Source: Bacilli bacterium (GTDB lineage: Bacteria > Bacillota_I > Bacilli_A > RF39 > UBA660). From it: a stretch of DNA of 64,000 nucleotides. The first letter of the stretch is position 1, and every line of letters begins with the position of its first letter. Both the position numbers and the translations under genes were made by a program. Below the pieces are notes generated by a model. That model had not been told where the DNA came from, did no database searches, and saw only the letters and a list, made by a program, of their open reading frames with translations. The stretch spans positions 1-64,000 of the forward strand of contig JAFYER010000005.1 of the NCBI GenBank assembly GCA_017544165.1. The letters run 5' to 3'. Positions 1 through 64,000 of this stretch are shown here, piece by piece.

Positions 1-409
1 AAACACTGCTAAGCGCAGCGTTCATCTTCAAAATCAATAACTTTGTCTTCGGAAGGTAGTTTTTCAAAAACTATCTTTTGTTTTTTAGAGGATGATTTAC
101 CAGAACCATCAGTAATTGTGTATTTAATCCAGTATTGGTCATGAAGTAAGTTTAAGTCAGCCATATACCTAATGTAGACTTTCCGGTCATACATTATAAT
201 TTTATGAATACATAACAAGCATGTGCCACAGAGGCGATACATCGATAGTCATGACAACTGTGGAGTATATAGCGCCTAATTGTAGTTTGTATTGGATACT
301 ATCTTTTATTAAAATACTTTATAATTTTTAAAAAGTTTAAATCATTTTTGCGATTGATTTTTTTATGCAATCTATTTAAAAATAATTAATTATTTGCTAA
401 AATGTAGTT
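1..409. other. Left-edge region with no confident gene
   Basis: This stretch holds one weak minus-strand ORF (242 to 9; 77 codons, or 51 from an internal ATG at 164) with no clear ribosome binding site and no recognisable family. Its base composition is less AT-rich than its surroundings. The 3' part (about 300-400) is extremely AT-rich and carries the promoter-like signal of the next gene. I see no RNA gene or repeat apart from a 16-base string at 358-373 that recurs at 3739-3754. Confidence 0.4.
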
Positions 410-1042
410 ATGAAGATTAGTTTAGGTAATTATGATGTAATAGTAAAGATTGTTTATAAAAATAATCGTAATATAGTATTTCGTTTTGATGAAAACGGAA
501 ATTTAATTGTGTCTTGTCCTCATAATACCTTAAATGATGAAATAGCAAGTCTTATTACTAAAAATGAATCATCTTTGATAAGGATGTATGAAAGATGCTT
601 AGAACAAATGAAATATGCACAGGAGTTTTGGTATTTAGGAAATAGATATGATGTTATTTTCGAAGATGGTATCGAAAATGCTTTTATCGAAGAAAACTAT
701 ATTCATGCTAAAGATGAAAGTATGCTAGAGGATTTCCTAAAAGAAGAAATGCAAAAAGTTTTTGATGAAGAAATAAGTATATGTCGTAAATGTTTTAATA
801 ATTTGCCTGATTTCAAATTGAAAATAAGAAAGATGAAGACAAGATGGGGTGTTTGTAATCGCCATAATAATACAATAACTTTAAATACCGAACTAATTAA
901 GAAAAAAGTTGATTTAATTGATTATGTCATTATTCATGAGATGGCTCATTTTTATGAAGGAAATCATTCAAAAAAGTTTTGGGCTATCGTCGAAAAAGCT
1001 TGTCCTAATTATAAATTAAGGAGGAAAGAACTAAGAAAATGA
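410..1042 (+). CDS. YgjP-type zinc metallopeptidase domain protein
   Basis: A 210-residue protein of the YgjP/DUF45 family, predicted cytoplasmic metallopeptidases whose substrate is not established. The C-terminal half has the family's WG-C motif (TRWGVC) followed by the zinc site HEMAH (His176, Glu177, His180) and a third ligand His186 in GNHSKKFW. The length is close to the family norm of about 230 residues. There is no Shine-Dalgarno sequence, and a TGC-TAAAAT extended -10 (398-403) ends six bases before the ATG, so the mRNA may be leaderless. Its stop overlaps the start of the next gene by four bases, indicating translational coupling. Confidence 0.85.
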   Translation: MKISLGNYDVIVKIVYKNNRNIVFRFDENGNLIVSCPHNTLNDEIASLITKNESSLIRMYERCLEQMKYAQEFWYLGNRYDVIFEDGIENAFIEENYIHAKDESMLEDFLKEEMQKVFDEEISICRKCFNNLPDFKLKIRKMKTRWGVCNRHNNTITLNTELIKKKVDLIDYVIIHEMAHFYEGNHSKKFWAIVEKACPNYKLRRKELRK

Positions 1043-1758
1043 AAATAAGCAGTATCAATAATGAAAAGGTAATCTATTGGGCTAAACTTAAAATGAAAAA
1101 ATATCGCGATATTGAGCATTTGTTTATTGTTGAAAGTCATCATTTAGTCGAAGAAGCAATTAAAAAAGGCATTGTTCAAGAAATTATAACCACGGAAGAT
1201 TACATTTCTGATTTTCCAACATATAATGTGACTCCAGAGATTATGAAAAGAATATCTTCACTTATTAGTCCTCCATCTTTAATGGCAGTATGTAAATATA
1301 TGGCTCCATGTGATATAACGGGAAATGTTTTGCTTCTTGACCGAGTACAAGATCCAGGCAATTTAGGAACGATTATTCGAAGTGCTGTTGCTTTTAATTT
1401 TCAAACGATTATTGCAAGTAGTGATACTGTCGATTTTTATAACGATAAAGTTATTCGCAGTAGTGAAGGAATGCTTTTTAATATCAATTTTATTAGAGCC
1501 AATTTGCTTGAAATGATTCCTATTCTTAAAGAAAAAAAATATTATGTACTTGGAACCGATGTCATAAAAGGCGTTGATATAAGAAAAGTTAAAAAAGAAA
1601 ATATTGCTATAGTTATTGGGAATGAAGGTCAAGGAATGAGTTTTGAGGTTAGAAATAAGTGTGATGGTTTTATCAATATACCGATGAATAATAATTGCGA
1701 AAGTTTAAATGCTGCAGTGGCCAGTTCAATTATTATGTATGAGGTTTTTCATGAATGA
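1039..1758 (+). CDS. TrmH/SpoU-family RNA 2'-O-methyltransferase
   Basis: A 239-residue SPOUT-class methyltransferase predicted to transfer a methyl group from S-adenosylmethionine to a ribose 2'-OH in rRNA or tRNA. The three SpoU motifs are visible: LDRVQDPGNLGTIIRSA near residues 100-116, IVIGNEGQGM near 190-200 and IPMNNNCESLNAAVA near 214-228. A short N-terminal domain of the RlmB/L30e-like substrate-binding type precedes the catalytic part. It sits between the YgjP-like gene (ATGA overlap) and rimM. The exact target nucleotide cannot be read from sequence; in Firmicutes this subgroup is usually annotated as a 23S rRNA methyltransferase. Confidence 0.88.
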   Translation: MKISSINNEKVIYWAKLKMKKYRDIEHLFIVESHHLVEEAIKKGIVQEIITTEDYISDFPTYNVTPEIMKRISSLISPPSLMAVCKYMAPCDITGNVLLLDRVQDPGNLGTIIRSAVAFNFQTIIASSDTVDFYNDKVIRSSEGMLFNINFIRANLLEMIPILKEKKYYVLGTDVIKGVDIRKVKKENIAIVIGNEGQGMSFEVRNKCDGFINIPMNNNCESLNAAVASSIIMYEVFHE

Positions 1759-2230
1759 TCTTATTAAAATTGGTATTATATCTGGACCTGTGGGCTTAAA
1801 AGGTGAATTAAAAATCATTTCTCAAGAAAGATTTCAAGATAGATTATTTAAAGTAGGTAATAGGATTTATATTAATAATAACGAATATATAATAAAAACT
1901 TCAAGATTATTTAAAAATAACTATATTATATCTCTCGAGGGTTATGAAAGTATTAATCTAATAGATGATTTTTTAAATCAAGAAATTTTTATTAAAAAAA
2001 GTGATTCCTTTCTAAAGAAAAATGAATACTTGTATTCTGAATTATTTGGTTTTAAAATAGTTGATAACCAAGAAGAAATTGGTATTGTTAAGGAAATACT
2101 TTTAAATAAAAATAATGCATTTATTAAATGTAATAAATTAATTATTCCTCTTATAGATAAGTATTTAGAGTTGGTAGACCTAGATAATAAAATAATATAT
2201 GTAAAAAACAGTAAGGAGTTAATGCTATGA
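1751..2230 (+). CDS. rimM: Ribosome maturation factor RimM
   Basis: A 159-residue protein that assists maturation of the 30S head by binding S19 and pre-16S rRNA. The N-terminal RimM barrel begins with IGIISGPVGLKGELK, and a PRC-barrel-like second half follows (SELFGFKIVDN near residue 95 onward). The open frame extends upstream to 1709, but the ATG at 1751 has GAGG at 1741 at proper spacing and matches family N-termini. It overlaps the end of the upstream methyltransferase by eight bases and trmD by four bases. The rimM-trmD order is strongly conserved across bacteria. Confidence 0.93.
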   Translation: MNDLIKIGIISGPVGLKGELKIISQERFQDRLFKVGNRIYINNNEYIIKTSRLFKNNYIISLEGYESINLIDDFLNQEIFIKKSDSFLKKNEYLYSELFGFKIVDNQEEIGIVKEILLNKNNAFIKCNKLIIPLIDKYLELVDLDNKIIYVKNSKELML

Positions 2231-2901
2231 GAATTGATATTCTTTCCCTTTTTCCAAATATATTTGATGGCTTTTTAACTGAATCAATTATTAAAAGAGC
2301 AATTACAAACCAAAAGGTTGAAATAAATGTTATTGATTTTCGCAAGTATACAACTCTTAATAATAATCAAGTGGATGATACAGCTTTTGGCGGGGGAGCA
2401 GGCATGGTTATCATGTGTGATCCAATTGTTAGAGCAATAAATGATATAAAAACTAGTGATAGTCACATAATTCTTTTAGACCCTAAAGGGACTCTTTATA
2501 ATGAGCAAAAAGCCCTTAAATTAAAAGAATATAAGCATTTAATAATCATATGTGGCCATTACGAGGGAATAGACGAAAGAATAAAAAACTATGTTGATGA
2601 AGTCATATGTATTGGAGATTATGTTTTAACTGGCGGGGAGATAGCGGCTATGGCTATTACCGATAGTGTAGTAAGACTTATTCCTGGGGTTATAACAGGT
2701 GAGTCTTTGGAAAGTGAATCATTTAATAATGGCCTTTTAGATTATCCGGTTTATACAAAACCAAGAATATATGATGGTTACGAAGTTCCTGAAGTTCTAC
2801 TTTCTGGTGATCATAAAAAGATAGCTGAGTATCGCCAAAAGGAAGCAGAAAGATTGACTAAAGAAAATAGACCGGATTTATGGGAGAAGTATCATGACTA
2901 A
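2227..2901 (+). CDS. trmD: tRNA (guanine-37-N1)-methyltransferase
   Basis: A 224-residue TrmD that methylates G37 next to the anticodon and so prevents +1 frameshifting. Diagnostic motifs are FGGGAGM near residue 54, GHYEGIDERI near 112, GDYVLTGGE near 130 (trefoil-knot SAM pocket) and YDGYEVPEVLLSGDH near 180, which holds the catalytic-loop aspartate. Length is typical (about 230-250). It is coupled to rimM by an ATGA overlap. Usually rplS follows trmD; here two unrecognised genes follow instead. Confidence 0.96.
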   Translation: MRIDILSLFPNIFDGFLTESIIKRAITNQKVEINVIDFRKYTTLNNNQVDDTAFGGGAGMVIMCDPIVRAINDIKTSDSHIILLDPKGTLYNEQKALKLKEYKHLIIICGHYEGIDERIKNYVDEVICIGDYVLTGGEIAAMAITDSVVRLIPGVITGESLESESFNNGLLDYPVYTKPRIYDGYEVPEVLLSGDHKKIAEYRQKEAERLTKENRPDLWEKYHD

Positions 2902-3319
2902 GCATTTACTATCATCAGTTAATCAAACTAAAAAAGTAATTAAAGTTCAAAAAAGCATTACATATTCCTTTAGTCCTAATAGTAATACAAACAGTGTTAA
3001 TGTTAAAAAAATTACAATTTATGATAAAGATTTTTTAAGTAATTATGTCTCTTATAAATTAGAAAAAAGATTTCAAGAATTATTAATACTAATTAAAAAA
3101 ATTCTCGAAGATGATACTTCCGAAGAATCTTCCGGTAGATGTATTGACTTAATTAACCAATATGAAGATATTTTAGAAAATAAGTATAAACATTATCTTA
3201 AAATAAAAAAATATCAAATGTTTATTGATAAAATAATGTTGCTGAGAAAATATGTAGATGTAAATACAATTGTAAATGAAGAAGAATTAAATTATAATAT
3301 TAGCGGAGGACGTAGATGA
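2894..3319 (+). CDS. Unrecognised protein downstream of trmD
   Basis: A 141-residue basic and acidic helical protein of no family I recognise. The N-terminal 45 residues are Ser/Asn/Lys-rich and look disordered; residues about 50-125 are predicted to be helical and possibly coiled coil. There is no signal peptide or membrane segment. It overlaps trmD by eight bases and the following gene by four, so it belongs to the same operon. Codon use matches its neighbours. It could be a lineage-specific cytoplasmic protein; the function is unknown. Confidence 0.7.
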   Translation: MTKHLLSSVNQTKKVIKVQKSITYSFSPNSNTNSVNVKKITIYDKDFLSNYVSYKLEKRFQELLILIKKILEDDTSEESSGRCIDLINQYEDILENKYKHYLKIKKYQMFIDKIMLLRKYVDVNTIVNEEELNYNISGGRR

Positions 3320-3717
3320 CAAAATATCAAAAAAATGAAGATGCAAAAAAATATGAAGATAAATATGGGGTAGATCAAGATGACACAATGCTCTTAACTG
3401 ATGATGAATTTCTTCTTGCTTATGGTTATGGAAGAGGAGACTTAGTAATCGAGGATGACGATGTAGATCGTGATACTTATTTTGAACTACTAGCAGAAAA
3501 AGGAAGTCTTGAAAAAAGACTTGGTGAGATTGAAGATGATCTTGACGAAACAGAAACTTTGATTAATGAAACTCGTGATTACATGAAAAAATCGGAATTA
3601 AATCAAGATAAAAGAGAGCTTTTAATTGAACAACATCAACTAGCTACACGTTTACAAGCAGTTGTTCGACAAATAGACGAATTAATAGCTAAAAAAGAAT
3701 CTGGTCAATCTAGGTAA
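3316..3717 (+). CDS. Acidic coiled-coil protein, function unknown
   Basis: A 133-residue acidic protein. Residues 1-55 are rich in Asp and contain DDTMLLTDDEFLLAYGYG; residues 60-125 form a long heptad-like helix (SLEKRLGEIEDDLDETETLI and onward) suggesting a coiled-coil dimer. There is no membrane segment or signal. It overlaps the preceding unknown gene by four bases, and a palindromic terminator directly follows it, so it is the last gene of the rimM-trmD operon. I do not recognise the family. Confidence 0.72.
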   Translation: MTKYQKNEDAKKYEDKYGVDQDDTMLLTDDEFLLAYGYGRGDLVIEDDDVDRDTYFELLAEKGSLEKRLGEIEDDLDETETLINETRDYMKKSELNQDKRELLIEQHQLATRLQAVVRQIDELIAKKESGQSR

Positions 3718-3745
3718 ACAAATATTTTAAAATATTTGTTTTTTT
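3716..3745 (+). terminator. Intrinsic terminator of the rimM-trmD operon
   Basis: A perfect AT-only palindrome, ACAAATATTTT / AAAATATTTGT, runs straight into a run of seven Ts. It lies immediately after the stop codon of the coiled-coil gene and before the DGR target gene. Confidence 0.75.
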
Positions 3746-3757
3746 ATGCAATCTAAC

Positions 3758-3786
3758 TTGAATATCTTGCTATTTTATTATAAAAT
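3758..3786 (+). promoter_or_regulatory. Putative promoter of the DGR target gene
   Basis: TTGAAT (3758-3763) and TAAAAT (3781-3786) are separated by 17 bases and followed by an AGGG-type ribosome binding site before the ATG at 3806. The match to sigma-A consensus is moderate. Confidence 0.45.
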
Positions 3787-3805
3787 TATCTTAGGGTAAA
3801 AGAGT

Positions 3806-5569
3806 ATGAATGTTAAACAAAAGCCTAATAATATTGTAAAATTAACTATTTTTATAGCATTATTTATAATGCTTGTTTTGGCTGGCACTTATGCAGTTAT
3901 GATAAATATGTCTTATAATACTGAGAATGTTATAGCTTCGATTGGATCTAGACCCGTTTTTACTTCAAGCGCTACGAATGATATAGTAATGAATGAGATT
4001 CCATATATTGCTGAAGTATCTCAAACAGAATATGAGATAGCTAACGGAACGGATAATATTTCAATATCTTTATCAACCGGTTATACAACAAATACAATAT
4101 GTACATATGATATCGTTTGGGAATGGGGTATAGATTCAGATCATTATTTAAAGACTGCTGGTGCAAATAAAGAATTTACTGTTTCCGGAGTTTCTACGGA
4201 TGGACAAGTTTTTAACGAAGTTCAATTAAATGATTATAATGCAAATGATTTAAAGACAATACTAACGACTAGAGCTATATCAGCATCTGGTAGTTCAATG
4301 ACTTCTACAACATGGACATTCACAACACATTTTTATAAGACGCCTGCAATTCAAAGCGGCCATGCTGGCAATGCTTATGCTGGAAAGATATATATTGATA
4401 ATGTCAATTGCACTAAAAAACCTAAACTTGCAGAATATATTTCGTATATGCTACCTAAAAGCGGTACCGATGCTGTATCAAATAGTCCATGGATATTAAC
4501 AGAAGATCATCCAAATGAATGGCGATATGCAGGTAAAAATCCAGATAACTATATTTCCTTTAATGGTGAACTTTGGCGAATTATTGGAGTTATGCCAAAT
4601 ATGACATATTGCACAGGTGAATATGGAACTGAAACAGAATGCAATACAACCAAAACAGGGAGTTTAGTTAAGATAATAAGAAATCAAACAATCAGCAGTA
4701 ATACAATGCGTTGGGATTATAAGCAATCGGGCGTTGGATCGTCAACATCAAGTTATGGTTCAAACGATTGGAGTGATAGTCAGTTAATGCTGATGCTAAA
4801 TGGAACCAATTATTTAAAAACAGGCTATGATGTAAATGGTAATAAATTACATACAAGTTATACAATAACAAATAATATAGTTGCAGGAAATGGATATAAC
4901 TATTATAATGCAACATATAGTTATCTAGATGGAAATGGAACAACTGTAAATATCCCAAGTACGGCATCAACAAGTGCATATACAGCCACAACTGGAACTT
5001 TATATAAAAAAATAGAAAGCAGTGCACTATCCAAAATCGCCACAGTGAAATGGGATTTATATGGAACAAATTCATATTCAACAGCAGCACAAGGAAGCCC
5101 ATCAGCATTTTATAATAAAGAAAGAAATATAAATGGACTAGGAGCAGTATATACAGGAACAACACCAGAAAATAGAGCAGTATATTGGTATGGAAAAATA
5201 GGACTAATGTATCCAAGTGATTATGGATACGCAACAAATGGTGGAAGTACATATAATAGAGATGCTTGTTTAGGATATCAAATGTCAGGATGGAGTAGTG
5301 GAGATTATAAAACAGATTGTGCATTAAATAGTTATCTATTATTTCAAAATATAACATCAACTACACCGGGAACAAGTGGAACGGTGCAATGGACTTTAAG
5401 CCCGGGTTCAGGTTACGCCGGCTATGTGTTCACCGTCAATAGCTCTGGTTTCGTGAGCTACAACATCGCTGGCAGCACCTATGGCGTCCGGCCCGTCTTG
5501 TATCTTAAAGCTGATACAGAGTTTAGCGGTGGAAGCGGTACATATAGCGATCCATATATAATAAGTTAG
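3806..5569 (+). CDS. DGR variable target protein, membrane-anchored, lectin-like
   Basis: A 587-residue protein that is the diversified target of the retroelement. A single hydrophobic segment at about residues 12-32 acts as signal anchor, with the rest predicted outside the cell. The middle holds a conserved block, YISFNGELWRIIGV then NDWSDSQLMLMLN, shared with the gene at 45523. The VR encodes residues 532-563 close to the C-terminus and ends in GVRPVLYLK, a C-type-lectin-fold ending common in DGR targets (the fold is inferred). Thirteen residues in the VR differ from the TR-encoded version, many being Asn in TR and Tyr, Ser or Gly here. Base composition jumps from AT-rich to GC-rich exactly at the VR. 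The ligand is unknown. Confidence 0.88.
   Translation: MNVKQKPNNIVKLTIFIALFIMLVLAGTYAVMINMSYNTENVIASIGSRPVFTSSATNDIVMNEIPYIAEVSQTEYEIANGTDNISISLSTGYTTNTICTYDIVWEWGIDSDHYLKTAGANKEFTVSGVSTDGQVFNEVQLNDYNANDLKTILTTRAISASGSSMTSTTWTFTTHFYKTPAIQSGHAGNAYAGKIYIDNVNCTKKPKLAEYISYMLPKSGTDAVSNSPWILTEDHPNEWRYAGKNPDNYISFNGELWRIIGVMPNMTYCTGEYGTETECNTTKTGSLVKIIRNQTISSNTMRWDYKQSGVGSSTSSYGSNDWSDSQLMLMLNGTNYLKTGYDVNGNKLHTSYTITNNIVAGNGYNYYNATYSYLDGNGTTVNIPSTASTSAYTATTGTLYKKIESSALSKIATVKWDLYGTNSYSTAAQGSPSAFYNKERNINGLGAVYTGTTPENRAVYWYGKIGLMYPSDYGYATNGGSTYNRDACLGYQMSGWSSGDYKTDCALNSYLLFQNITSTTPGTSGTVQWTLSPGSGYAGYVFTVNSSGFVSYNIAGSTYGVRPVLYLKADTEFSGGSGTYSDPYIIS
5398..5494 (+). repeat. DGR variable repeat (VR)
   Basis: A 97-base imperfect copy of the template repeat at 5641-5737 (constant offset 243). 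Seventeen positions differ, and in all seventeen the template has A: eight became G, eight became T and one became C. Non-adenine positions are identical throughout. The 3' end, GGCGTCCGGCCC (5483-5494), is unchanged and GC-rich, as expected for the initiation-of-mutagenic-homing segment. Identity stops just after it. Confidence 0.95.
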
Positions 5570-5574
5570 AGGCA

Positions 5575-5617
5575 GTCCGAAGGACAACGTCCCTGCCGGC
5601 TCTCAATCCGGCAGGAC
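5575..5617. other. GC-rich inverted repeats between VR and TR
   Basis: Two hairpins sit between the target stop codon and TR: GTCC-GAA-GGAC (5575-5585) and a stronger one with arms CCTGCCGG (5592-5599) and CCGGCAGG (5608-5615) around an eight-base loop, extendable by GTC/GAC with one bulge. Studied DGRs need a short hairpin or cruciform downstream of VR for efficient homing. The position here, about 95 bases past the VR end, is compatible, but the role is inferred. It could instead be the 5' structure of the TR RNA or a transcriptional pause or terminator; no T-run follows. Confidence 0.6.
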
Positions 5618-5640
5618 ATAAATGGGGTAATCTTTACAAA

Positions 5641-5737
5641 AAGCCCGAATTCAGGTAACGCCAACAATGTGTTCAACGTCAATAGCACTGGTAACGTGAA
5701 CAACAACAACGCTAACAACACCAATGGCGTCCGGCCC
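5641..5737 (+). repeat. DGR template repeat (TR)
   Basis: The non-coding donor copy, transcribed and reverse-transcribed by the RT. Read in the VR frame it would encode SPNSGNANNVFNVNSTGN and more Asn-rich sequence: fourteen AAC or AAT codons line up with the variable positions, the standard DGR design, because AAY can mutate to fifteen residues with no stop codon. It contains 34 adenines, of which 17 are changed in VR. It is GC-richer than the surrounding chromosome. Confidence 0.95.
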
Positions 5738-5896
5738 AATTTTGTGAGCACCATGCATTTTATGTCTTTATGGTCAAGGCTATAGGAAACAAGTGCAAGG
5801 TTCATAGATTATCCTTAGGCTAATGCCTTAAATAATGACTAGATGGAAGAGGTCTACGGACTTCTTCCTATCCCTAGTCTCAATGGAATTATTAAA
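5738..5896 (+). ncRNA. Structured RNA segment downstream of TR
   Basis: Non-coding region between TR and the first accessory ORF. It contains a small hairpin, AGGC-TAAT-GCCT (5818-5829), and a long one at 5837-5879. In the latter, GACTAG pairs with CTAGTC outside, GGAAGAGGTC pairs with GACTTCTTCC inside with one G-U, and the loop is TACG closed by C-G, a UNCG-class stable tetraloop. Known DGR RNAs extend past TR into a structured region that binds RT and Avd and primes cDNA synthesis; assignment here is by position and structure only. Confidence 0.6.
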
Positions 5897-6181
5897 ATGA
5901 TAGAACGATATTTAATATTAAAAAGTGTTTATCCGAATTATTTGATTTTTTTTAAGAAAAAGGATGACATCAAATACATTGGAGAAACAAAGCTTATTAT
6001 TGACACGTTTGGTTTAAATGTTAAGAAAAAAGTTAATTATTTAATTATTGAAAATTTAGATATTATTGAAATAAAAAATCATAATAATAATCTATATGAT
6101 ATTTATTATTGCAAGGCATTTTTGATAAATATTATTAAGTCTTATATGAAAAGAAGAAAGGATGATTTTCTTGAACGCTAA
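5897..6181 (+). CDS. Unrecognised small DGR-cassette protein
   Basis: A 94-residue protein (112 if started at the upstream ATG 5843) that I cannot assign. The ATG at 5897 is preferred because 5843 lies inside the UACG-capped hairpin and has no ribosome binding site, whereas a weak GGA precedes 5897. It is rich in Ile, Lys and Asn, with predicted beta strands in the middle (YLIIENLDIIEIKNH) and a basic C-terminal helix ending KRRKDDF. No signal or membrane segment. It lies between TR and the MutS-like gene, overlaps that gene by 20 bases, and is therefore probably part of the DGR. Confidence 0.6.
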   Translation: MIERYLILKSVYPNYLIFFKKKDDIKYIGETKLIIDTFGLNVKKKVNYLIIENLDIIEIKNHNNNLYDIYYCKAFLINIIKSYMKRRKDDFLER

Positions 6182-6551
6182 AACATTTTTAATGATATAT
6201 AAAAATAGTGGTAAATTTTATAATGTCTTTGGTATTGACGCATATGTTTTGAATTATTTTTTCGACTATAAGATTTTAAATAATAATAAAGCTGGGTTTC
6301 CTGATAATGCAATTGATAGGGTAATTGAAAAATTGCAAAAAGAAAAGATATCATATCAAATTATTTATAAGGACAAAGATCCCATTATTAAAGATTTTAA
6401 GAAACTAAATAAGTATAGTAAATTGATTGATGATATAAAAAATGAAGTTGAATTAAAACAAAGATTTGATTTATTAACTGAGAAAATAAAAAAATTAGAT
6501 GAAAAAAAGTTTCTTGAAGTAATAGAGTGCATAGAAAAATGTATAGAGTAA
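6162..6551 (+). CDS. MutS domain-I-like DGR accessory protein
   Basis: A 129-residue protein resembling only the N-terminal mismatch-recognition domain of MutS. GKFYNVFGIDAYVL matches the Phe-Tyr-containing strand of MutS (FYELFFEDG in this window's own MutS), AGFPDNAIDRVIEKL corresponds to the GVPHHA helix, and ISYQII to the RVAVCEQ strand. Residues 85-129 are a charged helix not found in MutS. MutS-like accessory proteins have been reported in some DGRs. A TTG at 6171 with AAAGG upstream is a plausible alternative start. Its role in homing or DNA recognition is inference. Confidence 0.7.
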   Translation: MIFLNAKTFLMIYKNSGKFYNVFGIDAYVLNYFFDYKILNNNKAGFPDNAIDRVIEKLQKEKISYQIIYKDKDPIIKDFKKLNKYSKLIDDIKNEVELKQRFDLLTEKIKKLDEKKFLEVIECIEKCIE

Positions 6552-6904
6552 ATAATAATGATTTTAAAATATTAAGTAAATACAAATCTTTTTTAGAGGA
6601 ATTAGATGATGCTTTGGAAAATGTTCCTAGAAAAGATATGTATTTTAAAGATAAAATTAGAGATGTTAGTTATGATTTATTATACTTAATTATAAGATGT
6701 AGTTATGAGTCAAATAGCGAAGAATTAATTAAAATGGAATCTGATATTAAAACTCATATATCGTTACTTGATTTTTTTATTGAAAGGTTATTTACAAAGA
6801 AATATTTAAGTGAAAAGAAGGCTTATAAAATAGGCGGTTTTTTAGTTGAAATTAATAAAATGGTAAATGGTTTTATAAACAATAAGGTAAAAGATGTTAG
6901 TTAA
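6527..6904 (+). CDS. Avd-like four-helix-bundle DGR accessory protein
   Basis: A 125-residue, basic, all-helical protein in the position and size of the accessory variability determinant (Avd), which forms a pentameric barrel, binds nucleic acid and partners with the RT. Helical stretches such as YKSFLEELDDALENVP, YDLLYLIIRCSY, LLDFFIERLF and YKIGGFLVEINKMVNGFI fit the four-helix-bundle pattern. It starts at GTG 6527 or ATG 6539. It overlaps the MutS-like gene by 25 bases and the RT gene by 11, so it is translationally coupled to both. Sequence identity to Avd is low, so assignment rests on size, fold pattern and context. Confidence 0.75.
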   Translation: MHRKMYRVNNNDFKILSKYKSFLEELDDALENVPRKDMYFKDKIRDVSYDLLYLIIRCSYESNSEELIKMESDIKTHISLLDFFIERLFTKKYLSEKKAYKIGGFLVEINKMVNGFINNKVKDVS

Positions 6905-7958
6905 TATAAAAGATTTGGCAATTGTATATGACGAAGAAATAAGAAAAAATGTCAAAAATAAGCGCAAAATATTTGCATTTGAGAAAAATAAATTTCAATA
7001 TTTAGTAAGTATTAAAAGAGTGTTAGAAAATGGTGAATATGACGGTGGAAAATATAATATTTTTATTGTTTATAAACCCAAAATACGTGTGGTAATGAGC
7101 CAAAGTATATATGATAAGATTATTAACCATTATGTTACAAGGTTTATTTTAATGCCAAAATTAAATAAGTATTTAAATCATAATAATTGTGCTACTCGTA
7201 AAAATATGGGGACTAGTTATGCTATTCGACTTTTAAAAAAATATATAGAATATTATAAGAAACATTTTTCGACATTCTATTATTTAAAGATGGATATAAA
7301 AAAATATTTTTATAGCATTGACCATCAGACGCTACTTGCATTTTTACAAAAAGATTTAAGTAATGAAGAACTTTTATTAATGAAGACTATTTTAAATAGC
7401 ACTAATAAATCATATATTAATAAAACAATTAATAGTTACTCTGATAAAGTTAAAATGCAGTTGCCGTTATATGAATATGGAAAAGGACTTCCAATTGGAA
7501 ATATGAGTAGTCAGTTTTTAGCTGTTTTTTATATGCATAAATTACACCATTATATGGAAGCAAATTTACATATAAAGTTTGTATGCTATATGGATGATTT
7601 TATTATTTTAAATGAGAATAAAGATAAGCTAAAAGAATATCAAGAATTTATTAGTAAAGTCCTTTTAGATGAATATAAACTTTTTATAAATACTAAAAAA
7701 ACATATATTGCAAACATTAAAGAAGGATTGCCTTTTTTAGGACATATTTTTAAAATTAAAAATAATAAAACAGTAATGCGTTTGTCACAAAATAGCAAAA
7801 AAAATATAAAAAAAGGAATTAAAAGTAGTAAGTATTATTATGCAAAAGGAATTATAAAGTTTAGTCAATTATTTTCTAGCATCGAAACATATATGCATAG
7901 TTATATATTTGTGCATGACAACACAGTTAAAAACATAGTTAATAAGTATTGGTATTAA
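6894..7958 (+). CDS. DGR reverse transcriptase
   Basis: A 354-residue reverse transcriptase. Motif A is YLKMDIKKYFYSID with catalytic Asp134; motif B is GLPIGNMSSQ at 198-207, in which Ile and Gln replace the Q-G and S-P of group II intron and retroviral enzymes, a hallmark of the DGR clade; motif C is YMDDF with Asp234 and Asp235. The C-terminal basic thumb is short and there is no maturase or endonuclease domain. The AAGG before ATG 6894 lies inside the Avd-like gene. A terminator follows at 7995. Together with Avd it copies TR RNA into adenine-mutated cDNA. Confidence 0.96.
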   Translation: MLVNIKDLAIVYDEEIRKNVKNKRKIFAFEKNKFQYLVSIKRVLENGEYDGGKYNIFIVYKPKIRVVMSQSIYDKIINHYVTRFILMPKLNKYLNHNNCATRKNMGTSYAIRLLKKYIEYYKKHFSTFYYLKMDIKKYFYSIDHQTLLAFLQKDLSNEELLLMKTILNSTNKSYINKTINSYSDKVKMQLPLYEYGKGLPIGNMSSQFLAVFYMHKLHHYMEANLHIKFVCYMDDFIILNENKDKLKEYQEFISKVLLDEYKLFINTKKTYIANIKEGLPFLGHIFKIKNNKTVMRLSQNSKKNIKKGIKSSKYYYAKGIIKFSQLFSSIETYMHSYIFVHDNTVKNIVNKYWY

Positions 7959-7994
7959 AATATCATGGCAATTAAATATTGTTTTTATATATGT

Positions 7995-8025
7995 CAGCAA
8001 ATTATATTTGGTTTGCTGTTTTTTT
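7995..8025 (+). terminator. Intrinsic terminator of the DGR
   Basis: CAGCAAA (7995-8001) pairs with TTTGCTG (8012-8018), followed by seven Ts, 36 bases after the RT stop codon. It closes the retroelement transcript. Confidence 0.8.
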
Positions 8026-8035
8026 GTGTTATAAT
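8008..8035 (+). promoter_or_regulatory. Putative nusB promoter overlapping the DGR terminator
   Basis: TTGGTT (8008-8013), a 16-base spacer and a perfect TATAAT (8030-8035). The start codon of nusB follows at 8054. Confidence 0.5.
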
Positions 8036-8053
8036 TTTATGTGGGTGAGTTTT

Positions 8054-8452
8054 ATGGTTCATAGTCGAAGCGAACTTAGAGAAAAAGCAATGGTTATTTT
8101 ATATCAAATAAATATCTGTAAGGAACAAAAAATGGATTTTGATATTGAAAAAATTATTCATGATAATTTGGATATCGACAATGAATTCGTTAAAGATCTT
8201 GTATTTGGTGTTATTACATATAAAGAGGAATTGGATAAAATCGCAAACAAATATATGAAAAATTGGACAATTGAAAGGCTTGATAAAACAGGATGTGCTA
8301 TTTTAGAAATAGCTTTATATGAACTAAAATATACTGATACTCCAGAAGTAGTCGTTATTAATGAAGCAATTGAGCTTTCTAAAAAATATAGTGATGATAA
8401 TGTTCGCAAGATCATTAATGCTGTTTTAGATAAAGTGATAAAAGAACAATGA
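8054..8452 (+). CDS. nusB: Transcription antitermination factor NusB
   Basis: A 132-residue all-helical RNA-binding protein that joins NusE (S10) on boxA to support rRNA antitermination. The N-terminus SRSELREKAMVILYQI and C-terminal block DTPEVVVINEAIELSKKYSD are typical. The frame is open from 7979, but ATG 8054 has a GTGAG site just upstream and matches the family start. It overlaps the next gene by four bases. The nusB-xseA-xseB order is as in Bacillus, minus folD. Confidence 0.92.
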   Translation: MVHSRSELREKAMVILYQINICKEQKMDFDIEKIIHDNLDIDNEFVKDLVFGVITYKEELDKIANKYMKNWTIERLDKTGCAILEIALYELKYTDTPEVVVINEAIELSKKYSDDNVRKIINAVLDKVIKEQ

Positions 8453-9198
8453 TAGCAAATAATAAGGCATATGTATTTATTAATGGTAAAAAATTTTTTA
8501 TAAAGAAAGATAGATATCATAATAAATATGAAATAATAGTAGAGAAACTTGCCAATATTGCTGGTGTTAATTGTGCTAAATACCATTATTCTATCAAATC
8601 AAATAGTTATTTAAGTGAAGATTTAAATTTTTTAGGAGATTTTAAAACGGCATCTGAATTGGGTTTATCGATATTTGAAAACCATTTATATAAAATATGG
8701 GATTTTTTTGAAGAAAAGTATCCAAAAGAATCCTCTAAACTTATGATGGAATTTATTAAGGTGTATTTATTTAACTTTTTTATCGTTAACCCAGACCTTC
8801 ATAGTGGAAACTGGGGAATTGTAACCAATAATGATGGTACTCATAGTGTGTATATTTTTGACAATGAATATAGTTTTGATGATGAAAACTGTACGTGTTT
8901 AACTGCTGAGTTGGATGATGATTTTGGGTATATTAACTGTGATATTCTTAAAAATAATATAAAAGAACTTGAGTATTTCCTAAGCGTTTCAAGTAGGGAA
9001 AGTATAGAACTTTTTATTAATATGTTTTTAAAGCTTACTCCGGATGTTTTTAAAATGGTTATCCTTGAAACAGGCGAAGATTATGGCCTTAGTAAAAATA
9101 AAATTAATTCATTAAATCGGTATTATACGACTAACTATAATTTAATTGGTGGGGTTTTAAAAAAATTTGACTTAGTTGACGACTTTTCTTTAAAATGA
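8449..9198 (+). CDS. HipA/CtkA-like kinase-fold protein
   Basis: A 249-residue protein resembling the C-terminal lobe of HipA-type protein kinases. The catalytic loop reads NPDLHSGNWG (Asp116, His118, Asn121), and the metal-binding segment is VYIFDNEYSF with Asp138 in place of the usual DFD. The N-terminal lobe is short, with a candidate ATP lysine in KKFFIKKD. There is no HipB-like repressor next to it, unlike toxin-antitoxin loci. It is translationally coupled to nusB and precedes xseA. Substrate unknown. Confidence 0.65.
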   Translation: MIANNKAYVFINGKKFFIKKDRYHNKYEIIVEKLANIAGVNCAKYHYSIKSNSYLSEDLNFLGDFKTASELGLSIFENHLYKIWDFFEEKYPKESSKLMMEFIKVYLFNFFIVNPDLHSGNWGIVTNNDGTHSVYIFDNEYSFDDENCTCLTAELDDDFGYINCDILKNNIKELEYFLSVSSRESIELFINMFLKLTPDVFKMVILETGEDYGLSKNKINSLNRYYTTNYNLIGGVLKKFDLVDDFSLK

Positions 9199-9220
9199 TA
9201 TAGATTAATAAGGGTATTAT

Positions 9221-10492
9221 ATGGAAAGAGATTATATTACAATTTCAGAAATTAATAGTTATATAAAATCAGTAATTGACAAAGATTTTTTCTTAAATAA
9301 AGTTTTTATTAAGGGTGAAATATCTAATTTTAAAAATCATACAAGAGGACATCTTTATTTTACTTTAAAGGATGATAATTCTCGCCTTAGTGCTGTAATG
9401 TTTGAATCAAGCGCTCGAAATTTATCATTTGTTCCGGAAGATGGAATGAGCGTTTTAATCGAAGGAAGAATTTCATGTTATCCTGCGACAGGAAGCTATC
9501 AAATATACGTCGAAAAAATGGAAATGGATGGCATCGGTAGACTTTTTATTGAATATGAAAAATTAAAGAAAAAACTTGAAAAGGAAGGATTATTTGATTT
9601 AGATCATAAAGTTCTAATTCCCAAATATCCAAATAGGATAGGGGTTATTACAGCATCGACTGGGGCCGCTATTAAAGATATTATGTCGACAATAAAGCGA
9701 AGATATCCAATTTGCGAAGTTATATTATTTCCATCACTTGTTCAAGGTGATGGCGCCAAAGAAAACATCGTAAGACAAATCAAAAAAGCTGATGAATTTG
9801 GTCTTGATACAATTATTGTTGGCCGGGGTGGTGGCTCTATCGAAGATTTATGGGCCTTTAATGAAGAAATTGTGGCAAGAGCTATATATGAATGTAAAAC
9901 CCCAATAATAAGTGCGGTAGGTCATGAAATTGATTTTACAATAGCTGATTTTGTCGCAGATCTTCGGGCACCAACTCCAACTGGAGCCGCCGAGATGGCA
10001 GTGCCAACAATCATCGATGTTCAAACTCTTATAGACAATTTCGTAATAAGACTTAATAAAAATATTAAAAATATGGTCAATCAAAAATTTATTATGCTCG
10101 AAAGATTTAAAAGATCATATATTTTAAAAAATCCGATGAGTATTTATGAAATAAAAGAACAAAAACTAGATAATTTAGTTGAGTCCTTATCATTTAATTT
10201 TAAAAATTTAATTAATAATAAAATTAATAAATATAATTTAGTTACATCTAGTTTTGTAATGAGAAATCCCGAGAAACTTTTAGATAAAAGTGTTCAAAAA
10301 CTAGATATGTTAATTAAATCGATTAAACTATTAAATCCTTTGGGAATTCTAGAAAAAGGATATTCGGTAGTAACCAAAGATGAAAAAGCTGTTACGGATA
10401 GTAGTAAGCTTAAGAAAGATGATATTTTAAATATTAAATTATATAAAGGTGATATTAAAGCAAAAGTAATGGAGGTAAAAAATGGCAAGTAA
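9221..10492 (+). CDS. xseA: Exodeoxyribonuclease VII large subunit
   Basis: A 423-residue catalytic and DNA-binding subunit of ExoVII, which degrades single-stranded DNA from either end. The N-terminal OB fold (residues about 20-100, GEISNFKNHTRGHLYFTLKD) precedes the catalytic core with IVGRGGGSIEDLWAFNEE and SAVGHEIDFTIADF, then a long coiled coil at about 270-370 that binds the small subunits. An AAGGG site precedes the ATG. It overlaps xseB by eleven bases. Confidence 0.95.
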   Translation: MERDYITISEINSYIKSVIDKDFFLNKVFIKGEISNFKNHTRGHLYFTLKDDNSRLSAVMFESSARNLSFVPEDGMSVLIEGRISCYPATGSYQIYVEKMEMDGIGRLFIEYEKLKKKLEKEGLFDLDHKVLIPKYPNRIGVITASTGAAIKDIMSTIKRRYPICEVILFPSLVQGDGAKENIVRQIKKADEFGLDTIIVGRGGGSIEDLWAFNEEIVARAIYECKTPIISAVGHEIDFTIADFVADLRAPTPTGAAEMAVPTIIDVQTLIDNFVIRLNKNIKNMVNQKFIMLERFKRSYILKNPMSIYEIKEQKLDNLVESLSFNFKNLINNKINKYNLVTSSFVMRNPEKLLDKSVQKLDMLIKSIKLLNPLGILEKGYSVVTKDEKAVTDSSKLKKDDILNIKLYKGDIKAKVMEVKNGK

Positions 10493-10706
10493 AGAAAAAA
10501 CTTTTGAGGAAAGTTTGAAAGAATTAGAAACAATCGTTAAAGAACTTGAAAGTGGGGAAGAGGGTTTAGACGAAGCAATTAAAAAGTATACAGAGGCTAT
10601 GAATTTAGCTAAATTTTGCTCTGAAAAGCTAAAAGATGCTACTGACAAAGTCAATAAGATTTTGATGGAAAATGGTGAACTTAAAGATTTTAAAACTGAA
10701 GAATAA
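10482..10706 (+). CDS. xseB: Exodeoxyribonuclease VII small subunit
   Basis: A 74-residue helical hairpin that wraps the XseA coiled coil. The FEESLKELETIVKELESGE and LDEAIKKYTEAMNLAKFCSE helices match the family closely. GGAGG precedes ATG 10482 inside the end of xseA. Confidence 0.94.
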   Translation: MASKEKTFEESLKELETIVKELESGEEGLDEAIKKYTEAMNLAKFCSEKLKDATDKVNKILMENGELKDFKTEE

Positions 10707-10765
10707 TTTCCATTTATTTCTAATTTAAAATATTTTTAATAGTTAATAATATTAAAGTGATAAGT

Positions 10766-11728
10766 ATGAAAAAAGTATTAATATTATTGACTATTTTATT
10801 TTGGCCCTTAAATATTTTTGCATATTCAAATTACATTATTCCAGGTGGCGATACAATTGGGGTTAAAGTTGATACAGATGGTATTATGATTGTTGGTTTT
10901 TATAAAATTGATGGTAAGTATAACAAAGGAAAACCAGAACTTATTAATAATGATTATATTATTAAAATCAATGACATAGATGTATCAAATGTTGATGATA
11001 TGACCAAAGTAATTGAGGAATCATCTGACAAAAGAAGCATTAAAGTTACCTTTAAAAGAAAAGGGAAAGTAATGACTACTAAACTACCTCTTGTTTTAAG
11101 TGATGGTAAATATAAAACGGGGTTATATGTTAAAAGCTCCATCAAGGGAATTGGTACACTTACTTATATTGATCCCGAAACAAATATATTTGGGGCTTTA
11201 GGTCATGAAATATCCGAAAGTGAAACAAATAGTATTGTCGAAATTAAAAGCGGTAGTATTTTTGAAAGTTATATTACAAATATTGAAAAAAGTTATCCCG
11301 GTGTCGCAGGAAGTAAAATATCTACTTTTAACGAAAAAAATACTTTTGGTTATATTGATAAAAATACTAGATATGGTATATTTGGCTATTATAATGAAAT
11401 ATTACCAGACTATGTTCCAATTAAAGTATCAAGTGATGTAAAACTTGGAAAAGCATATATTAAAACCGTATTAGAAAATAAAGATATAAAAAATTATTTA
11501 ATTGAAATTACTAATATAAATGAAACAAGTCAAATCAAAAATATTACTTTTAAAATAATTGATGAAGAGTTAACTCAAAAAACAGGGGGTGTTATTCAAG
11601 GTATGAGTGGTTCACCAATTATTCAAAATGATAATATAATAGGAGTATTAACTCATGTCATTGTCGATAATCCGATGACTGGTTATGGTCTTTTTATTAC
11701 TAAAATGCTCGAAGAAGGAGAAAAATAA
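10766..11728 (+). CDS. spoIVB: SpoIVB-family S55 serine peptidase
   Basis: A 320-residue exported peptidase. In Bacillus SpoIVB is secreted from the forespore and cleaves SpoIVFA to activate pro-sigma-K processing. A signal or anchor segment covers residues 2-18 (KKVLILLTILFWPLNIFAYS), a PDZ domain about 40-105, and the S55 domain contains GALGHEI (His147) and the GMSGSP serine box (about 279-284). ATG 10766 is preferred over an upstream GTG at 10757. It is shorter than the roughly 425-residue Bacillus protein. The position after xseB mirrors the Bacillus order in reduced form. Confidence 0.88.
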   Translation: MKKVLILLTILFWPLNIFAYSNYIIPGGDTIGVKVDTDGIMIVGFYKIDGKYNKGKPELINNDYIIKINDIDVSNVDDMTKVIEESSDKRSIKVTFKRKGKVMTTKLPLVLSDGKYKTGLYVKSSIKGIGTLTYIDPETNIFGALGHEISESETNSIVEIKSGSIFESYITNIEKSYPGVAGSKISTFNEKNTFGYIDKNTRYGIFGYYNEILPDYVPIKVSSDVKLGKAYIKTVLENKDIKNYLIEITNINETSQIKNITFKIIDEELTQKTGGVIQGMSGSPIIQNDNIIGVLTHVIVDNPMTGYGLFITKMLEEGEK

Positions 11729-11741
11729 TCCTTCTTTTTGT
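11713..11741 (+). terminator. Intrinsic terminator of spoIVB
   Basis: AAGAAGGA pairs with TCCTTCTT across a nine-base loop and is followed by Ts. The left arm overlaps the last codons and stop of spoIVB. Confidence 0.65.
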
Positions 11742-11770
11742 TTGACTTATAAATGGTTTTATACTACAAT
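11742..11770 (+). promoter_or_regulatory. Promoter of the T-box/asnS operon
   Basis: TTGACT (11742-11747) and TACAAT (11765-11770) with a 17-base spacer, close to consensus. The predicted transcription start near 11777 gives a very short leader before the T-box. Confidence 0.7.
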
Positions 11771-11776
11771 AAAGGT

Positions 11777-11905
11777 GTATTTTCTATGGGAAATTGACGA
11801 CTTCCGTTAACATAGAAACGCAAATAATGCGATATATTAAAGAGGCCTAGAAGTAAGGTGGTACCGCGGGTAAATCTCGCCCTTACAGCATCTAGGTCTT
11901 TTTTT
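11777..11905 (+). promoter_or_regulatory. Compact T-box riboswitch, probably Asn-specific
   Basis: The conserved T-box string AGGTGGTACCGCG lies at about 11856-11868. The competing terminator is formed by CCTAGAAGTAAGG with CCTTAC and TCTAGG, followed by seven Ts (to 11905). Upstream, Stem I is short: TTTCTATG (11781-11788) pairs with CATAGAAA (11811-11818), with an inner GGAA/TTCC. The 3' side of the internal loop reads GTTAACA, offering AAC (11809-11811) as the specifier, consistent with asnS downstream; a GAC (Asp) in the apical loop is an alternative. Uncharged tRNA would stabilise the antiterminator and switch on the operon. Confidence 0.85.
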
Positions 11906-11922
11906 ATAAAAAGGAGGCTTAT

Positions 11923-12612
11923 ATGTTAAGTAAAAAATATCAGAGGGTTATTAATATTGTTCAGGAATATGCAAGACTTTATAATTATGATTTTGCTTTA
12001 TCAGAACCAATCGAAGATGAATTTGAAAAGTGTTTTGTAATAAAAAAAGATAAAATCATCTTTATTACAAAAGGATGTACTAATGATAACTTACTAGCGG
12101 AGCATATTTCCTTGATGACAAATATTTTTAAAGAACTTGGATTAGATCCATTGGTTAGTATGAAAGAAAATACTTCGTTACAAGAGTATTTGGATTACAT
12201 AGAAGTCGATTATGAAACTGATAATAATGCTGGGGAAATAATTTGTTCTTATTTAAATAAAGATGTTGTATTAGGCTATACCGACACTAATAAAGATACT
12301 ATAAGTGTTATTGATACAAGCGTATTAATAGATGAAATGGCTGATTTAAATGAGGAAAGTATTGATGTATTTATAAACGCAAATAGTAAAGAAGAAAAGC
12401 TAAAAGCAAATATTTTAATAAATGATTTAAGATTATCGGGCGTTGTATGTGATACAAATTATGCAGAAAATGATATAGATTCTAGAAATGTAATTCTTTT
12501 AGAGGATGAAGAGCTTAAAAAAGGATTAATAACTGTTAAAGATAATTTAACAGGTGAAGAAGTTGAAGTACCAGAAGATGAAATAATAGAATATATGTTA
12601 GGAGTGATATAA
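11923..12612 (+). CDS. Unknown protein leading the asnS operon, tRNA-synthetase-like C-terminus
   Basis: A 229-residue cytoplasmic protein that I do not recognise as a named family. The C-terminal third (VFINANSKEEKLKANILIND, then LRLSGVVCDTNY and LLEDEELKKGLITVKDNLTG) resembles the anticodon-binding fold of class II HisRS/ThrRS/ProRS enzymes, while no catalytic class II motifs are visible. It has a strong AAGGAGG site (11911-11917), follows the T-box terminator directly and abuts asnS with no gap. Context suggests a role in Asn or Asp tRNA metabolism or in the amidotransferase complex; this is inference. Confidence 0.7.
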   Translation: MLSKKYQRVINIVQEYARLYNYDFALSEPIEDEFEKCFVIKKDKIIFITKGCTNDNLLAEHISLMTNIFKELGLDPLVSMKENTSLQEYLDYIEVDYETDNNAGEIICSYLNKDVVLGYTDTNKDTISVIDTSVLIDEMADLNEESIDVFINANSKEEKLKANILINDLRLSGVVCDTNYAENDIDSRNVILLEDEELKKGLITVKDNLTGEEVEVPEDEIIEYMLGVI

Positions 12613-13977
12613 ATGGATTTAAAAGATATATTAAAAGATGTCAAAAAATATTTAGATAAGGATATTGAAATATGTGGTTGGGTTAGAAACCATAGACCTC
12701 AGAAAGAATTTGGTTTTATAGCTTTAAATGATGGAACTACCCAAGAGGGCATTCAAGTAGTTTACGACACAAAACTTGATAATTTTAGTGAAATATCTAA
12801 ACTTTTAGTAGGATGTGCATTAAAAATCGAAGGTAAACTTGTCAAAAGTGAAGGTAAGGATGATTATGAAATTAAAGCTGATAAGATAACCTTACTTGGT
12901 TCTTGCCCTGAAGATTATCCAATTCAACCCAAGAGACATACAAGAGAGTTTTTAAGAGAAAATCTTTATTTAAGACCAAGAACTAATCTTTTTACAGCCG
13001 TATTTAGAATACGTAGTTTAGCAGCTTTTGCTGTTCATAAATTCTTTAATGAAAATAATTTTGTCTATGTTCATACACCAATTATAACGGCCAATGATTG
13101 CGAAGGAGCCGGAGAAATGTTCCAAGTTACAACACTTGATTTAAATAGAGTTAATGGCAAACCTGACTATACAAAAGACTTTTTTGGCAAGGTAGCTTCT
13201 CTTACAGTTTCTGGTCAATTACATGTTGAACCTTTTGCCATGAATTATAAAAAGGTTTATACTTTTGGGCCAACATTTAGAGCGGAAAATTCAAATACAA
13301 AAACGCATGCATCAGAATTTTGGATGATTGAACCAGAAATGGCTTTTACCGACCTTGAGGGTGACATGCTTGTTATGGAAAACATGCTTAAATATGTTAT
13401 TTCCTATGTCCTTGAAAATGGCAAAGATGAAATGAGATTCTTAGATAGTTTTGTGGAAAAAGGACTAATTGAAAAATTAACTAAGTTAGTAAATTCTAAA
13501 TTTACCAGAATTACGCATGAAGAATGCATTAAGATATTAAAAGAAAGCAAACAAAAATGGGAGTTTGAACCAGAATATGCTGAAGATATTGCCAAAGAAC
13601 ACGAAAAATATATAACTGAGTATTTTGATGGACCAGTCTTTATTTATAATTGGCCTAAAGATATTAAAGCCTTTTACATGAAACAAAATGATGATGGCAA
13701 AACAGTTGCGGCTGTCGACCTTGAAGTTCCTGGAGCTGGTGAACTAATGGGTGGTAGTCAAAGAGAGGAAGACTATGACAAGTTAGTTAGTAGAATGCAA
13801 GAACTAGGCATGGATCAAAAAGAACTAGAATGGTATATTAACTTACGTAAATTTGGTGGTTGTGTTCATTCAGGTTTCGGTATGGGATTTGAAAGACTAC
13901 TTATTTATATTACGGGCGTAGATAATATTAGAGACGTTATTCCATATCCAAGAACCCCAAAAAATTGTGATTATTAA
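12613..13977 (+). CDS. asnS: Asparaginyl-tRNA synthetase
   Basis: A 454-residue class IIb synthetase that charges tRNA-Asn. An N-terminal OB-fold anticodon-binding domain (residues about 17-100, IEICGWVRNHRPQKEFGFI) is followed by the catalytic domain with motif 2 FGPTFRAENSNTKTHASEFW and motif 3 GFGMGFERLLIYITG. Length is typical. It is preceded by AGGAG inside the upstream gene and followed by aspS after 14 bases. Expression is expected to depend on the Asn T-box. Confidence 0.96.
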   Translation: MDLKDILKDVKKYLDKDIEICGWVRNHRPQKEFGFIALNDGTTQEGIQVVYDTKLDNFSEISKLLVGCALKIEGKLVKSEGKDDYEIKADKITLLGSCPEDYPIQPKRHTREFLRENLYLRPRTNLFTAVFRIRSLAAFAVHKFFNENNFVYVHTPIITANDCEGAGEMFQVTTLDLNRVNGKPDYTKDFFGKVASLTVSGQLHVEPFAMNYKKVYTFGPTFRAENSNTKTHASEFWMIEPEMAFTDLEGDMLVMENMLKYVISYVLENGKDEMRFLDSFVEKGLIEKLTKLVNSKFTRITHEECIKILKESKQKWEFEPEYAEDIAKEHEKYITEYFDGPVFIYNWPKDIKAFYMKQNDDGKTVAAVDLEVPGAGELMGGSQREEDYDKLVSRMQELGMDQKELEWYINLRKFGGCVHSGFGMGFERLLIYITGVDNIRDVIPYPRTPKNCDY

Positions 13978-13991
13978 AAAGGAGTATTATT

Positions 13992-15278
13992 ATGAGAACT
14001 TTAATAAAAGATTTAAAAGATGGTGAATTATCCACGATTTCAGGGATGGTTTATAAAGTAAGAGATACTAAATATATGGTCTTTATTATGCTTAAAGATC
14101 GTTCTTCATTTATTCAAGTATCTGTTGATAAGCAAAATGAAGCTCTTACTAAGAAAGTTTTAGAAATAACTAATGGTTCAGTTGTATCTTTTAAAGGTAA
14201 AATGGTTTTATCAGAATATGTTAAAAATGGCGGAAAAGAGTTTTTACCAGAATCTATTGAAATCCTTTCTTTAGCGGATGCTTATCCAATGGATGAAAAT
14301 GCCCTTCCAGATACCCGTCTTGATTATCGCTGGCTAGATCTTCGAAATGAAAAGAAAGAATGGATTATTCCTATTCAATCAGCATTTGTTAAGTATTTAA
14401 GGCAGTATTTATATGAAAATGATTTTACGGAAATCCATACACCTAAATTAATAGGAACAGCTTCTGAAAGTGGTAGTAGTGTTTTTGAAGTAAAATATTT
14501 TGATAATAAAGCATTTTTAGCGCAAAGCCCCCAATTTTATAAACAAATGGCTATTGCCAGTGGCATTGAAAGAGTATTTGAGATAGCTCCAGCCTTTAGA
14601 GCCGAAAATTCTAATACAAATCGACATTGTACAGAATTTACCTCAATTGATTTGGAGTTTGCTTATATAAATTCATACGAAGATGTCATGCATTTGGAAG
14701 AAGATATGCTTACCTATGCACTAAAAAAATTAAACGAAGAATATGGCGATATTATCAAGGAAAAGTTTGGCATTGAGTTAGTTGTACCTAAAAAAGCCTT
14801 TCCTGTAATTAAACTTGATGATTTATATCAAGAATTAAAGAAAAGATATAATTATGATATACCAGCTCATGACGTTGGCGATTTAAATGCGGAAACTGAA
14901 AAACTTGCCTATAAATTTGCCATGGAAGAATATAATAGTGAATTTTTATTTATCGTTGGTTATAACAAAGCCAAAAGGCCTTTTTATCATATGCGTGATG
15001 AAAATGATAACCCACTTGGTTATGATCTTTTATACCGGGGAATGGAAATTACATCAGGGGCACAAAGAGAACATCGCTATGACAAATTACAACATAATGC
15101 TCAAGAAAAAGGATTAACTGACGATGTAAAATTTTATATGGAATTTTTCAAATATGGTTGTCCTCCGCATGGTGGATTTGCAATTGGCCTAGAGCGAATG
15201 ACGATGTTAATGCTAGGACTAGATCATATTAGAGAAGCTGAATTTATTTTCCGTGGACCTAATCGTCTATATCCATAA
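13992..15278 (+). CDS. aspS: Aspartyl-tRNA synthetase, archaeal/eukaryotic type
   Basis: A 428-residue AspRS lacking the GAD insertion that makes standard bacterial AspRS about 590 residues. It has the OB fold (residues 1-100), motif 2 IAPAFRAENSNTNRHCTEF and motif 3 GGFAIGLERMTMLMLGL. Archaeal-type AspRS in Bacillota is often non-discriminating, forming Asp-tRNA-Asn for GatCAB; the gatCAB genes follow directly, which supports that reading. It is unusual that AsnRS is encoded in the same operon. Whether a standard AspRS exists elsewhere cannot be seen here. Confidence 0.93.
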   Translation: MRTLIKDLKDGELSTISGMVYKVRDTKYMVFIMLKDRSSFIQVSVDKQNEALTKKVLEITNGSVVSFKGKMVLSEYVKNGGKEFLPESIEILSLADAYPMDENALPDTRLDYRWLDLRNEKKEWIIPIQSAFVKYLRQYLYENDFTEIHTPKLIGTASESGSSVFEVKYFDNKAFLAQSPQFYKQMAIASGIERVFEIAPAFRAENSNTNRHCTEFTSIDLEFAYINSYEDVMHLEEDMLTYALKKLNEEYGDIIKEKFGIELVVPKKAFPVIKLDDLYQELKKRYNYDIPAHDVGDLNAETEKLAYKFAMEEYNSEFLFIVGYNKAKRPFYHMRDENDNPLGYDLLYRGMEITSGAQREHRYDKLQHNAQEKGLTDDVKFYMEFFKYGCPPHGGFAIGLERMTMLMLGLDHIREAEFIFRGPNRLYP

Positions 15279-15287
15279 GGAGGAAGT

Positions 15288-15578
15288 ATGTTTACAAAAG
15301 AGTTAATGAATAAATATGCAAATGATTTACTATTTGACTTATCAGAAGAAGAAGTAAATTTACTTCTCGAAGAATTTGATGTTATAAGAGAAAATATGGA
15401 AATTATTAGTAATATCGAGGGAATTAGTGAAGTAGAACCCTTAAGTTTTCCATATGATATTACGGTTTCCTCTTTAAGAGATGATGAAGACTTGCAAAAT
15501 ATTTCTACTGAGGATGCTTTAAAAAATTGTCATGATAAGATTGAAGATGTGGCAATTGTTCCAAAGGTGGTGGGCTAA
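15288..15578 (+). CDS. gatC: Asp/Glu-tRNA amidotransferase subunit C
   Basis: A 96-residue GatC that clamps GatA to GatB. It contains the family pattern DVIRENMEIISNIEGISEVEP and VSSLRDDE. GGAGG lies just before the ATG, and the stop overlaps gatA by one base. Confidence 0.9.
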   Translation: MFTKELMNKYANDLLFDLSEEEVNLLLEEFDVIRENMEIISNIEGISEVEPLSFPYDITVSSLRDDEDLQNISTEDALKNCHDKIEDVAIVPKVVG

Positions 15579-17029
15579 TGACGTATTTAGATAAAGATTT
15601 AACTACCATTCATGAAGCCTTAGTTAATAAAGAAGTTAACCCTAAAGAACTTGCTGATGAAGCAAGAAGTAAAATTGCTAAAACTAATGGAAAACTAAAT
15701 GCATTTAATTTAGTAATTGATAATGAAGAATATAAAGAAAGTGACAGCATATTATGTGGTATTCCTTATGCTTTAAAAGATAATTTATCAACTAAAGGAA
15801 TAAAAACAACAGCTTGCTCTGATACCCTAAAAGATTATGTACCGGTTTTTAATGCTACTGCTTACGAAAAATTATGTGATAGTGGTGCACTTTTAATTGG
15901 CAAAACCAATCTTGATGAGCTTGCGATGGGTGGAACAGGAACTACTGGCAATACTGGTATTGTCCATAATCCATGGAATATTTCCCATATGGCTGGCGGA
16001 TCCTCTGCTGGCAGTGCTTCTAGCGTTGCTGCAGGAATTGTTCCTTATGCAATTGGTTCTGATACAGGTGATTCAATTCGTAAACCTGCTGCTTTTTGTG
16101 GAGTCGTAGGCTTTAAACCTTCGTATGGACTTATTAGTCGATATGGACTATTTGCTTTTGCATCATCTCTTGATCATGTTGGTGTTTTTACAAGGAACGT
16201 TAAAGATGCGGCAATCATCGTAGATCATATCAAAGGCTACGATAAAAAAGATATGACCTCAATAAGAGATATGGATGATGTATCTTTAGTAAATGGCTTA
16301 GATGGTAATATCAAAGGTAAAAAATTATTTTATATTGATGAGATATGTAATAAAGATAATTATGATAATCCTAAAACTAAAGAAATGTTAGATAATTTTG
16401 ATTCTTTATTAGAAAAAGCTAAAGATTTAGGCTTTGAAGTTTATAAAGAAAGTGTTGATATTAAACTTTTAAATGCCATAAAGCCGATATATGATTGTAT
16501 ATCTTGTGCGGAAGCTACTTCGAATAATTCCAATTTAACAGGTATTCCTTTTGGCCCAAGAGGAAATGGGGAAAATGTCATGGATATGATGAAAGATGCA
16601 AGAACTAAAGGCTTTTCACCACTTATCAAAAGAAGATTTGTCATTGGTTCATTTATCTTACAAAAAGAAAATCAAGAAAAATACTTTTTAAATGCTAAAA
16701 GAGTAAGAAGACTTCTAGTAGAAATATTTAATAAGTTATTTGAAAAATATGATGGACTTATTTTACCTTGCTCTTCGGCAGGTGCACCAAGTCTTGAACA
16801 AGCATCAGATAAGATTACCAGAAATGATATCATTTTAGAAAATCATTTAGCAATTGGTAATTTTGGCGGCTACCCTTCGATAACAATCCCATGTGGTTTT
16901 ATTGATAAGATGCCAATTGGGGTTAATATTACTGGTAAATTTAAAGGTGATGCAAATGTATTAAATATGGCTTATGCTTTAGAAAACACATTAGAATTTA
17001 AAAATCAAACAGCAAAGGGGGAGTTTTAA
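15578..17029 (+). CDS. gatA: Asp/Glu-tRNA amidotransferase subunit A
   Basis: A 483-residue amidase that releases ammonia from glutamine or asparagine for transamidation. The amidase catalytic triad is visible: Lys in YALKDNLSTKG, the Ser of the glycine-rich MAGGSSAGSASSVAAG and the Ser of IGSDTGDSIRKPA. Length matches the family. The 3' end contains the GGGGGAG ribosome binding site of gatB, and the genes are adjacent. Confidence 0.96.
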   Translation: MTYLDKDLTTIHEALVNKEVNPKELADEARSKIAKTNGKLNAFNLVIDNEEYKESDSILCGIPYALKDNLSTKGIKTTACSDTLKDYVPVFNATAYEKLCDSGALLIGKTNLDELAMGGTGTTGNTGIVHNPWNISHMAGGSSAGSASSVAAGIVPYAIGSDTGDSIRKPAAFCGVVGFKPSYGLISRYGLFAFASSLDHVGVFTRNVKDAAIIVDHIKGYDKKDMTSIRDMDDVSLVNGLDGNIKGKKLFYIDEICNKDNYDNPKTKEMLDNFDSLLEKAKDLGFEVYKESVDIKLLNAIKPIYDCISCAEATSNNSNLTGIPFGPRGNGENVMDMMKDARTKGFSPLIKRRFVIGSFILQKENQEKYFLNAKRVRRLLVEIFNKLFEKYDGLILPCSSAGAPSLEQASDKITRNDIILENHLAIGNFGGYPSITIPCGFIDKMPIGVNITGKFKGDANVLNMAYALENTLEFKNQTAKGEF

Positions 17030-18460
17030 ATGGCTTATCATGTTATCGTGGGTCTTGAGATGCACTGTGAGATGAAAAGCAAAACCAAAGTTTTTTCACC
17101 GGCCACTAATGCATATACTCCTTCAGCTAATACAAATGTAAATGAAATCGATTTAGGTTTTCCAGGCATACTTCCAACTTTAAATATGGAATGCGTCAAA
17201 AAGGCTATTATGGCTGCTAGAATTCTAAATTGTGAAATACCTAAGAAAATGATGTTTGATCGGAAAAATTATTATTACCCAGATTTACCAAAGGGCTATC
17301 AAATTACCCAAAATACAATGCCAGTTGGTGTTCATGGTAATATTGATGTTGAGTGTAATGGAAGTATCATAAACGTCAGTATTCAAGATATCCATCTAGA
17401 GGAAGATTCGGCAGCACTTGACCATTTAGATACCATGTCCTTGATTGATTATAATCGGGCAGGAGTACCTCTTTTAGAGTGCGTTACTGATCCATGTATT
17501 ACCTCCGCCGATGCCGCTGTAGCTTTTTTAGATACGATGTGTAAGATTTATCAATATACTGATATTTCTGATGCTGATACTAAAAAAGGACAAATAAGAT
17601 GCGACGTCAATGTTAACCTTCAAGATGATAATGGAAATTATATTACACCAAAAGTTGAAATTAAAAATATTAATTCCTTTGCTAATGTCAAAAATGCCAT
17701 AATTTATGAATATGAAAGGCAATCTAAAGCTTATGAAGAAGGAAAAATGGATGAACTTATTCAAGAGACCAGAAGATTTGATGAAGAAACTGGTACAACA
17801 GTGCATATGCGTAGCAAAGTTGATGCCATTGATTATAAGTACTTTGTAGAACCTAATATTCCTCCGTTTATCATCGATGATGAATTTGTTAAAGAAATAG
17901 CTTCCCAAATACCAATGCTTGCATTAGAAAGAAAACAAATGTATACAGATAAATTTGGACTTGATGAGCTAAGTGCTATAGTTATTGTTAAAGAAAAATC
18001 ACTTGCTGATTATTTCGAAAATTGCGTAAAGATAGGAATTGATGCAAAAATTGCCGCTAACTGGTTAAATGGAAGTATAATATCATTTCTTAATAAAGAA
18101 GAAATTTCAATCAGTGATTTTTATTTAAAACCAGAATTTTTAAAACAAATTGTCGATAGCTTAAACGAAGGAACAATATCTTCGAAACAAGCTAAAGAAA
18201 TATTTAATAAATCGCTCGAAGAAAGAAAAGAACCTAAAGAGTTTATTTCTTCGGATAATAAACAAATTAGTGATGAAAAATATATCGAGGAAGTAATTGA
18301 TAATATACTTGCTAATAATGAAGATAATATTGCTGCATATCAAAATGGTAAAACCAATGTATTTGATTTCTTTGTCGGTCAAGTTATGAAAGAAACAAAA
18401 GGCAAAGCAAATCCCAATATTACTAAAGAATTATTACATAAAAAGATCGATAAAAGCTAG
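17030..18460 (+). CDS. gatB: Asp/Glu-tRNA amidotransferase subunit B
   Basis: A 476-residue kinase and transamidase subunit that phosphorylates and amidates the misacylated tRNA. It opens with HVIVGLEMHCEM, contains the zinc and active-site region DRKNYYYPDLPKGYQI and KIEIKNINSF-type motifs, and ends in the tail/YqeY helical domain (about 330-476). It is the last gene of the T-box operon; a terminator overlaps its stop. Confidence 0.96.
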   Translation: MAYHVIVGLEMHCEMKSKTKVFSPATNAYTPSANTNVNEIDLGFPGILPTLNMECVKKAIMAARILNCEIPKKMMFDRKNYYYPDLPKGYQITQNTMPVGVHGNIDVECNGSIINVSIQDIHLEEDSAALDHLDTMSLIDYNRAGVPLLECVTDPCITSADAAVAFLDTMCKIYQYTDISDADTKKGQIRCDVNVNLQDDNGNYITPKVEIKNINSFANVKNAIIYEYERQSKAYEEGKMDELIQETRRFDEETGTTVHMRSKVDAIDYKYFVEPNIPPFIIDDEFVKEIASQIPMLALERKQMYTDKFGLDELSAIVIVKEKSLADYFENCVKIGIDAKIAANWLNGSIISFLNKEEISISDFYLKPEFLKQIVDSLNEGTISSKQAKEIFNKSLEERKEPKEFISSDNKQISDEKYIEEVIDNILANNEDNIAAYQNGKTNVFDFFVGQVMKETKGKANPNITKELLHKKIDKS

Positions 18461-18481
18461 GGTTTATAACTCTAGTTTTTT
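18457..18481 (+). terminator. Intrinsic terminator of the asnS-gatB operon
   Basis: CTAGGGTT pairs with AACTCTAG (one G-U) across a TAT loop, followed by six Ts; the left arm includes the gatB stop codon. Confidence 0.75.
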
Positions 18482-18482
18482 A

Positions 18483-18510
18483 TTGTTTATCTTTTAAATT
18501 ATGATATAAT
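18483..18510 (+). promoter_or_regulatory. Promoter of the vWA/XpaC/TelA operon
   Basis: TTGTTT (18483-18488), a 16-base spacer and an extended -10 TGA-TATAAT (TATAAT 18505-18510). GATGAGG and the ATG at 18528 follow. Confidence 0.65.
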
Positions 18511-18527
18511 TAAAGATGAGGTATTAT

Positions 18528-20156
18528 ATGACAAAGAGTAAAAAAAGTGGTTCATTTTCTTTTATTAAAATTATAGTTGTTTTGTGGGTTATTTCTTTCT
18601 TATTTTCTAATTTCTCATCATACTTAGAAAATCATTTTAGTAGTAATAACAATAATAAAAAACATAGTAGTGATACATTGTATATTATATCTAGTTCGGA
18701 AAATAAACCCTTAGATAGTTACATAAAAAAGTTTGCTAAAAAAGAAAAAATCAAAATAGAAATTGAATATGCTGATACTCTTGATATAATAGCTAAACTT
18801 AATAGTGGTGAAGAATATGATGCTGTATGGAGTGCAAACTCAATATGGAATTATAAATTAAATAAATCAGTTTCTTTATCTGAATCCAAATCGATGAGTA
18901 TTAATCCAGTTATCTTTGGAGTTAAAAAAAGTAAAGCGCAAGAATTAGGTTTTGTTGGTAAGGATATAAAAACTAAAGATATTCTTGATGCAATCAAAGC
19001 AGGAAAACTAAAATTTAGTATGTCTAATCCTAATAGTACCAATAGTGGAGCAGTAGCATACTTAGGTATTATTTCGACCCTTGCGGGCAATCCTGATGTT
19101 TTAACCGAAGAAATAATCAATAAAGATAGCCTAAAAGAGGAAATTAAAGCTTTCTTTTCAGGTATGGAAAGAACAAGTGGCGATGAAGATTATCTCGAAG
19201 AATTATTTTTAAATGGTGATTATGATGCAGTTATTTCGTATGAATCTTCAATAATCAATATAAATAAAGAATTAGAAAAGAAAAAGAAGGAAACGTTATA
19301 TGCTTTATATCCAACTGATGGTGTAAGCATATCAGATAGTATTTTTGCTCTTGTCAATAATAAAGACGAGGATAAAAAAGAAGATTTCTTAAAAATTCAA
19401 GATTACTTCTTATCCGGAGATGGTCAAGAAGTGCTTGCTAGTTTAGGAAGAAGAACTTGGTATGGTGGAACAACAGATACAGCTGATAAGAAAGTATTTA
19501 ATCCTAAATGGGGAATTGATACCACTAAACTTATTTCACCGCTTAAATATCCAAGTGATGCTGTTATTAATAAAGCTTTAAATCTATATCAAGAAGAACT
19601 TAGAAAACCGATTCATGTTGTCTTTTGTTTAGATTATTCAGGAAGTATGAGTGGTTCAGGTTATCGTGATTTAGTTGAGGCTATGGAATATATTCTTGAT
19701 TATGACAGAGCAAGCGTTGATAATATTCAGTTTAATTATAAAGACAAAATTAATATCATACCTTTTGAATCTTATGCAGATACTACTTGGAGTGCATATC
19801 AAGGTGATAAGACTGAAGAATTACTTTATAAAATAAAAAACAAATATCCAAGCGGGGCAACAGCTTTATATTCTGCGGCAATTAATGCATTAGATATTCT
19901 TGCAAAGGATACTGATACATCATATAATAAATCAATTATATTGATGACAGATGGTGACCCAAATGAATATAGTTCATTTTCTGATTTAGAAAAGAAGTAT
20001 AAAAAATTAGAAAATAAGATTCCAATTTATTCAATTACTTTTGGCTCTGCGAAAGAGCGTTATTTAGAGCAAATTGCTAAGCTTACAAATGCCAAAGTAT
20101 TTGATGGTAAAACAAGTCTTATCGAAGCATTTAAAGAAGTGCGTGAATATAACTAG
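18528..20156 (+). CDS. Membrane-anchored solute-binding-like protein with C-terminal vWA domain
   Basis: A 542-residue protein with one transmembrane segment (about residues 10-28). Residues about 45-325 look like a type 2 periplasmic-binding fold (DTLYIISSSENKPLDSYIKK, EEYDAVWSANSIWNY, MSNPNSTNSGAVAYLG), and about 360-540 form a von Willebrand A domain with MIDAS residues DYSGSMS and TDGDP. ATG 18528 follows GATGAGG at good spacing and is preferred over 18516. It heads a five-gene set with XpaC, a second binding-like protein, TelA and an AAA ATPase. A metal-dependent adhesion or assembly role outside the membrane is inferred. Confidence 0.82.
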   Translation: MTKSKKSGSFSFIKIIVVLWVISFLFSNFSSYLENHFSSNNNNKKHSSDTLYIISSSENKPLDSYIKKFAKKEKIKIEIEYADTLDIIAKLNSGEEYDAVWSANSIWNYKLNKSVSLSESKSMSINPVIFGVKKSKAQELGFVGKDIKTKDILDAIKAGKLKFSMSNPNSTNSGAVAYLGIISTLAGNPDVLTEEIINKDSLKEEIKAFFSGMERTSGDEDYLEELFLNGDYDAVISYESSIININKELEKKKKETLYALYPTDGVSISDSIFALVNNKDEDKKEDFLKIQDYFLSGDGQEVLASLGRRTWYGGTTDTADKKVFNPKWGIDTTKLISPLKYPSDAVINKALNLYQEELRKPIHVVFCLDYSGSMSGSGYRDLVEAMEYILDYDRASVDNIQFNYKDKINIIPFESYADTTWSAYQGDKTEELLYKIKNKYPSGATALYSAAINALDILAKDTDTSYNKSIILMTDGDPNEYSSFSDLEKKYKKLENKIPIYSITFGSAKERYLEQIAKLTNAKVFDGKTSLIEAFKEVREYN

Positions 20157-20164
20157 GGGGCAGT

Positions 20165-20791
20165 ATGAATAATAAAAGTGTTGTATCAGCTATTATCGGA
20201 GGAACATTTTTTGCAATACCTTATTTGGGCTTAGCAGTTCCATTTTTACCGGCTTTAGCCATTGGTGGAGCAGCATTTGGCGCAAGTGAACTAATATTTT
20301 CAGGAAACAAGAAAATTGAGTCTTTAAAAGAATCCAATAAGCCATTATATAATAAGCTTTTAAAAGCTAGTAAGAGTAACGCTTATATCTTATCAATTAT
20401 TCCTAAAATTGATGATGAAGAGGTTAAAGATAATTTAAAAGAGATTCACGAAACAACTTCGAAGATTATTAATGTCATTACTAAAAATAATGGTAAAGGT
20501 AAAAATGTCAATAAATTTTTTGATTATTACTTACCCGTACTTGTTAAAATAGTTTCAAGATATGATGAGATAGAAAATCAAAGATTAACTTCAAGTGATA
20601 GTAAAAAATTTATGAAAAGCACGGCTAATATGATCGAGGAAGCAAATGATGCATTTAAAAAGATACTTGCAAGTTTATATCAAGAAGAAATTGTCGATGC
20701 TGATGCGGAAATGAAAGTATTTGATCAAATGTTAAAGGCAGATGGCTTTAATGATAAAGGCCTTTTAAAAAAGGAGGATAAAGATGAATAA
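20165..20791 (+). CDS. XpaC-family membrane protein
   Basis: A 208-residue protein with an N-terminal hydrophobic hairpin (residues about 8-46, rich in Gly and Ala) followed by a helical cytoplasmic domain (about 55-195). This layout matches the XpaC family, originally named for a phosphatase-like phenotype in Bacillus but of unknown biochemical role; XpaC genes commonly neighbour TelA. GGGGGGCAG precedes the ATG. It overlaps the next gene by eight bases. Confidence 0.78.
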   Translation: MNNKSVVSAIIGGTFFAIPYLGLAVPFLPALAIGGAAFGASELIFSGNKKIESLKESNKPLYNKLLKASKSNAYILSIIPKIDDEEVKDNLKEIHETTSKIINVITKNNGKGKNVNKFFDYYLPVLVKIVSRYDEIENQRLTSSDSKKFMKSTANMIEEANDAFKKILASLYQEEIVDADAEMKVFDQMLKADGFNDKGLLKKEDKDE

Positions 20792-21962
20792 GAAAACAAT
20801 AATTGGACTTGTAATATTTGTCATTCTTATAGGAATTATCGTATTTTATAAAACAGGAAAAAAGATTATTACTGGAGATTTAACTACTATCTATGTAGCA
20901 ACTGGTGGTGGTAAGGAAGACTTTTTAAAAGATGAAGAAGTTTTAGAAATACTAAAGAAAGAATATAAAATAGACGTTGTTTTTGATACATGGAGCAATA
21001 GTAAGACTGTATCAAGTCCATTAATTAGAGAAACAATTGGATTAGGTAATCAAGATATTATCAATCGAATGGAAAATGGTGAAACATTTACAATTAACTC
21101 ACCAGGCGTAACTAAATATGATGCTTTGTTTACTTCGGATATTCGTTATTATGATTACTATAAACAAAAACCAGTTAATGATGAAGCCGAAAGATATACA
21201 GTATTAGGGGGTGGTTTAACTCTTAATACACCGATTGTCTTTTATAGCTGGGATAAGATAGTAGATGCTTTAATTGCTCATGGTATTGCCGAAGAAAAAG
21301 ATGGTATTTATTATGTTGTCGATATGGATCAGTTAGTTGACATTATCTTAAATGGTAAGAAATGGTCAGAACTTGGCGTAACTGATGATATATATGGAAA
21401 TGTTTCAATTTCGTCAATAGACCCTGTTAAATCAAGCCCAGGAGCAACATATTATGGACTTTTATTAGCAATTCTTTCTAAAGGAGAACTTAGTGAAGAA
21501 AATGTTATAGCCAATATGCCTAAATTAAAAGAATTATATGTTAAATCTGGCAATATGAAATTTACCCCAGCTGATTTATTTCAAGAATATCTAAGAGCAG
21601 GCATGGGCACCCAAAAAATAATCGTAGATTATGAAAAAAGTATAATAGATTTTTCTAATTCTAATAAAAAAGGCTTTGAGCAAGTAAAAGATCGCATTAG
21701 AGTTTTATATCCAAAACCTACATCGTGGAATAATCACTGCTATATGTATTTTACAGAAAATGGTGAGATTCTATATAAAGCATTTGAAGAAAATGAGAAA
21801 ATTCAACAAATTGCGTGGGAAAAATACGGATTTAGAACTGGTATTACCGGTGGAAAATATGATGTATCAAAAATCGGTATAGCTGTTCCTCAAGAAATAA
21901 CTAGTACAGTATCAGGTTTAAAAATGGCAGAATATAATGCATTAATAGAAGGTCTAAAATAG
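20784..21962 (+). CDS. Membrane-anchored solute-binding-like protein
   Basis: A 392-residue protein with a single N-terminal membrane segment (residues 4-22) and a predicted extracellular type 2 periplasmic-binding fold. Features are the first strand TTIYVATGGGKEDFLKDEEV, GLTLNTPIVFYSWDKIVDAL and KSSPGATYYGLLLAILS, the last being analogous to the binding-like part of the vWA protein two genes upstream. No lipobox and no ABC transporter genes are nearby, so it may act as a sensor or scaffold rather than in import. AAGGAGG precedes the start. Confidence 0.72.
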   Translation: MNKKTIIGLVIFVILIGIIVFYKTGKKIITGDLTTIYVATGGGKEDFLKDEEVLEILKKEYKIDVVFDTWSNSKTVSSPLIRETIGLGNQDIINRMENGETFTINSPGVTKYDALFTSDIRYYDYYKQKPVNDEAERYTVLGGGLTLNTPIVFYSWDKIVDALIAHGIAEEKDGIYYVVDMDQLVDIILNGKKWSELGVTDDIYGNVSISSIDPVKSSPGATYYGLLLAILSKGELSEENVIANMPKLKELYVKSGNMKFTPADLFQEYLRAGMGTQKIIVDYEKSIIDFSNSNKKGFEQVKDRIRVLYPKPTSWNNHCYMYFTENGEILYKAFEENEKIQQIAWEKYGFRTGITGGKYDVSKIGIAVPQEITSTVSGLKMAEYNALIEGLK

Positions 21963-21973
21963 GAGGTATAAAT

Positions 21974-23125
21974 ATGGACATTAATATTAATTTAGAGGAT
22001 TTTGAAAAACAAAATGTAGAACTTTTAGTAGCAGGTAATGAAAAAGTATCCGAGGAAAAGGTAGAAAGCACATTAAACTATGACAACTTGACGGACGAAG
22101 AGAAAAAGGCAATCGATGAATTCACCGCAAAGATTGATGTAAATGATGCAACACAAATCTTACAATTTGGTGCTGCTGCGCAAGATAAAGTTGCTCAGTT
22201 TTCTGACACTATCTTACAAGATGTAAAAACTAAAGATTTAGGAGACGTTGGTTCACTTCTTTCTAACTTAGTTGCGGAAATTAAATCGTTTGATAAAGAA
22301 GTAGCAGGTCAAAAAACTAATATATTTGAAAAAATGTTTACTAGTGCTAAAAAAGATTTTGACCGCGTTAAAGCTAAATACTCAAAAATTGAGACAAATA
22401 TTGGTACAATTGAACAAGGGTTAGAAAAAGACAAAATACAAATGCTAAAAGATATTAATATCTTTGACACAATGTATGAAAAGAACTTAGAGTATTTTAA
22501 AGAAGTATCTTTATATATCATTGCAGGTATGCGTAAAGTAAAAGAACTAAGAGAAGTAACCTTACCTGAACTTAAAGCTAAAGCCGAGGCTTCTGGTGAA
22601 CAAATCGATGTTCAAAAAGTAAATGATATGGAACAACTAATTAATCGTTTTGAAAAGAAGATTTATGATCTTAAGACAACGAGAATTATTTCTATCCAAA
22701 TGGCACCACAAATAAGATTACTTCAAAACAATGAATCAGAATTAGTCGAAAAAATTCAAAGTTCAATTACCAATACAATTCCTCTTTGGAAAAATCAAAT
22801 GGTACTTGCCCTTGGCATAAGCAATGCTAAACATGCATTACAATCACAACAAGATGTAGCTAAACTTACAAACGAAATGCTTGTTAAAAATAGTGAAACA
22901 TTAAAACAAGGTTCTATTGAAATAGCTAAAGAAAGCGAAAAAGCGATTGTCGATATTGAAACAGTTAAGAAAACTAATCAAAATCTTATTGAAACAATTG
23001 ATACAGTTATCAAAGTTCATGAAGAAGGCAGAGTTAAGAGACAAGCTGCTGAAAAAGAACTTGAAAATATTGAAAAAGAGCTTAAAAGTAAACTTTTGGA
23101 AATTAATGTTAAAAATAACGCTTAA
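21974..23125 (+). CDS. TelA-like toxic anion resistance protein
   Basis: A 383-residue, almost wholly helical cytoplasmic protein of the TelA (toxic anion resistance) family. The FEKMFTSAKKDFDRVKAKYSK and IETNIGTIEQGLEKDKIQML helices and the late LALGISNAKHALQSQQDV region match the family. TelA genes were named from tellurite resistance but are widespread in stress and surface-related clusters with XpaC. TAGGAGG lies upstream. A terminator follows at 23132. Confidence 0.88.
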   Translation: MDININLEDFEKQNVELLVAGNEKVSEEKVESTLNYDNLTDEEKKAIDEFTAKIDVNDATQILQFGAAAQDKVAQFSDTILQDVKTKDLGDVGSLLSNLVAEIKSFDKEVAGQKTNIFEKMFTSAKKDFDRVKAKYSKIETNIGTIEQGLEKDKIQMLKDINIFDTMYEKNLEYFKEVSLYIIAGMRKVKELREVTLPELKAKAEASGEQIDVQKVNDMEQLINRFEKKIYDLKTTRIISIQMAPQIRLLQNNESELVEKIQSSITNTIPLWKNQMVLALGISNAKHALQSQQDVAKLTNEMLVKNSETLKQGSIEIAKESEKAIVDIETVKKTNQNLIETIDTVIKVHEEGRVKRQAAEKELENIEKELKSKLLEINVKNNA

Positions 23126-23131
23126 TAAAAG

Positions 23132-23154
23132 AAAGACAATTATGTCTTTTTTTT
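23132..23154 (+). terminator. Intrinsic terminator after telA
   Basis: AAAGACA pairs with TGTCTTT across ATTA, followed by a T-run. The T-run leads directly into a TGA-TATAAT extended -10 (23154-23162) that likely starts the AAA ATPase transcript. Confidence 0.75.
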
Positions 23155-23162
23155 GATATAAT
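23154..23162 (+). promoter_or_regulatory. Extended -10 promoter of the AAA ATPase gene
   Basis: TGATATAAT directly after the telA terminator T-run; no good -35 is visible, which is common for extended -10 promoters. The ATG follows at 23181 after GGAAGTG. Confidence 0.5.
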
Positions 23163-23180
23163 ATACAAAGGAAGTGAATT

Positions 23181-24734
23181 ATGGATAATAAATATTTTAG
23201 TGATATCTATGAAGATTTTTTTAATGTCGAAAAAGAAGAAACTAAAAATGAAAGTGTAGAAAGTGACTATTACTTAGAGATAGATAATTTATATTTAGAT
23301 GATGAGTCAAAAAGTTTGCTTAAACAAATTGTCGGTTATATTAAAAAATATAATGAAGGAAAGGAAACTAATTATATTAATTTTAATATTTTATTTGAAT
23401 GCAAGACAAAAGAATGTCGTAATAAAATAATTGATATACTTAAAAATAGTGTAAAAAATACTGATTACATTAAAAATGATAGTATTTATAATCTTTCTTT
23501 ATTTGAACTAAATAATAAAATAAATACTATTGAATTATATGATAAAAATGGCATAATTAGTATCAATGATTTAGCAAGTATTACCATGCAAAATGATAAT
23601 AATATTAAAATATTTTTCTATAATATGGGTCTTACTTTAGGAAAGAAGAATATTACACTTTTATGTGGTTCAAAAGAGGAGATTGCCAATTTTAAAACCT
23701 ATAATCAAGATGTAATAGATAAATTCTTTAACTTCCGTTTAGTGGAAATTATTCCGACTAGTCAAGATATTTATAATGAGATAATTGAAAAAGTTGATGT
23801 ATCCGATGAACAAAAAATAGCATTACTTGACTATGTAACCGCTACACATAAAGATATTAGTGATTATTCTGAGTATCGTGATAAATTAATTAATTATATC
23901 TCTTTTCATAAAGATATTCCTAAGATAAAAGAAGAAAAGACTATCGATGAAATATTTAAAGAACTTGATGAGCTTGTTGGTCTTACTGATGTCAAAAATG
24001 TTTTACATGATCTTGTAAATTTAATTGAACTTAAAAAGAAAAGCAATTTAAAAATAAATGATGTCAATCTTCATATGCTTTTTTTAGGCAATCCAGGAAC
24101 TGGTAAGACGACAGTTGCCAGAATGCTTTCAGGAATTCTTTATAACTTAGGTTATATAAAAGAAAACAAACTTATGGAAGTTACAAGCAAAGACTTAGTA
24201 GCCGAATATGTAGGGCAAACCTCAATAAAAACAAATAATGTTTTAGAAAGAGCCCTTGGCGGTATTCTTTTCATCGATGAGGCATATTCACTATCTAGTA
24301 AATTAAGTACTTATAATGAGGAAGCTATAGCTACTCTTATCAAAGGTATGGAAGATAATCGTGATAATTTAGTCGTCATTTTTGCAGGTTATACAAAAGA
24401 AATGCAAGATTTTATTAATTCTAATTCGGGTATTGCCTCACGAATTGGTTATACATTAGATTTTAAAGATTATACCGAAGCTGAGCTTGTTAAAATTCTC
24501 GAAGGAATGGTTGCTAAAAGTGGTTTTGAAATAACCCCAGAAGCCATCGAAAAAGTAAAAGGTATTATTAGAGAAAATAAAGATAAACCTAATTTTGGTA
24601 ATGCAAGATTTATTCGTAATTTATTTGAAAAAAGCATAATTTTACATGCGACAAACACCAAAGATAAGAAGAGCAAAAAGATTCTTAGAACACTTACTGA
24701 AAAAGATATTAATATTGATAACCTTTTAGTTTAA
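23181..24734 (+). CDS. CbxX/SpoVK-type AAA+ ATPase
   Basis: A 517-residue ATPase. Residues 1-255 form an unrecognised acidic N-terminal region; the C-terminal half is a CbxX/CfqX-type AAA module with Walker A GNPGTGKT (303-310), Walker B FIDEA (364-368) and the pore-loop region preceding it (VAEYVGQTSIKTNNV). SpoVK and CbbX belong to this clade, which remodels protein complexes. It follows telA in the same direction with its own promoter, and probably acts on components of the vWA/XpaC/TelA set; that link is inferred from position. Confidence 0.85.
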   Translation: MDNKYFSDIYEDFFNVEKEETKNESVESDYYLEIDNLYLDDESKSLLKQIVGYIKKYNEGKETNYINFNILFECKTKECRNKIIDILKNSVKNTDYIKNDSIYNLSLFELNNKINTIELYDKNGIISINDLASITMQNDNNIKIFFYNMGLTLGKKNITLLCGSKEEIANFKTYNQDVIDKFFNFRLVEIIPTSQDIYNEIIEKVDVSDEQKIALLDYVTATHKDISDYSEYRDKLINYISFHKDIPKIKEEKTIDEIFKELDELVGLTDVKNVLHDLVNLIELKKKSNLKINDVNLHMLFLGNPGTGKTTVARMLSGILYNLGYIKENKLMEVTSKDLVAEYVGQTSIKTNNVLERALGGILFIDEAYSLSSKLSTYNEEAIATLIKGMEDNRDNLVVIFAGYTKEMQDFINSNSGIASRIGYTLDFKDYTEAELVKILEGMVAKSGFEITPEAIEKVKGIIRENKDKPNFGNARFIRNLFEKSIILHATNTKDKKSKKILRTLTEKDINIDNLLV

Positions 24735-24782
24735 TAATTGTAAATTAGATGTATTTATCTTTAATTTTAATAAAATATTTGA

Positions 24783-24788
24783 TATAAT
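24783..24788 (+). promoter_or_regulatory. -10 element for the 6S-like RNA
   Basis: TATAAT in the context TTGATATAAT, seven bases upstream of the predicted RNA 5' end. Confidence 0.55.
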
Positions 24789-24794
24789 AAAAAT

Positions 24795-24973
24795 ACCTAG
24801 ATATAGTTTGTTTTTAGTATAAAACCGACAATGTTGATAATACGGGAATCTAATTAAATCACGGTGTTGAAGACCTACCCATTAAGTGTTGTAGGAATCC
24901 TAATGTGGTTTATGTGATGCCCACCTGCGTAGAGCGGGATTTTATCAAATTAATAAACTATACTAGGTTTTTT
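24795..24973 (+). ncRNA. ssrS: Probable 6S RNA
   Basis: A roughly 178-nt non-coding RNA predicted to fold as one long rod with a central bubble, the architecture of 6S RNA, which mimics an open promoter and binds sigma-A RNA polymerase. The ends pair (CCTAGATATAGTTTGTTT with AATAAACTATACTAGG), then TGATAA with TTATCA, ATCAC with GTGAT, and a terminal hairpin CCTAC/GTAGG. The right end arm followed by six Ts is a terminator. It lies directly upstream of tcdA, as Bacillus 6S-1 lies between aspS and tcdA. I have no covariance score. Confidence 0.72.
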
Positions 24974-24986
24974 AATAGGAGTATTT

Positions 24987-25646
24987 ATGTATGATAGATT
25001 AAAAGGACTATTTGGCGATAAACTAGATTTTTTAGCTAAAAAGAATATATTACTTGTCGGAGTAGGGGGAGTAGGTTCTTCGGTTTTTGAGGTCCTTATT
25101 CGAAGTGGAATTAAAAATATTACAATCATCGATTTTGATAAATATGAACTAAGTAATATAAATAGACAATTAAACTCAAACATTGAAGTAATAGGTAAAA
25201 ACAAAGTAGATGTTTTAAAAGAGCATGCAAATAAAATTAACCCTGATATTAAAGTTGAATCTCTTATTACTTTCTTAGATGAAAATACTAATATTGATAT
25301 AAAAAAATATGATTATATTATTGATGCTTGTGATAGTATTAAAGCAAAAGTCTTACTTGTTTTAGCGTGTAAAAAATATAATAAAAAACTAATATGTAGT
25401 CTCGGGGTAGGAAATAGGGTAAATCCTAAAAGCTTAGAAATTACGACATTAAAAAAGACAGTTAATGATCCTTTAGGAAAAAAGTTTCGTCATGAACTTA
25501 ATAAAGAAGGCTTTAATGATGAAGTAGTAGTTTTATCCTCGAAAGAAGTGCCAATTAAAAGTAATCCCGTTTCATCATATATTGGTGTTTCCATGACTGC
25601 AGGCATTCTAATTGCGGATTATGTCATAAAGGATTTGATTTCATGA
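24987..25646 (+). CDS. tcdA: tRNA threonylcarbamoyladenosine dehydratase (ThiF/HesA family)
   Basis: A 219-residue E1-like enzyme predicted to cyclise t6A37 of tRNA to ct6A with ATP. The nucleotide-binding motif LLVGVGGVGSSVFEVL (about 23-38) and the NRQLNS segment are typical of the TcdA/YgdL branch, as is the lack of the CxxC zinc pairs seen in MoeB/ThiF. Slightly shorter than the usual 250. It is coupled to dxs by a four-base overlap. Confidence 0.88.
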   Translation: MYDRLKGLFGDKLDFLAKKNILLVGVGGVGSSVFEVLIRSGIKNITIIDFDKYELSNINRQLNSNIEVIGKNKVDVLKEHANKINPDIKVESLITFLDENTNIDIKKYDYIIDACDSIKAKVLLVLACKKYNKKLICSLGVGNRVNPKSLEITTLKKTVNDPLGKKFRHELNKEGFNDEVVVLSSKEVPIKSNPVSSYIGVSMTAGILIADYVIKDLIS

Positions 25647-27493
25647 TAGATATTAAAGATATAAAAGATAGTAAATTTTTAAAAGATTATTCTAACCAAG
25701 AACTTGAAGAACTTGCTTGTAAAATTAGACAGTTTATTTTAGAAAGCGTTTCTAAAAACGGGGGACATTTATCTTCGAATTTAGGAATAGTTGATTTAAC
25801 TTTAGCATTAGCTAAAGTATTTGATTTTGAGAAAGATATTGTTTTATTTGATGTAGGCCATCAAGCATATACTTATAAAATTCTTACGGGAAGAGCAAAT
25901 GGTTTTGAAAGGCTTCGTAAAAAAGATGGGATATCTGGTTTTCAATCTTTAAAGGAATCAAAATATGATCACTATGAAACTGGACATAGCTCTAATTCGA
26001 TTGGAACTGGTCTTGGTTTTGCACTAGCAAGAGACATGGATAAGAAAGACTATGAAGTCATTTCTATTATTGGGGATGGCTCAATTGGTAATGGGCTTAG
26101 TTATGAAGCATTAAATCAAATTGGCTTTCTAAAAACAAAGCAAATAATAATTCTTAATGACAATCAAATGAGTATTAGTAAAAATGTTGGGGCATTAAGT
26201 AATTTTTTAGATTCCATACGAGCTGCGAAAGGTTATAATAATGCCAAAAGTAAGACCAAAAGATTTTTGAATAAAACAAAGATAGGTTCTTTGATTGCAA
26301 GTTTTCTTGATAAAATAAAAAGACTTTTAAAAAAAATTTATCTTCGTAAAAGCAGTATTTTTAGTGAGTTTGGCATTGAATACTTTGGACCAATAAATGG
26401 GCATGATTATAAGGAAATGATTAAATATTTAAATATGGCAAAAAATTTAAATAAAAGTGTTATTTTACATGTCATAACTACGAAAGGTAAAGGTTATAAA
26501 TTAGCTGAGGAAGATACTGTGGGAAAATACCATGGTATTGCACCATTTGATATAAATACTGGTAAATTATTAAAGGAAGACAATTATCCGTCATATAGTG
26601 AAATAGTTAGTTCCTATGTCTATAATTATGCTAGAAAAGATAAAAGTATAATTTGTATTACCCCAGGTATGAGTTATGGTAGTAAGCTTGAAACAATCAA
26701 GGAAAAGCTACCAAATCAATTTATTGATGTTGGTATTGCTGAGGAGCATGCCCTTTTACTTGCAAATGGACTTTCTTTATCAGGTAAAAAACCAATTGTC
26801 TTTATTTATTCGTCCTTTTTACAAAGAGGTTATGACCAGCTTATTCATGATATTGCAAGAAATAATTCAAAAATGCTTATATGTATTGACAGAGCCGGCT
26901 TTGTACCTAATGATGGTTCCTCTCATCAAGGTGTTTTTGACGTGCCGATGCTTTTAAGTATTCCTAATTTTGTTGTTACATCTCCGAAAGACGCGAAGGA
27001 AGCAAATGATTTAATTTATACTTCTTTAAACTATGATGGACCATTTACATTGCGCTTTGCTAAAATAAATTTAAAATATGATTATTCTAAAGCAGAAAAA
27101 TTAGAAATGGGTACTTGGAAAATAGTAAAAAAGGGTACTGATGGAGTACTTATTTCTTATGGTGAATTTGTTAGACGGGCTTTAAATATAGCTAATCTAT
27201 TAATGAATGAAAATATTAATTTAATGGTAATAAATGCTCGATTTTTAAAACCATACGATGCAAAAATGTTTAAGGAAATTCAAAATATGCATAAACCTAT
27301 TTTTGTTTACGAGGAATCAATGGAAATTGGCTCATTTGGTTCATTCTTATCCCTAGAAAGTATAAATGCTGATATTTATACTTTTGGTGTTAAAGATGAA
27401 TTTAGTACTCATGGAACAAGGGACGAATTGATTAAGATGAATGGATTAGATGAAGAATCCATTATTAATAAAATTAAGGATATTATTAAATAG
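25643..27493 (+). CDS. dxs: 1-deoxy-D-xylulose-5-phosphate synthase
   Basis: A 616-residue thiamine-diphosphate enzyme for the first step of the MEP isoprenoid pathway, joining pyruvate and glyceraldehyde 3-phosphate. The ThDP motif GDGSIGNGLSYEALNQIG leads to NDNQMSISKNVG; the transketolase pyrimidine domain has DVGIAEEHALLLANGLS and the C-terminal domain follows at about 490-616. Length is typical. In Bacillus dxs also belongs to the nusB-xseAB region, so the block appears split here. Confidence 0.96.
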   Translation: MIDIKDIKDSKFLKDYSNQELEELACKIRQFILESVSKNGGHLSSNLGIVDLTLALAKVFDFEKDIVLFDVGHQAYTYKILTGRANGFERLRKKDGISGFQSLKESKYDHYETGHSSNSIGTGLGFALARDMDKKDYEVISIIGDGSIGNGLSYEALNQIGFLKTKQIIILNDNQMSISKNVGALSNFLDSIRAAKGYNNAKSKTKRFLNKTKIGSLIASFLDKIKRLLKKIYLRKSSIFSEFGIEYFGPINGHDYKEMIKYLNMAKNLNKSVILHVITTKGKGYKLAEEDTVGKYHGIAPFDINTGKLLKEDNYPSYSEIVSSYVYNYARKDKSIICITPGMSYGSKLETIKEKLPNQFIDVGIAEEHALLLANGLSLSGKKPIVFIYSSFLQRGYDQLIHDIARNNSKMLICIDRAGFVPNDGSSHQGVFDVPMLLSIPNFVVTSPKDAKEANDLIYTSLNYDGPFTLRFAKINLKYDYSKAEKLEMGTWKIVKKGTDGVLISYGEFVRRALNIANLLMNENINLMVINARFLKPYDAKMFKEIQNMHKPIFVYEESMEIGSFGSFLSLESINADIYTFGVKDEFSTHGTRDELIKMNGLDEESIINKIKDIIK

Positions 27494-27529
27494 CTATTTA
27501 TGTTATTATTATAATTGAGGTAAAATGAT

Positions 27530-29908
27530 ATGAACGTTAATAAAAAGGGTTTTACATTAATCGAATTGATATCAGTTGTTGCTATTCTTACGATTATTTC
27601 AACATTGGCAGTTTTATCAGTAACAAATATCAGTCAATCAATCAAAGAAAAACAACGAGAAAACCTTTTGGAATCCATCAAAGTTAGCGCTAAAAAATAT
27701 GTTGAGGAAACTGGCATTAAAAAAGTATATATTGATTCATTAATAAAAGACGGTTATGTGGCAAGTGATAAAGTAACTTCCGATAGGGAGATTATTGTTG
27801 ATCCTACTGATTCTTCAAAAGAATTAAACTGTTATTATTTTGATTTTACAAGTGATGAAGGTGGGGTAATAAGTAGCAATCCAGAATATGGCAGTAGCAG
27901 TGACATATGCAATTATAGTGTCATATCCGATGCATTTATCAATATTGTATATAGCAATAACGATGCAATATCTGATAGTTGGATAAAAACTAATAGTAAT
28001 GTAGCTACGTTAAAAGTAATTAGTTTAAATAAAGAAATCATTACAGATAAAATGTTAAAAGATAATTCTATTTGGACAACTCCGCTTGCACCGGATGTTT
28101 ATGATACTGGAGATACTTACCAAGTAACAATTCCATCTGATGGTTATATTGAAAGAACGTATAATGTCAGGGTAAGAATGGAAGGGGGAAAGGATTATAC
28201 TGTATCAAAAACAATTAGGATTGATAATAGCGTTCCTGTCATTGATAATGTAAGGGTAAGCGATGAAGATTCGTGGAAAAACGCAAAATTTATTTATGCT
28301 AATTTTAGCGATTCAGGTTCTGGCCTTGCTTACTTTGCAATAACTAAAAGTGCTACTGCGCCTTCCAATAGTTCTAGTGAATGGAAAAATGTAAATGGAA
28401 GTAATTTTGCGCTTAGTGGTGATGATTTAAATAATAAGATTGTTAGTAATGGTGTATATTATGTTTATGTTAAAGATGTGGTTGGAAATGTAGCAAAATC
28501 TACTCCAATAACAGTCAAAAAAATTGATAATACACCGCCACGATGTGACCATATAGGTGATAATACTTATTGGGATAATAAAGAGGTTTCAATAACTTGG
28601 ACTTGTGAAAGTGAGAGCACTTCTCCCGATAACTCTCCATGTGCAACTTCCATAACCCAAAAATATAGTAACATGGAAACCAAAACATATAGTTATGTCA
28701 TCAAAGATGAAGCCGGTAATTCCACCAACTGCACGAATAAAACAGCATATATTTATTCTGACATGACAAATCCGAGTGTTAATAGCTTAAGTATAAGCTC
28801 TACTGAAGCGTATAACTCAATACATGCTACTTATTCAATATCGGGTAGTGACTCATTAAGCGGAATTAAGTATTATTGTATTACTAGTAGTAATGATTCT
28901 AGCTCGTGTAATTGGAAACAAGCGTCATATGGAGATATAACTATAGGAAACCAAGAAGGAAGCGGAACTAAATATACAAGATATGCTTTCGTAATGGACA
29001 ATGCTGGAAATATATCAAATTTCAAAAGTGCCGCTTACGAATTATATACAACTTGTAGTGAATACATAAGAGATATAAATAGTTCGTTCAGCAGTTGTAG
29101 TGATTCTTGTGGAGGAACTAAATCTAGACCTTATATAGATAAATATTTATCGACAAAATGCTCTTTAAAAGAAGTTGTAGATTGTTGTGATGACATTGTC
29201 AATTCTAATTGTGGTGATTGGCAGTGTGATACTTGCTCAGCATCTTGTGGCCCTGGTACTTGTACAAAAGCTCATCGGACTTGTACAAAGAAAACTAGTT
29301 GTAGTAATAATTGCGGAACAGCTACTGAAACATCGTATTCTCCTGGTACTTCTTGTAATAACGGTCCTTGTTGCACAATTACATATACGGATGATTATTG
29401 CAGAAATTATAGCTATTACGAATATGATAATTGTAATGGCGAAGAATATGCAGGCAGTTGTACAAGATCTGGTCCTTATTGTATTGATGATGAAGAATTA
29501 TATTTATACTGTGACCCATATGGGTATTATTGCTATGAAAAAAATGATCCTGACTCATATTATTGGAAAAAATATTTAACTCTTGGCAGTTGCGAGTCGG
29601 ACGATGACGAAGATGATGACGATGATCCAACACCTTCGACTAAAACAATGTATTTGTGTAGAGTAGACGGTTTTGAAAATGGGACATCAAATCAATATGG
29701 CAACACATGCGTTATGTATGGGGGATATTCTTGTTATTGGGCTGTTAAATCATATTCTTCAAGCCATACATCATTTGAAGTAAATACTACCATGGATGGC
29801 ATTTACTATGTTATTGCCTCAGGAGGTTATCAGGGTGGAAAAATAAAAAGTAATTGTCTTTCAACAAGCCCATATGCTACTTGTACAAATAGTACTTGTT
29901 CTGGATAA
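27530..29908 (+). CDS. Giant Cys-rich pilin-like surface protein
   Basis: A 792-residue protein with a type IV prepilin N-terminus: short basic leader MNVNKKG, cleavage before Phe8, the conserved Glu (E12) in FTLIELI and a hydrophobic helix to about residue 32. Unlike ordinary pilins (about 150 residues) it continues with Ig-like repeats (VKDVVGNVAKS and KDEAGNSTNC, about 150-510) and a Cys-rich region (about 515-690) with a thrombospondin-1-like stretch (FSSCSDSCGGTKSRP), then an acidic DDDEDDDDDP linker and a last Cys-containing domain. It is paralogous to the gene at 30727. Adhesion or display on a pseudopilus is inferred. Confidence 0.85.
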   Translation: MNVNKKGFTLIELISVVAILTIISTLAVLSVTNISQSIKEKQRENLLESIKVSAKKYVEETGIKKVYIDSLIKDGYVASDKVTSDREIIVDPTDSSKELNCYYFDFTSDEGGVISSNPEYGSSSDICNYSVISDAFINIVYSNNDAISDSWIKTNSNVATLKVISLNKEIITDKMLKDNSIWTTPLAPDVYDTGDTYQVTIPSDGYIERTYNVRVRMEGGKDYTVSKTIRIDNSVPVIDNVRVSDEDSWKNAKFIYANFSDSGSGLAYFAITKSATAPSNSSSEWKNVNGSNFALSGDDLNNKIVSNGVYYVYVKDVVGNVAKSTPITVKKIDNTPPRCDHIGDNTYWDNKEVSITWTCESESTSPDNSPCATSITQKYSNMETKTYSYVIKDEAGNSTNCTNKTAYIYSDMTNPSVNSLSISSTEAYNSIHATYSISGSDSLSGIKYYCITSSNDSSSCNWKQASYGDITIGNQEGSGTKYTRYAFVMDNAGNISNFKSAAYELYTTCSEYIRDINSSFSSCSDSCGGTKSRPYIDKYLSTKCSLKEVVDCCDDIVNSNCGDWQCDTCSASCGPGTCTKAHRTCTKKTSCSNNCGTATETSYSPGTSCNNGPCCTITYTDDYCRNYSYYEYDNCNGEEYAGSCTRSGPYCIDDEELYLYCDPYGYYCYEKNDPDSYYWKKYLTLGSCESDDDEDDDDDPTPSTKTMYLCRVDGFENGTSNQYGNTCVMYGGYSCYWAVKSYSSSHTSFEVNTTMDGIYYVIASGGYQGGKIKSNCLSTSPYATCTNSTCSG

Positions 29909-29919
29909 TGGAGACGTAT

Positions 29920-30636
29920 ATGAAAAAAAGATTAATGATTATTATAATTTTATCTATAATTGTCATATTTTCTATATTGATGATTATAAAAAGAAAATAT
30001 GATAAAAAACCAACTATTAATAATTCATCATCTGGATATGAATCTAAATTTATTAAAACTTGTCTTGATGAAAATAGTCCTAGATGTACTTCCTTTGATA
30101 AAGAATATATTTTTTTAAAATCTTATACTGATGATTCTAATTTAATTAAAGATAAAGTTGAATCTATTAATAAATCTACTGCTGATAACTATAATATTAG
30201 TTTAAAATCAAATAATAAAGATAGCGCATGTGCTAGTAAAAAAGATTTATATAGTCATAGATATATATTTGATAGTAAAGTATCAAGATTTGATAATGAT
30301 AAAGTAACTATTTTGTTTGCTAGCTGGGATAAAACAGATTTATGTACTGATAACACTTCGAATGTCGATTCATTGGTGTATTATTATGATAAAAAAGCCC
30401 AAAAGTTTATAAATTATAATGATGTAGTAAATATTCTTGATTTAAAAAGCTTTAGCGTTGTTAAAAAAATAAAAGCTAATATTAATGAGATTAATAAATA
30501 TGGTAAAAGTTATAAATATGAAAATGTAACTAGTGTAAAAGTGTTCATAACTTATGATGGCTTTTTAAGTATTTATTATCTTCAAAAAGAGGACAACCAT
30601 TCATTTATAATTAATACAGATACCACTCTGAAATAA
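29920..30636 (+). CDS. Small membrane-anchored partner of the pilin-like protein
   Basis: A 238-residue protein with an N-terminal transmembrane helix (residues 4-24) and an extracytoplasmic domain of unknown family. ATG 29920 is chosen over 29896 because TGGAGA lies upstream and the hydrophobic segment then starts properly. It aligns loosely with the protein at 33462: both have a Cys-containing CLDENSPRC or CMSADNC segment, a hydrophobic YRY core and a VYYYD motif. It follows the giant pilin-like gene by 11 bases, suggesting an obligate pair. Confidence 0.7.
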   Translation: MKKRLMIIIILSIIVIFSILMIIKRKYDKKPTINNSSSGYESKFIKTCLDENSPRCTSFDKEYIFLKSYTDDSNLIKDKVESINKSTADNYNISLKSNNKDSACASKKDLYSHRYIFDSKVSRFDNDKVTILFASWDKTDLCTDNTSNVDSLVYYYDKKAQKFINYNDVVNILDLKSFSVVKKIKANINEINKYGKSYKYENVTSVKVFITYDGFLSIYYLQKEDNHSFIINTDTTLK

Positions 30637-30666
30637 AAAAGATATAACAAAATGCTATATCTTTTT
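30636..30666 (+). terminator. Intrinsic terminator of the first pilin cassette
   Basis: AAAAAGATATA pairs with TATATCTTTTT around a nine-base loop directly after the stop codon at 30636. Confidence 0.7.
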
Positions 30667-30675
30667 CAATTGTAA

Positions 30676-30703
30676 TTGTAAAATATAATAAATTTGATAT
30701 AAT
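30676..30703 (+). promoter_or_regulatory. Promoter of the second pilin cassette
   Basis: TTGTAA (30676-30681), a 16-base spacer and TGA-TATAAT (TATAAT 30698-30703). AGGGTGA and the ATG at 30727 follow. Confidence 0.6.
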
Positions 30704-30726
30704 TGATTATAGTAGGGTGATTTAAT

Positions 30727-33447
30727 ATGGAAAGTAAAACTGTTAAAAAAAAGAATAATGAAAAGAAAGTTATGACAAATAATAACAAAATTACTAATAA
30801 TAAAACTACGTTGGAAAAGAAAACACCCAAAAGAAAAGCTTCTGATAAAGTATTAAATAATCAAAAAAGTAAAAAGATTAATTTGAAAAGGAAGAAGGGA
30901 TTTACCTTAATTGAATTAATAGCGGTAGTTGTACTGCTTGCTATTGTTTCAACGATGTCAGTTCTATCAATTTCCTCAGTGGGTAGTACCGTAAAATCTA
31001 AGCAAAAAACGAATTTGCTTAGTTCAATGCAAGTTCAAGCAAAAAAATACGTAGAGCAAACCGGAATTAAAAAGGTTTATGTTGATACTCTTATAAAAGA
31101 GGGATATGTTACAAGCGATAAAACTGATGCTGGTAATGAGGTAATAGTTGACCCGGAAAATCAAAATCAAACGCTTAATTGTTATTATTATGATTTCACT
31201 ACAAGTGAAGAAGGTGAGTTAAAAGAGGCACGTCCGGTTGACGGTGTATGCCCGTCTGATATTTACTCTGATGCAATATTGACAATAAAATATTGTACTA
31301 GTAATTGCACAAATGCTTCTAATTATAAAGCTTTTAGTGATAATCTGTGGATAGGTTCAAAAACTGTATATTTAAAAGTATTTTTAAGCAGTAATATAAA
31401 TGTTGGAGGATATACTATTAAGCAAACTGATATTGATAACAACGCAATATGGACAACACCTGATGCTCCAGATATTTATACAAATGGGAACCCATATATA
31501 GTAACAAAGGACTATTCATCTACAACATATCAAGTAAGAGTACCAATAAATGGCAAAGATTATGTGGCTAGTCAATTTGTTATGATGGATACAACTGAGC
31601 CTGTTGTATATAATGTTCGAACTAAAATTAATGTTGATGATGGAACATGGATAAATCAGAATCAATATATATATGCGGATTTTGAAGATAAGGGATCTGG
31701 CCTTGCAGCATTTGCTATTTCAACAAGTAAAACTGCTCCTACTAATAGTTCTAGTGAATGGAAAACTATATCAGGCACAAACTACAATTTGAATAACGAT
31801 ACCAATAATAATGTAATAACAACAAGCGGAGTTTATTATGTGTATGTTAAAGATGTAGCTGGAAATATTAGCTCAGCAGGTCAAGAAATAGTTGTAAAAA
31901 ACATTGATGCCAAGGCACCAGAATGTTATATTGAAGGTCAAGGTTCAAAAGATAAATGGGCTAAAACTAGAACTATAAAATGGGGATGTAAAGACGAAGA
32001 TTCTGGTTGTAAGGATAACGGTGTTGCGGGCGCGGTGTGTGAACAATATTCTGCTGATGGTACAAGATGTATAAAAATGCGTTATGGTAGTAAAGTTTAT
32101 AATACACAAACTGTTGTAACTGATAAGATAGATAAATATTCAATTGTAGATGGTGCGGGTAATTCAAAACAATGTGATTATTCCAGTGTAGGCGTATATG
32201 TAGATAGAGATGTTCCAAAAGTTGATAAATTTAGCATAACTAGTACGGTAAGTAGCTACTATTCAAAAGATGCAACATACATAATAAAGGGTAATGATTC
32301 ATCCAGCGGTATAGATAAAGTATGTTTTACTGATGTAAATAGCTCTAAAAATTGTGACTGGCAAGATAATAATGGAAAATCAGTATCTGTAACATTTGGT
32401 GATGGTTCAAATAATGTATATAAAACTGATAATTCTTTTACAAGATATGCATTTGTTAAAGATAAGGTAGGAAATATTTCGGAAGTTAAAACTACTTCTT
32501 ATAATACATATGTATATTGCACATATAAAATTTATGATAGTAATTCAAATTGGGGCGAATGCTCTAAAAAATGTAATACAGGAACTCAAACAAGAGCCCA
32601 AGTTGATAAATATTTTACTAGCGTAAAATGTGAGGCTGCAAAGCGAGATTGTAATACAGTTGATTGTTGTTCATCCAAAGAAAAAACTGATAATTGTACT
32701 CCATGGTCATGGTCATATTGTACGCGTGAATGTGACGGCGGAACCCAATATCAATATCGCACATGCTCAATGAGATCTAAAATAGATGGAAGTTATTGTG
32801 GTGAATCAGCAGAGGAAAAGAAGAACGAAGGTACGAAATGTAATACACAAAGCTGTTGTAGCGAAGGTGAATGGGAATATGATTATTGTGATGATTACGG
32901 TTGGGAAGTTGAAAGCAGGTATAATGGCTGTAAAAAGAAATGGGAATATCGTGATACAAACCACAAATGTAAAAGTGAGGAAACTTGTACAGAAGGTAGA
33001 TGCCCTAGTAATACAATAGATGCGGATTATAGGGATATGCAATATACCGTGAAATGTACATATATGTATGGTGGTGTAGAAAAAACATCTTCATCATATA
33101 CGGAATATTGTGACTATGGTTGGCGTTATATGGCATGTGAGTCAGTTTACGTAGGAAGATGTTATGGTAATAGTGCCTATTCGACATGTGATCATAATTA
33201 TAATAGATCTTTAGGAACTGATGAGGGGTATAAAGGTTCTTATAAAACCGCACAAATTGCCCTTTGTAGGGCCGAAAAGATAAGCGGTGATCGTTATCTA
33301 TGCGGTATAGGATGGGTTGATCATATTTATTGTACTAGTAGTTCAAATGAAGATAGCTGTTTGTATCATCAGGCTCCATATGGAACGTCAGAAACATCTA
33401 CAACAAAAAGAGGTAATTTCAAAACAGCTTCGTCAGCTTGTAGTTAG
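30727..33447 (+). CDS. Giant Cys-rich pilin-like protein with long basic leader
   Basis: A 906-residue paralogue of the gene at 27530. The prepilin motif KKGFTLIELIAVV is preceded by 58 residues rich in Lys and Asn, far longer than a normal prepilin leader of 5-25. Mature-region order matches its paralogue: helix, a pilin head with YVEQTGIKKVYVDTLIKEGYV, Ig-like modules (VKDVAGNISSA), then TSP1-like Cys-rich units (WGECSKKCNTGTQTR, WSYCTRECDGGTQYQYRTC) and a further Cys-rich C-terminus. RBS AGGGTGA is well placed, so the long leader appears real. An internal ATG at 30772 could shorten it by 15 residues. Surface adhesion is inferred. Confidence 0.85.
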   Translation: MESKTVKKKNNEKKVMTNNNKITNNKTTLEKKTPKRKASDKVLNNQKSKKINLKRKKGFTLIELIAVVVLLAIVSTMSVLSISSVGSTVKSKQKTNLLSSMQVQAKKYVEQTGIKKVYVDTLIKEGYVTSDKTDAGNEVIVDPENQNQTLNCYYYDFTTSEEGELKEARPVDGVCPSDIYSDAILTIKYCTSNCTNASNYKAFSDNLWIGSKTVYLKVFLSSNINVGGYTIKQTDIDNNAIWTTPDAPDIYTNGNPYIVTKDYSSTTYQVRVPINGKDYVASQFVMMDTTEPVVYNVRTKINVDDGTWINQNQYIYADFEDKGSGLAAFAISTSKTAPTNSSSEWKTISGTNYNLNNDTNNNVITTSGVYYVYVKDVAGNISSAGQEIVVKNIDAKAPECYIEGQGSKDKWAKTRTIKWGCKDEDSGCKDNGVAGAVCEQYSADGTRCIKMRYGSKVYNTQTVVTDKIDKYSIVDGAGNSKQCDYSSVGVYVDRDVPKVDKFSITSTVSSYYSKDATYIIKGNDSSSGIDKVCFTDVNSSKNCDWQDNNGKSVSVTFGDGSNNVYKTDNSFTRYAFVKDKVGNISEVKTTSYNTYVYCTYKIYDSNSNWGECSKKCNTGTQTRAQVDKYFTSVKCEAAKRDCNTVDCCSSKEKTDNCTPWSWSYCTRECDGGTQYQYRTCSMRSKIDGSYCGESAEEKKNEGTKCNTQSCCSEGEWEYDYCDDYGWEVESRYNGCKKKWEYRDTNHKCKSEETCTEGRCPSNTIDADYRDMQYTVKCTYMYGGVEKTSSSYTEYCDYGWRYMACESVYVGRCYGNSAYSTCDHNYNRSLGTDEGYKGSYKTAQIALCRAEKISGDRYLCGIGWVDHIYCTSSSNEDSCLYHQAPYGTSETSTTKRGNFKTASSACS

Positions 33448-33461
33448 AAAAGGAATATGAT

Positions 33462-34232
33462 ATGAAAAAGAGAATTATAATTTTACTTATTATCTTATTA
33501 ATTATCATCTTAGGCATTGTTATAGCACTTGGTAAAGGAAAAATTATTAATACTAATAAAGAAAAATTTCCTGATGTTGTCATAGTTCCCGATTTAGAGT
33601 TAAAATATCGTTTGGTAGACAATTGTATGAGTGCAGATAATTGTGATATTAAGGAATCAATTTATTATCGACTTACTGATTATAGTAAGAATCCAGATTT
33701 AGAGGATATTATTCGCAAAATCAATAGTAATTATACGAATAGAATTTCTAATTTAGAGGAAGGCAAATATAGCTTTGATGAGTGCCCTGAAAAGGCTAGT
33801 ATATATAAATACCGATATGTCGATAAAGGCTATATGTACTATTTTGTCAATGATACACTTGCTGCAGTAACTTTAGACTTAATTGCGAAAGATGTCTGTA
33901 CAGAAAAAACGATTACACCGAGTTTTGAAGTATACTATTATGATGTCAAAAGGCAAAAAGTTGTAGATGAGGAAGCATTTTTAAAACTTTTAAATATTAA
34001 AAAATCGGATACTGATAAGAAAATTATTGATTTCTTGACTAAGAAAAAGATTATTAAAGATGAAATTGACTATAATAATATGATTGTCGGTAATCGTATT
34101 AGATGCTATACCTATGTAGATATGTACGGTGACCTTGCTGCAAAATGTATTTATCTTGAAGATAAAAGTTATGATGATTTCTTGTTATATGGTCACTCAG
34201 AAATTGGTTTAGAAGTTAAGATACCTGAATAA
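33462..34232 (+). CDS. Small membrane-anchored partner of the second pilin-like protein
   Basis: A 256-residue protein with one N-terminal membrane helix (residues 4-23) and an extracytoplasmic domain with conserved Cys pairs (CMSADNC, then single Cys near 105, 146 and 225). It corresponds to the protein at 29920 in size, topology, spacing from the pilin-like gene (14 bases) and the FEVYYYDVKRQKVVDEEAFL segment. Family not recognised. A terminator follows. Confidence 0.7.
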   Translation: MKKRIIILLIILLIIILGIVIALGKGKIINTNKEKFPDVVIVPDLELKYRLVDNCMSADNCDIKESIYYRLTDYSKNPDLEDIIRKINSNYTNRISNLEEGKYSFDECPEKASIYKYRYVDKGYMYYFVNDTLAAVTLDLIAKDVCTEKTITPSFEVYYYDVKRQKVVDEEAFLKLLNIKKSDTDKKIIDFLTKKKIIKDEIDYNNMIVGNRIRCYTYVDMYGDLAAKCIYLEDKSYDDFLLYGHSEIGLEVKIPE

Positions 34233-34235
34233 AAA

Positions 34236-34261
34236 AGTATAGCTTATAGCTGTACTTTTTT
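34236..34261 (+). terminator. Intrinsic terminator of the second pilin cassette
   Basis: AGTATAGC pairs with GCTGTACT (one wobble) around TTATA, followed by six Ts that run straight into the polA promoter. Confidence 0.72.
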
Positions 34262-34269
34262 GATATAAT
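34261..34269 (+). promoter_or_regulatory. Extended -10 promoter of polA
   Basis: TGATATAAT follows the terminator T-run; ATG of polA is at 34286 after TAGGTGG. Confidence 0.55.
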
Positions 34270-34285
34270 AATATTAGGTGGATTA

Positions 34286-36841
34286 ATGAAAAAAATTGTA
34301 TTAATTGATGGAAATAATTTAATGTTTAGATCTTATTATGCTACAGCTTATAGTGGAAAAATTATGAAGAATAGTAAAGACTTTCCAACTAATGCTCTAT
34401 ATGGTTTTATTAGCATGATAAATAAGATTATCGAAGAGGAAAAACCTGAGTATATGGCTGTTGCCTTTGATATTGGTAAAAATTTTCGTAAAAAAGAATT
34501 TTCTTTTTATAAGGAAGGAAGACAGCAAACTCCGGATGAACTAAAAATGCAAATGCCTGTTGCAAGAACTATTTTGGATGCTATGGGAATTAAGCATTTA
34601 GAATTAGAACCTTATGAAGCAGATGATATTATAGGTTCTTTAGTAAAAAAAGCCACTCTTGATAATGACTTTGTTTCTACAATTGTTTCTAGTGATAAAG
34701 ATTTACTACAATTAATCAATTTTGAAACTGATATTAAGCTATTAAAACAAACTGGTTATATTCGCTATGATGAAACTTCTTTCAAAGAATCTTATGGAAT
34801 AGAACCAATTAGAATAATTGATTTAAAAGCCTTAATGGGTGATAGTTCTGATAATATTCCAGGTGTCAAAGGAATAGGCGAAAAGACTGCTTTAAAACTA
34901 TTGCAAGAATATGGTAGCCTTGAGGGAGTTTATGATAATATCGACAATATTAAAGGCAGTGTTCATGATAAATTAGTTAATGACAAAGAAAATGCTTTTA
35001 TGTCTCAAAAAATAGCTACCATATATTTAGATGTCCCTTTGGAAGTAAGCCTTGATGATTTAAAATATGCTGGCGCTAATGAAGAAGAGCTTCATAGAAT
35101 ATATACTGAACTTGAGTTCGTTTCACTTTTGAAAAATTTAAATACTCAAAAAGAAGCACCTAAAGAAAAGATAATCACTGTTAATGATGATGTCAATGTT
35201 GTCCTTGAGGGTAAAGTATCATTATACTTAGAGTTAGATGACGATGTATATACAAAAGCAAATGTAATTGGGGCTGGAGTCTGTGATAGTAAATATAATT
35301 ATTATTTTGATGCAAACAATATAGGAAGATTAAAAGAAGTTTTAAAGGGCAAAGAGATTATCACTTATGATATAAAGAAAGATTTATACTTTTTAGATAA
35401 TAATTTTAAAAAGATTGATGATATTATGATTTCTGCTTACTTACTAGGTATCAATATTAAAGATGATGTTGCTTATTTAGCAAGTTTTGAAGGTATAAAC
35501 ATAGCTCCTAGAAATGATTTATTAAAACATAATGATTATGAAGGTTTAAAAAATGCAATTATTCAAAAGTGCCGATATATTTATCAAAAAAATGATGAAT
35601 TAATATCCAAGATGCATGAAGAAAATATTTATGAATTATATGCAAATATTGAAATGCCACTTTCTTTTGTTTTATCAAGTATGGAAAAAGAGGGCATTTG
35701 TGTTGATAGCAATGTTTTAAATAAACAAGGTGCTGAAATATCAAAAAGAATCGAAGAAGTCACTAAAGAAATTTATAATCTTGCCGGTCAGGAATTTAAT
35801 ATATCTTCGGTTGTTCAACTTGGAAACATTTTATTTGAAAAACTAGCGATTGCCAAGGGAAGGAAAAATAAAACGGGTTATAAAACTGATGTCGATACTT
35901 TAGAAAAACTTGTAGATAAGCATCCAATTATACCTCTTATATTAGAGTATCGCAACCTAACCAAATTAAAGTCTACTTATATCGAAGGTTTAATAAACAC
36001 TATTCATGATGATCATAAAATTCATACAATTTTTAAGCAAACAATTGCTAGAACGGGAAGACTATCATCGATTGAACCCAACTTACAAAATATACCAGTT
36101 AGATATGAACTTGGTAAACAAATTAGAAAAGCATTTATTCCCCATAATGATTTGTTTTTAAGTTGTGATTATTCGCAAATTGAACTTAGGATACTTGCTC
36201 ATGTTACATCTTGTAAAGCAATGATTGATACATTTGCCAATGATGGCGATATTCATGCTAAGGTAGCAGCCGACATTAATGGAGTTGACATTAAAGATGT
36301 TACTAAAGAAATGCGGTCTAAAGCCAAAGCTGTTATTTTTGGTATTGTTTATGGAATAAGTGGTTTTGGTTTAGGAGAAAATCTTCATATATCAAAAAAA
36401 GAAGCGGACTTCTTTATTAATAAATATTATGAGCTTTATCCTGAAGTTAGAAAATATATGGATGATACTATTAAAACTGTCAAAGAAACAGGTTATGTTA
36501 CGACCCTTTTTAATCGGAAAAGGGTAATTGATGAAATTCATAATGCCAATTATATGATTAGACAAATGGGTGAGAGAATGGCTATTAACACACCAATTCA
36601 AGGAACTGCTGCCGATATCATTAAAATAGCTATGATAAAAGTTTATCAAAATATCAATGAAAAAAATTTAAAAAGTAAAATGATATTACAAATCCATGAT
36701 GAATTAATATTTGATGTATGTAAAGATGAACTTGATGCTTTAGAAAAAATTGTTAAAGATACCATGGAAAATGTTGTGAATCTAGTTGTACCATTAAAAG
36801 TAAGTACCGATGTCGGTAAAAACTGGTATGAAACCAAATAA
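34286..36841 (+). CDS. polA: DNA polymerase I
   Basis: An 851-residue family A polymerase for repair and Okazaki-fragment processing. The N-terminal 5'-3' exonuclease (1-290) has LIDGNNLMFRSYYA, EADDIIGSL and MGDSSDNIPGVKGIGEKTA. The central 3'-5' exonuclease domain is degenerate (the expected DxE reads LYLELDD without the later metal ligands), as in Bacillus. The polymerase domain has LSCDYSQIELRILAH, the O-helix region RSKAKAVIFGIVYG and IHDELIFDV. It starts an operon with murL and mutM. Confidence 0.96.
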   Translation: MKKIVLIDGNNLMFRSYYATAYSGKIMKNSKDFPTNALYGFISMINKIIEEEKPEYMAVAFDIGKNFRKKEFSFYKEGRQQTPDELKMQMPVARTILDAMGIKHLELEPYEADDIIGSLVKKATLDNDFVSTIVSSDKDLLQLINFETDIKLLKQTGYIRYDETSFKESYGIEPIRIIDLKALMGDSSDNIPGVKGIGEKTALKLLQEYGSLEGVYDNIDNIKGSVHDKLVNDKENAFMSQKIATIYLDVPLEVSLDDLKYAGANEEELHRIYTELEFVSLLKNLNTQKEAPKEKIITVNDDVNVVLEGKVSLYLELDDDVYTKANVIGAGVCDSKYNYYFDANNIGRLKEVLKGKEIITYDIKKDLYFLDNNFKKIDDIMISAYLLGINIKDDVAYLASFEGINIAPRNDLLKHNDYEGLKNAIIQKCRYIYQKNDELISKMHEENIYELYANIEMPLSFVLSSMEKEGICVDSNVLNKQGAEISKRIEEVTKEIYNLAGQEFNISSVVQLGNILFEKLAIAKGRKNKTGYKTDVDTLEKLVDKHPIIPLILEYRNLTKLKSTYIEGLINTIHDDHKIHTIFKQTIARTGRLSSIEPNLQNIPVRYELGKQIRKAFIPHNDLFLSCDYSQIELRILAHVTSCKAMIDTFANDGDIHAKVAADINGVDIKDVTKEMRSKAKAVIFGIVYGISGFGLGENLHISKKEADFFINKYYELYPEVRKYMDDTIKTVKETGYVTTLFNRKRVIDEIHNANYMIRQMGERMAINTPIQGTAADIIKIAMIKVYQNINEKNLKSKMILQIHDELIFDVCKDELDALEKIVKDTMENVVNLVVPLKVSTDVGKNWYETK

Positions 36842-36850
36842 GGAGGCTAT

Positions 36851-38185
36851 ATGACTTATTTAGAAATAAAAGATAAATATCCAAAGTTTATATATGATAA
36901 ATACGAGATTAGTGAAAATGATGAAGAGATAAATATTACATATTATTTTGAAATACCTAATTTAGCTAAATTTACTCCTTCTCTAAAACTATTTAAAAAA
37001 GATATTGAAATTAATAATTTTAATAGAGATTTCTTTAATGACCTTGTATTTCATATAGGCCTTGTGGAATTAATTAGTTATTGGAAAGTTGCAATGCCTC
37101 ATGAAGTAGTTATTAATGCAGGTTATCTTGATGAAAATCAAATTAAATGGTTTAAGAAGCTTTATTATAATGGTCTAGGCGAATTTTTCTATCAAAATGA
37201 TATTCATATTTCTGAGGATGATTTTATGATAATTACTTGTTTTGGTAAAAAAAGTGCATATGAAGTAAACTACTTAGGAAATGGCAATTTAATACCCATC
37301 GGGGGTGGCAAAGATTCAATTGTTACAATCAATCTTTTAAAAGATTATTTAAGTAATTCTAAAGCTTTTATTATTAATCCAAAAGAAGTACATTTAGAGT
37401 GTGCTAAGAAAAGTAATCTTGATAGTATTATAGTTAATCGCTTTTTAGATAAAAGATTAATTGAACTTAATAGTGAAGGCTTTTTAAATGGCCATACACC
37501 ATTTTCTTCGCTTGTCTCTTTTGTTTCTTTACTTTCTGCTTATTTAGCAAATAAAAAATATATAGTTCTTTCTAATGAAGCAAGCGCTAACGAAGGCAAT
37601 GTTGTCGGAGAAAATGTCAATCATCAGTATTCTAAATCTTATGAATATGAATGCGATTTTAATAGTTATGTTGCAAATTATTTTAAAGTAGATATAAAGT
37701 ATTTTAGTTTATTAAGACCACTTTCTGAACTACAAATTGCATCGCTTTTTGCTAAATATAAAGAATATCATAGTACTTTTAAAAGCTGTAATGTTGGCAG
37801 CAAATCTCTTCCTTGGAAATGGTGCTGCTCTTGCCCAAAGTGCTTGTTTGTCTATATAATATTAAGTCCATTTTTAAAAAAAGAAGAACTCATTAATATT
37901 TTTGGTGAAGAGCTTTTTGCAAAGGAAGATTTACTAGAGACTTTCTTAGAACTTATCGGGAAAAGCAAGCATAAACCTTTTGAGTGTGTAGGAACTTATG
38001 AAGAGGTAAACTATTCTATATGTAAGACTATAAATAATTACGAAGGAAATCTTCCATATTTATTAGATTATTATAAAAATAATTATCCTTTAGAATATGA
38101 TGATAGTATTTTACATTGTTTTAATGATGAAAATAATGTTCCTTTGGAATATATTGATATAGTAAAAAGGAGTATAAATGAATAA
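36851..38185 (+). CDS. murL: MurL-like UDP-MurNAc-L-Ala-L-Glu epimerase
   Basis: A 444-residue protein matching the MurL family, which epimerises the terminal L-Glu of UDP-MurNAc-L-Ala-L-Glu to D-Glu in an ATP-dependent reaction first shown in Xanthomonas. The ATP loop is IPIGGGKDSIVT; other family blocks are EGFLNGHTPFSSLVSF, VLSNEASANEGN, NHQYSKSYEYE, SLLRPLSELQIA, WCCSCPKCLFVY with its Cys cluster and KPFECVGTYEE. It overlaps a MurD2-like ligase by eight bases, the same pairing as in organisms using this route. I rely on remembered family motifs, not a database hit. Confidence 0.82.
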   Translation: MTYLEIKDKYPKFIYDKYEISENDEEINITYYFEIPNLAKFTPSLKLFKKDIEINNFNRDFFNDLVFHIGLVELISYWKVAMPHEVVINAGYLDENQIKWFKKLYYNGLGEFFYQNDIHISEDDFMIITCFGKKSAYEVNYLGNGNLIPIGGGKDSIVTINLLKDYLSNSKAFIINPKEVHLECAKKSNLDSIIVNRFLDKRLIELNSEGFLNGHTPFSSLVSFVSLLSAYLANKKYIVLSNEASANEGNVVGENVNHQYSKSYEYECDFNSYVANYFKVDIKYFSLLRPLSELQIASLFAKYKEYHSTFKSCNVGSKSLPWKWCCSCPKCLFVYIILSPFLKKEELINIFGEELFAKEDLLETFLELIGKSKHKPFECVGTYEEVNYSICKTINNYEGNLPYLLDYYKNNYPLEYDDSILHCFNDENNVPLEYIDIVKRSINE

Positions 38186-39497
38186 TTTTAAAGATAAAAA
38201 AATAGTTATTTTAGGTTTTGGTAAGGAAGGCCTTTCAACTTACGAGTATATTCGAAAGTACGAAAAAGAAATGCCTTTAGTTATCATGGATAATAAATAT
38301 CAAGATATTAAAATTGAGGATAAAAATGTTTTAGTTATGGATATTAACTATGATGATTTAAAGGATTATGATTTAATATTTAAATCACCAGGTATATCTT
38401 TTAAAGGGATGGATATTTCCTCTTTTAAAGATAAAATAACTTCACAGCTCGAGTATTTTCTAGAAAATAAAAAAGGATATGTAGTAGGAATTACAGGTAC
38501 AAAAGGCAAAAGCACAACATCATCTTTAATTTATAGTATTATTAATAATCAAGGTTATAAAACATTTTTGCTAGGTAATATTGGTAATCCTATTTTTGAT
38601 GTAATGGACGATATTGATGAAGAAAGTTATGTTGTAATTGAAATGTCTTCGCATCAACTTGAATATGTAACTAAATCTCCAGATATAGCTATTATTTTAA
38701 ATCTTTTCGAAGAGCATTTAGATCATTATGATAGTTTAGATGCTTATTATAAAGCTAAGCTAAATATTGCTAAATTTCAAGGCAAAGATGACTATTTTTT
38801 ATATTCCTCTGATAATGAGGATTTAAAAAGTTATAAAAACTTTATCCAAACAGAGAGCCAAAAATATGATATAACTTTTGAAAAAAAGGATAGCTCTTAT
38901 GCATACATACTTGATAATTTTATAGTGGTTAATGATAATAAAGTGTTTGATTTAGATAATAAAATTAATCTTAAAGGAAGGCATAACGTAAAAGATATTA
39001 TGTTTGCTTTAACAGTAGCTAGCATATTAAATCTTGAGGAAGACAAAACCACAAAAGCAATATGCGAATTTAAACCATTACCACATCGTATGGAACTTGT
39101 CGGTACTTTTGATGGTATTACTTTTTATAATGATTCGATAGCCACAATTCCTGATGCAACAATTAATGCCATAAATAGTTTAGATAATATCGATACATTA
39201 ATACTTGGCGGAATGGATCGTAAAATTAGTTATGAGTATTTTATAGATTTTTTAAAGGATTCTAATATTAATAATTTCATATGTCTTCCAGATACGGGGC
39301 ATTACATTTACGAACAAATAAAAGATATTAAAAAGGCTTATAAAGTAGATAAGATGGAAGAAGCAGTTAAAATTGCTAAAAAAGTTACTAAAAAGGGATG
39401 TGTTTGTCTTCTTTCTCCGGCAGCATCTTCTTATGGTTTTTTTAAAAACTTTGAAGAACGGGGAAATAAATATAAAGAATTAATTGAAAGAAAGTAG
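38178..39497 (+). CDS. murD: MurD/MurD2-like UDP-MurNAc-L-Ala glutamate ligase
   Basis: A 439-residue Mur ligase adding glutamate to UDP-MurNAc-L-Ala. N-terminal UDP-binding fold (LGFGKEGLSTYEYI), ATP loop GITGTKGKSTTSSL (about 104-117), the EMSSHQLEY and NLFEEHLDHYDS segments, and the C-terminal ligase domain. The usual MurD string NDSKATN is NDSIATIP here and GGMDRKISYEYF replaces GGxDKGxDF; both changes fit MurD2, which uses L-Glu. Adjacent MurL supports that. A conventional D-Glu-adding MurD is the alternative. Confidence 0.85.
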   Translation: MNNFKDKKIVILGFGKEGLSTYEYIRKYEKEMPLVIMDNKYQDIKIEDKNVLVMDINYDDLKDYDLIFKSPGISFKGMDISSFKDKITSQLEYFLENKKGYVVGITGTKGKSTTSSLIYSIINNQGYKTFLLGNIGNPIFDVMDDIDEESYVVIEMSSHQLEYVTKSPDIAIILNLFEEHLDHYDSLDAYYKAKLNIAKFQGKDDYFLYSSDNEDLKSYKNFIQTESQKYDITFEKKDSSYAYILDNFIVVNDNKVFDLDNKINLKGRHNVKDIMFALTVASILNLEEDKTTKAICEFKPLPHRMELVGTFDGITFYNDSIATIPDATINAINSLDNIDTLILGGMDRKISYEYFIDFLKDSNINNFICLPDTGHYIYEQIKDIKKAYKVDKMEEAVKIAKKVTKKGCVCLLSPAASSYGFFKNFEERGNKYKELIERK

Positions 39498-39506
39498 TTG
39501 ATTTTT

Positions 39507-40304
39507 ATGCCAGAACTTGCAGAAGTTCAAACGGTTAGAGATACTTTAAAAAAACAAGTTTTACGTAAGAAAATTAAAGATATCAAAGTTTTATATGATA
39601 AGATAATTGAAAATGACTTGAATTATTTTAAAAATAATTTAATTAATAATGAGTTTATTGATATTAAAAGGAAAGGTAAATATCTTATATTTGAAACTGA
39701 AGATAAATATTTAATATCACATCTTCGGATGGAAGGCAAATATTTTATAAAAGGAAAAGACGAAGAAATACAAAAACATGAACATATTATTTTTTATTTT
39801 GATAATTTTACCCTCCGTTATCATGATACACGTAAATTTGGTAGGATGGAACTGATTAGTAAAGATAAATTAGAAAGTTATTTTAATAATTTGGGGCCTG
39901 ATGCTAATAGCGATGTAAATGCCGATTATCTATTTAAAAAGATTTCCAATAAAGATATACCATTAAAGACTCTATTATTAGATCAAAGTATAGTGGCAGG
40001 ATTAGGAAATATTTATGTTGATGAGGTTTTATATGCTTCGAAAATTAATCCTTATAGATTTGGAAGTAGTACTACTTTAAAAGACTGCCAAAATATTTTA
40101 TCAGCTTCAAAAGAAATACTTAATAATGCAATTAAATATAAAGGGACGACAATAAGATCTTATACATCCTCTTTAGGAGTATATGGGGAGTATCAAAATT
40201 TTTTGTGTGTTCATACAAAAGATTTTTGTAAATGCGGCGAAAAGATTAAAAAAGAGAAAATAGGGGGAAGAAGTACTTACTATTGTCCTAAATGTCAAAA
40301 ATAA
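39507..40304 (+). CDS. mutM: Formamidopyrimidine-DNA glycosylase
   Basis: A 265-residue base-excision enzyme removing oxidised purines and cleaving by beta/delta elimination. ATG 39507 is the only start that leaves the catalytic Pro2-Glu3 (PELAEVQTV) after Met removal; an upstream TTG at 39498 would bury it. Other motifs: RKGKYL with the catalytic Lys, DVNADYL, and the H2TH region QSIVAGLGNIYVDEVLY. The C-terminal zinc finger is odd: CKCG has one residue between the first cysteines rather than two, while the second pair CPKC is normal. Confidence 0.93.
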   Translation: MPELAEVQTVRDTLKKQVLRKKIKDIKVLYDKIIENDLNYFKNNLINNEFIDIKRKGKYLIFETEDKYLISHLRMEGKYFIKGKDEEIQKHEHIIFYFDNFTLRYHDTRKFGRMELISKDKLESYFNNLGPDANSDVNADYLFKKISNKDIPLKTLLLDQSIVAGLGNIYVDEVLYASKINPYRFGSSTTLKDCQNILSASKEILNNAIKYKGTTIRSYTSSLGVYGEYQNFLCVHTKDFCKCGEKIKKEKIGGRSTYYCPKCQK

Positions 40305-40314
40305 TAAGTTTAGT

Positions 40315-40343
40315 TTGTAAATATTTTTAACATTTAGTATAAT
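40315..40343 (+). promoter_or_regulatory. Promoter of rel
   Basis: TTGTAA (40315-40320), a 17-base spacer and TATAAT (40338-40343). The expected start near 40350 leaves a short leader containing GGAGGTG at 40376-40382. Confidence 0.65.
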
Positions 40344-40373
40344 AGGCAAGGTTATTATAAAATATTTTTTGTA

Positions 40374-42506
40374 ATGGAGGTGTTTATCATAACACTAGAA
40401 AGTTTAACAAGTAAAATTACAAACATTGATGATGTTTTGGAAATAGAGAAGGCATACAATTTTGCTAAAGAAGTCTTAGGCGATGCCAAAAGAAAAAACG
40501 GAGATACAGTAATTAATCATTGCCTAGAGGTTGCAAGTATTTTATTAGATTTAAATGTCGATACGCCAACAATTATCGCGAGTCTTTTGCATGAAGTAGA
40601 AATTTATGATGAAAATGCTGACGGTAAAATAAAAGAATTATTTGGCGAGGAAATACGCGTTATAGCAGCTTCGGTTTCAAAAATTAACCATTTAGAAATG
40701 ATGGACGAAAGCGAAAATAGTGCACTATATCTTCGCAAGGTAATGGTTGGACTTTGTGATGATGTTAGAGTATTATTTATTAAACTTGCTGATCGCCTCC
40801 ATAACATGCGGACGATGGGTTGCCTTTCAAAAGCACATCAAAAAAGTGTTGCCAATGAAACGCTTTCGGTTTTAGTTCCGATTGCCCATCGTTTAGGTAT
40901 TAATTCCATTAAAAGCGAGCTTGAAAATTTATGCTTATATTATTTGAAACCTGAAGTTTATAATGATATATTAGAAAAATTAAATGATACAACTTCGGAA
41001 TTAAACGGATATTTACAAGAAATGAAAGAAAGCATTTCGCATATTCTTAGCGATGCTGGGATTAAATTCGAGATTAAGGGTCGGGTTAAAAGCATTTATA
41101 GTATTTATAATAAGCTTTCAAACGGCAAAAAATGGGAAGATATTTATGATATTTTAGCACTTAGAGTATTTGTCGATAAAGAAAGTGATTGTTATGCCGC
41201 GGTGGGAGCAATACACGCAAAATATCGTCCTGTTCAAAATCGTTTCAAGGATTATATCGCGGTTCCAAAAGAAAATATGTATCAATCGCTTCATACAACT
41301 GTTTTTGGGGAGGGCGGAAGGTTTTATGAGATTCAAATTAGAACTTACGAGATGGATGAAATAGCTGAAAAAGGTATTGCCTCACATTGGTCATATAAGG
41401 AAAAAGGAACCAAGAAAATTCAATCAATGATGGAACAAAAACTTGAATTATACCGCAGTATTATTGAAAATTCAGAAATGAATGAAGATAAAGACTTTGC
41501 GAAACTAATTGATGATGATATTTTATCTGATCTAATATATGTTTTCACTCCAAAGGGAGATGTTGTAGAGCTTCCTAAGGGTTCAACGCCTATAGATTTT
41601 GCTTATCGTATTCACTCAAAAGTTGGTGATACTATGGTTGGAGCTATCGTAAATGATCAAATGGTTCCTATAAGTAGTGAACTTAAGGACAATGACATTG
41701 TCAAAATTATGACTAATTCAAATTCGACTCCGAATAAAGACTGGCTAAATATTGTTAAGACTTCACAGGCTAAAAATAAGATTAAAGCCTTCTTTTCAAA
41801 AATTGATAAGGAGGAGTATATTGCCAAAGGCAAGGATATACTTGAAAAAGAATTGCGCAAAAGGAAACTTAACATTAATGATATTTTATCAAATGAGAAT
41901 ATTGAAAAGCTTTGTAAAGGTCTTAAATTAAAGGATTTAGATGATATCTATGTTTCAATTGGTTCATTTCGTTATACAGCTGGATTCATAATTAATTATG
42001 TAACAGTAGGCGATGCGGAAGATACATTAGTAATTAAATTGGAAGAATCATATACTCCGCGTAATACTGTTTCAAATAGTGATAGTAAAAGTGATATTTT
42101 GGTAGATGGCAAGTCTTCAATTCTTACCCATTTAGCACTATGTTGTAATCCTATTAATGGTGACGATATTATAGGGATTATTACTAGAACTGGTGGTATA
42201 TCTGTTCACCGTAGCACCTGTAAAAATGTCGAAAAAGATTCAGATAAACTAGTAAATGTAGAGTGGGTGAATGTTACTGGAACGACTTATGTTGCAAAAT
42301 TAATTGTTTCTACGAGTACGGATAAGTCAGAACTATCTGATTTAATTGCGGTTATCACAAGTGAAAATGTGAATATAATTAATATCAATATTCAAAAAGA
42401 TGGTTTATATCATATAGAATTAAAAGTAAAAAATATTGATGAACTAAATAATATCATTAAAAACATTCGCAAGCTTAGATATGTAAAGGATGTAGAAAGA
42501 ATATGA
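40374..42506 (+). CDS. rel: RelA/SpoT-type (p)ppGpp synthetase with degenerate hydrolase motif
   Basis: A 710-residue long RSH protein. The HD domain (about 40-190) reads LLHEVEIYD at the metal and catalytic site where hydrolases have HDxxED (His73 kept, Asp changed to Glu74), although LADRLHNM is intact; hydrolysis is probably lost or weak. The synthetase has GRVKSIYSIYNKL, FKDYIAVPKENMYQSLHTTV and EIQIRTYEMDEIAEKGIASHW. TGS (about 395-455, YVFTPKGDVVELP) and C-terminal ACT domains follow. The ATG at 40374 precedes a perfect GGAGGTG site, so translation may start at ATC 40386 or ATA 40389. It overlaps dtd by four bases. Confidence 0.9.
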   Translation: MEVFIITLESLTSKITNIDDVLEIEKAYNFAKEVLGDAKRKNGDTVINHCLEVASILLDLNVDTPTIIASLLHEVEIYDENADGKIKELFGEEIRVIAASVSKINHLEMMDESENSALYLRKVMVGLCDDVRVLFIKLADRLHNMRTMGCLSKAHQKSVANETLSVLVPIAHRLGINSIKSELENLCLYYLKPEVYNDILEKLNDTTSELNGYLQEMKESISHILSDAGIKFEIKGRVKSIYSIYNKLSNGKKWEDIYDILALRVFVDKESDCYAAVGAIHAKYRPVQNRFKDYIAVPKENMYQSLHTTVFGEGGRFYEIQIRTYEMDEIAEKGIASHWSYKEKGTKKIQSMMEQKLELYRSIIENSEMNEDKDFAKLIDDDILSDLIYVFTPKGDVVELPKGSTPIDFAYRIHSKVGDTMVGAIVNDQMVPISSELKDNDIVKIMTNSNSTPNKDWLNIVKTSQAKNKIKAFFSKIDKEEYIAKGKDILEKELRKRKLNINDILSNENIEKLCKGLKLKDLDDIYVSIGSFRYTAGFIINYVTVGDAEDTLVIKLEESYTPRNTVSNSDSKSDILVDGKSSILTHLALCCNPINGDDIIGIITRTGGISVHRSTCKNVEKDSDKLVNVEWVNVTGTTYVAKLIVSTSTDKSELSDLIAVITSENVNIININIQKDGLYHIELKVKNIDELNNIIKNIRKLRYVKDVERI

Positions 42507-42946
42507 AAGTAGTTATTCAAAGATGCCAAAATGCTAGTGTATCTATAGATGGTAAGGTTTTTAATCATATCGATAAAGGTTTTACTGTATTAGTAGGTTT
42601 TACGCAAGATGATACTTCTTATGACATAGATTATATAGTTAAGAAAATTATAAATCTTAGAGTTTTTGATGATGAAAATGGTATTATGAATAAATCAATT
42701 CTCGATGAAGGTGGAAGTGTTTTATCAATTTCCCAATTTACTTTATATGCAGATACTAAAAAAGGAAATCGGCCTTCATATTTTAAAGCCTTAAATGGTA
42801 GCGAATCGATTAAACTATATGAAGAGTTTAATAATAAACTTGGTCAATATATAAAGGTTTTACCAGGTATTTTTGGGGCGGATATGAAAGTATCGCTTGT
42901 TAATGATGGGCCTGTTACCATTATTATTGATTCAAAGGAAAAATAG
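42503..42946 (+). CDS. dtd: D-aminoacyl-tRNA deacylase
   Basis: A 147-residue enzyme that hydrolyses D-amino acids from tRNA. It has the two family signatures: SQFTLYADTKKGNRPSY (about 76-92) and the Gly-Pro motif NDGPVTIIID at the C-terminus that enforces chirality. Coupled to rel by an ATGA overlap, an order common in Bacillota. Confidence 0.95.
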   Translation: MKVVIQRCQNASVSIDGKVFNHIDKGFTVLVGFTQDDTSYDIDYIVKKIINLRVFDDENGIMNKSILDEGGSVLSISQFTLYADTKKGNRPSYFKALNGSESIKLYEEFNNKLGQYIKVLPGIFGADMKVSLVNDGPVTIIIDSKEK

Positions 42947-42991
42947 CATATATTTTAAAATGTAGTCATATCATTTAATGGAGATGATTTG

Positions 42992-43639
42992 ATGAAATGT
43001 ATTATTCCTTTTGAAAGTAAGGTTAAGTTTGATTACCCAGTAAAAGAAATTTGTAGTATTTCTCTTGAACATGAAATTACTAAAAATGACGATGAATTAC
43101 TGGGTAATTTTTTTATAAGTGGAACTTGCAAGGAACATGAGCTATCCATAAATACAAACGAATATAAATTTACTATTCCGTTTTCTTTAGAGTATACAAA
43201 TAAAATTGATCCAAATACAATAAGTTTTAATATTGATAATTTTACTTACGATTTAAATGATAGTGAATTAACTGTCAAAATTGATTATGAAATATCTGCT
43301 GATGATATTAAAGAAGAAGATCCATATGAACTCATAGATAATGAGTATCGGCAAATAGATGAAAAAGAGGAAGTCCCTGAGGAAAAAGAGGAAGAAGTAA
43401 ATGATTATATCGAAGTTAGGGACGATAGTAACATTATTTATGACGTAAAAAATGATATAGCAAGTTTAAATGCCGAGGATGATTATGCTATTTATCATAT
43501 TCATTATAAAAAAAATGAAGAGACCGTCGATAGTATATGTTCTTTTTATAAAATTAGTAAAGAAGACTTAATAAATGTAAACAAAACTGATAATATTGAT
43601 GACTTAAATATATATTTAATACCTGTGAAAGATGAATGA
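42992..43639 (+). CDS. SpoVID-like morphogenetic protein with possible LysM tail
   Basis: A 215-residue protein resembling spore-coat morphogenetic proteins of the SpoVID/SipL group. Residues 1-115 form a beta-rich domain (PFESKVKFDYPVKEICSISL, FSLEYTNKIDPNTISFNIDN), residues 116-155 are an acidic Glu-rich linker, and residues about 165-213 look like a LysM peptidoglycan-binding repeat (YAIYHIHYKKNEETVDSICS, then KISKEDLINVN). ATG 42992 has GGAG upstream. Much shorter than Bacillus SpoVID (575). It overlaps a YsxE-like gene, as spoVID is followed by ysxE in Bacillus. Confidence 0.62.
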   Translation: MKCIIPFESKVKFDYPVKEICSISLEHEITKNDDELLGNFFISGTCKEHELSINTNEYKFTIPFSLEYTNKIDPNTISFNIDNFTYDLNDSELTVKIDYEISADDIKEEDPYELIDNEYRQIDEKEEVPEEKEEEVNDYIEVRDDSNIIYDVKNDIASLNAEDDYAIYHIHYKKNEETVDSICSFYKISKEDLINVNKTDNIDDLNIYLIPVKDE

Positions 43640-44525
43640 GAAAGTTAAAAATCGTTATAAACCATATCGTTTTTCAATTAATCAAGGGACAACGATTATT
43701 GACTCCTCATCCGGTAAGTTTATAATTAAGCAAAAAACACAAGATTTAGCGACTCTGTTTAATTATTTAGATTCGAAAGGTTTTTATAATCATCCAGTTA
43801 TTGATTTTGATTATAAAAACGAAAGTTATGTGACTAAATTTGTCGAAGAGGATTTTATTATAAAAGAGCAAAAAGAAATAGAATTTGCAAAAATAGTAGC
43901 ATCACTACATAATAAAACTGTTTTTTTTAAAGAAACCTCAACCGATAATTACAAAGAAATATATGAAATTGTTCAGGAAAATATAAATTATATGCAAGTC
44001 TTTTATGAAGGACTATTTCTAAATAATTTAAAAAAAGAATTTCAAAGTCCATCGGAGTATTTATTTAATAGAAATTATTATAAAATAAAATCGGCATTAG
44101 CTTTTGCTAAAGATAAACTTGATTCATGGTATGAAAATGTAAATAAAGAAAATATGCGGGTAAGTATAATACATAATAATTTATCTTTAAATCATTTTAT
44201 ATATAATGTAAATGAAAGCATAATAACTAGCTGGGATAAATATCGTATTGATAGTCCAATTATTGATATTATAAATTATTATAAAACAGATTTTGATAGC
44301 AGTAATTTTAAGTCATTTCTCAAAGAATATTTTCGTTGTTTTGATCTTTTAGAAAGTGAAAAAGATTTATTATTTATTATATTAGCTTTACCAATACCAT
44401 TAAAAATAGATAATACAAGTGAGTTTGAGAAAACTCGAATAGTTAAAAATGTAATAAATTATATTTACAAGACAGAATCAATAATAAGGCCATATTATTC
44501 TGAAAATAAAGAAAAACAAGAGTGA
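43632..44525 (+). CDS. YsxE/CotS-like kinase-fold protein
   Basis: A 297-residue protein of the aminoglycoside-phosphotransferase-like fold used by CotS, YsxE and related coat proteins. A first-lobe lysine candidate lies in GKFIIKQKT; the catalytic loop reads SIIHNNLSLNHFIY where active kinases have HxDxxxxN, so Asp is replaced by Asn, and SWDKYRIDSPIIDI follows in place of the DFD segment. It is probably a scaffold rather than an active kinase. It overlaps the SpoVID-like gene by eight bases. Confidence 0.72.
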   Translation: MNEKVKNRYKPYRFSINQGTTIIDSSSGKFIIKQKTQDLATLFNYLDSKGFYNHPVIDFDYKNESYVTKFVEEDFIIKEQKEIEFAKIVASLHNKTVFFKETSTDNYKEIYEIVQENINYMQVFYEGLFLNNLKKEFQSPSEYLFNRNYYKIKSALAFAKDKLDSWYENVNKENMRVSIIHNNLSLNHFIYNVNESIITSWDKYRIDSPIIDIINYYKTDFDSSNFKSFLKEYFRCFDLLESEKDLLFIILALPIPLKIDNTSEFEKTRIVKNVINYIYKTESIIRPYYSENKEKQE

Positions 44526-44654
44526 GAATTCTAAAAAAAGAATAAAAATATTAAAACGAAATGGTAGGAGTAAAGTAAGTAATAATTGGTAAAATATTAG
44601 AATTATTAAAGTAAAAATCATAAATACATTAAAACCAAGACGATATGGACGCAT
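44478..44654 (-). CDS. Small membrane protein, unknown
   Basis: A 58-residue hydrophobic protein on the minus strand with two predicted membrane helices separated by a PFRFN turn. An AGGTG site is placed eight bases before the ATG at 44654, an argument for it being real. Its 3' end overlaps the end of the YsxE-like gene tail to tail by 48 bases. No family recognised. Confidence 0.45.
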   Translation of the reverse strand: MRPYRLGFNVFMIFTLIILIFYQLLLTLLLPFRFNIFILFLEFSLLFFFIFRIIWPYY

Positions 44655-44734
44655 GTTTATCACCTAATATAATATATTCAATAATTGTCACACGTTAATT
44701 AATAAATAATCTTTTATAATTTATATTTTTTTGT

Positions 44735-44740
44735 TATAAT
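44735..44740 (+). promoter_or_regulatory. -10 element adjoining the first pilin-like gene
   Basis: TGT-TATAAT ends six bases before the ATG at 44747, and no Shine-Dalgarno is present between them. Transcription would begin at or near the start codon (leaderless). A second TATAAT at 44715-44720 could give a short leader instead. Confidence 0.4.
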
Positions 44741-44746
44741 TTAGAT

Positions 44747-45526
44747 ATGATAAAAAGAATAAATAATAAGGGATTTGTTTTTATCGAAACTATTATTACC
44801 GCAGTTATATTACTAACTACGCTTCTTTTGCTGTATAAATCATATAGTGATGTAATTATTAAAGAAAAAAGAAGACTTTATTATGACGATATAACTTATG
44901 TATATCAAACTATTGCAATTAGAGATATCTTAAAAAAGTCCTATAATAAAACAACATTTGATTCTGCTGTTACCAAGAATAAAAATTGTAATTCAAGTGG
45001 AGTAGGTTCAGCTTATTGCAAATATATATACTTTTTTAACGTAGAAAGCCCAATCTATAATGACAATACTGATATGAAATCGCTTAGGGATTTTTTAAAT
45101 TTTTATCAATTAGCTTATATTAATCTTTCAGATATAGCTAATTTAAAAAAGTGTACACCTAGTTCGACAGATAATCTTTGCAAAAATACTATTAAGTTTA
45201 TAAATAGTTATTCATATAATAATTTTTTAGATTACATTAAAACTTTAGATATTGATGAAACAACTAATTATAATGGGCATTCGGGCATTTTGATTTCTAT
45301 TTTCTTTCTCACGAAAACTGGAGAAAAGATAAATGGTGCTAGTACTGATATTGCGTTTGGTAAATATGATGAATGCCTTCAAAGCAAAGTTCATGCCTTT
45401 TATAAAGCTAATAAAAGCAGCAGTATAACGCTTGCTAAAGCTATGAATGAATATAGTCTTAATAAAGATTTAAATTTTGGCATACAATGTTCATATGCTT
45501 ATTATTATTCGTGGGTGTATTTATGA
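44747..45526 (+). CDS. Pilin-like protein (pseudopilin class)
   Basis: A 259-residue protein with prepilin-like N-terminus MIKRINNKG/FVFIETI, carrying the conserved Glu five residues into the mature part, and a hydrophobic helix to about residue 30. The remainder is a soluble domain with four cysteines (CNSSGVGSAYC, CTPSSTDNLC). No assembly ATPase, platform protein or prepilin peptidase gene lies in this window. It overlaps the next gene by four bases, and the three genes 44747-47218 form one operon. Confidence 0.75.
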   Translation: MIKRINNKGFVFIETIITAVILLTTLLLLYKSYSDVIIKEKRRLYYDDITYVYQTIAIRDILKKSYNKTTFDSAVTKNKNCNSSGVGSAYCKYIYFFNVESPIYNDNTDMKSLRDFLNFYQLAYINLSDIANLKKCTPSSTDNLCKNTIKFINSYSYNNFLDYIKTLDIDETTNYNGHSGILISIFFLTKTGEKINGASTDIAFGKYDECLQSKVHAFYKANKSSSITLAKAMNEYSLNKDLNFGIQCSYAYYYSWVYL

Positions 45527-46680
45527 TAAAGAAAAACGGTTTTATATCAATTTCAATTATTTACTCTTTTTTTATAATTTTTATGCTCACTCTAGTTTTA
45601 ATCATGACTTCTTATGTCAATACTAGAATTAGGCTTAATATTTATAAAAAAGATATTAAAAAGACGTATGCTGGCACTGAAACGTACCTTTATGATTATG
45701 TTAAAAGTAAAGCAACAGCTATAACTAGAGCGGATAACGCTAAAGATTATCGTTACATTGGCGCTACTGTCAACAATTATGTTTCATTTAATGGTGAAAA
45801 ATGGCGTATTGTTGGGGCAATATGCCAAAATACGACTTGCTCTGCTCGTAGTGATTATTATATTAAAATTGTCCGTACTACTACTTTTAACACGCCTTGG
45901 GATTGCAAGAAAAAAAATGTTGGATCTTCAGCTTCCGATACGGGTTCCCATGACTGGAGCGATAGTCAACTGATGATGATGCTTAATCCTAAAGATTATT
46001 ACAAATCAGGACGTAATGGAAGTACAGTTTTACATAATAATTATACTTTAGATGGGTATGCTGTCAAAGATGGTCATAATCCTAAAATAGTTCTTTATTC
46101 GCAAATGGGTGCATATTTTAAAAATACTTTATCTTTATATAAATTAGTTGCTACTGATAATACCGGTTTTACTAGCAATGCAACTGCTACTAAATGCGCT
46201 AACAGTTCTTCTACTAATTGTTTAACTATTATTTCTGAAGATAGTCAAGGTAAAATTCAAGCAGCTAAATGGGTAACCAATCTTATTGATATGACGAAGG
46301 TTAGTAGTTCCACTAATTTTGACAAACTTGAAAAAACTGGAAATTATTATTGGACAGGTAAAACCGGTTTACTCCATGCTAGTGATATTTGTTATTCTTA
46401 TAATAATGCCACTAATCGTAATAAGTGTTTACAAAGCAATACTTTAGTAGCAGGAGCATCTTGGCTATATGATGATACTAAAACAATTGATGAATGGTTC
46501 CTGGATGCTACTACTGATAAAAATGTGTTATATATTGCTGCTAATGGTACTAAATTTGAAAAAACAACAAGTCTATGTAGTAATAAATATATTAGAACAG
46601 TTATGTATTTAAAAAATACTACAACAGTTATTGGTAATCAAGATGGTTCAAGTGCCAAACCATTACTTTTAGGAGAATAA
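45523..46680 (+). CDS. Pilin-like protein carrying the DGR-target scaffold
   Basis: A 385-residue protein starting at ATG 45523 (GTGGGTG upstream, ATGA overlap). The N-terminus KKNG/FISISIIYSF is pilin-like but lacks the conserved Glu. The body is homologous to the DGR target at 3806: NYVSFNGEKWRIVGAICQ and SHDWSDSQLMMMLNPKDYY match that protein's equivalent blocks, and the C-terminus RTVMYLKNTT aligns with VRPVLYLKAD. It has no GC-rich VR or homing segment, so it is a non-diversified paralogue. Cys residues suggest extracellular disulfides. Confidence 0.78.
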   Translation: MIKKNGFISISIIYSFFIIFMLTLVLIMTSYVNTRIRLNIYKKDIKKTYAGTETYLYDYVKSKATAITRADNAKDYRYIGATVNNYVSFNGEKWRIVGAICQNTTCSARSDYYIKIVRTTTFNTPWDCKKKNVGSSASDTGSHDWSDSQLMMMLNPKDYYKSGRNGSTVLHNNYTLDGYAVKDGHNPKIVLYSQMGAYFKNTLSLYKLVATDNTGFTSNATATKCANSSSTNCLTIISEDSQGKIQAAKWVTNLIDMTKVSSSTNFDKLEKTGNYYWTGKTGLLHASDICYSYNNATNRNKCLQSNTLVAGASWLYDDTKTIDEWFLDATTDKNVLYIAANGTKFEKTTSLCSNKYIRTVMYLKNTTTVIGNQDGSSAKPLLLGE

Positions 46681-46681
46681 T

Positions 46682-47218
46682 ATGAAATTAAATAAAAAAG
46701 GTGTTTCTATTATTGAACTTATAATTAGTGTAACTTTAATTTCTATTATTATGCTTTTTATGTATCGTTTACTTTCTGATATTACATTTGAAAAAGATGG
46801 TGATACTTTTGCTTTTTTAAATCAAGAAAGAAGGGTTACGATACTTAAAAATGTCGAAAAAACAATTGGTAATAATAACACTTTAACATCAATTGCCCCA
46901 TCTGGTGCGACTATTAATTTTAAATCTGGATCAACTAATACTTATCAATTGACTGTTTCTTCAGATAAAAAGACATTGACATTTAAACAGGGAAGTACTG
47001 TTTTAGACAGTTGGCCAATTTTAGGAGGCACACTTGTTAATCCAACATGTACAAGTAAAGCTTTAAATAGTGGTACTATATATAACTGCATAATTAAGAT
47101 ATATACTGAAAACACAAATAATAAAGATTATACAACTACTTTTAATAGTAAGACAGTTACAATAAATAACAATAATATTATTGATGATTTAGTTTTTACA
47201 TTTGTTATATGGAAGTAG
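46682..47218 (+). CDS. Pilin-like protein (pseudopilin class)
   Basis: A 178-residue protein with MKLNKKG/VSIIELIISVTLISI, a class III prepilin signal with Glu12, and a hydrophobic helix to about residue 32. The remaining domain is Thr/Asn-rich with two Cys (CTSKALNSGTIYNC). Size is closest to minor pseudopilins of type II secretion or competence systems. It starts one base after the preceding stop. Confidence 0.78.
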   Translation: MKLNKKGVSIIELIISVTLISIIMLFMYRLLSDITFEKDGDTFAFLNQERRVTILKNVEKTIGNNNTLTSIAPSGATINFKSGSTNTYQLTVSSDKKTLTFKQGSTVLDSWPILGGTLVNPTCTSKALNSGTIYNCIIKIYTENTNNKDYTTTFNSKTVTINNNNIIDDLVFTFVIWK

Positions 47219-47223
47219 GGTTA

Positions 47224-48081
47224 TTAAATGATTATCACTATAAAAGATACTAATATATAAAATAAGCGCGACAAGTAAAAATATTTATAATTAATATTAT
47301 ATTTTTTTAAAACGTTACATATTTGGATGTGAATACTTAAACCCCCAAAACTGAGAATTACTAGCGCTAGTAATTCTTTTATTTTTAGATTATAGTTTGA
47401 AATACTTAAAGCATTTAACCCTTGCGTAATTTCAATAAAACCTCTTAGTATTGATGTTGGAGATATAAGTAAATCACTCATCATTTTGAAAAATAAAATA
47501 GTCGCATAAATATATATAATCGAGTTAATTGATGCCTTTATATTATTTATTAATGATTCCGTGATATTTATTCTATTATATTTAATTGTTTGACTAATGT
47601 TTTTACTTAATTTTTTATAATAAAATAAGAATAATAAAATATTTGATATATAAATAATTAAAATAATCTTTAGGATAATTATCTTATCGATAAATATTTT
47701 ATTTAGATAATAATATAAAAATAATGGTGTATTGAAAGCTGTAAAAGTTAATAATAAACTAGCGTCTTTTTCTGATATATCATTTTTTTGCAAGTATTTT
47801 TCAATTATTATGGAGCTAGTAGGTGTGCCTGATAGAATTGACATAAAAAAAATATAAATATATTTATTTCGGAATATTTTTTGAAAATAAAATGGTAGAT
47901 TTAAATCAATTAATAAGCCATTTAGTAAAATTGTAATATATAAAAATGGAAAAACATTTTTTATAAACATGATTGATGTATCGATTAAGCTTGCTGCTAA
48001 TACTTGATAATTTTTAAAAGATAAGTAAAAAATATAAATAATTATGCTAAAAATAGTAAAATTAATAATCTTTTTATACAT
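47224..48081 (-). CDS. ylbJ: YlbJ-like sporulation membrane protein
   Basis: A 285-residue protein with about seven to eight membrane helices, resembling YlbJ, a nucleoside-recognition (Gate) domain membrane protein needed for spore cortex formation in Bacillus. Matching blocks are FPFLYITILLNGLL, ILSGTPTSSIIIEKYL, GFIEITQGLNAL and SFGGLSIHIQI. It is shorter than Bacillus YlbJ (408). It is divergent from ylbL, the same neighbourhood as in Bacillus. Confidence 0.78.
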   Translation of the reverse strand: MYKKIINFTIFSIIIYIFYLSFKNYQVLAASLIDTSIMFIKNVFPFLYITILLNGLLIDLNLPFYFQKIFRNKYIYIFFMSILSGTPTSSIIIEKYLQKNDISEKDASLLLTFTAFNTPLFLYYYLNKIFIDKIIILKIILIIYISNILLFLFYYKKLSKNISQTIKYNRINITESLINNIKASINSIIYIYATILFFKMMSDLLISPTSILRGFIEITQGLNALSISNYNLKIKELLALVILSFGGLSIHIQICNVLKKYNINYKYFYLSRLFYILVSFIVIII

Positions 48082-48121
48082 AATGATAATCCTTTTTGCT
48101 ATAATTATTTATGGTGATTAG

Positions 48122-49135
48122 ATGAGAAATATGCTAAATAAATTAATGCATCATATTAAAAATAATTATAAAGAAATGATAATTAATATATTAATAATTA
48201 GTTTCTTTCTTTTTGCATCCATATACAATTTTCCATATTTAATATATAAACCTGGAGGAACTATTCCTCTTGAAAGTAGAATGTATATTAATGATAAAAA
48301 AGTATTGTTAGGTGATTATAATTTAGCATATGTATCTGTTTCAAGGGGGAATTTACTCAATTTGATATTTGCAAATGTTATCAAAGATTGGGATGTTGTA
48401 AAAGAAGATAAGATGTTAATACCTGAAACAGATTATGATACTACTTTTAAAATAGAAAAAATCGATATGCAAAATTCTATTAACATTGCTAAATATATTG
48501 CTTATCAAAAGGCTGGAAAAGATGTAGAATTAAAAATTAAATCTAATTATATATATGCTATAGATAAGACATCTGATACTGATTTGCAAGTATTAGATGA
48601 AATAATTAGTATAGATAATATGGATTTTGATCTTGATAAAATGACAAGTTATATTAATGAATTGGCACTTGGAACAAAAATTACCTTCCAAGTTATGAAC
48701 GATAACACCCATTATGAAAGATATGGGATAGTTTCTAAATTTGATGATAGAAAAGCAATAGGCGTTTATATTAGTTCAATATATGAAACTGTTACAGTTC
48801 CTAAAATTGAAATTAAAGCAAAAGATAGTGAAGCTGGATCTTCGGGCGGAATGATGATGACACTAGCTATTTATGATGCTCTAACTGATAAAGACATGAC
48901 AAGTGGCAAGAAAATAGTCGGTACAGGCACTATTGAAATTGATGGTTCTATTGGAGGCATTGGAGGCGTAAAATATAAATTACTTGGCGCTAAAAAAGCA
49001 AAAGCAGATATTTTTTTCATTCCATCAGAAAACTATGAAGAAGCTAAAACAGTTTATGATGAGTATAAATTAAAATTTGATCTGGTGTCTATTAGTAATT
49101 TTGACGAAGTTATTGCATATTTAGATAGCATTTAA
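48122..49135 (+). CDS. ylbL: YlbL/SepM-type PDZ-Lon protease
   Basis: A 337-residue membrane-anchored S16 protease. A transmembrane helix at about 20-38 is followed by a YKPGGTIPLESRMYI extracytoplasmic segment, a PDZ region (about 120-205) and a Lon-type catalytic domain with the Ser in AGSSGGMMMTLAIYDAL and the Lys in GGVKYKLLGAKKA. Active-site dyad intact. GGTGATT precedes the ATG. In Bacillus YlbL is linked to DNA-damage checkpoint recovery. Confidence 0.9.
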   Translation: MRNMLNKLMHHIKNNYKEMIINILIISFFLFASIYNFPYLIYKPGGTIPLESRMYINDKKVLLGDYNLAYVSVSRGNLLNLIFANVIKDWDVVKEDKMLIPETDYDTTFKIEKIDMQNSINIAKYIAYQKAGKDVELKIKSNYIYAIDKTSDTDLQVLDEIISIDNMDFDLDKMTSYINELALGTKITFQVMNDNTHYERYGIVSKFDDRKAIGVYISSIYETVTVPKIEIKAKDSEAGSSGGMMMTLAIYDALTDKDMTSGKKIVGTGTIEIDGSIGGIGGVKYKLLGAKKAKADIFFIPSENYEEAKTVYDEYKLKFDLVSISNFDEVIAYLDSI

Positions 49136-49148
49136 TAATTTTATATGG

Positions 49149-49154
49149 TATACT
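49149..49154 (+). promoter_or_regulatory. -10 element before the 49175 gene
   Basis: TGG-TATACT extended -10 between ylbL and the next gene; CGAGGG and ATG 49175 follow. Confidence 0.4.
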
Positions 49155-49174
49155 AGTTTTCATATTTACGAGGG

Positions 49175-50074
49175 ATGAATATGGATACGTATAACAAAAT
49201 ATTATTAATTGTTCTAAATTCATTTGGCATTGATATTGGCAAAATAACAATTAATGATGCATCAGAAATTTTGATAGAAAAAGCAATTAATGATCAAAGC
49301 ATCGAAGCTGCAGTTCAAGAAATATTAAACTCTATATACAAATATAAGGAAACTGACCAAAAATCTTATGAGGAAATGATAATGTGCCTTGTTAGAGATT
49401 TTATATCAAAGTCTTTGGATAGCGAAAGCGCAATGTTAAAATTATTAGATATGTGGTCAATTAATGAAGTATTAGTAAACTTTACTAAAATTCCATCTTT
49501 TGCAAAAAATTTAGTTGAACATTTTGTATATAATCTTTTTAAATCTGATGATAAAATAATCGAAAATTATGAAAACTTTGGGCTATTACAAAAGTTTTCT
49601 GATGAAATTGGAATAAGCTATTTGAATGATGTCATTCGAGATTCTTTAAATCGTGTTAATAGTTATTTCAATAATCCTAAAGAAACCTATGAGTTTTTAG
49701 AAACAGCATTTTTTAATGATGCTCCCATAACAAATGTTCCATTACATAACGCTGTTGTGGTTTTAAGATGTTATAAAAAATTAGTTATGCGTCTTATATA
49801 TGCAGATGTTTACGAATGGCTTTCTATACTAGATGATAGTAAGGCAGGAAGAACTCACTTAAAAACTTATATTGAGAGATGTGTTAATAAGGGTATTTTT
49901 TCTTTAGATCCTAGTTTTGGCGCCGAAAACGAAGCAATATTTAATTATTTTTTCTATCTAAATAGGGAAAAGCGAAATGCTAATCATCAAACAACTAATT
50001 TAGAACAAAAATCTATTTTAAAAAGAATTAATCCATTATATATGATTGAATCAAGTGGTATAATTAAAAAGTGA
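49175..50074 (+). CDS. Unrecognised helical protein upstream of mutS
   Basis: A 299-residue, mostly helical cytoplasmic protein with no motif I can assign. No membrane segment, no signal and few cysteines. The N-terminal part (1-110) and C-terminal part (170-270, LHNAVVVLRCYKKLVMRLIY) may be separate helical domains. A CGAGGG site precedes ATG 49175, and an in-frame ATG at 49181 is also possible. mutS begins six bases after its stop, so the genes are probably co-transcribed. Confidence 0.7.
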   Translation: MNMDTYNKILLIVLNSFGIDIGKITINDASEILIEKAINDQSIEAAVQEILNSIYKYKETDQKSYEEMIMCLVRDFISKSLDSESAMLKLLDMWSINEVLVNFTKIPSFAKNLVEHFVYNLFKSDDKIIENYENFGLLQKFSDEIGISYLNDVIRDSLNRVNSYFNNPKETYEFLETAFFNDAPITNVPLHNAVVVLRCYKKLVMRLIYADVYEWLSILDDSKAGRTHLKTYIERCVNKGIFSLDPSFGAENEAIFNYFFYLNREKRNANHQTTNLEQKSILKRINPLYMIESSGIIKK

Positions 50075-50079
50075 GATAT

Positions 50080-52614
50080 ATGAAACGTAGTGAAGTAGAT
50101 CGCAGTAAATTAAGTCCAATGATGGCTCAATATATGGAAATTAAAGATTCCCATCCCAATGAGCTTCTTTTTTATCGTTTAGGAGACTTTTATGAGCTTT
50201 TTTTCGAAGATGGCATAACTGCCTCGAAAGAATTAGAACTTGCTTTAACTGGTAGAAATGCCGGTCTTGAAGAAAGGGTACCAATGTGTGGCGTACCTCA
50301 TCACGCTGTAAAATCATACATAGAAAGATTAGTTAGTAAAGGTTATAGAGTAGCTGTTTGTGAACAACTTGAAGATCCTCGTTTTACAAAAGGAATGGTA
50401 AAAAGGGGAGTTATTGATGTCATTAGTAAAGGAACAGTCGCAGATTTCGAGTTTTTAGATAGTTATAGTAATTCATATATTGCTTCGGTATTAGAGTTTA
50501 TTGACGTTTTTATTGTAACAATTTTAGATATTTCTACCGGTAAACTTTTAAGTGTTTCTTTAGAAAGAAATGAAACTAAATTAATTAATCTCATAGAACA
50601 ATATCAAATAAAAGAGGTTATTTTTAAAGATTTCGAAGAAAAAGAATTGATTGATAAATTAAAAAACACATATAATATTGAAGTAGAATATAGTTTTGAT
50701 TCATACGATAATATTCCAAATGGTTTATTTGAGGATATTACTGATGTGAGAGTAAAACTTGGAGTATGTCATCTTTATTACTATTTAGTTAATGTTGAAC
50801 TTAAGGATTTATCAGGCATTAGTGAGATAAAAATAATTAATCAAAACGATTATTTGCAAATGGATATCCATACTATTCGAAATCTTGAATTAGTTGAGAC
50901 AATGCGCAGTAAAGAAAGACAATATTCACTTTTATGGCTTTTAGATAAATGTAAAACCGCAATGGGATCTCGTAAACTAAAAGAGTGGATTTTAAATCCC
51001 TTACGCAATAAAGATATTTTAATTTCACGTTATGATAAGATTGAAAAATTAAATAATGAGTTTATTTTAAAAGATGAATTAAGAACCAATCTGGACGATA
51101 TTTATGATATTGAAAGATTAACCGGTAAAGTTACGAATGGCAGTTTAAATGCTCGAGATTTATTACAGCTAAAAAAGAGCTTGCTCGTTTTACCAAAAAT
51201 AAAAGATATTATTGAAAAATTAGGATTTAATTATAATATTGATACTTTTGATTCATTAACTGACTTGCTTGAAAAGGCCATAGATGAAAATGCGCCGATT
51301 AGCGTCAAAGAAGGCGGCATGATTAAAAGTGGCTTCAATAAAGAACTCGATGAATTAAAAGAAATAAAAGCCGGTGGCAAAAAATTTGTTGCTTCCTTCG
51401 AAGAAAAAATTAAAAATGAGACAGGTATAAAAAATTTAAAAGTTGGCTTTAATAAAGTATTTGGTTATTATATTGAAATATCTAAGGGCCAAGCAACTTT
51501 TGTTAAGGAAGAATTTGGCTGGGATAGAAAACAAACATTAACAAATTGTGAAAGATTTATATCACCTGAACTTAAAGAAAAAGAATCATTAATTTTAAAT
51601 GCTGAAGAGAAAATTATTGATTTAGAATATGAATTATTTAATGATATCAAGAACAAAGTTAAAGAAAATATATTAAATATTAGGAATGTTGCAGAAAGTA
51701 TAAGTGAAATAGATGTTTTAGCATCACTTTCTAAAGTAAGTGAAGATAATAATTATGTAAGACCAGAATTAAATGATAATCACACAATTGAAATCATTGG
51801 AGGAAGACACCCAGTTGTTGAAATCGTATCAAACGATTCCTATGTAGATAATGATTGTATTATGGATGATAAAATATGTACTTTCTTAATTACGGGTCCA
51901 AATATGAGTGGTAAATCTACTTATATGCGACAAATAGCAATCACTGTCATTATGGCTCAAATTGGCTGTTATGTTCCCTGTAAGTCTGCTAAATTGCCTA
52001 TAATAGATAAGATATTTACTAGGATAGGGGCCTCTGATGATCTTGTAGGTGGCCAAAGTACTTTTATGGTAGAAATGTTAGAAGCAAATAATGCTATTTT
52101 AAATGCAACTGAAGATAGCTTGATCCTTTTTGACGAATTAGGAAGAGGAACGGCAACATATGATGGAATAGCTCTTGCTCAATCAATTTTGGAATATGTG
52201 AACGAGCATATTAATTGTAAAACATTCTTTTCGACACATTATCATGAAATAACAAGTCTTGATCAAAAATATAAAACAATTAAAAATGTTCACGTCGATG
52301 CTTGTGAAGAGGATGGAAAACTTGTTTTTTTACATAAGGTAAAAGATGGCGCTATTGATAAAAGTTATGGTATTCATGTTGCTTCACTTGCAAATATGCC
52401 AGATAGTCTTATTAAAAGGGCAAATGAAATTCTCGAACAATATGAATCAAATAAAAAAAATGTAAAAAATGATAATGTTCAATTATCTTTTGCTTTCGAG
52501 GAACAAAAAGATGACCTTTTAAAAAAATTTATTGACGGTATTAATCCTGATCAAATGACGCCAATTGAAGCACTTAATACACTATATGAATTGAAGGAAA
52601 AATACAAAAAATAG
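50080..52614 (+). CDS. mutS: DNA mismatch repair protein MutS
   Basis: An 844-residue MutS1. ATG 50080 follows a GTGAG site; GTG 50071 is an alternative. Domain I has the mismatch-probing motif GDFYELFFEDG (near residue 33) and GVPHHAVKSYIERL; the ATPase domain has Walker A ITGPNMSGKSTYMRQ, ILFDELGRGTATYDG and FFSTHYHEI. The C-terminus ends with the short tail helix. mutL is not adjacent. It lets the domain-I-like DGR accessory protein at 6162 be compared within one genome. Confidence 0.96.
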   Translation: MKRSEVDRSKLSPMMAQYMEIKDSHPNELLFYRLGDFYELFFEDGITASKELELALTGRNAGLEERVPMCGVPHHAVKSYIERLVSKGYRVAVCEQLEDPRFTKGMVKRGVIDVISKGTVADFEFLDSYSNSYIASVLEFIDVFIVTILDISTGKLLSVSLERNETKLINLIEQYQIKEVIFKDFEEKELIDKLKNTYNIEVEYSFDSYDNIPNGLFEDITDVRVKLGVCHLYYYLVNVELKDLSGISEIKIINQNDYLQMDIHTIRNLELVETMRSKERQYSLLWLLDKCKTAMGSRKLKEWILNPLRNKDILISRYDKIEKLNNEFILKDELRTNLDDIYDIERLTGKVTNGSLNARDLLQLKKSLLVLPKIKDIIEKLGFNYNIDTFDSLTDLLEKAIDENAPISVKEGGMIKSGFNKELDELKEIKAGGKKFVASFEEKIKNETGIKNLKVGFNKVFGYYIEISKGQATFVKEEFGWDRKQTLTNCERFISPELKEKESLILNAEEKIIDLEYELFNDIKNKVKENILNIRNVAESISEIDVLASLSKVSEDNNYVRPELNDNHTIEIIGGRHPVVEIVSNDSYVDNDCIMDDKICTFLITGPNMSGKSTYMRQIAITVIMAQIGCYVPCKSAKLPIIDKIFTRIGASDDLVGGQSTFMVEMLEANNAILNATEDSLILFDELGRGTATYDGIALAQSILEYVNEHINCKTFFSTHYHEITSLDQKYKTIKNVHVDACEEDGKLVFLHKVKDGAIDKSYGIHVASLANMPDSLIKRANEILEQYESNKKNVKNDNVQLSFAFEEQKDDLLKKFIDGINPDQMTPIEALNTLYELKEKYKK

Positions 52615-52633
52615 GGAATAACTTCCTATTTTT
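52606..52633 (+). terminator. Weak intrinsic terminator of mutS
   Basis: AATAGG pairs with CCTATT (bulged stem, loop around TAAC) and is followed by five Ts. Confidence 0.45.
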
Positions 52634-52705
52634 GTTTTAAGCTAAATTTATATTTATTTTTAAATGGATATTTGTTAAAATATTATCGAGGTTATAATCG
52701 CTTAA

Positions 52706-53923
52706 ATGAAGAGGTATCAAAAGAAACATAATAAAAAGCATAAATTACATGCTGATATGATTATTATTTTTATATTAATAATAGCTATTATTATAGTTTT
52801 AACATGCATATCGATAGTTAAATTCAGAATGTTTACCTCAAATAATAGCATCATAGAGCAAACCCGTACTATTTCGGGCATTAATAAAGATAATTATCAA
52901 AAATATTTTAATTATTCTGGAAATGTAGTAAGCGAAAATGTTATAGATAATCATTATCTTAGCGTTTTATATGAAGAAAATGGAAATTATCAATGCCATT
53001 TTATCGATTTATATTTGGGTAAAGAAATTACCATTAATGACTTTATTAAGAAAAAAAGTAAAGCTTCTTTTGATAGTAAGATAAATTCTTTATTAAAACT
53101 TAAATATCCCACTAGTGTTATAAAGGAAATAGATAAAATGGATAAAGCCTATTTTTTAGGAGAGAAAGAATTATACATATATTATAACAATACTAATCAA
53201 ATAGAAACCTCTAGAAAGTTTAATTTAAAAGTGGATTATAATGAAATTAAAGATTATATAACTTTTGTACCTAGCTTAAATAAAAATTATCAAAACGAAG
53301 ATGGATATAACTATGACCCAAATAAGATTTCAGTTGCGTTTACATTTGATGATGGACCTAGTGAAAATAATACACTAAACTTAATTAAATCCCTTGAGGA
53401 CTACAAAATGAGTGCAACATTTTTTATGGTTGGTTATAAATATGAAAAATATGCGGATATCATTAAGAAAGTTGAGGAGTCACATAGTGAGGTAGGCTAT
53501 CATTCATATAGTCATACCCGCTTTACTCAGCAAACAAGTTCACAAATTATAAGTGATTTTGCTAATAGTGATAGAATATTTTACAAAATTACAGGCAATC
53601 ATTTAAAACTCACTAGACCTCCATATGGCAGTTATAATGCTGATGTGTTAAATTCGATAGATAATGCATTTATTAGATGGAATATTGATACAAATGATTG
53701 GCAATATAAAGATGTTAATTATATAGTCAATTATGTTTTAGATAATATAAAAAATCATGCAATAATACTATTCCATGATTCTTATGAAACTTCGGTCGAA
53801 GCAGCTAGCATATTGATGGAGAAGTTATACTATAAGGATATACAAGTTGTAAGTGTTTCTAAACTTGCTGAATTAACCAATACGATACTTGAAAATCATA
53901 ACATATACTATAGTTTTGATTAA
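52706..53923 (+). CDS. Membrane-anchored polysaccharide deacetylase
   Basis: A 405-residue NodB-domain deacetylase, probably acting on peptidoglycan N-acetylglucosamine (PgdA type). An N-terminal transmembrane helix (about 17-40) is followed by a PdaC/RsiV-like extracellular region (about 45-185) and the catalytic domain with FTFDDGPSENN (catalytic Asp and metal Asp), HSYSHTR (metal His pair), RPPYGSYN and ILFHDSYE. All motif residues are intact. A TATAAT at 52693-52698 lies seven bases before the ATG. Confidence 0.9.
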   Translation: MKRYQKKHNKKHKLHADMIIIFILIIAIIIVLTCISIVKFRMFTSNNSIIEQTRTISGINKDNYQKYFNYSGNVVSENVIDNHYLSVLYEENGNYQCHFIDLYLGKEITINDFIKKKSKASFDSKINSLLKLKYPTSVIKEIDKMDKAYFLGEKELYIYYNNTNQIETSRKFNLKVDYNEIKDYITFVPSLNKNYQNEDGYNYDPNKISVAFTFDDGPSENNTLNLIKSLEDYKMSATFFMVGYKYEKYADIIKKVEESHSEVGYHSYSHTRFTQQTSSQIISDFANSDRIFYKITGNHLKLTRPPYGSYNADVLNSIDNAFIRWNIDTNDWQYKDVNYIVNYVLDNIKNHAIILFHDSYETSVEAASILMEKLYYKDIQVVSVSKLAELTNTILENHNIYYSFD

Positions 53924-54216
53924 GATTTCTTGCCTATTAAATAATCGTTAATACTTTTTATAAATATTTTATGAGCATAAATTATGCTAAAAATACCAAA
54001 GGAAAGTACTCCAACAGCAGTAACTATATCCGGAATGCTTACTTCCCTAATTATATTATTGATAAATAAATAAGCCGAATAACAAATACACAAAAGTGCA
54101 CATATTCTTGCAATTTTTAAATTATTAGTTATAGTAGTCCCTTTTTTAGTTGCTAAATATTCTTGTTTGATTTTTTTTCTTTCCTCTTTAGATAACTTTA
54201 AATATTTTACTTTCAT
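53920..54216 (-). CDS. Small membrane protein, unknown
   Basis: A 98-residue minus-strand protein with a basic N-terminus (KEERKKIKQEYLATKKG) and two predicted membrane helices (about 36-52 and 62-80). ATG 54216 is preferred because CAGGTG precedes it at good spacing. Its stop overlaps the stop region of the deacetylase gene by four bases (convergent). No family recognised. Confidence 0.6.
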   Translation of the reverse strand: MKVKYLKLSKEERKKIKQEYLATKKGTTITNNLKIARICALLCICYSAYLFINNIIREVSIPDIVTAVGVLSFGIFSIIYAHKIFIKSINDYLIGKKS

Positions 54217-54280
54217 TTTTTTCACCTGTAATTATTTTACCATAAAAACATAAATATTAGTAAAAATACTTTAATAATAA

Positions 54281-54309
54281 TTGTTTAAGTATTTAAAATG
54301 TGGTATACT
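54281..54309 (+). promoter_or_regulatory. lemA promoter
   Basis: TTGTTT (54281-54286), exactly 17 bases, then extended -10 TGG-TATACT (TATACT 54304-54309). AAGGAGG and ATG 54333 follow. Confidence 0.7.
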
Positions 54310-54332
54310 TTTTATAAGTAAAGGAGGATGAA

Positions 54333-54884
54333 ATGAAAATACTTTTTATTGTACTTGCAGTAATAGTTGTACTTGCTATTTACATTATTTCTATTAGAAA
54401 TAGCTTAGTAGTACTACGTAACAAAGTTAGAGATCAATTAAGCCAAATTGATATTCAATTAAAAAGAAGATTTGATTTAATACCTAACTTAGTTGAAACA
54501 GTTAAAGGATATGCTAAACATGAAAGCGAAACTTTAGAGGGCGTTGTTAAAGCAAGAAATTCTTATTTATCTGCCAGTAGTCCAGAAGATCAACTAAAAG
54601 CTGATGGCGAACTTAATAAGACATTGAACAAATTATTTGCTCTTGCAGAAAATTATCCTGATTTAAAAGCAAACGAAAACTTTATTAATTTGCAAAATGA
54701 ACTTACAGCTACTGAAGAAAAAATCACGTATGCAAGAACATTTTATAATGATAGCGTTTTAAATCTTAATAATAAAATTGAAATGTTCCCATCTAATATT
54801 GTTGCAAATATGTTTGGCTTTAAGAAGGAAAAATTCTTTGAAGCTACCGAAGCTGAAAGAGAAAACGTTAAAGTTCAATTCTAA
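54333..54884 (+). CDS. lemA: LemA family protein
   Basis: A 183-residue LemA protein: an N-terminal membrane helix (1-20), then a helical bundle containing the conserved LKRRFDLIPNLVETVKGYAKHE and ARTFYNDSVLNLNNKIEMFP motifs. Function is not settled; LemA genes often pair with Gly-rich DUF2207 or TPM-domain membrane proteins, as here. Confidence 0.93.
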   Translation: MKILFIVLAVIVVLAIYIISIRNSLVVLRNKVRDQLSQIDIQLKRRFDLIPNLVETVKGYAKHESETLEGVVKARNSYLSASSPEDQLKADGELNKTLNKLFALAENYPDLKANENFINLQNELTATEEKITYARTFYNDSVLNLNNKIEMFPSNIVANMFGFKKEKFFEATEAERENVKVQF

Positions 54885-54908
54885 GGTGAGCATTTGCTTA
54901 CCTTTTTT
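54885..54908 (+). terminator. Hairpin between lemA and the DUF2207 gene
   Basis: GGTGAGC pairs with GCTTACC around ATTT and is followed by six Ts. Since the next gene starts 14 bases later with its own AAGGAGA, this is likely a partial terminator that sets the lemA to DUF2207 expression ratio. Confidence 0.65.
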
Positions 54909-54921
54909 AATAAGGAGAAAT

Positions 54922-56613
54922 ATGAAAAAAATTTTATTATTTTTATGCTGTTTCCTATTTAGTATTGATGTCTATGCCAAAGATACTATTAAGGATATGA
55001 ATATTGATATTTATATTGATAATAATGGAACAGCTACGATAAAGGAAAAATGGGAAACCTCAGTTTCAAGTAGTAAGTATACAGAGTGGTATAAACAATA
55101 TTTTAATTTAGGCAATTCGGAAATTAAAGATTTAAAGGTTTCAATGAATGGAACTGATTATACTACAATCGATGATTGGAATATTGATGCTTCATTTGAA
55201 CAAAAAAAGTATAAAGCAGGTATTCATTATGTATCTGAAGGCAATGAAATATGCTGGGGTATGTCTAATTATGGCGATAATACATATACTATCGAGTATA
55301 AGATAACTAATTTTGTCAATAATGTTGATAGCGATCAAATGGTTTATTGGGCAATTGTCCCTCAAGAATTTGACTTTCCAATCGATAAAATATATGTTCG
55401 AATTTATAGTGACTTCAAATATGATCAAAATTGGGATGTTTGGGGATATGGTTATGGTGGCTATGCATATGTTTATGATGGTTATATTGAAATGTCTACT
55501 GAGCACGGCCTTAATGATAGTGAATATATGGTTGTTTTAATAAAATTTCCTGGTGGAACATTTAATACAAGTTCTACCTTAAATGATGATTTTGACCATT
55601 ATTATCATTTAGCTCAAGAAGGCTCGAGTCCTCAAAAACAAAGCTTTTTATCAAGCATCCGTAATTATATATCTACAATTTTTTCTATCGTTTTTTCCAT
55701 AATCGTATTAGGCTTTTTATTTAAGTCAGCATCTAGTTCGGGTAACAAGGTTGGTACTAAAAAACTAGATTATACAAATGCCCCTAAAAAACTTCCAAAA
55801 GATAGTGATATTAATGCATTTAGGGATATTCCTTGTGAAGGTGATGTTGCTAAAGGCTATTGGGTAAGTGCAGCATATGACATTTATAAAAATAAAAATG
55901 ATTTTTTAGGCACTTTACTTTTAAAATGGATTAATGAGAATAAGGTTGAAGTGTCTAAAAGAAATTCAGGAATATTTAAAAAGGAAGAAACTGTTATTGT
56001 ATTGAAAGAGAATCAAACTTTTGATAATTTTCAAGAAGAAAGAATGTACCATTGGATGGCCACTGCCAGCAAGGATAATATCCTTGAAAAAAATGAATTT
56101 AAGAAGTATTGCAATAACAACTATAAAACGGTATTAAAGTGGTTTGATGATTACATAGATGATGAGACAGAGCGACTTGTTAAAACTAGAGAACTTATTA
56201 TAGATACAAAAACAACATTAGGCTTTACAAGTAATAAGTATGTTATAACTCCAGTTGTTAGAGAGGACGCTATAAAGCTTGCCGGGCTAAAGAAATTCTT
56301 AAATGAATTTACAAATGTTAAGGATAAAAGTGCTATAGAAGTTAAACTTTTAAATAAGTACTTAATGTATGCTCAAATGTTTGGCATTGCTAAAAAAGTT
56401 GCTAAGGAATTTAAAGAGCTATATCCTGATGTATTTACGGATACAACTTACGATCAAGTTATCTTTGTCCATGATTTTTCTACGACTAGTGTTAGCGCTG
56501 CAACTACTGCAAGAAGTAGAGCCGAAAGCTATTCAGCAGGCGGTGGAGGATTTTCATCATTTGGCGGAGGTGGTGGTTCCTTCGGCGGTGGTGGAGGTGG
56601 CGGAGCTCGCTAA
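54922..56613 (+). CDS. DUF2207 membrane protein with Gly-rich tail
   Basis: A 563-residue protein: signal peptide (about 1-18, KKILLFLCCFLFSIDVYA), an extracellular DUF2207 beta domain (20-230), a transmembrane helix near 255-275, a cytoplasmic helical domain, and a C-terminal run of Gly and Phe/Ser (GGGGFSSFGGGGGS type). The frame is open from 54778, but ATG 54922 has AAGGAGA and begins the signal peptide. It is the usual partner of LemA; function unknown. Confidence 0.88.
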   Translation: MKKILLFLCCFLFSIDVYAKDTIKDMNIDIYIDNNGTATIKEKWETSVSSSKYTEWYKQYFNLGNSEIKDLKVSMNGTDYTTIDDWNIDASFEQKKYKAGIHYVSEGNEICWGMSNYGDNTYTIEYKITNFVNNVDSDQMVYWAIVPQEFDFPIDKIYVRIYSDFKYDQNWDVWGYGYGGYAYVYDGYIEMSTEHGLNDSEYMVVLIKFPGGTFNTSSTLNDDFDHYYHLAQEGSSPQKQSFLSSIRNYISTIFSIVFSIIVLGFLFKSASSSGNKVGTKKLDYTNAPKKLPKDSDINAFRDIPCEGDVAKGYWVSAAYDIYKNKNDFLGTLLLKWINENKVEVSKRNSGIFKKEETVIVLKENQTFDNFQEERMYHWMATASKDNILEKNEFKKYCNNNYKTVLKWFDDYIDDETERLVKTRELIIDTKTTLGFTSNKYVITPVVREDAIKLAGLKKFLNEFTNVKDKSAIEVKLLNKYLMYAQMFGIAKKVAKEFKELYPDVFTDTTYDQVIFVHDFSTTSVSAATTARSRAESYSAGGGGFSSFGGGGGSFGGGGGGGAR

Positions 56614-56620
56614 TATTCAC

Positions 56621-56648
56621 AAAAAAAGAAGCGTTAAGCTTCTTTTTT
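56621..56648. terminator. Bidirectional terminator between DUF2207 gene and tRNA-Lys
   Basis: GAAGC and GCTTC arms flanked by an A-run on the left and a T-run on the right; it can stop transcripts from both strands. Confidence 0.7.
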
Positions 56649-56657
56649 ATTTTCAAT

Positions 56658-56733
56658 TGGTGTCCCCTTAGGGATTCGAACCCTAGACCCACTGATTAAG
56701 AGTCAGTTGCTCTACCAACTGAGCTAAGGAGAC
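56658..56733 (-). tRNA. tRNA-Lys (anticodon CTT)
   Basis: A 76-base cloverleaf on the minus strand with encoded CCA. The acceptor GTCTCCT pairs with AGGGGAC; D arm GCTC/GAGC; anticodon stem ACTGA/TCAGT with loop CTCTTAA (CTT); T arm TAGGG-TTCGAAT-CCCTA. Confidence 0.96.
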
Positions 56734-56840
56734 ATAAATAATTTACTTATATAGTATATCATATATTTTAAAAAAATAAAGTCTCTTTTGTTAATAGTAT
56801 ATTAAACTTATAAAAAACCACACTATTAAAAGGAGGATTT

Positions 56841-57065
56841 ATGAAAAAATACGAAGAAGTACCTTACATTATTAGTACCAAGGATTTAGATTATCTTACA
56901 GATATGTTTAATTGGCATTACGGAGCATATAAAAACTGTTTAGATATAATTGATAGTCTAACTGATGAAAATCTTAAAAAGAGTGTCAGAAAGGTTAATA
57001 AGCAGTTTTATAGTTTTATGAGTGATATTTTAAATATTTTAAAGGAGTGTAATGATGAAAATTAA
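56841..57065 (+). CDS. Small CotF-related spore coat-like protein
   Basis: A 74-residue helical protein with the pattern of the small coat-associated proteins that precede CotF-like genes (TKDLDYLTDMFNWHYGAYKN). AGGAGG precedes the ATG. The stop overlaps the start of the CotF-like gene. Coat function is inferred from the pairing and may not apply if the organism does not sporulate. Confidence 0.62.
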   Translation: MKKYEEVPYIISTKDLDYLTDMFNWHYGAYKNCLDIIDSLTDENLKKSVRKVNKQFYSFMSDILNILKECNDEN

Positions 57066-57360
57066 TAATCCAAAGACTAATGTACCATCTTCATGTAATC
57101 TTAACGATAAAGACTATATGACTAGATGCCTTACTTATTTAAAAGATATTGAAAAAAACTATGCAGTAGCTTTAACCGAGGCAAGTAACGAAGAATTATA
57201 TAAAAAATACTTAGAGCATTTCAAGATTATATCCCAAATGCAAAGAGATATTTATGAAGTAATGTTCAATTATGGCTGGTATGAATTACAAACAGCTTCA
57301 TGTAGTGATATAACTACCAAATATAATACTTTATCAAAAGAATTTGAAGATTTTAATTAA
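57055..57360 (+). CDS. CotF-family spore coat-like protein
   Basis: A 101-residue protein matching the CotF coat family: NDKDYMTRCLTYLKDIEKNY, ALTEASNEELYKKYLEHFKI, MQRDIYEVMFNYGWYELQTA. ATG 57055 is seven bases from GGAG; an ATG at 57052 is directly before it. A terminator follows. These small ferritin-like helical proteins also occur in clostridia outside the coat. Confidence 0.82.
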   Translation: MKINNPKTNVPSSCNLNDKDYMTRCLTYLKDIEKNYAVALTEASNEELYKKYLEHFKIISQMQRDIYEVMFNYGWYELQTASCSDITTKYNTLSKEFEDFN

Positions 57361-57363
57361 TAT

Positions 57364-57385
57364 AAGCACAATTGTGCTTTTTTTA
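57364..57385 (+). terminator. Intrinsic terminator after the coat-like pair
   Basis: A perfect palindrome AAGCACAATTGTGCTT followed by seven Ts. Confidence 0.8.
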
Positions 57386-57409
57386 TTTACAATAAATAAT
57401 AAAAAATGA

Positions 57410-57438
57410 TTGCAAAATGACATAAAATAAGATATGAT
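57410..57438 (+). promoter_or_regulatory. Promoter of tRNA-Ile
   Basis: TTGCAA (57410-57415), 17 bases, TATGAT (57433-57438). Confidence 0.6.
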
Positions 57439-57462
57439 ATTGGAGTACAGCGAATTGCATTT

Positions 57463-57539
<77 letters not shown>

Positions 57540-57673
57540 TTTTAAAAATAATATCAGTTTCGGTAGAAATTGATTTTTTTATGTAAAAATATCTATTAAT
57601 ATGTTAAAATAGTATTTAATCTCTTTTTATGAATGAAATTATTTGTTAGATAATTGGGAAGGAGTCGTAAATA

Positions 57674-59950
57674 TTGGAATTAAATTATAAAATAGTACAA
57701 CAATTAGATGCTAGTGAAATTTTAAAGCAATTAAAACCTAATATTAATAATATTTACAAGTCTTTTCAATATATTGGCTTGTCAGAGTCAGATTTTTATG
57801 ATTTAGTAACCGAGGAAATTGAAGTCGCTAAAAAATCATACAAAGGTGATGTTTCATATTATAAATTTTTAAAAAAACATATATTAATAAGACTTAGTGC
57901 TTTAACTGAAAGGTCATTAGTTAATCCAAAAAGTACATTTTCAATTATAAATGCTTATATTGATTTAAAAATTAAACCTATTCAAAATGTCGATGAAGCA
58001 ATAAACAAATTTGCAAAATTATCTTTATTTTTTGAAACATATAGTTTTGTACCTGACCCCGATTTAATTATTGAACTGCTTAATAAAAATAAAATATATT
58101 TAAGTTTAATAAAAATAGTTTTTAATGAATATAAAAATGCAATTGTTAATGGAAAAGTAGATAGTGTAACTGATAATAGTTTATTAATATTAACCATTGA
58201 AACTTACTGCATGATTAATGGAATTGAGATAAAAGAAGATAATAGTCTAGATGATATAGAAAGTTATTCTGAAACTGATTCTACAGATATCATTAAAACT
58301 TATTATAAAGAAATAGCAGCTATACCATTATTAACTAGGGAGCAAGAAATAAACATTGCTAAAAAAGTAGCTCAAGGGGATCCAAAGGCAAGAGCTTTAT
58401 TAGTAGAGAGTAATTTGCGATTAGTTATAAGTATAGCGAAACGATATGTTAATAGAGGATTATTATTTCAAGATCTAATTGGAGAAGGAAATATGGGTTT
58501 AATTACCGCAGTTGATCGATATGATGTAGAAAGAGGATATAAATTTGCCACTTATGCTACATGGTGGATTCGTCAAGCTATTACAAGAGCAATTGCGGAT
58601 AAAAGCCGTAGTATTCGTATTCCTGTTCATAAATATGAAAAAATTGGGATATACTTAAAAACAATAGAATTGTTAGAAAGAAAATTAAATAGAGATCCAT
58701 CTCTTGTGGATATTGCAAATGAAATGAATTTACCGATTTCAAAGGTAAAGGAATTACAATCACTATATCAACTTAGTACAATTAGCATAAATACTCTTAT
58801 TGGTGATGATGAGGATACGGAACTTGAGGATTTTATTCCCTCATCTGAAGATACGCCTGAGGACACAATAGTCAATGATTCGGTTCAATTACAGGTTCGA
58901 GATTTATTAGAAAGATGTAATTTAAAACCAAGAGAAATTGCGATATTAAAACTAAGAAGTGGATTTGATGGCAAAAAGCCGATGACTTTAGAGGAAGTTG
59001 GTGCAAAATTTAATGTTACCAGGGAAAGAATAAGGCAAATTGAAGCTAAAGCATTAAGAAAATTAAGATTGTCTAGACATACAAAACCACTTGCTGTTTA
59101 TATGGAAAACCCTGAAAAAGCACTAGCTAGAATAGAAGAATATAGAATAAGATATAGAGGTGCGGCAAATCAATATAAAACATTTTTAAAACATGATAAT
59201 ATTGAAAAAAAGAAGGAGGATGATGAAAAAATGCCAAGAAAATTACAAACCTTATACCAATACTTTAATGATTTTACCAAGGAACAAGTTGATACTATGT
59301 TATCTCAATTAAGTGAGGAAGATAGTGCATTAGTAACTTTAAGATATGGTGAAGATCTAAATAATCCAATTCCTGGAAAATTAACTAAGGAGGAATCTAC
59401 TAGGTTTTACGGATCGTTAATTCCTAAAATGAAGAGGTTGTTATATCAAATCACAACGGGAAACAAAAGAAAACCTCGAAGGAAAGTGGAGAAGGTAATT
59501 AAACCACATCCCGAAACTACAGCCTTAACTAATGATACAGAAATTAACCAATTACCACAAGAATCATTAACTGAAAATAAAGATGAAGTTCAATTAATTA
59601 AAAAACCTGAAGTGTCAGAAATAGACGAAACTTCAAAAGTTTCAGAAAATGAAAATGTTAGCTTTACTAAAGATGATGGTTTGAAACTACTTGAACTATT
59701 AAGAACACCAACTTTTACGCAAATGATGAGTGTATTATCTGCAAAAGAAGCTGTAATAATATCATTAAAACTTGGATATGTTGATGGTAAGTATTTTTCA
59801 ACCGAATCTATTGCGGCATTTTTAGGGGTAGAGGAATCGGAGGTAATTGAAACAACCCGAAAAGTTTTACTATTATATAAAGATAGCATTAATGAATTTA
59901 TAGATAGTGTTATAAAAATAGCTACTGATACCACGGATTTTGGTAGATAA
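57674..59950 (+). CDS. rpoD: Primary sigma-70 factor with long C-terminal extension
   Basis: A 758-residue sigma factor starting at TTG after GGAAGGAG. Residues 1-205 are an unusual N-terminal region; region 1.2-2 (about 207-300) has IPLLTREQEINIAKKVAQGD, SNLRLVISIAKRY, FATYATWWIRQAI; region 3 follows; region 4 (about 410-467) ends with TRERIRQIEAKALRKLR. Sigma factors normally end there, but about 290 residues follow, with two segments resembling degenerate region 4: QLSEEDSALVTLRYGEDLNN (about 545) and LSAKEAVIISLKLGYVDGK (about 687) ahead of IAAFLGVEESEVIETTRKVL. The two are joined by a disordered Lys/Pro/Glu linker. Confidence 0.93.
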   Translation: MELNYKIVQQLDASEILKQLKPNINNIYKSFQYIGLSESDFYDLVTEEIEVAKKSYKGDVSYYKFLKKHILIRLSALTERSLVNPKSTFSIINAYIDLKIKPIQNVDEAINKFAKLSLFFETYSFVPDPDLIIELLNKNKIYLSLIKIVFNEYKNAIVNGKVDSVTDNSLLILTIETYCMINGIEIKEDNSLDDIESYSETDSTDIIKTYYKEIAAIPLLTREQEINIAKKVAQGDPKARALLVESNLRLVISIAKRYVNRGLLFQDLIGEGNMGLITAVDRYDVERGYKFATYATWWIRQAITRAIADKSRSIRIPVHKYEKIGIYLKTIELLERKLNRDPSLVDIANEMNLPISKVKELQSLYQLSTISINTLIGDDEDTELEDFIPSSEDTPEDTIVNDSVQLQVRDLLERCNLKPREIAILKLRSGFDGKKPMTLEEVGAKFNVTRERIRQIEAKALRKLRLSRHTKPLAVYMENPEKALARIEEYRIRYRGAANQYKTFLKHDNIEKKKEDDEKMPRKLQTLYQYFNDFTKEQVDTMLSQLSEEDSALVTLRYGEDLNNPIPGKLTKEESTRFYGSLIPKMKRLLYQITTGNKRKPRRKVEKVIKPHPETTALTNDTEINQLPQESLTENKDEVQLIKKPEVSEIDETSKVSENENVSFTKDDGLKLLELLRTPTFTQMMSVLSAKEAVIISLKLGYVDGKYFSTESIAAFLGVEESEVIETTRKVLLLYKDSINEFIDSVIKIATDTTDFGR

Positions 59951-60026
59951 CATAAGAATATATCTTAAATTTCTATAATTAAAGCCTATAATGGTGTAAA
60001 TTAATAAATATTTTACAAAAATGATA

Positions 60027-60054
60027 TTGAATATATTTTAAAATGTGGTAAAAT
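60027..60054 (+). promoter_or_regulatory. Promoter of tRNA-Glu
   Basis: TTGAAT (60027-60032), 16 bases, extended -10 TGG-TAAAAT (60049-60054). Confidence 0.55.
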
Positions 60055-60088
60055 ATTAAAGTAAATTAATTTTTACACCATTTTTTAT

Positions 60089-60165
60089 GGCCCGTTGGTG
60101 AAGCGGTCTAACACACATGCCTTTCACGCATGGATACATGGGTTCAAATCCCGTACGGGTCACCA
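60089..60165 (+). tRNA. tRNA-Glu (anticodon TTC)
   Basis: A 77-base cloverleaf with encoded CCA. Acceptor GGCCCGT/ACGGGTC (one G-U), anticodon stem CATGC/GCATG with loop CTTTCAC (TTC), T-loop TTCAAAT. Confidence 0.95.
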
Positions 60166-60175
60166 TTTGATTATT

Positions 60176-60201
60176 AACTTCTCTTAATGAGAAGTTTTTT
60201 T
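60176..60201 (+). terminator. Intrinsic terminator of tRNA-Glu
   Basis: AACTTCTC pairs with GAGAAGTT around TTAAT and is followed by a T-run. Confidence 0.8.
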
Positions 60202-60238
60202 GTCTTTATAATTATGTTATAATTGTTATGGTGATAAT

Positions 60239-60640
60239 ATGAATAAAAGAAAATTTGTAATCTTAAATATTGTTATTATTTTACTTTTTATCATATTTTT
60301 TATATTTCTTTATTTTTCATTGAATTTAATATTAAAAGATTTTACTGATATAAGTTTATATAGCGCCAAATCATCAAAACTACCATGGCATGAATTATTG
60401 TTATACTTTATTAATTTCGTTATTTTACCACTTTCAGTTCTAATTATGGAATTATATATAATATTTCACATTAAAAACCAATATATTTCATATACAATTT
60501 TTTGGTTTTGTGTAGATTTACTACTAACATATTTTTTATTTAAAGTTACGCCATTTGCTATATTAATACCATTTGTTTTTTGTGTTATTAAGTGTTCTTT
60601 TAGAATTATAAAAAGAAATATAGTTTTAAAAACTAATTAA
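60239..60640 (+). CDS. Small polytopic membrane protein, unknown
   Basis: A 133-residue protein with about four hydrophobic segments and a basic C-terminal tail (KRNIVLKTN). An extended -10 TGT-TATAAT (60218-60223) and GGTGATA precede the ATG. No family recognised. It stands alone between tRNA-Glu and the divergent tRNA-Ser. Confidence 0.65.
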   Translation: MNKRKFVILNIVIILLFIIFFIFLYFSLNLILKDFTDISLYSAKSSKLPWHELLLYFINFVILPLSVLIMELYIIFHIKNQYISYTIFWFCVDLLLTYFLFKVTPFAILIPFVFCVIKCSFRIIKRNIVLKTN

Positions 60641-60663
60641 AAATCAAAATAATCAAATAAAAA

Positions 60664-60700
60664 AATCTTGAAATCAATAAGAAATCAAGATTATTTTTTT
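60664..60700. terminator. Bidirectional terminator near tRNA-Ser
   Basis: AATCTTGA pairs with TCAAGATT across a 13-base loop, with A-run before and T-run after; it serves the membrane-protein gene and the minus-strand tRNA-Ser. Confidence 0.7.
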
Positions 60701-60701
60701 A

Positions 60702-60792
60702 TGGCGGAGTAGAGAGGATTTGAACCTCCGCGCCAGTTACCCGACCTACACCCTTAGCAGGGGCGCCTCTTCAGCCTCTTGAGTACTACTCC
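60702..60792 (-). tRNA. tRNA-Ser (anticodon GCT)
   Basis: A 91-base class II tRNA on the minus strand with encoded CCA. Acceptor GGAGTAG/CTACTCC, anticodon loop CTGCTAA (GCT) on a CCC/GGG stem, long variable arm, T arm GGAGG-TTCAAAT-CCTCT. Confidence 0.94.
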
Positions 60793-60839
60793 ATATAAGC
60801 TACGTTTACTAGTATACTAGAAAGTAGCATTTATGTCAA

Positions 60840-61703
60840 TTAGCAAGCTGCTAGCTTAATATTTTCAATTAAATCAGTCATAATATTAAAATAATCATCT
60901 TCGAGTGTTACAATTAGTGGATCAACAGTAATTAATTTAGCATTATAATTGTCAGCAAGATCCTTTATTACATCATTGTTTTGATCTGAGCTTAAAGTCA
61001 ATATGTATTTATATTTTTCGGAAGAGAAATTATTTTTAATAGCATTAAGTTTATTATCTTTTAAATTTGCATTGTCTTCTAAACTTATTACATTAAAACC
61101 ATAATTATTCAAAAATTTAAAAGTATTATTTGATGTAATAATTATGTTTTTATTATTTTCTTGTGCATCAGTACCATAGCTGTGGAGTAGGGCATCCATT
61201 ATTGAAATATTTTCTTCAAAATCTCTATAATTGTTTTCTATTTGTTCAATAATCATTTTACTAGTTAAATATTCAATCAAATTGTCTTTAATGTTTTTAG
61301 CAAGCATTAAATAGTTATTTGGAGAAAGCCATAGTTCTGATGAATCATTTTGAAGCGTTAATCCATATGAAACATCAATAATTAACATTTTCTTATTTTT
61401 ATTAATCAATTTTTTAGCAAGTTCTTTTTCCTTTGATAACCCATTGTATATGAATAAGTCAGCTTTTGCATAATTATTTAGTTGCTTATCAGTTAACTTA
61501 TAATTATCAATATCACAATCTTTCGGATAAATACTACTAATATTACCATAATCACTATATAAGTATTTCGTTAAATAATTTATTGGATAAACGGTTGTAT
61601 ATATTACAGCATTTTCTAAGTCGTCTTTTTTTATAGAACATGAAGATGTAAATAAAATTATTAAAATACCTATTATAAATAATAGTCCTTTATTATTTTT
61701 CAA
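60840..61703 (-). CDS. ZnuA-like lipoprotein lacking metal-binding histidines
   Basis: A 287-residue lipoprotein with signal helix and lipobox TSSC (Cys22), resembling the zinc/manganese-binding proteins of ABC importers. The fold markers TVYPINYLTKYLYSD, ADLFIYNGLSKEK, LWLSPNNYLMLAKNIKDNL and LITVDPL are present, but positions that normally carry His ligands are changed (DCDIDNYKLT, SSELWL, ITSNNTFKFL); the only His is in a non-conserved place. No permease or ATPase genes adjoin it. It overlaps yidD by 11 bases. Either another ligand is bound or it is a structural relic. Confidence 0.72.
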   Translation of the reverse strand: MKNNKGLLFIIGILIILFTSSCSIKKDDLENAVIYTTVYPINYLTKYLYSDYGNISSIYPKDCDIDNYKLTDKQLNNYAKADLFIYNGLSKEKELAKKLINKNKKMLIIDVSYGLTLQNDSSELWLSPNNYLMLAKNIKDNLIEYLTSKMIIEQIENNYRDFEENISIMDALLHSYGTDAQENNKNIIITSNNTFKFLNNYGFNVISLEDNANLKDNKLNAIKNNFSSEKYKYILTLSSDQNNDVIKDLADNYNAKLITVDPLIVTLEDDYFNIMTDLIENIKLAAC

Positions 61704-61923
61704 AATTTTCCTCCTTCAAGGGAACTGGATCGTATCCACATGGACCATAAGGCCTACATTTTTTTAGTCTTTTCAATCCCATTTTTATTCCATTTATAAC
61801 GCCATATTTATCAATTGCTTCAATCATGTAATCGCTACACGTAGGTGTAAAACGACACATTTTATGCCCTATAAAAGGCATTATTTGATATCCACGAATG
61901 ATATATATGATTAACTTTTTCAT
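61693..61923 (-). CDS. yidD: Membrane protein insertion efficiency factor YidD
   Basis: A 76-residue YidD protein aiding YidC-dependent membrane insertion. The signature FIGHKMCRFTPTCSDYMIEA and RLKKCRPYGPCGYDPVP with conserved cysteines is complete. Usually it lies in the rpmH-rnpA-yidC region; here it is upstream of the ZnuA-like gene on the minus strand. Confidence 0.95.
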   Translation of the reverse strand: MKKLIIYIIRGYQIMPFIGHKMCRFTPTCSDYMIEAIDKYGVINGIKMGLKRLKKCRPYGPCGYDPVPLKEENFEK

Positions 61924-62050
61924 AAATCACCCGGTATTTATAATTGTACAATATTTTTGATAAATTGACAACCACTCTATAATGCTTTTAGTTTTACAAT
62001 TATTTTAATCCATGCTATAATTTAATAGTTAAATAGATAGGAGTAAAAAT

Positions 62051-62698
62051 ATGGACTTTTTAACTAAATATGGCATTATAATTAACGACGAAGACTTACT
62101 TTTAACGGCACTTACACATTCCTCTTACGCTAACGAAAATAATTGTGAAAGCTATGAAAGATTAGAATTTTTAGGTGATGCTGTTTTACAAGTAATTATG
62201 AGTGAATATTTTTATTTAAATTCTAATTTAAAAGAGGGGCAAATGTCCAAGGAAAGGGCTAAATTTGTTTGCGAAGAAGCGCTAGCTTTCTATGTAAAAA
62301 AAGTTGGTTATGATAGTTTAATTAAAGTTGGACATGGACTTATTAATAATATTAATGACACTATAATAGCAGATACATTTGAATCAGTTTTAGCCGTGAT
62401 ATATTTAAAATGCGGCATTGATGCATGTAAAAAATACGTTAATGAGATTATTATACCTTATGTTAAAGAAAATAAAGACTTTTTTAGTGACTATAAAACG
62501 AAATTGCAAGAATTGGTTCAAACAGATCGTAAATCACTAGAATATATCTTAATTAAAGAAGAGGGAGAAGCACATAATAAAGAATTTACAGTGAATGTTG
62601 TTGTGGACGATATAATTTTAGGTACAGGCAAAGGTCACTCTAAAAAAGAAGCCGAGCAAAACGCTGCTTGTGAAGCTTTAAGGAAAAGTGCAAGGTAA
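62051..62698 (+). CDS. rnc: Ribonuclease III
   Basis: A 215-residue double-strand-specific RNase for rRNA and mRNA processing. The RNase III signature ERLEFLGDAVLQVIMSEYF (about 37-55) and the metal ligands in DTFESVLAVIYL are present, with a C-terminal dsRNA-binding domain (about 150-213, KTKLQELVQTDRKSLEYIL, GKGHSKKEAEQNAACEAL). AGGAG precedes the ATG. It is followed by smc after five bases, as in Bacillus. Confidence 0.96.
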   Translation: MDFLTKYGIIINDEDLLLTALTHSSYANENNCESYERLEFLGDAVLQVIMSEYFYLNSNLKEGQMSKERAKFVCEEALAFYVKKVGYDSLIKVGHGLINNINDTIIADTFESVLAVIYLKCGIDACKKYVNEIIIPYVKENKDFFSDYKTKLQELVQTDRKSLEYILIKEEGEAHNKEFTVNVVVDDIILGTGKGHSKKEAEQNAACEALRKSAR

Positions 62699-62703
62699 GT
62701 ACT

Positions 62704-64000
62704 ATGTATATTAAAAATATAAAAATACAAGGTTTTAAATCCTTTGCGGACAAGCTTGAACTAGATTTTAATACCGGTATTAGTGCAATTGTAGGTCCAA
62801 ATGGTTCTGGTAAAAGTAATATTGTCGATGCAATATTATGGGTATTAGGTGAGCAAAGCGTTAAACTTCTTCGTGGCGATAGTGCCATGAGCGATGTTAT
62901 TTTCAGCGGCTCAAAATCTCGTGATGCTCTAAAAAAAGCAAGTGTAGCTATCACATTTGACAACACTGATCACGTATTACTAACTGAGTTAAACGAAGTT
63001 GAAGTAAAAAGAGTTATTTACTCCACAGGAGAAAATGAATATTACATAAATAATGCTCATGTAAGGCTTAAAGATATTAGTGATTTATTAATTGATGTAA
63101 CTTCTAAGTTTAATATTGTCACACAAGGAAATATTAATGCTTTAGTAGAAAATAAGTCTAGTGAAAGAAGAGCATTATTTGAAAGTGCAGCAGGCGTTTT
63201 AAAATATAAAAAAAGGAAGGAAGAAGCTCTTCGAAAATTAGAAAGCACCAAGGAAAATTTGACGAGAGTTAATCTTATAATTAAGGAATTAAAGACAACT
63301 CTTGACCCACTTGAAAAACAGAAAAATGATGCAAAAAAATATATAGAAATTAAAAATAATTTAGAAAACATCGAGATATCTTTAATTGCTAGCGACATAA
63401 CGAGTCTAACAAATAAATCTGATAAATTAAAAAATGAAAATAGTAATTTAACTCTACAAATTGATCAAATAAATAATAATGGTTCATCATTAATAGATAA
63501 ATTAAAGTTAGATAAAATAAAATTAGAGGAAAATATTAGTTCAAATCTTCAAAGAATTAGTGATTTAAAAACTGATTTAGCTTCTTTACAAGGGCAAAAA
63601 CAAGTAATGATTGAAAGATCTAATTATGCTTTAGATAAAGGCGTTATTGATAATAATCTGCTTAAACTAAATGAAGAAAAAAGTAGTTTTGAAAGTAATA
63701 TTGGTGTTTTAGAAAATGAAATTGAAATCTTAAAGAAGAAAATTCAAGATTATACAAAAAAATTGGGCGAAATAACCGATGAGGAAATAAAAACGAAGGT
63801 TAAACTAGGCAATATTCAAAATGATATTAATAAGACTAACGCCAATATTTTATTGATTCAAAACAAGATTAAGATTGAAAACTCTAATATTGAAAATAAT
63901 TCATTTCTACCAAAAAGTATTTCTACAATTATCAATAATCATTCCTTAAAAGGCATACATAATACTATTGGCAATTTAATTGAGGTAAATGATAAGCATA
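62704..64000 (+). CDS. smc: Chromosome segregation protein SMC (5' part, cut by window)
   Basis: The first 432 codons of SMC; the gene continues beyond the window. It begins IKNIKIQGFKSFADKLELDF with Walker A GPNGSGKS at residues 31-38 and WVLGEQSVKLLRGD, then a long coiled coil from about residue 165. The ATPase organises and segregates the chromosome with ScpA and ScpB. The ATG at 62704 lies five bases after the rnc stop; the ribosome binding site is weak (AAGG at the rnc end). Confidence 0.95.
   Translation, partial: MYIKNIKIQGFKSFADKLELDFNTGISAIVGPNGSGKSNIVDAILWVLGEQSVKLLRGDSAMSDVIFSGSKSRDALKKASVAITFDNTDHVLLTELNEVEVKRVIYSTGENEYYINNAHVRLKDISDLLIDVTSKFNIVTQGNINALVENKSSERRALFESAAGVLKYKKRKEEALRKLESTKENLTRVNLIIKELKTTLDPLEKQKNDAKKYIEIKNNLENIEISLIASDITSLTNKSDKLKNENSNLTLQIDQINNNGSSLIDKLKLDKIKLEENISSNLQRISDLKTDLASLQGQKQVMIERSNYALDKGVIDNNLLKLNEEKSSFESNIGVLENEIEILKKKIQDYTKKLGEITDEEIKTKVKLGNIQNDINKTNANILLIQNKIKIENSNIENNSFLPKSISTIINNHSLKGIHNTIGNLIEVNDKH

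Follow-up and report, generated by a model that had tools for sequence, protein, structure and literature searches.

A chromosomal diversity-generating retroelement accompanied by two MutS-domain-I-like proteins and many paralogous lectin-fold targets

Our analysis identifies, very probably, a complete chromosomal diversity-generating retroelement (DGR) of an uncultured gut-type bacterium (Bacilli, RF39), with two MutS-domain-I proteins as its partners. The window, a stretch of 64,000 nucleotides from contig JAFYER010000005.1, carries all features of the cassette on its forward strand. The locus itself otherwise looks like an ordinary DGR; what stands out is the pair of small accessory proteins, here called ORF A and MSL, and the large number of sister targets elsewhere in the genome.

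The reverse transcriptase (RT; 354 aa, 6894-7958) matches RVT_1 (2e-18) and phrog_1423 (2e-60) and carries the motifs IGNMSSQ ([IV]GxxxSQ) and YMDD. Its assignment to the DGR type rests on these profiles, the motifs and the neighbouring repeat pair rather than on a formal RT phylogeny. It is the only RT of the DGR kind in the assembled genome, and among its homologues adjoining template/variable repeat pairs were found in 42 of 80 loci. The accessory protein Avd (6539-6904), whose gene overlaps both the MSL and the RT genes, was matched in three libraries (NF033474, 2e-11; phrog_3206 “Avd protein of DGR”, 6e-10; bAvd, 2e-7), with scores below the curated cut-offs in NCBIfam and Pfam. ORF A, MSL, Avd and RT follow each other in a tight operon, and all DGR genes are intact. 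The cassette is flanked by housekeeping genes (trmH, rimM and trmD upstream, nusB and xseA downstream). A sequence-only reading of the same DNA had claimed a complete DGR with a surface-type target in a chromosomal housekeeping context, comprising an IGNMSSQ/YMDD reverse transcriptase and an Avd-like gene, and each of these elements was recovered. It had overlooked the open reading frames at 5897-6181 and 6171-6551 as cassette members, as well as the remote paralogous targets.

The template repeat (TR, 5641-5737) was identified by comparison with the variable repeat (VR, 5398-5494), which comprises codons 532-563 of the 587-aa target and thus lies at its C-terminus. Over 97 nt a recount gave 17 mismatches (8 A-G, 8 A-T, 1 A-C), 17/17 at TR adenines, exactly as previously read; with 34 A in 97 positions, the probability that 17 random mismatches all fall on A is 6e-10. 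Differences at non-A positions of the TR amount to 0/63. The GC-rich 3' segment had been described as intact, and its IMH-like end, GGCGTCCGGCCC, is indeed the same in both repeats. Homology ends at CGGCCC, followed by AATTTT in the TR and GTCTTG in the VR. All 14 TR codons starting with AA are AAC or AAT, so an A-to-N change never produces a stop codon. RNA folding of the TR region was no better than that of shuffled sequences (z -0.9).

By the mechanism we propose, RT and Avd would copy the TR RNA (from 5641-5737) into cDNA, inserting bases at random wherever the template has an adenine, and this cDNA would take the place of the VR at the 3' end of the neighbouring surface-lectin gene. The earlier description of the element as recently active stands on indirect support: the 0/63 divergence at non-A positions, and a third-position GC content (GC3) of 0.70 in this cis VR vs 0.16 in the remaining target gene. 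Statements on activity rest on a single genome, with one genome per species, and no near-identical (same-species) locus was present in the genome collection searched, which excluded the source genome itself. A relic, in which the VR was rewritten long ago and is now fixed as in other paralogues, would fit this single genome and the retired look of most paralogous VRs here and of all those in a sister species; given the lack of non-A differences, a GC-rich VR inside a gene body of such low GC3, and the intactness of every DGR gene, we consider it very unlikely.

Homing would rely on the GC-rich 3' end that is identical in TR and VR, with a GC hairpin downstream probably giving further guidance. 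This hairpin (CCTGCCGG-8 nt-CCGGCAGG, 5592-5615) lies 98 nt beyond the VR end, within the intergenic element between target and TR (5570-5640) that recurs after two remote targets (from C10:29173 and from C4:25776 on). Only three copies of the hairpin exist in the genome, each behind a GC-rich VR. It is not a terminator, as it has no T-run and is absent from the terminator scan. The DGR of Bordetella phage BPP-1, where a GC hairpin follows the VR, sets a precedent for target recognition (PMC3240598), and by analogy the present hairpin is a candidate target-recognition hairpin. Hairpins of the phage (BPP-1) type lie 4-34 nt past the VR and have a 4-nt GRNA loop (PMC3240598), in contrast to the larger distance and 8-nt loop seen here. 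Among relatives, a scan for perfect post-VR stems was positive in only 4/37 (control 1.25%); imperfect stems are visible by eye in two-VR loci, an impression that has no formal control. With BPP-1 the locus further shares adenine-only TR/VR divergence, the GC-rich 3' end, Avd, a DGR-type RT and a target of C-type-lectin fold (PMC3240598). It differs from BPP-1 in being chromosomal, in its two MutS-domain-I-like accessories and in its many paralogous targets.

The target gene (3806-5569) was identified as an open reading frame with a DUF6273 match (3e-4, marginally short of the curated cut-off) and a fold match. The protein consists of an N-terminal hydrophobic signal/anchor segment, a variable N-terminal part and a C-terminal C-type-lectin-like (DUF6273) domain (4433-5566), the latter common to 14 full-length paralogues in the genome. 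A lectin fold had previously been guessed, and structure prediction of the C-terminal 378 aa bears this out: the best fold match is 9qa6 (Z 16.9 over 208 residues, 23% identity), followed by many C-type lectins and the lectin-like domain of the Lcl adhesin (PMC12237041, PMC12402451). The entry 9qa6 represents the C-type-lectin-like DUF6273 domain at the N-terminus of the Thomasclavelia ramosa IgA peptidase. By structure comparison the two domains have the same fold; the T. ramosa domain is joined to a peptidase and is not known to undergo hypermutation, whereas the domain described here is a DGR target. The gene of one target paralogue stands first in an operon for a Tad pilus. Adhesion is the probable role of the displayed lectin. 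Roux et al. 2021 describe clade 3 DGRs, a clade with viral and cellular members, and clusters of membrane-bound targets (PMC8144416); the present element resembles these in being cellular and in having a lectin-fold target that is of the membrane type and variable at its C-terminus.

A single RT and a single assembled TR are found vs 14 full-length paralogous targets. In all 14 paralogues, hypervariable columns coincide with the AAN codons of the TR (2.80 vs 1.31 bits; reached in 0 of 20,000 permutations). The GC3 of the paralogous VRs is bimodal: the cis VR and four others are GC-rich, and nine targets have composition-ameliorated (“retired”), AT-rich VRs. Three distant targets carry VRs that fit a common second template (TR2), not the assembled TR. 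The variation of these three VRs is nearly confined to adenine columns of that template: they agree at 53/63 non-A columns, wobble bases included, and at 2/34 TR-A columns; their third-position identity is 0.88-0.94 in the VR, 0.64-0.75 in the gene core and 0.18-0.36 in the A columns. When TR2 was searched for in the genome itself (an 88%-complete assembly), only the known TR, the remote VRs and a TR-leader/VR hybrid on contig C10 were returned. A match at C10:29083 was rejected as a second intact TR, as its 3' half runs on into a target tail; for the hybrid (C10:29173-29420) we propose a deletion scar. As TR2 was not found in this assembly, the RT described here is the presumed agent of rewriting in trans. 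The remote targets would have been rewritten in trans and would later retire as fixed variants. Diversity of the remote VRs could instead stem from recombination or gene conversion among paralogues, combined with selection on ligand-binding codons and no trans retrohoming. Such a scenario could draw on the missing TR for the three remote VRs, on long homologous stretches common to the paralogues and on the resemblance of the C10 hybrid to a recombination scar. Gene conversion would, however, homogenise A and non-A columns alike, so the contrast between the two column classes, seen although flanking synonymous sites have diverged, speaks against it, and we regard it as unlikely.

The many-target arrangement has a counterpart in the Treponema denticola DGR (TvpA family), in which one RT and one TR serve 2-7 remote paralogous lectin-fold targets together with an HRDC-type accessory, and in which strains without RT/TR retain leftover targets (PMC4891356). 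Both systems combine one RT and TR with several remote lectin-fold targets and show leftovers where RT/TR are absent: in a sister species (G004) of our bacterium no RT or TR was detected, and its VRs are only of the AT-rich, retired kind. Unlike T. denticola, the genome studied here has the MSL pair in place of the HRDC-type accessory, 14 full-length paralogues that are mostly composition-ameliorated, and some VRs that point to a second template.

MSL (127 aa, 6171-6551; start TTG 6171, with ATG 6162 as a possible alternative) lies between the TR and Avd and matches the MutS domain I profile PF01624 at E 0.0015; 14 of 16 family members match, the best at 3e-10. ORF A (94 aa, 5897-6181) has no Pfam match. 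Compared with the MSL family by hhalign it gives E 1.6e-11, and a broader profile comparison of the two gives a weak match (E 6e-5, prob 65%). In a fold search with its AF2 model (pLDDT 96.8), the top 24 matches are all domain I of MutS/MSH (Z 7.2, below 8). On its profile and predicted fold, ORF A is a diverged paralogue of MSL. An MSL (MutS-like, PF01624) accessory of DGRs is named in PMC10053308, which cites Wu et al. 2018, and as in those MSL-type DGRs our MSL adjoins Avd and RT. Compared with MSL-type DGRs as described there, the present clade has an extra, Pfam-invisible paralogue, ORF A, in nearly all members, and RT-MSL fusions.

The two MutS-domain-I-like proteins are near-universal partners of this chromosomal DGR clade: of 80 related chromosomal loci, 79 encode MSL and 76 encode ORF A, and 46 related viral loci have neither. 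MSL was found in 21/25 RT-positive relatives, four having no detected MSL, vs 3/92 RT-negative ones. In three genera (G066, G008, G068) the C-terminus of the RT is fused to MSL.

In MutS proper, the Glu of the mismatch motif commits the protein to repair; of the MSH proteins, MSH6 keeps the mismatch-wedge Phe and MSH2 is without it. The wedge Phe (Phe16 of the present MSL) is found in 54/54 MSLs, fusions included, and the Glu in 1/54; ORF A as a rule has neither residue, and the Phe-X-Glu motif of MutS is characteristic of neither protein. Both consist of domain I only, domains II-V (ATPase, clamp) being absent. The cell's own MutS is encoded by an intact separate 848-aa gene near 50116 in the same window. 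Within the RT complex, the MutS-domain-I modules would use the conserved Phe to grip a mismatched duplex, either cDNA/VR or cDNA/RNA; with the Glu missing there would be no repair commitment, so that A-to-N changes would escape the cell's MutS. That the modules shield the mismatched duplex from host MutS is, in our judgement, possible but doubtful. An isolated MutS domain I is not known to bind mismatches without the remaining domains. The pair may instead be a nucleic-acid-binding or structural cofactor of RT and Avd (in template RNA binding, priming or target-hairpin docking) unrelated to mismatch repair, to which we give slightly less than an even chance: RT-MSL fusions show partnership and not mismatch binding, the MutS Glu and the other MutS domains are lost, and phage DGRs work without MSL although equally exposed to host repair. 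The invariance of the wedge Phe would, however, be unexpected for a docking surface alone. Returning to the shielding idea, we tentatively suggest a joint reading in which a Phe-bearing and a Phe-less protein, paired like MSH6/MSH2 and sometimes fused to the RT, bind cDNA/VR mismatches without a repair signal; host repair would be escaped, and several targets would be written in trans, leaving behind a growing set of frozen variants.

Wobble-base GC and template-column statistics together provide a simple genome-only test that separates live, trans-rewritten and retired DGR targets. Surveys limited to the RT neighbourhood cannot see such target classes; in the survey by Roux et al. 2021 remote targets are, by its own statement, undetectable, and the word “accessory” is unused (PMC8144416). 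How DGR cDNA keeps its A-to-N changes in the face of the cell's mismatch repair is an obvious question to ask, and near-obligate, sometimes RT-fused MutS-domain-I modules make it directly testable.

The DGR cassette of the window is ordered target (3806-5569), hairpin element, TR (5641-5737), ORF A (5897-6181), MSL (ORF B, 6171-6551), Avd (6539-6904) and RT (6894-7958), and the last four genes overlap end to start. A repeat search reproduced the position of the TR/VR pair in the sequence-only reading (VR 5398-5494; 97 nt, gapless), and the adenine-specific divergence claimed there holds: all 17 mismatches lie at the 34 TR adenines and none at the 63 other positions (P 6e-10). Since the varying TR codons are AAC or AAT, A-to-N changes would permit 15 residues and no stop. 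The RT and the Avd-like gene were both recognised by three libraries, Avd under curated cut-offs. The proposed housekeeping context was likewise recovered (trmH, rimM, trmD; nusB, xseA), and no phage genes lie close to the cassette. A homologous cassette adjoins trmH and rimM-trmD in a related MAG (L144; L078 belongs to the same genome) and trmH at L098, also in a related MAG. Given these shared neighbours, the cassette is a settled chromosomal element. The window also carries an ordinary 6S RNA gene (24790-24974, +; Rfam 56.3 bits).

The cassette encodes two proteins resembling MutS domain I. ORF B alone matches this domain weakly in a profile search (E 0.0015); 14 of its 16 relatives match it, the best at E 3e-10. 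ORF A has no Pfam match. Profile comparison aligned it to MSL at E 1.6e-11 with small alignments and at E 6e-5 with larger ones. Its predicted structure (pLDDT 96.8) retrieved MutS/MSH domain I in all top 24 fold matches, at Z values that are modest if taken alone (4.4-7.2), before the next match fell to Z 2.3. This step and the sequence profile jointly make the case for ORF A as a predicted MutS-domain-I-like protein.

Both genes accompany the RT. Among 80 loci with the best RT matches in named genome assemblies (uncultured Bacilli/Tenericutes, many gut-derived), usually ordered MSL-Avd-RT-ORF A, Avd occurs in 78, MSL in 79 and ORF A in 76; because the loci were picked by RT similarity, the latter two counts describe the RT's own clade, not DGRs at large. 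Viral-contig relatives carry neither MSL nor ORF A (0/46 each) and Avd in at least 20 of 46. Across 117 related whole genomes, MSL is found in 21 of 25 with the RT versus 3 of 92 without. In three genera the RT (496-519 aa) itself ends in an MSL domain (E 6e-16 to 1e-24; L057, L062 and L065 in genomes G008, G066 and G068). MSL is a known DGR accessory according to a passage in PMC10053308 citing Wu et al. 2018; we found neither RT-MSL fusions nor the MutS-domain-I character of ORF A described in the open-licence papers searched.

In MutS, a Phe stacks into the mismatch and a Glu contacts the base (PMC7672436). MSL has Phe at the wedge position in 54 of 54 sequences and Glu two residues later in one of 54; ORF A mostly has Tyr or aliphatic residues at the wedge-motif positions. 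Lebbink et al. (2006) reportedly found that MutS mutated at this Glu still binds yet fails to license repair. The RT complex would make cDNA that, once paired with the VR, mispairs at roughly half of the adenines; if a DGR-borne domain occupied these mismatches and sent no repair signal, the product would be protected. We regard such shielding by the MutS-domain-I proteins as a tentative idea, rather unlikely as it stands. An equally serious alternative, to which we give a little under an even chance, is that the pair is a plain RT cofactor. In a published study of a DGR in E. coli, mutS was removed so that substitutions would be kept (PMC12875486); the repair concern is therefore real, but this does not show that MSL answers it. 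The host's own MutS gene, intact with an open frame of 848 aa (domain I at 50116-50448, +), shares the window with the DGR and bears on the mismatch-repair idea.

With a single RT, the assembled, incomplete genome holds 14 full-length target-domain paralogues and two more distant ones, and their hypervariable residues fall on TR AAN codons. A distant target-domain relative lies in the window at 45718-46437 (+; 404-aa frame, 35% identity, no Pfam match). Wobble GC of the VR splits the 14 into five at 0.64-0.79 and nine at 0.15-0.33, with all gene bodies at 0.16-0.23; no description of such a composition test for retired targets was found in the open-licence papers searched. Among the five, the cis VR fits the TR perfectly. 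Those of L021, L023 and L024 fit one common other template, sharing nine non-A differences from the TR; their wobble identity is 0.88-0.94 in the VR versus 0.64-0.75 in the gene core, and random at A columns. The hairpin CCTGCCGG-loop-CCGGCAGG (window 5592-5615) has three genome copies, all following targets with a GC-rich VR (L020, L021, L024) at a distance of 98 nt from the VR end. It is absent from the sister species G004 (same genus), where no RT or TR was detected and about ten target paralogues (L222-L228) all have AT-rich VRs (wobble GC 0.06-0.21). The simplest history of the repertoire is that targets would be duplicated, rewritten in trans while template and hairpin persist, and then frozen and left to drift. 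DGRs with several targets, and leftover targets, were already known from Treponema denticola (PMC4891356) and from earlier surveys (PMC3521204, PMC6642488). At L013 (C10:29173-29420, a remote site in the genome), hairpin element, TR-like stretch, VR-like stretch and target tail follow one another without an RT, probably what was left when recombination between TR and downstream VR removed a second DGR. Genome G042, where two stop codons break the DGR RT (L052) and many target paralogues are still present, is apparently another loss.

The suspected lectin fold of the target was borne out by structure prediction (C-terminal 378 aa; mean pLDDT 71, mostly 80-90 in the VR region and lower over a stretch immediately preceding it): the best match is the lectin-like DUF6273 domain in the IgA peptidase of T. 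ramosa (Z 16.9), and lower-ranked matches are mostly C-type lectins (PMC12237041, PMC12402451). The target has only one hydrophobic segment at its N-terminus. A Tad pilus operon with TadE-like genes, TadZ, the CpaF ATPase and TadB/C (L015 4747-11545, C10:68746-75544) opens with a paralogue at C10:69427. Among relatives, one target adjoins a Flp-type pilin, and another, at L091 (525-2534), starts with a type IV prepilin motif (N_methyl), which suggests a hypermutable lectin borne on a pilin. The likeliest role of the target is surface adhesion.
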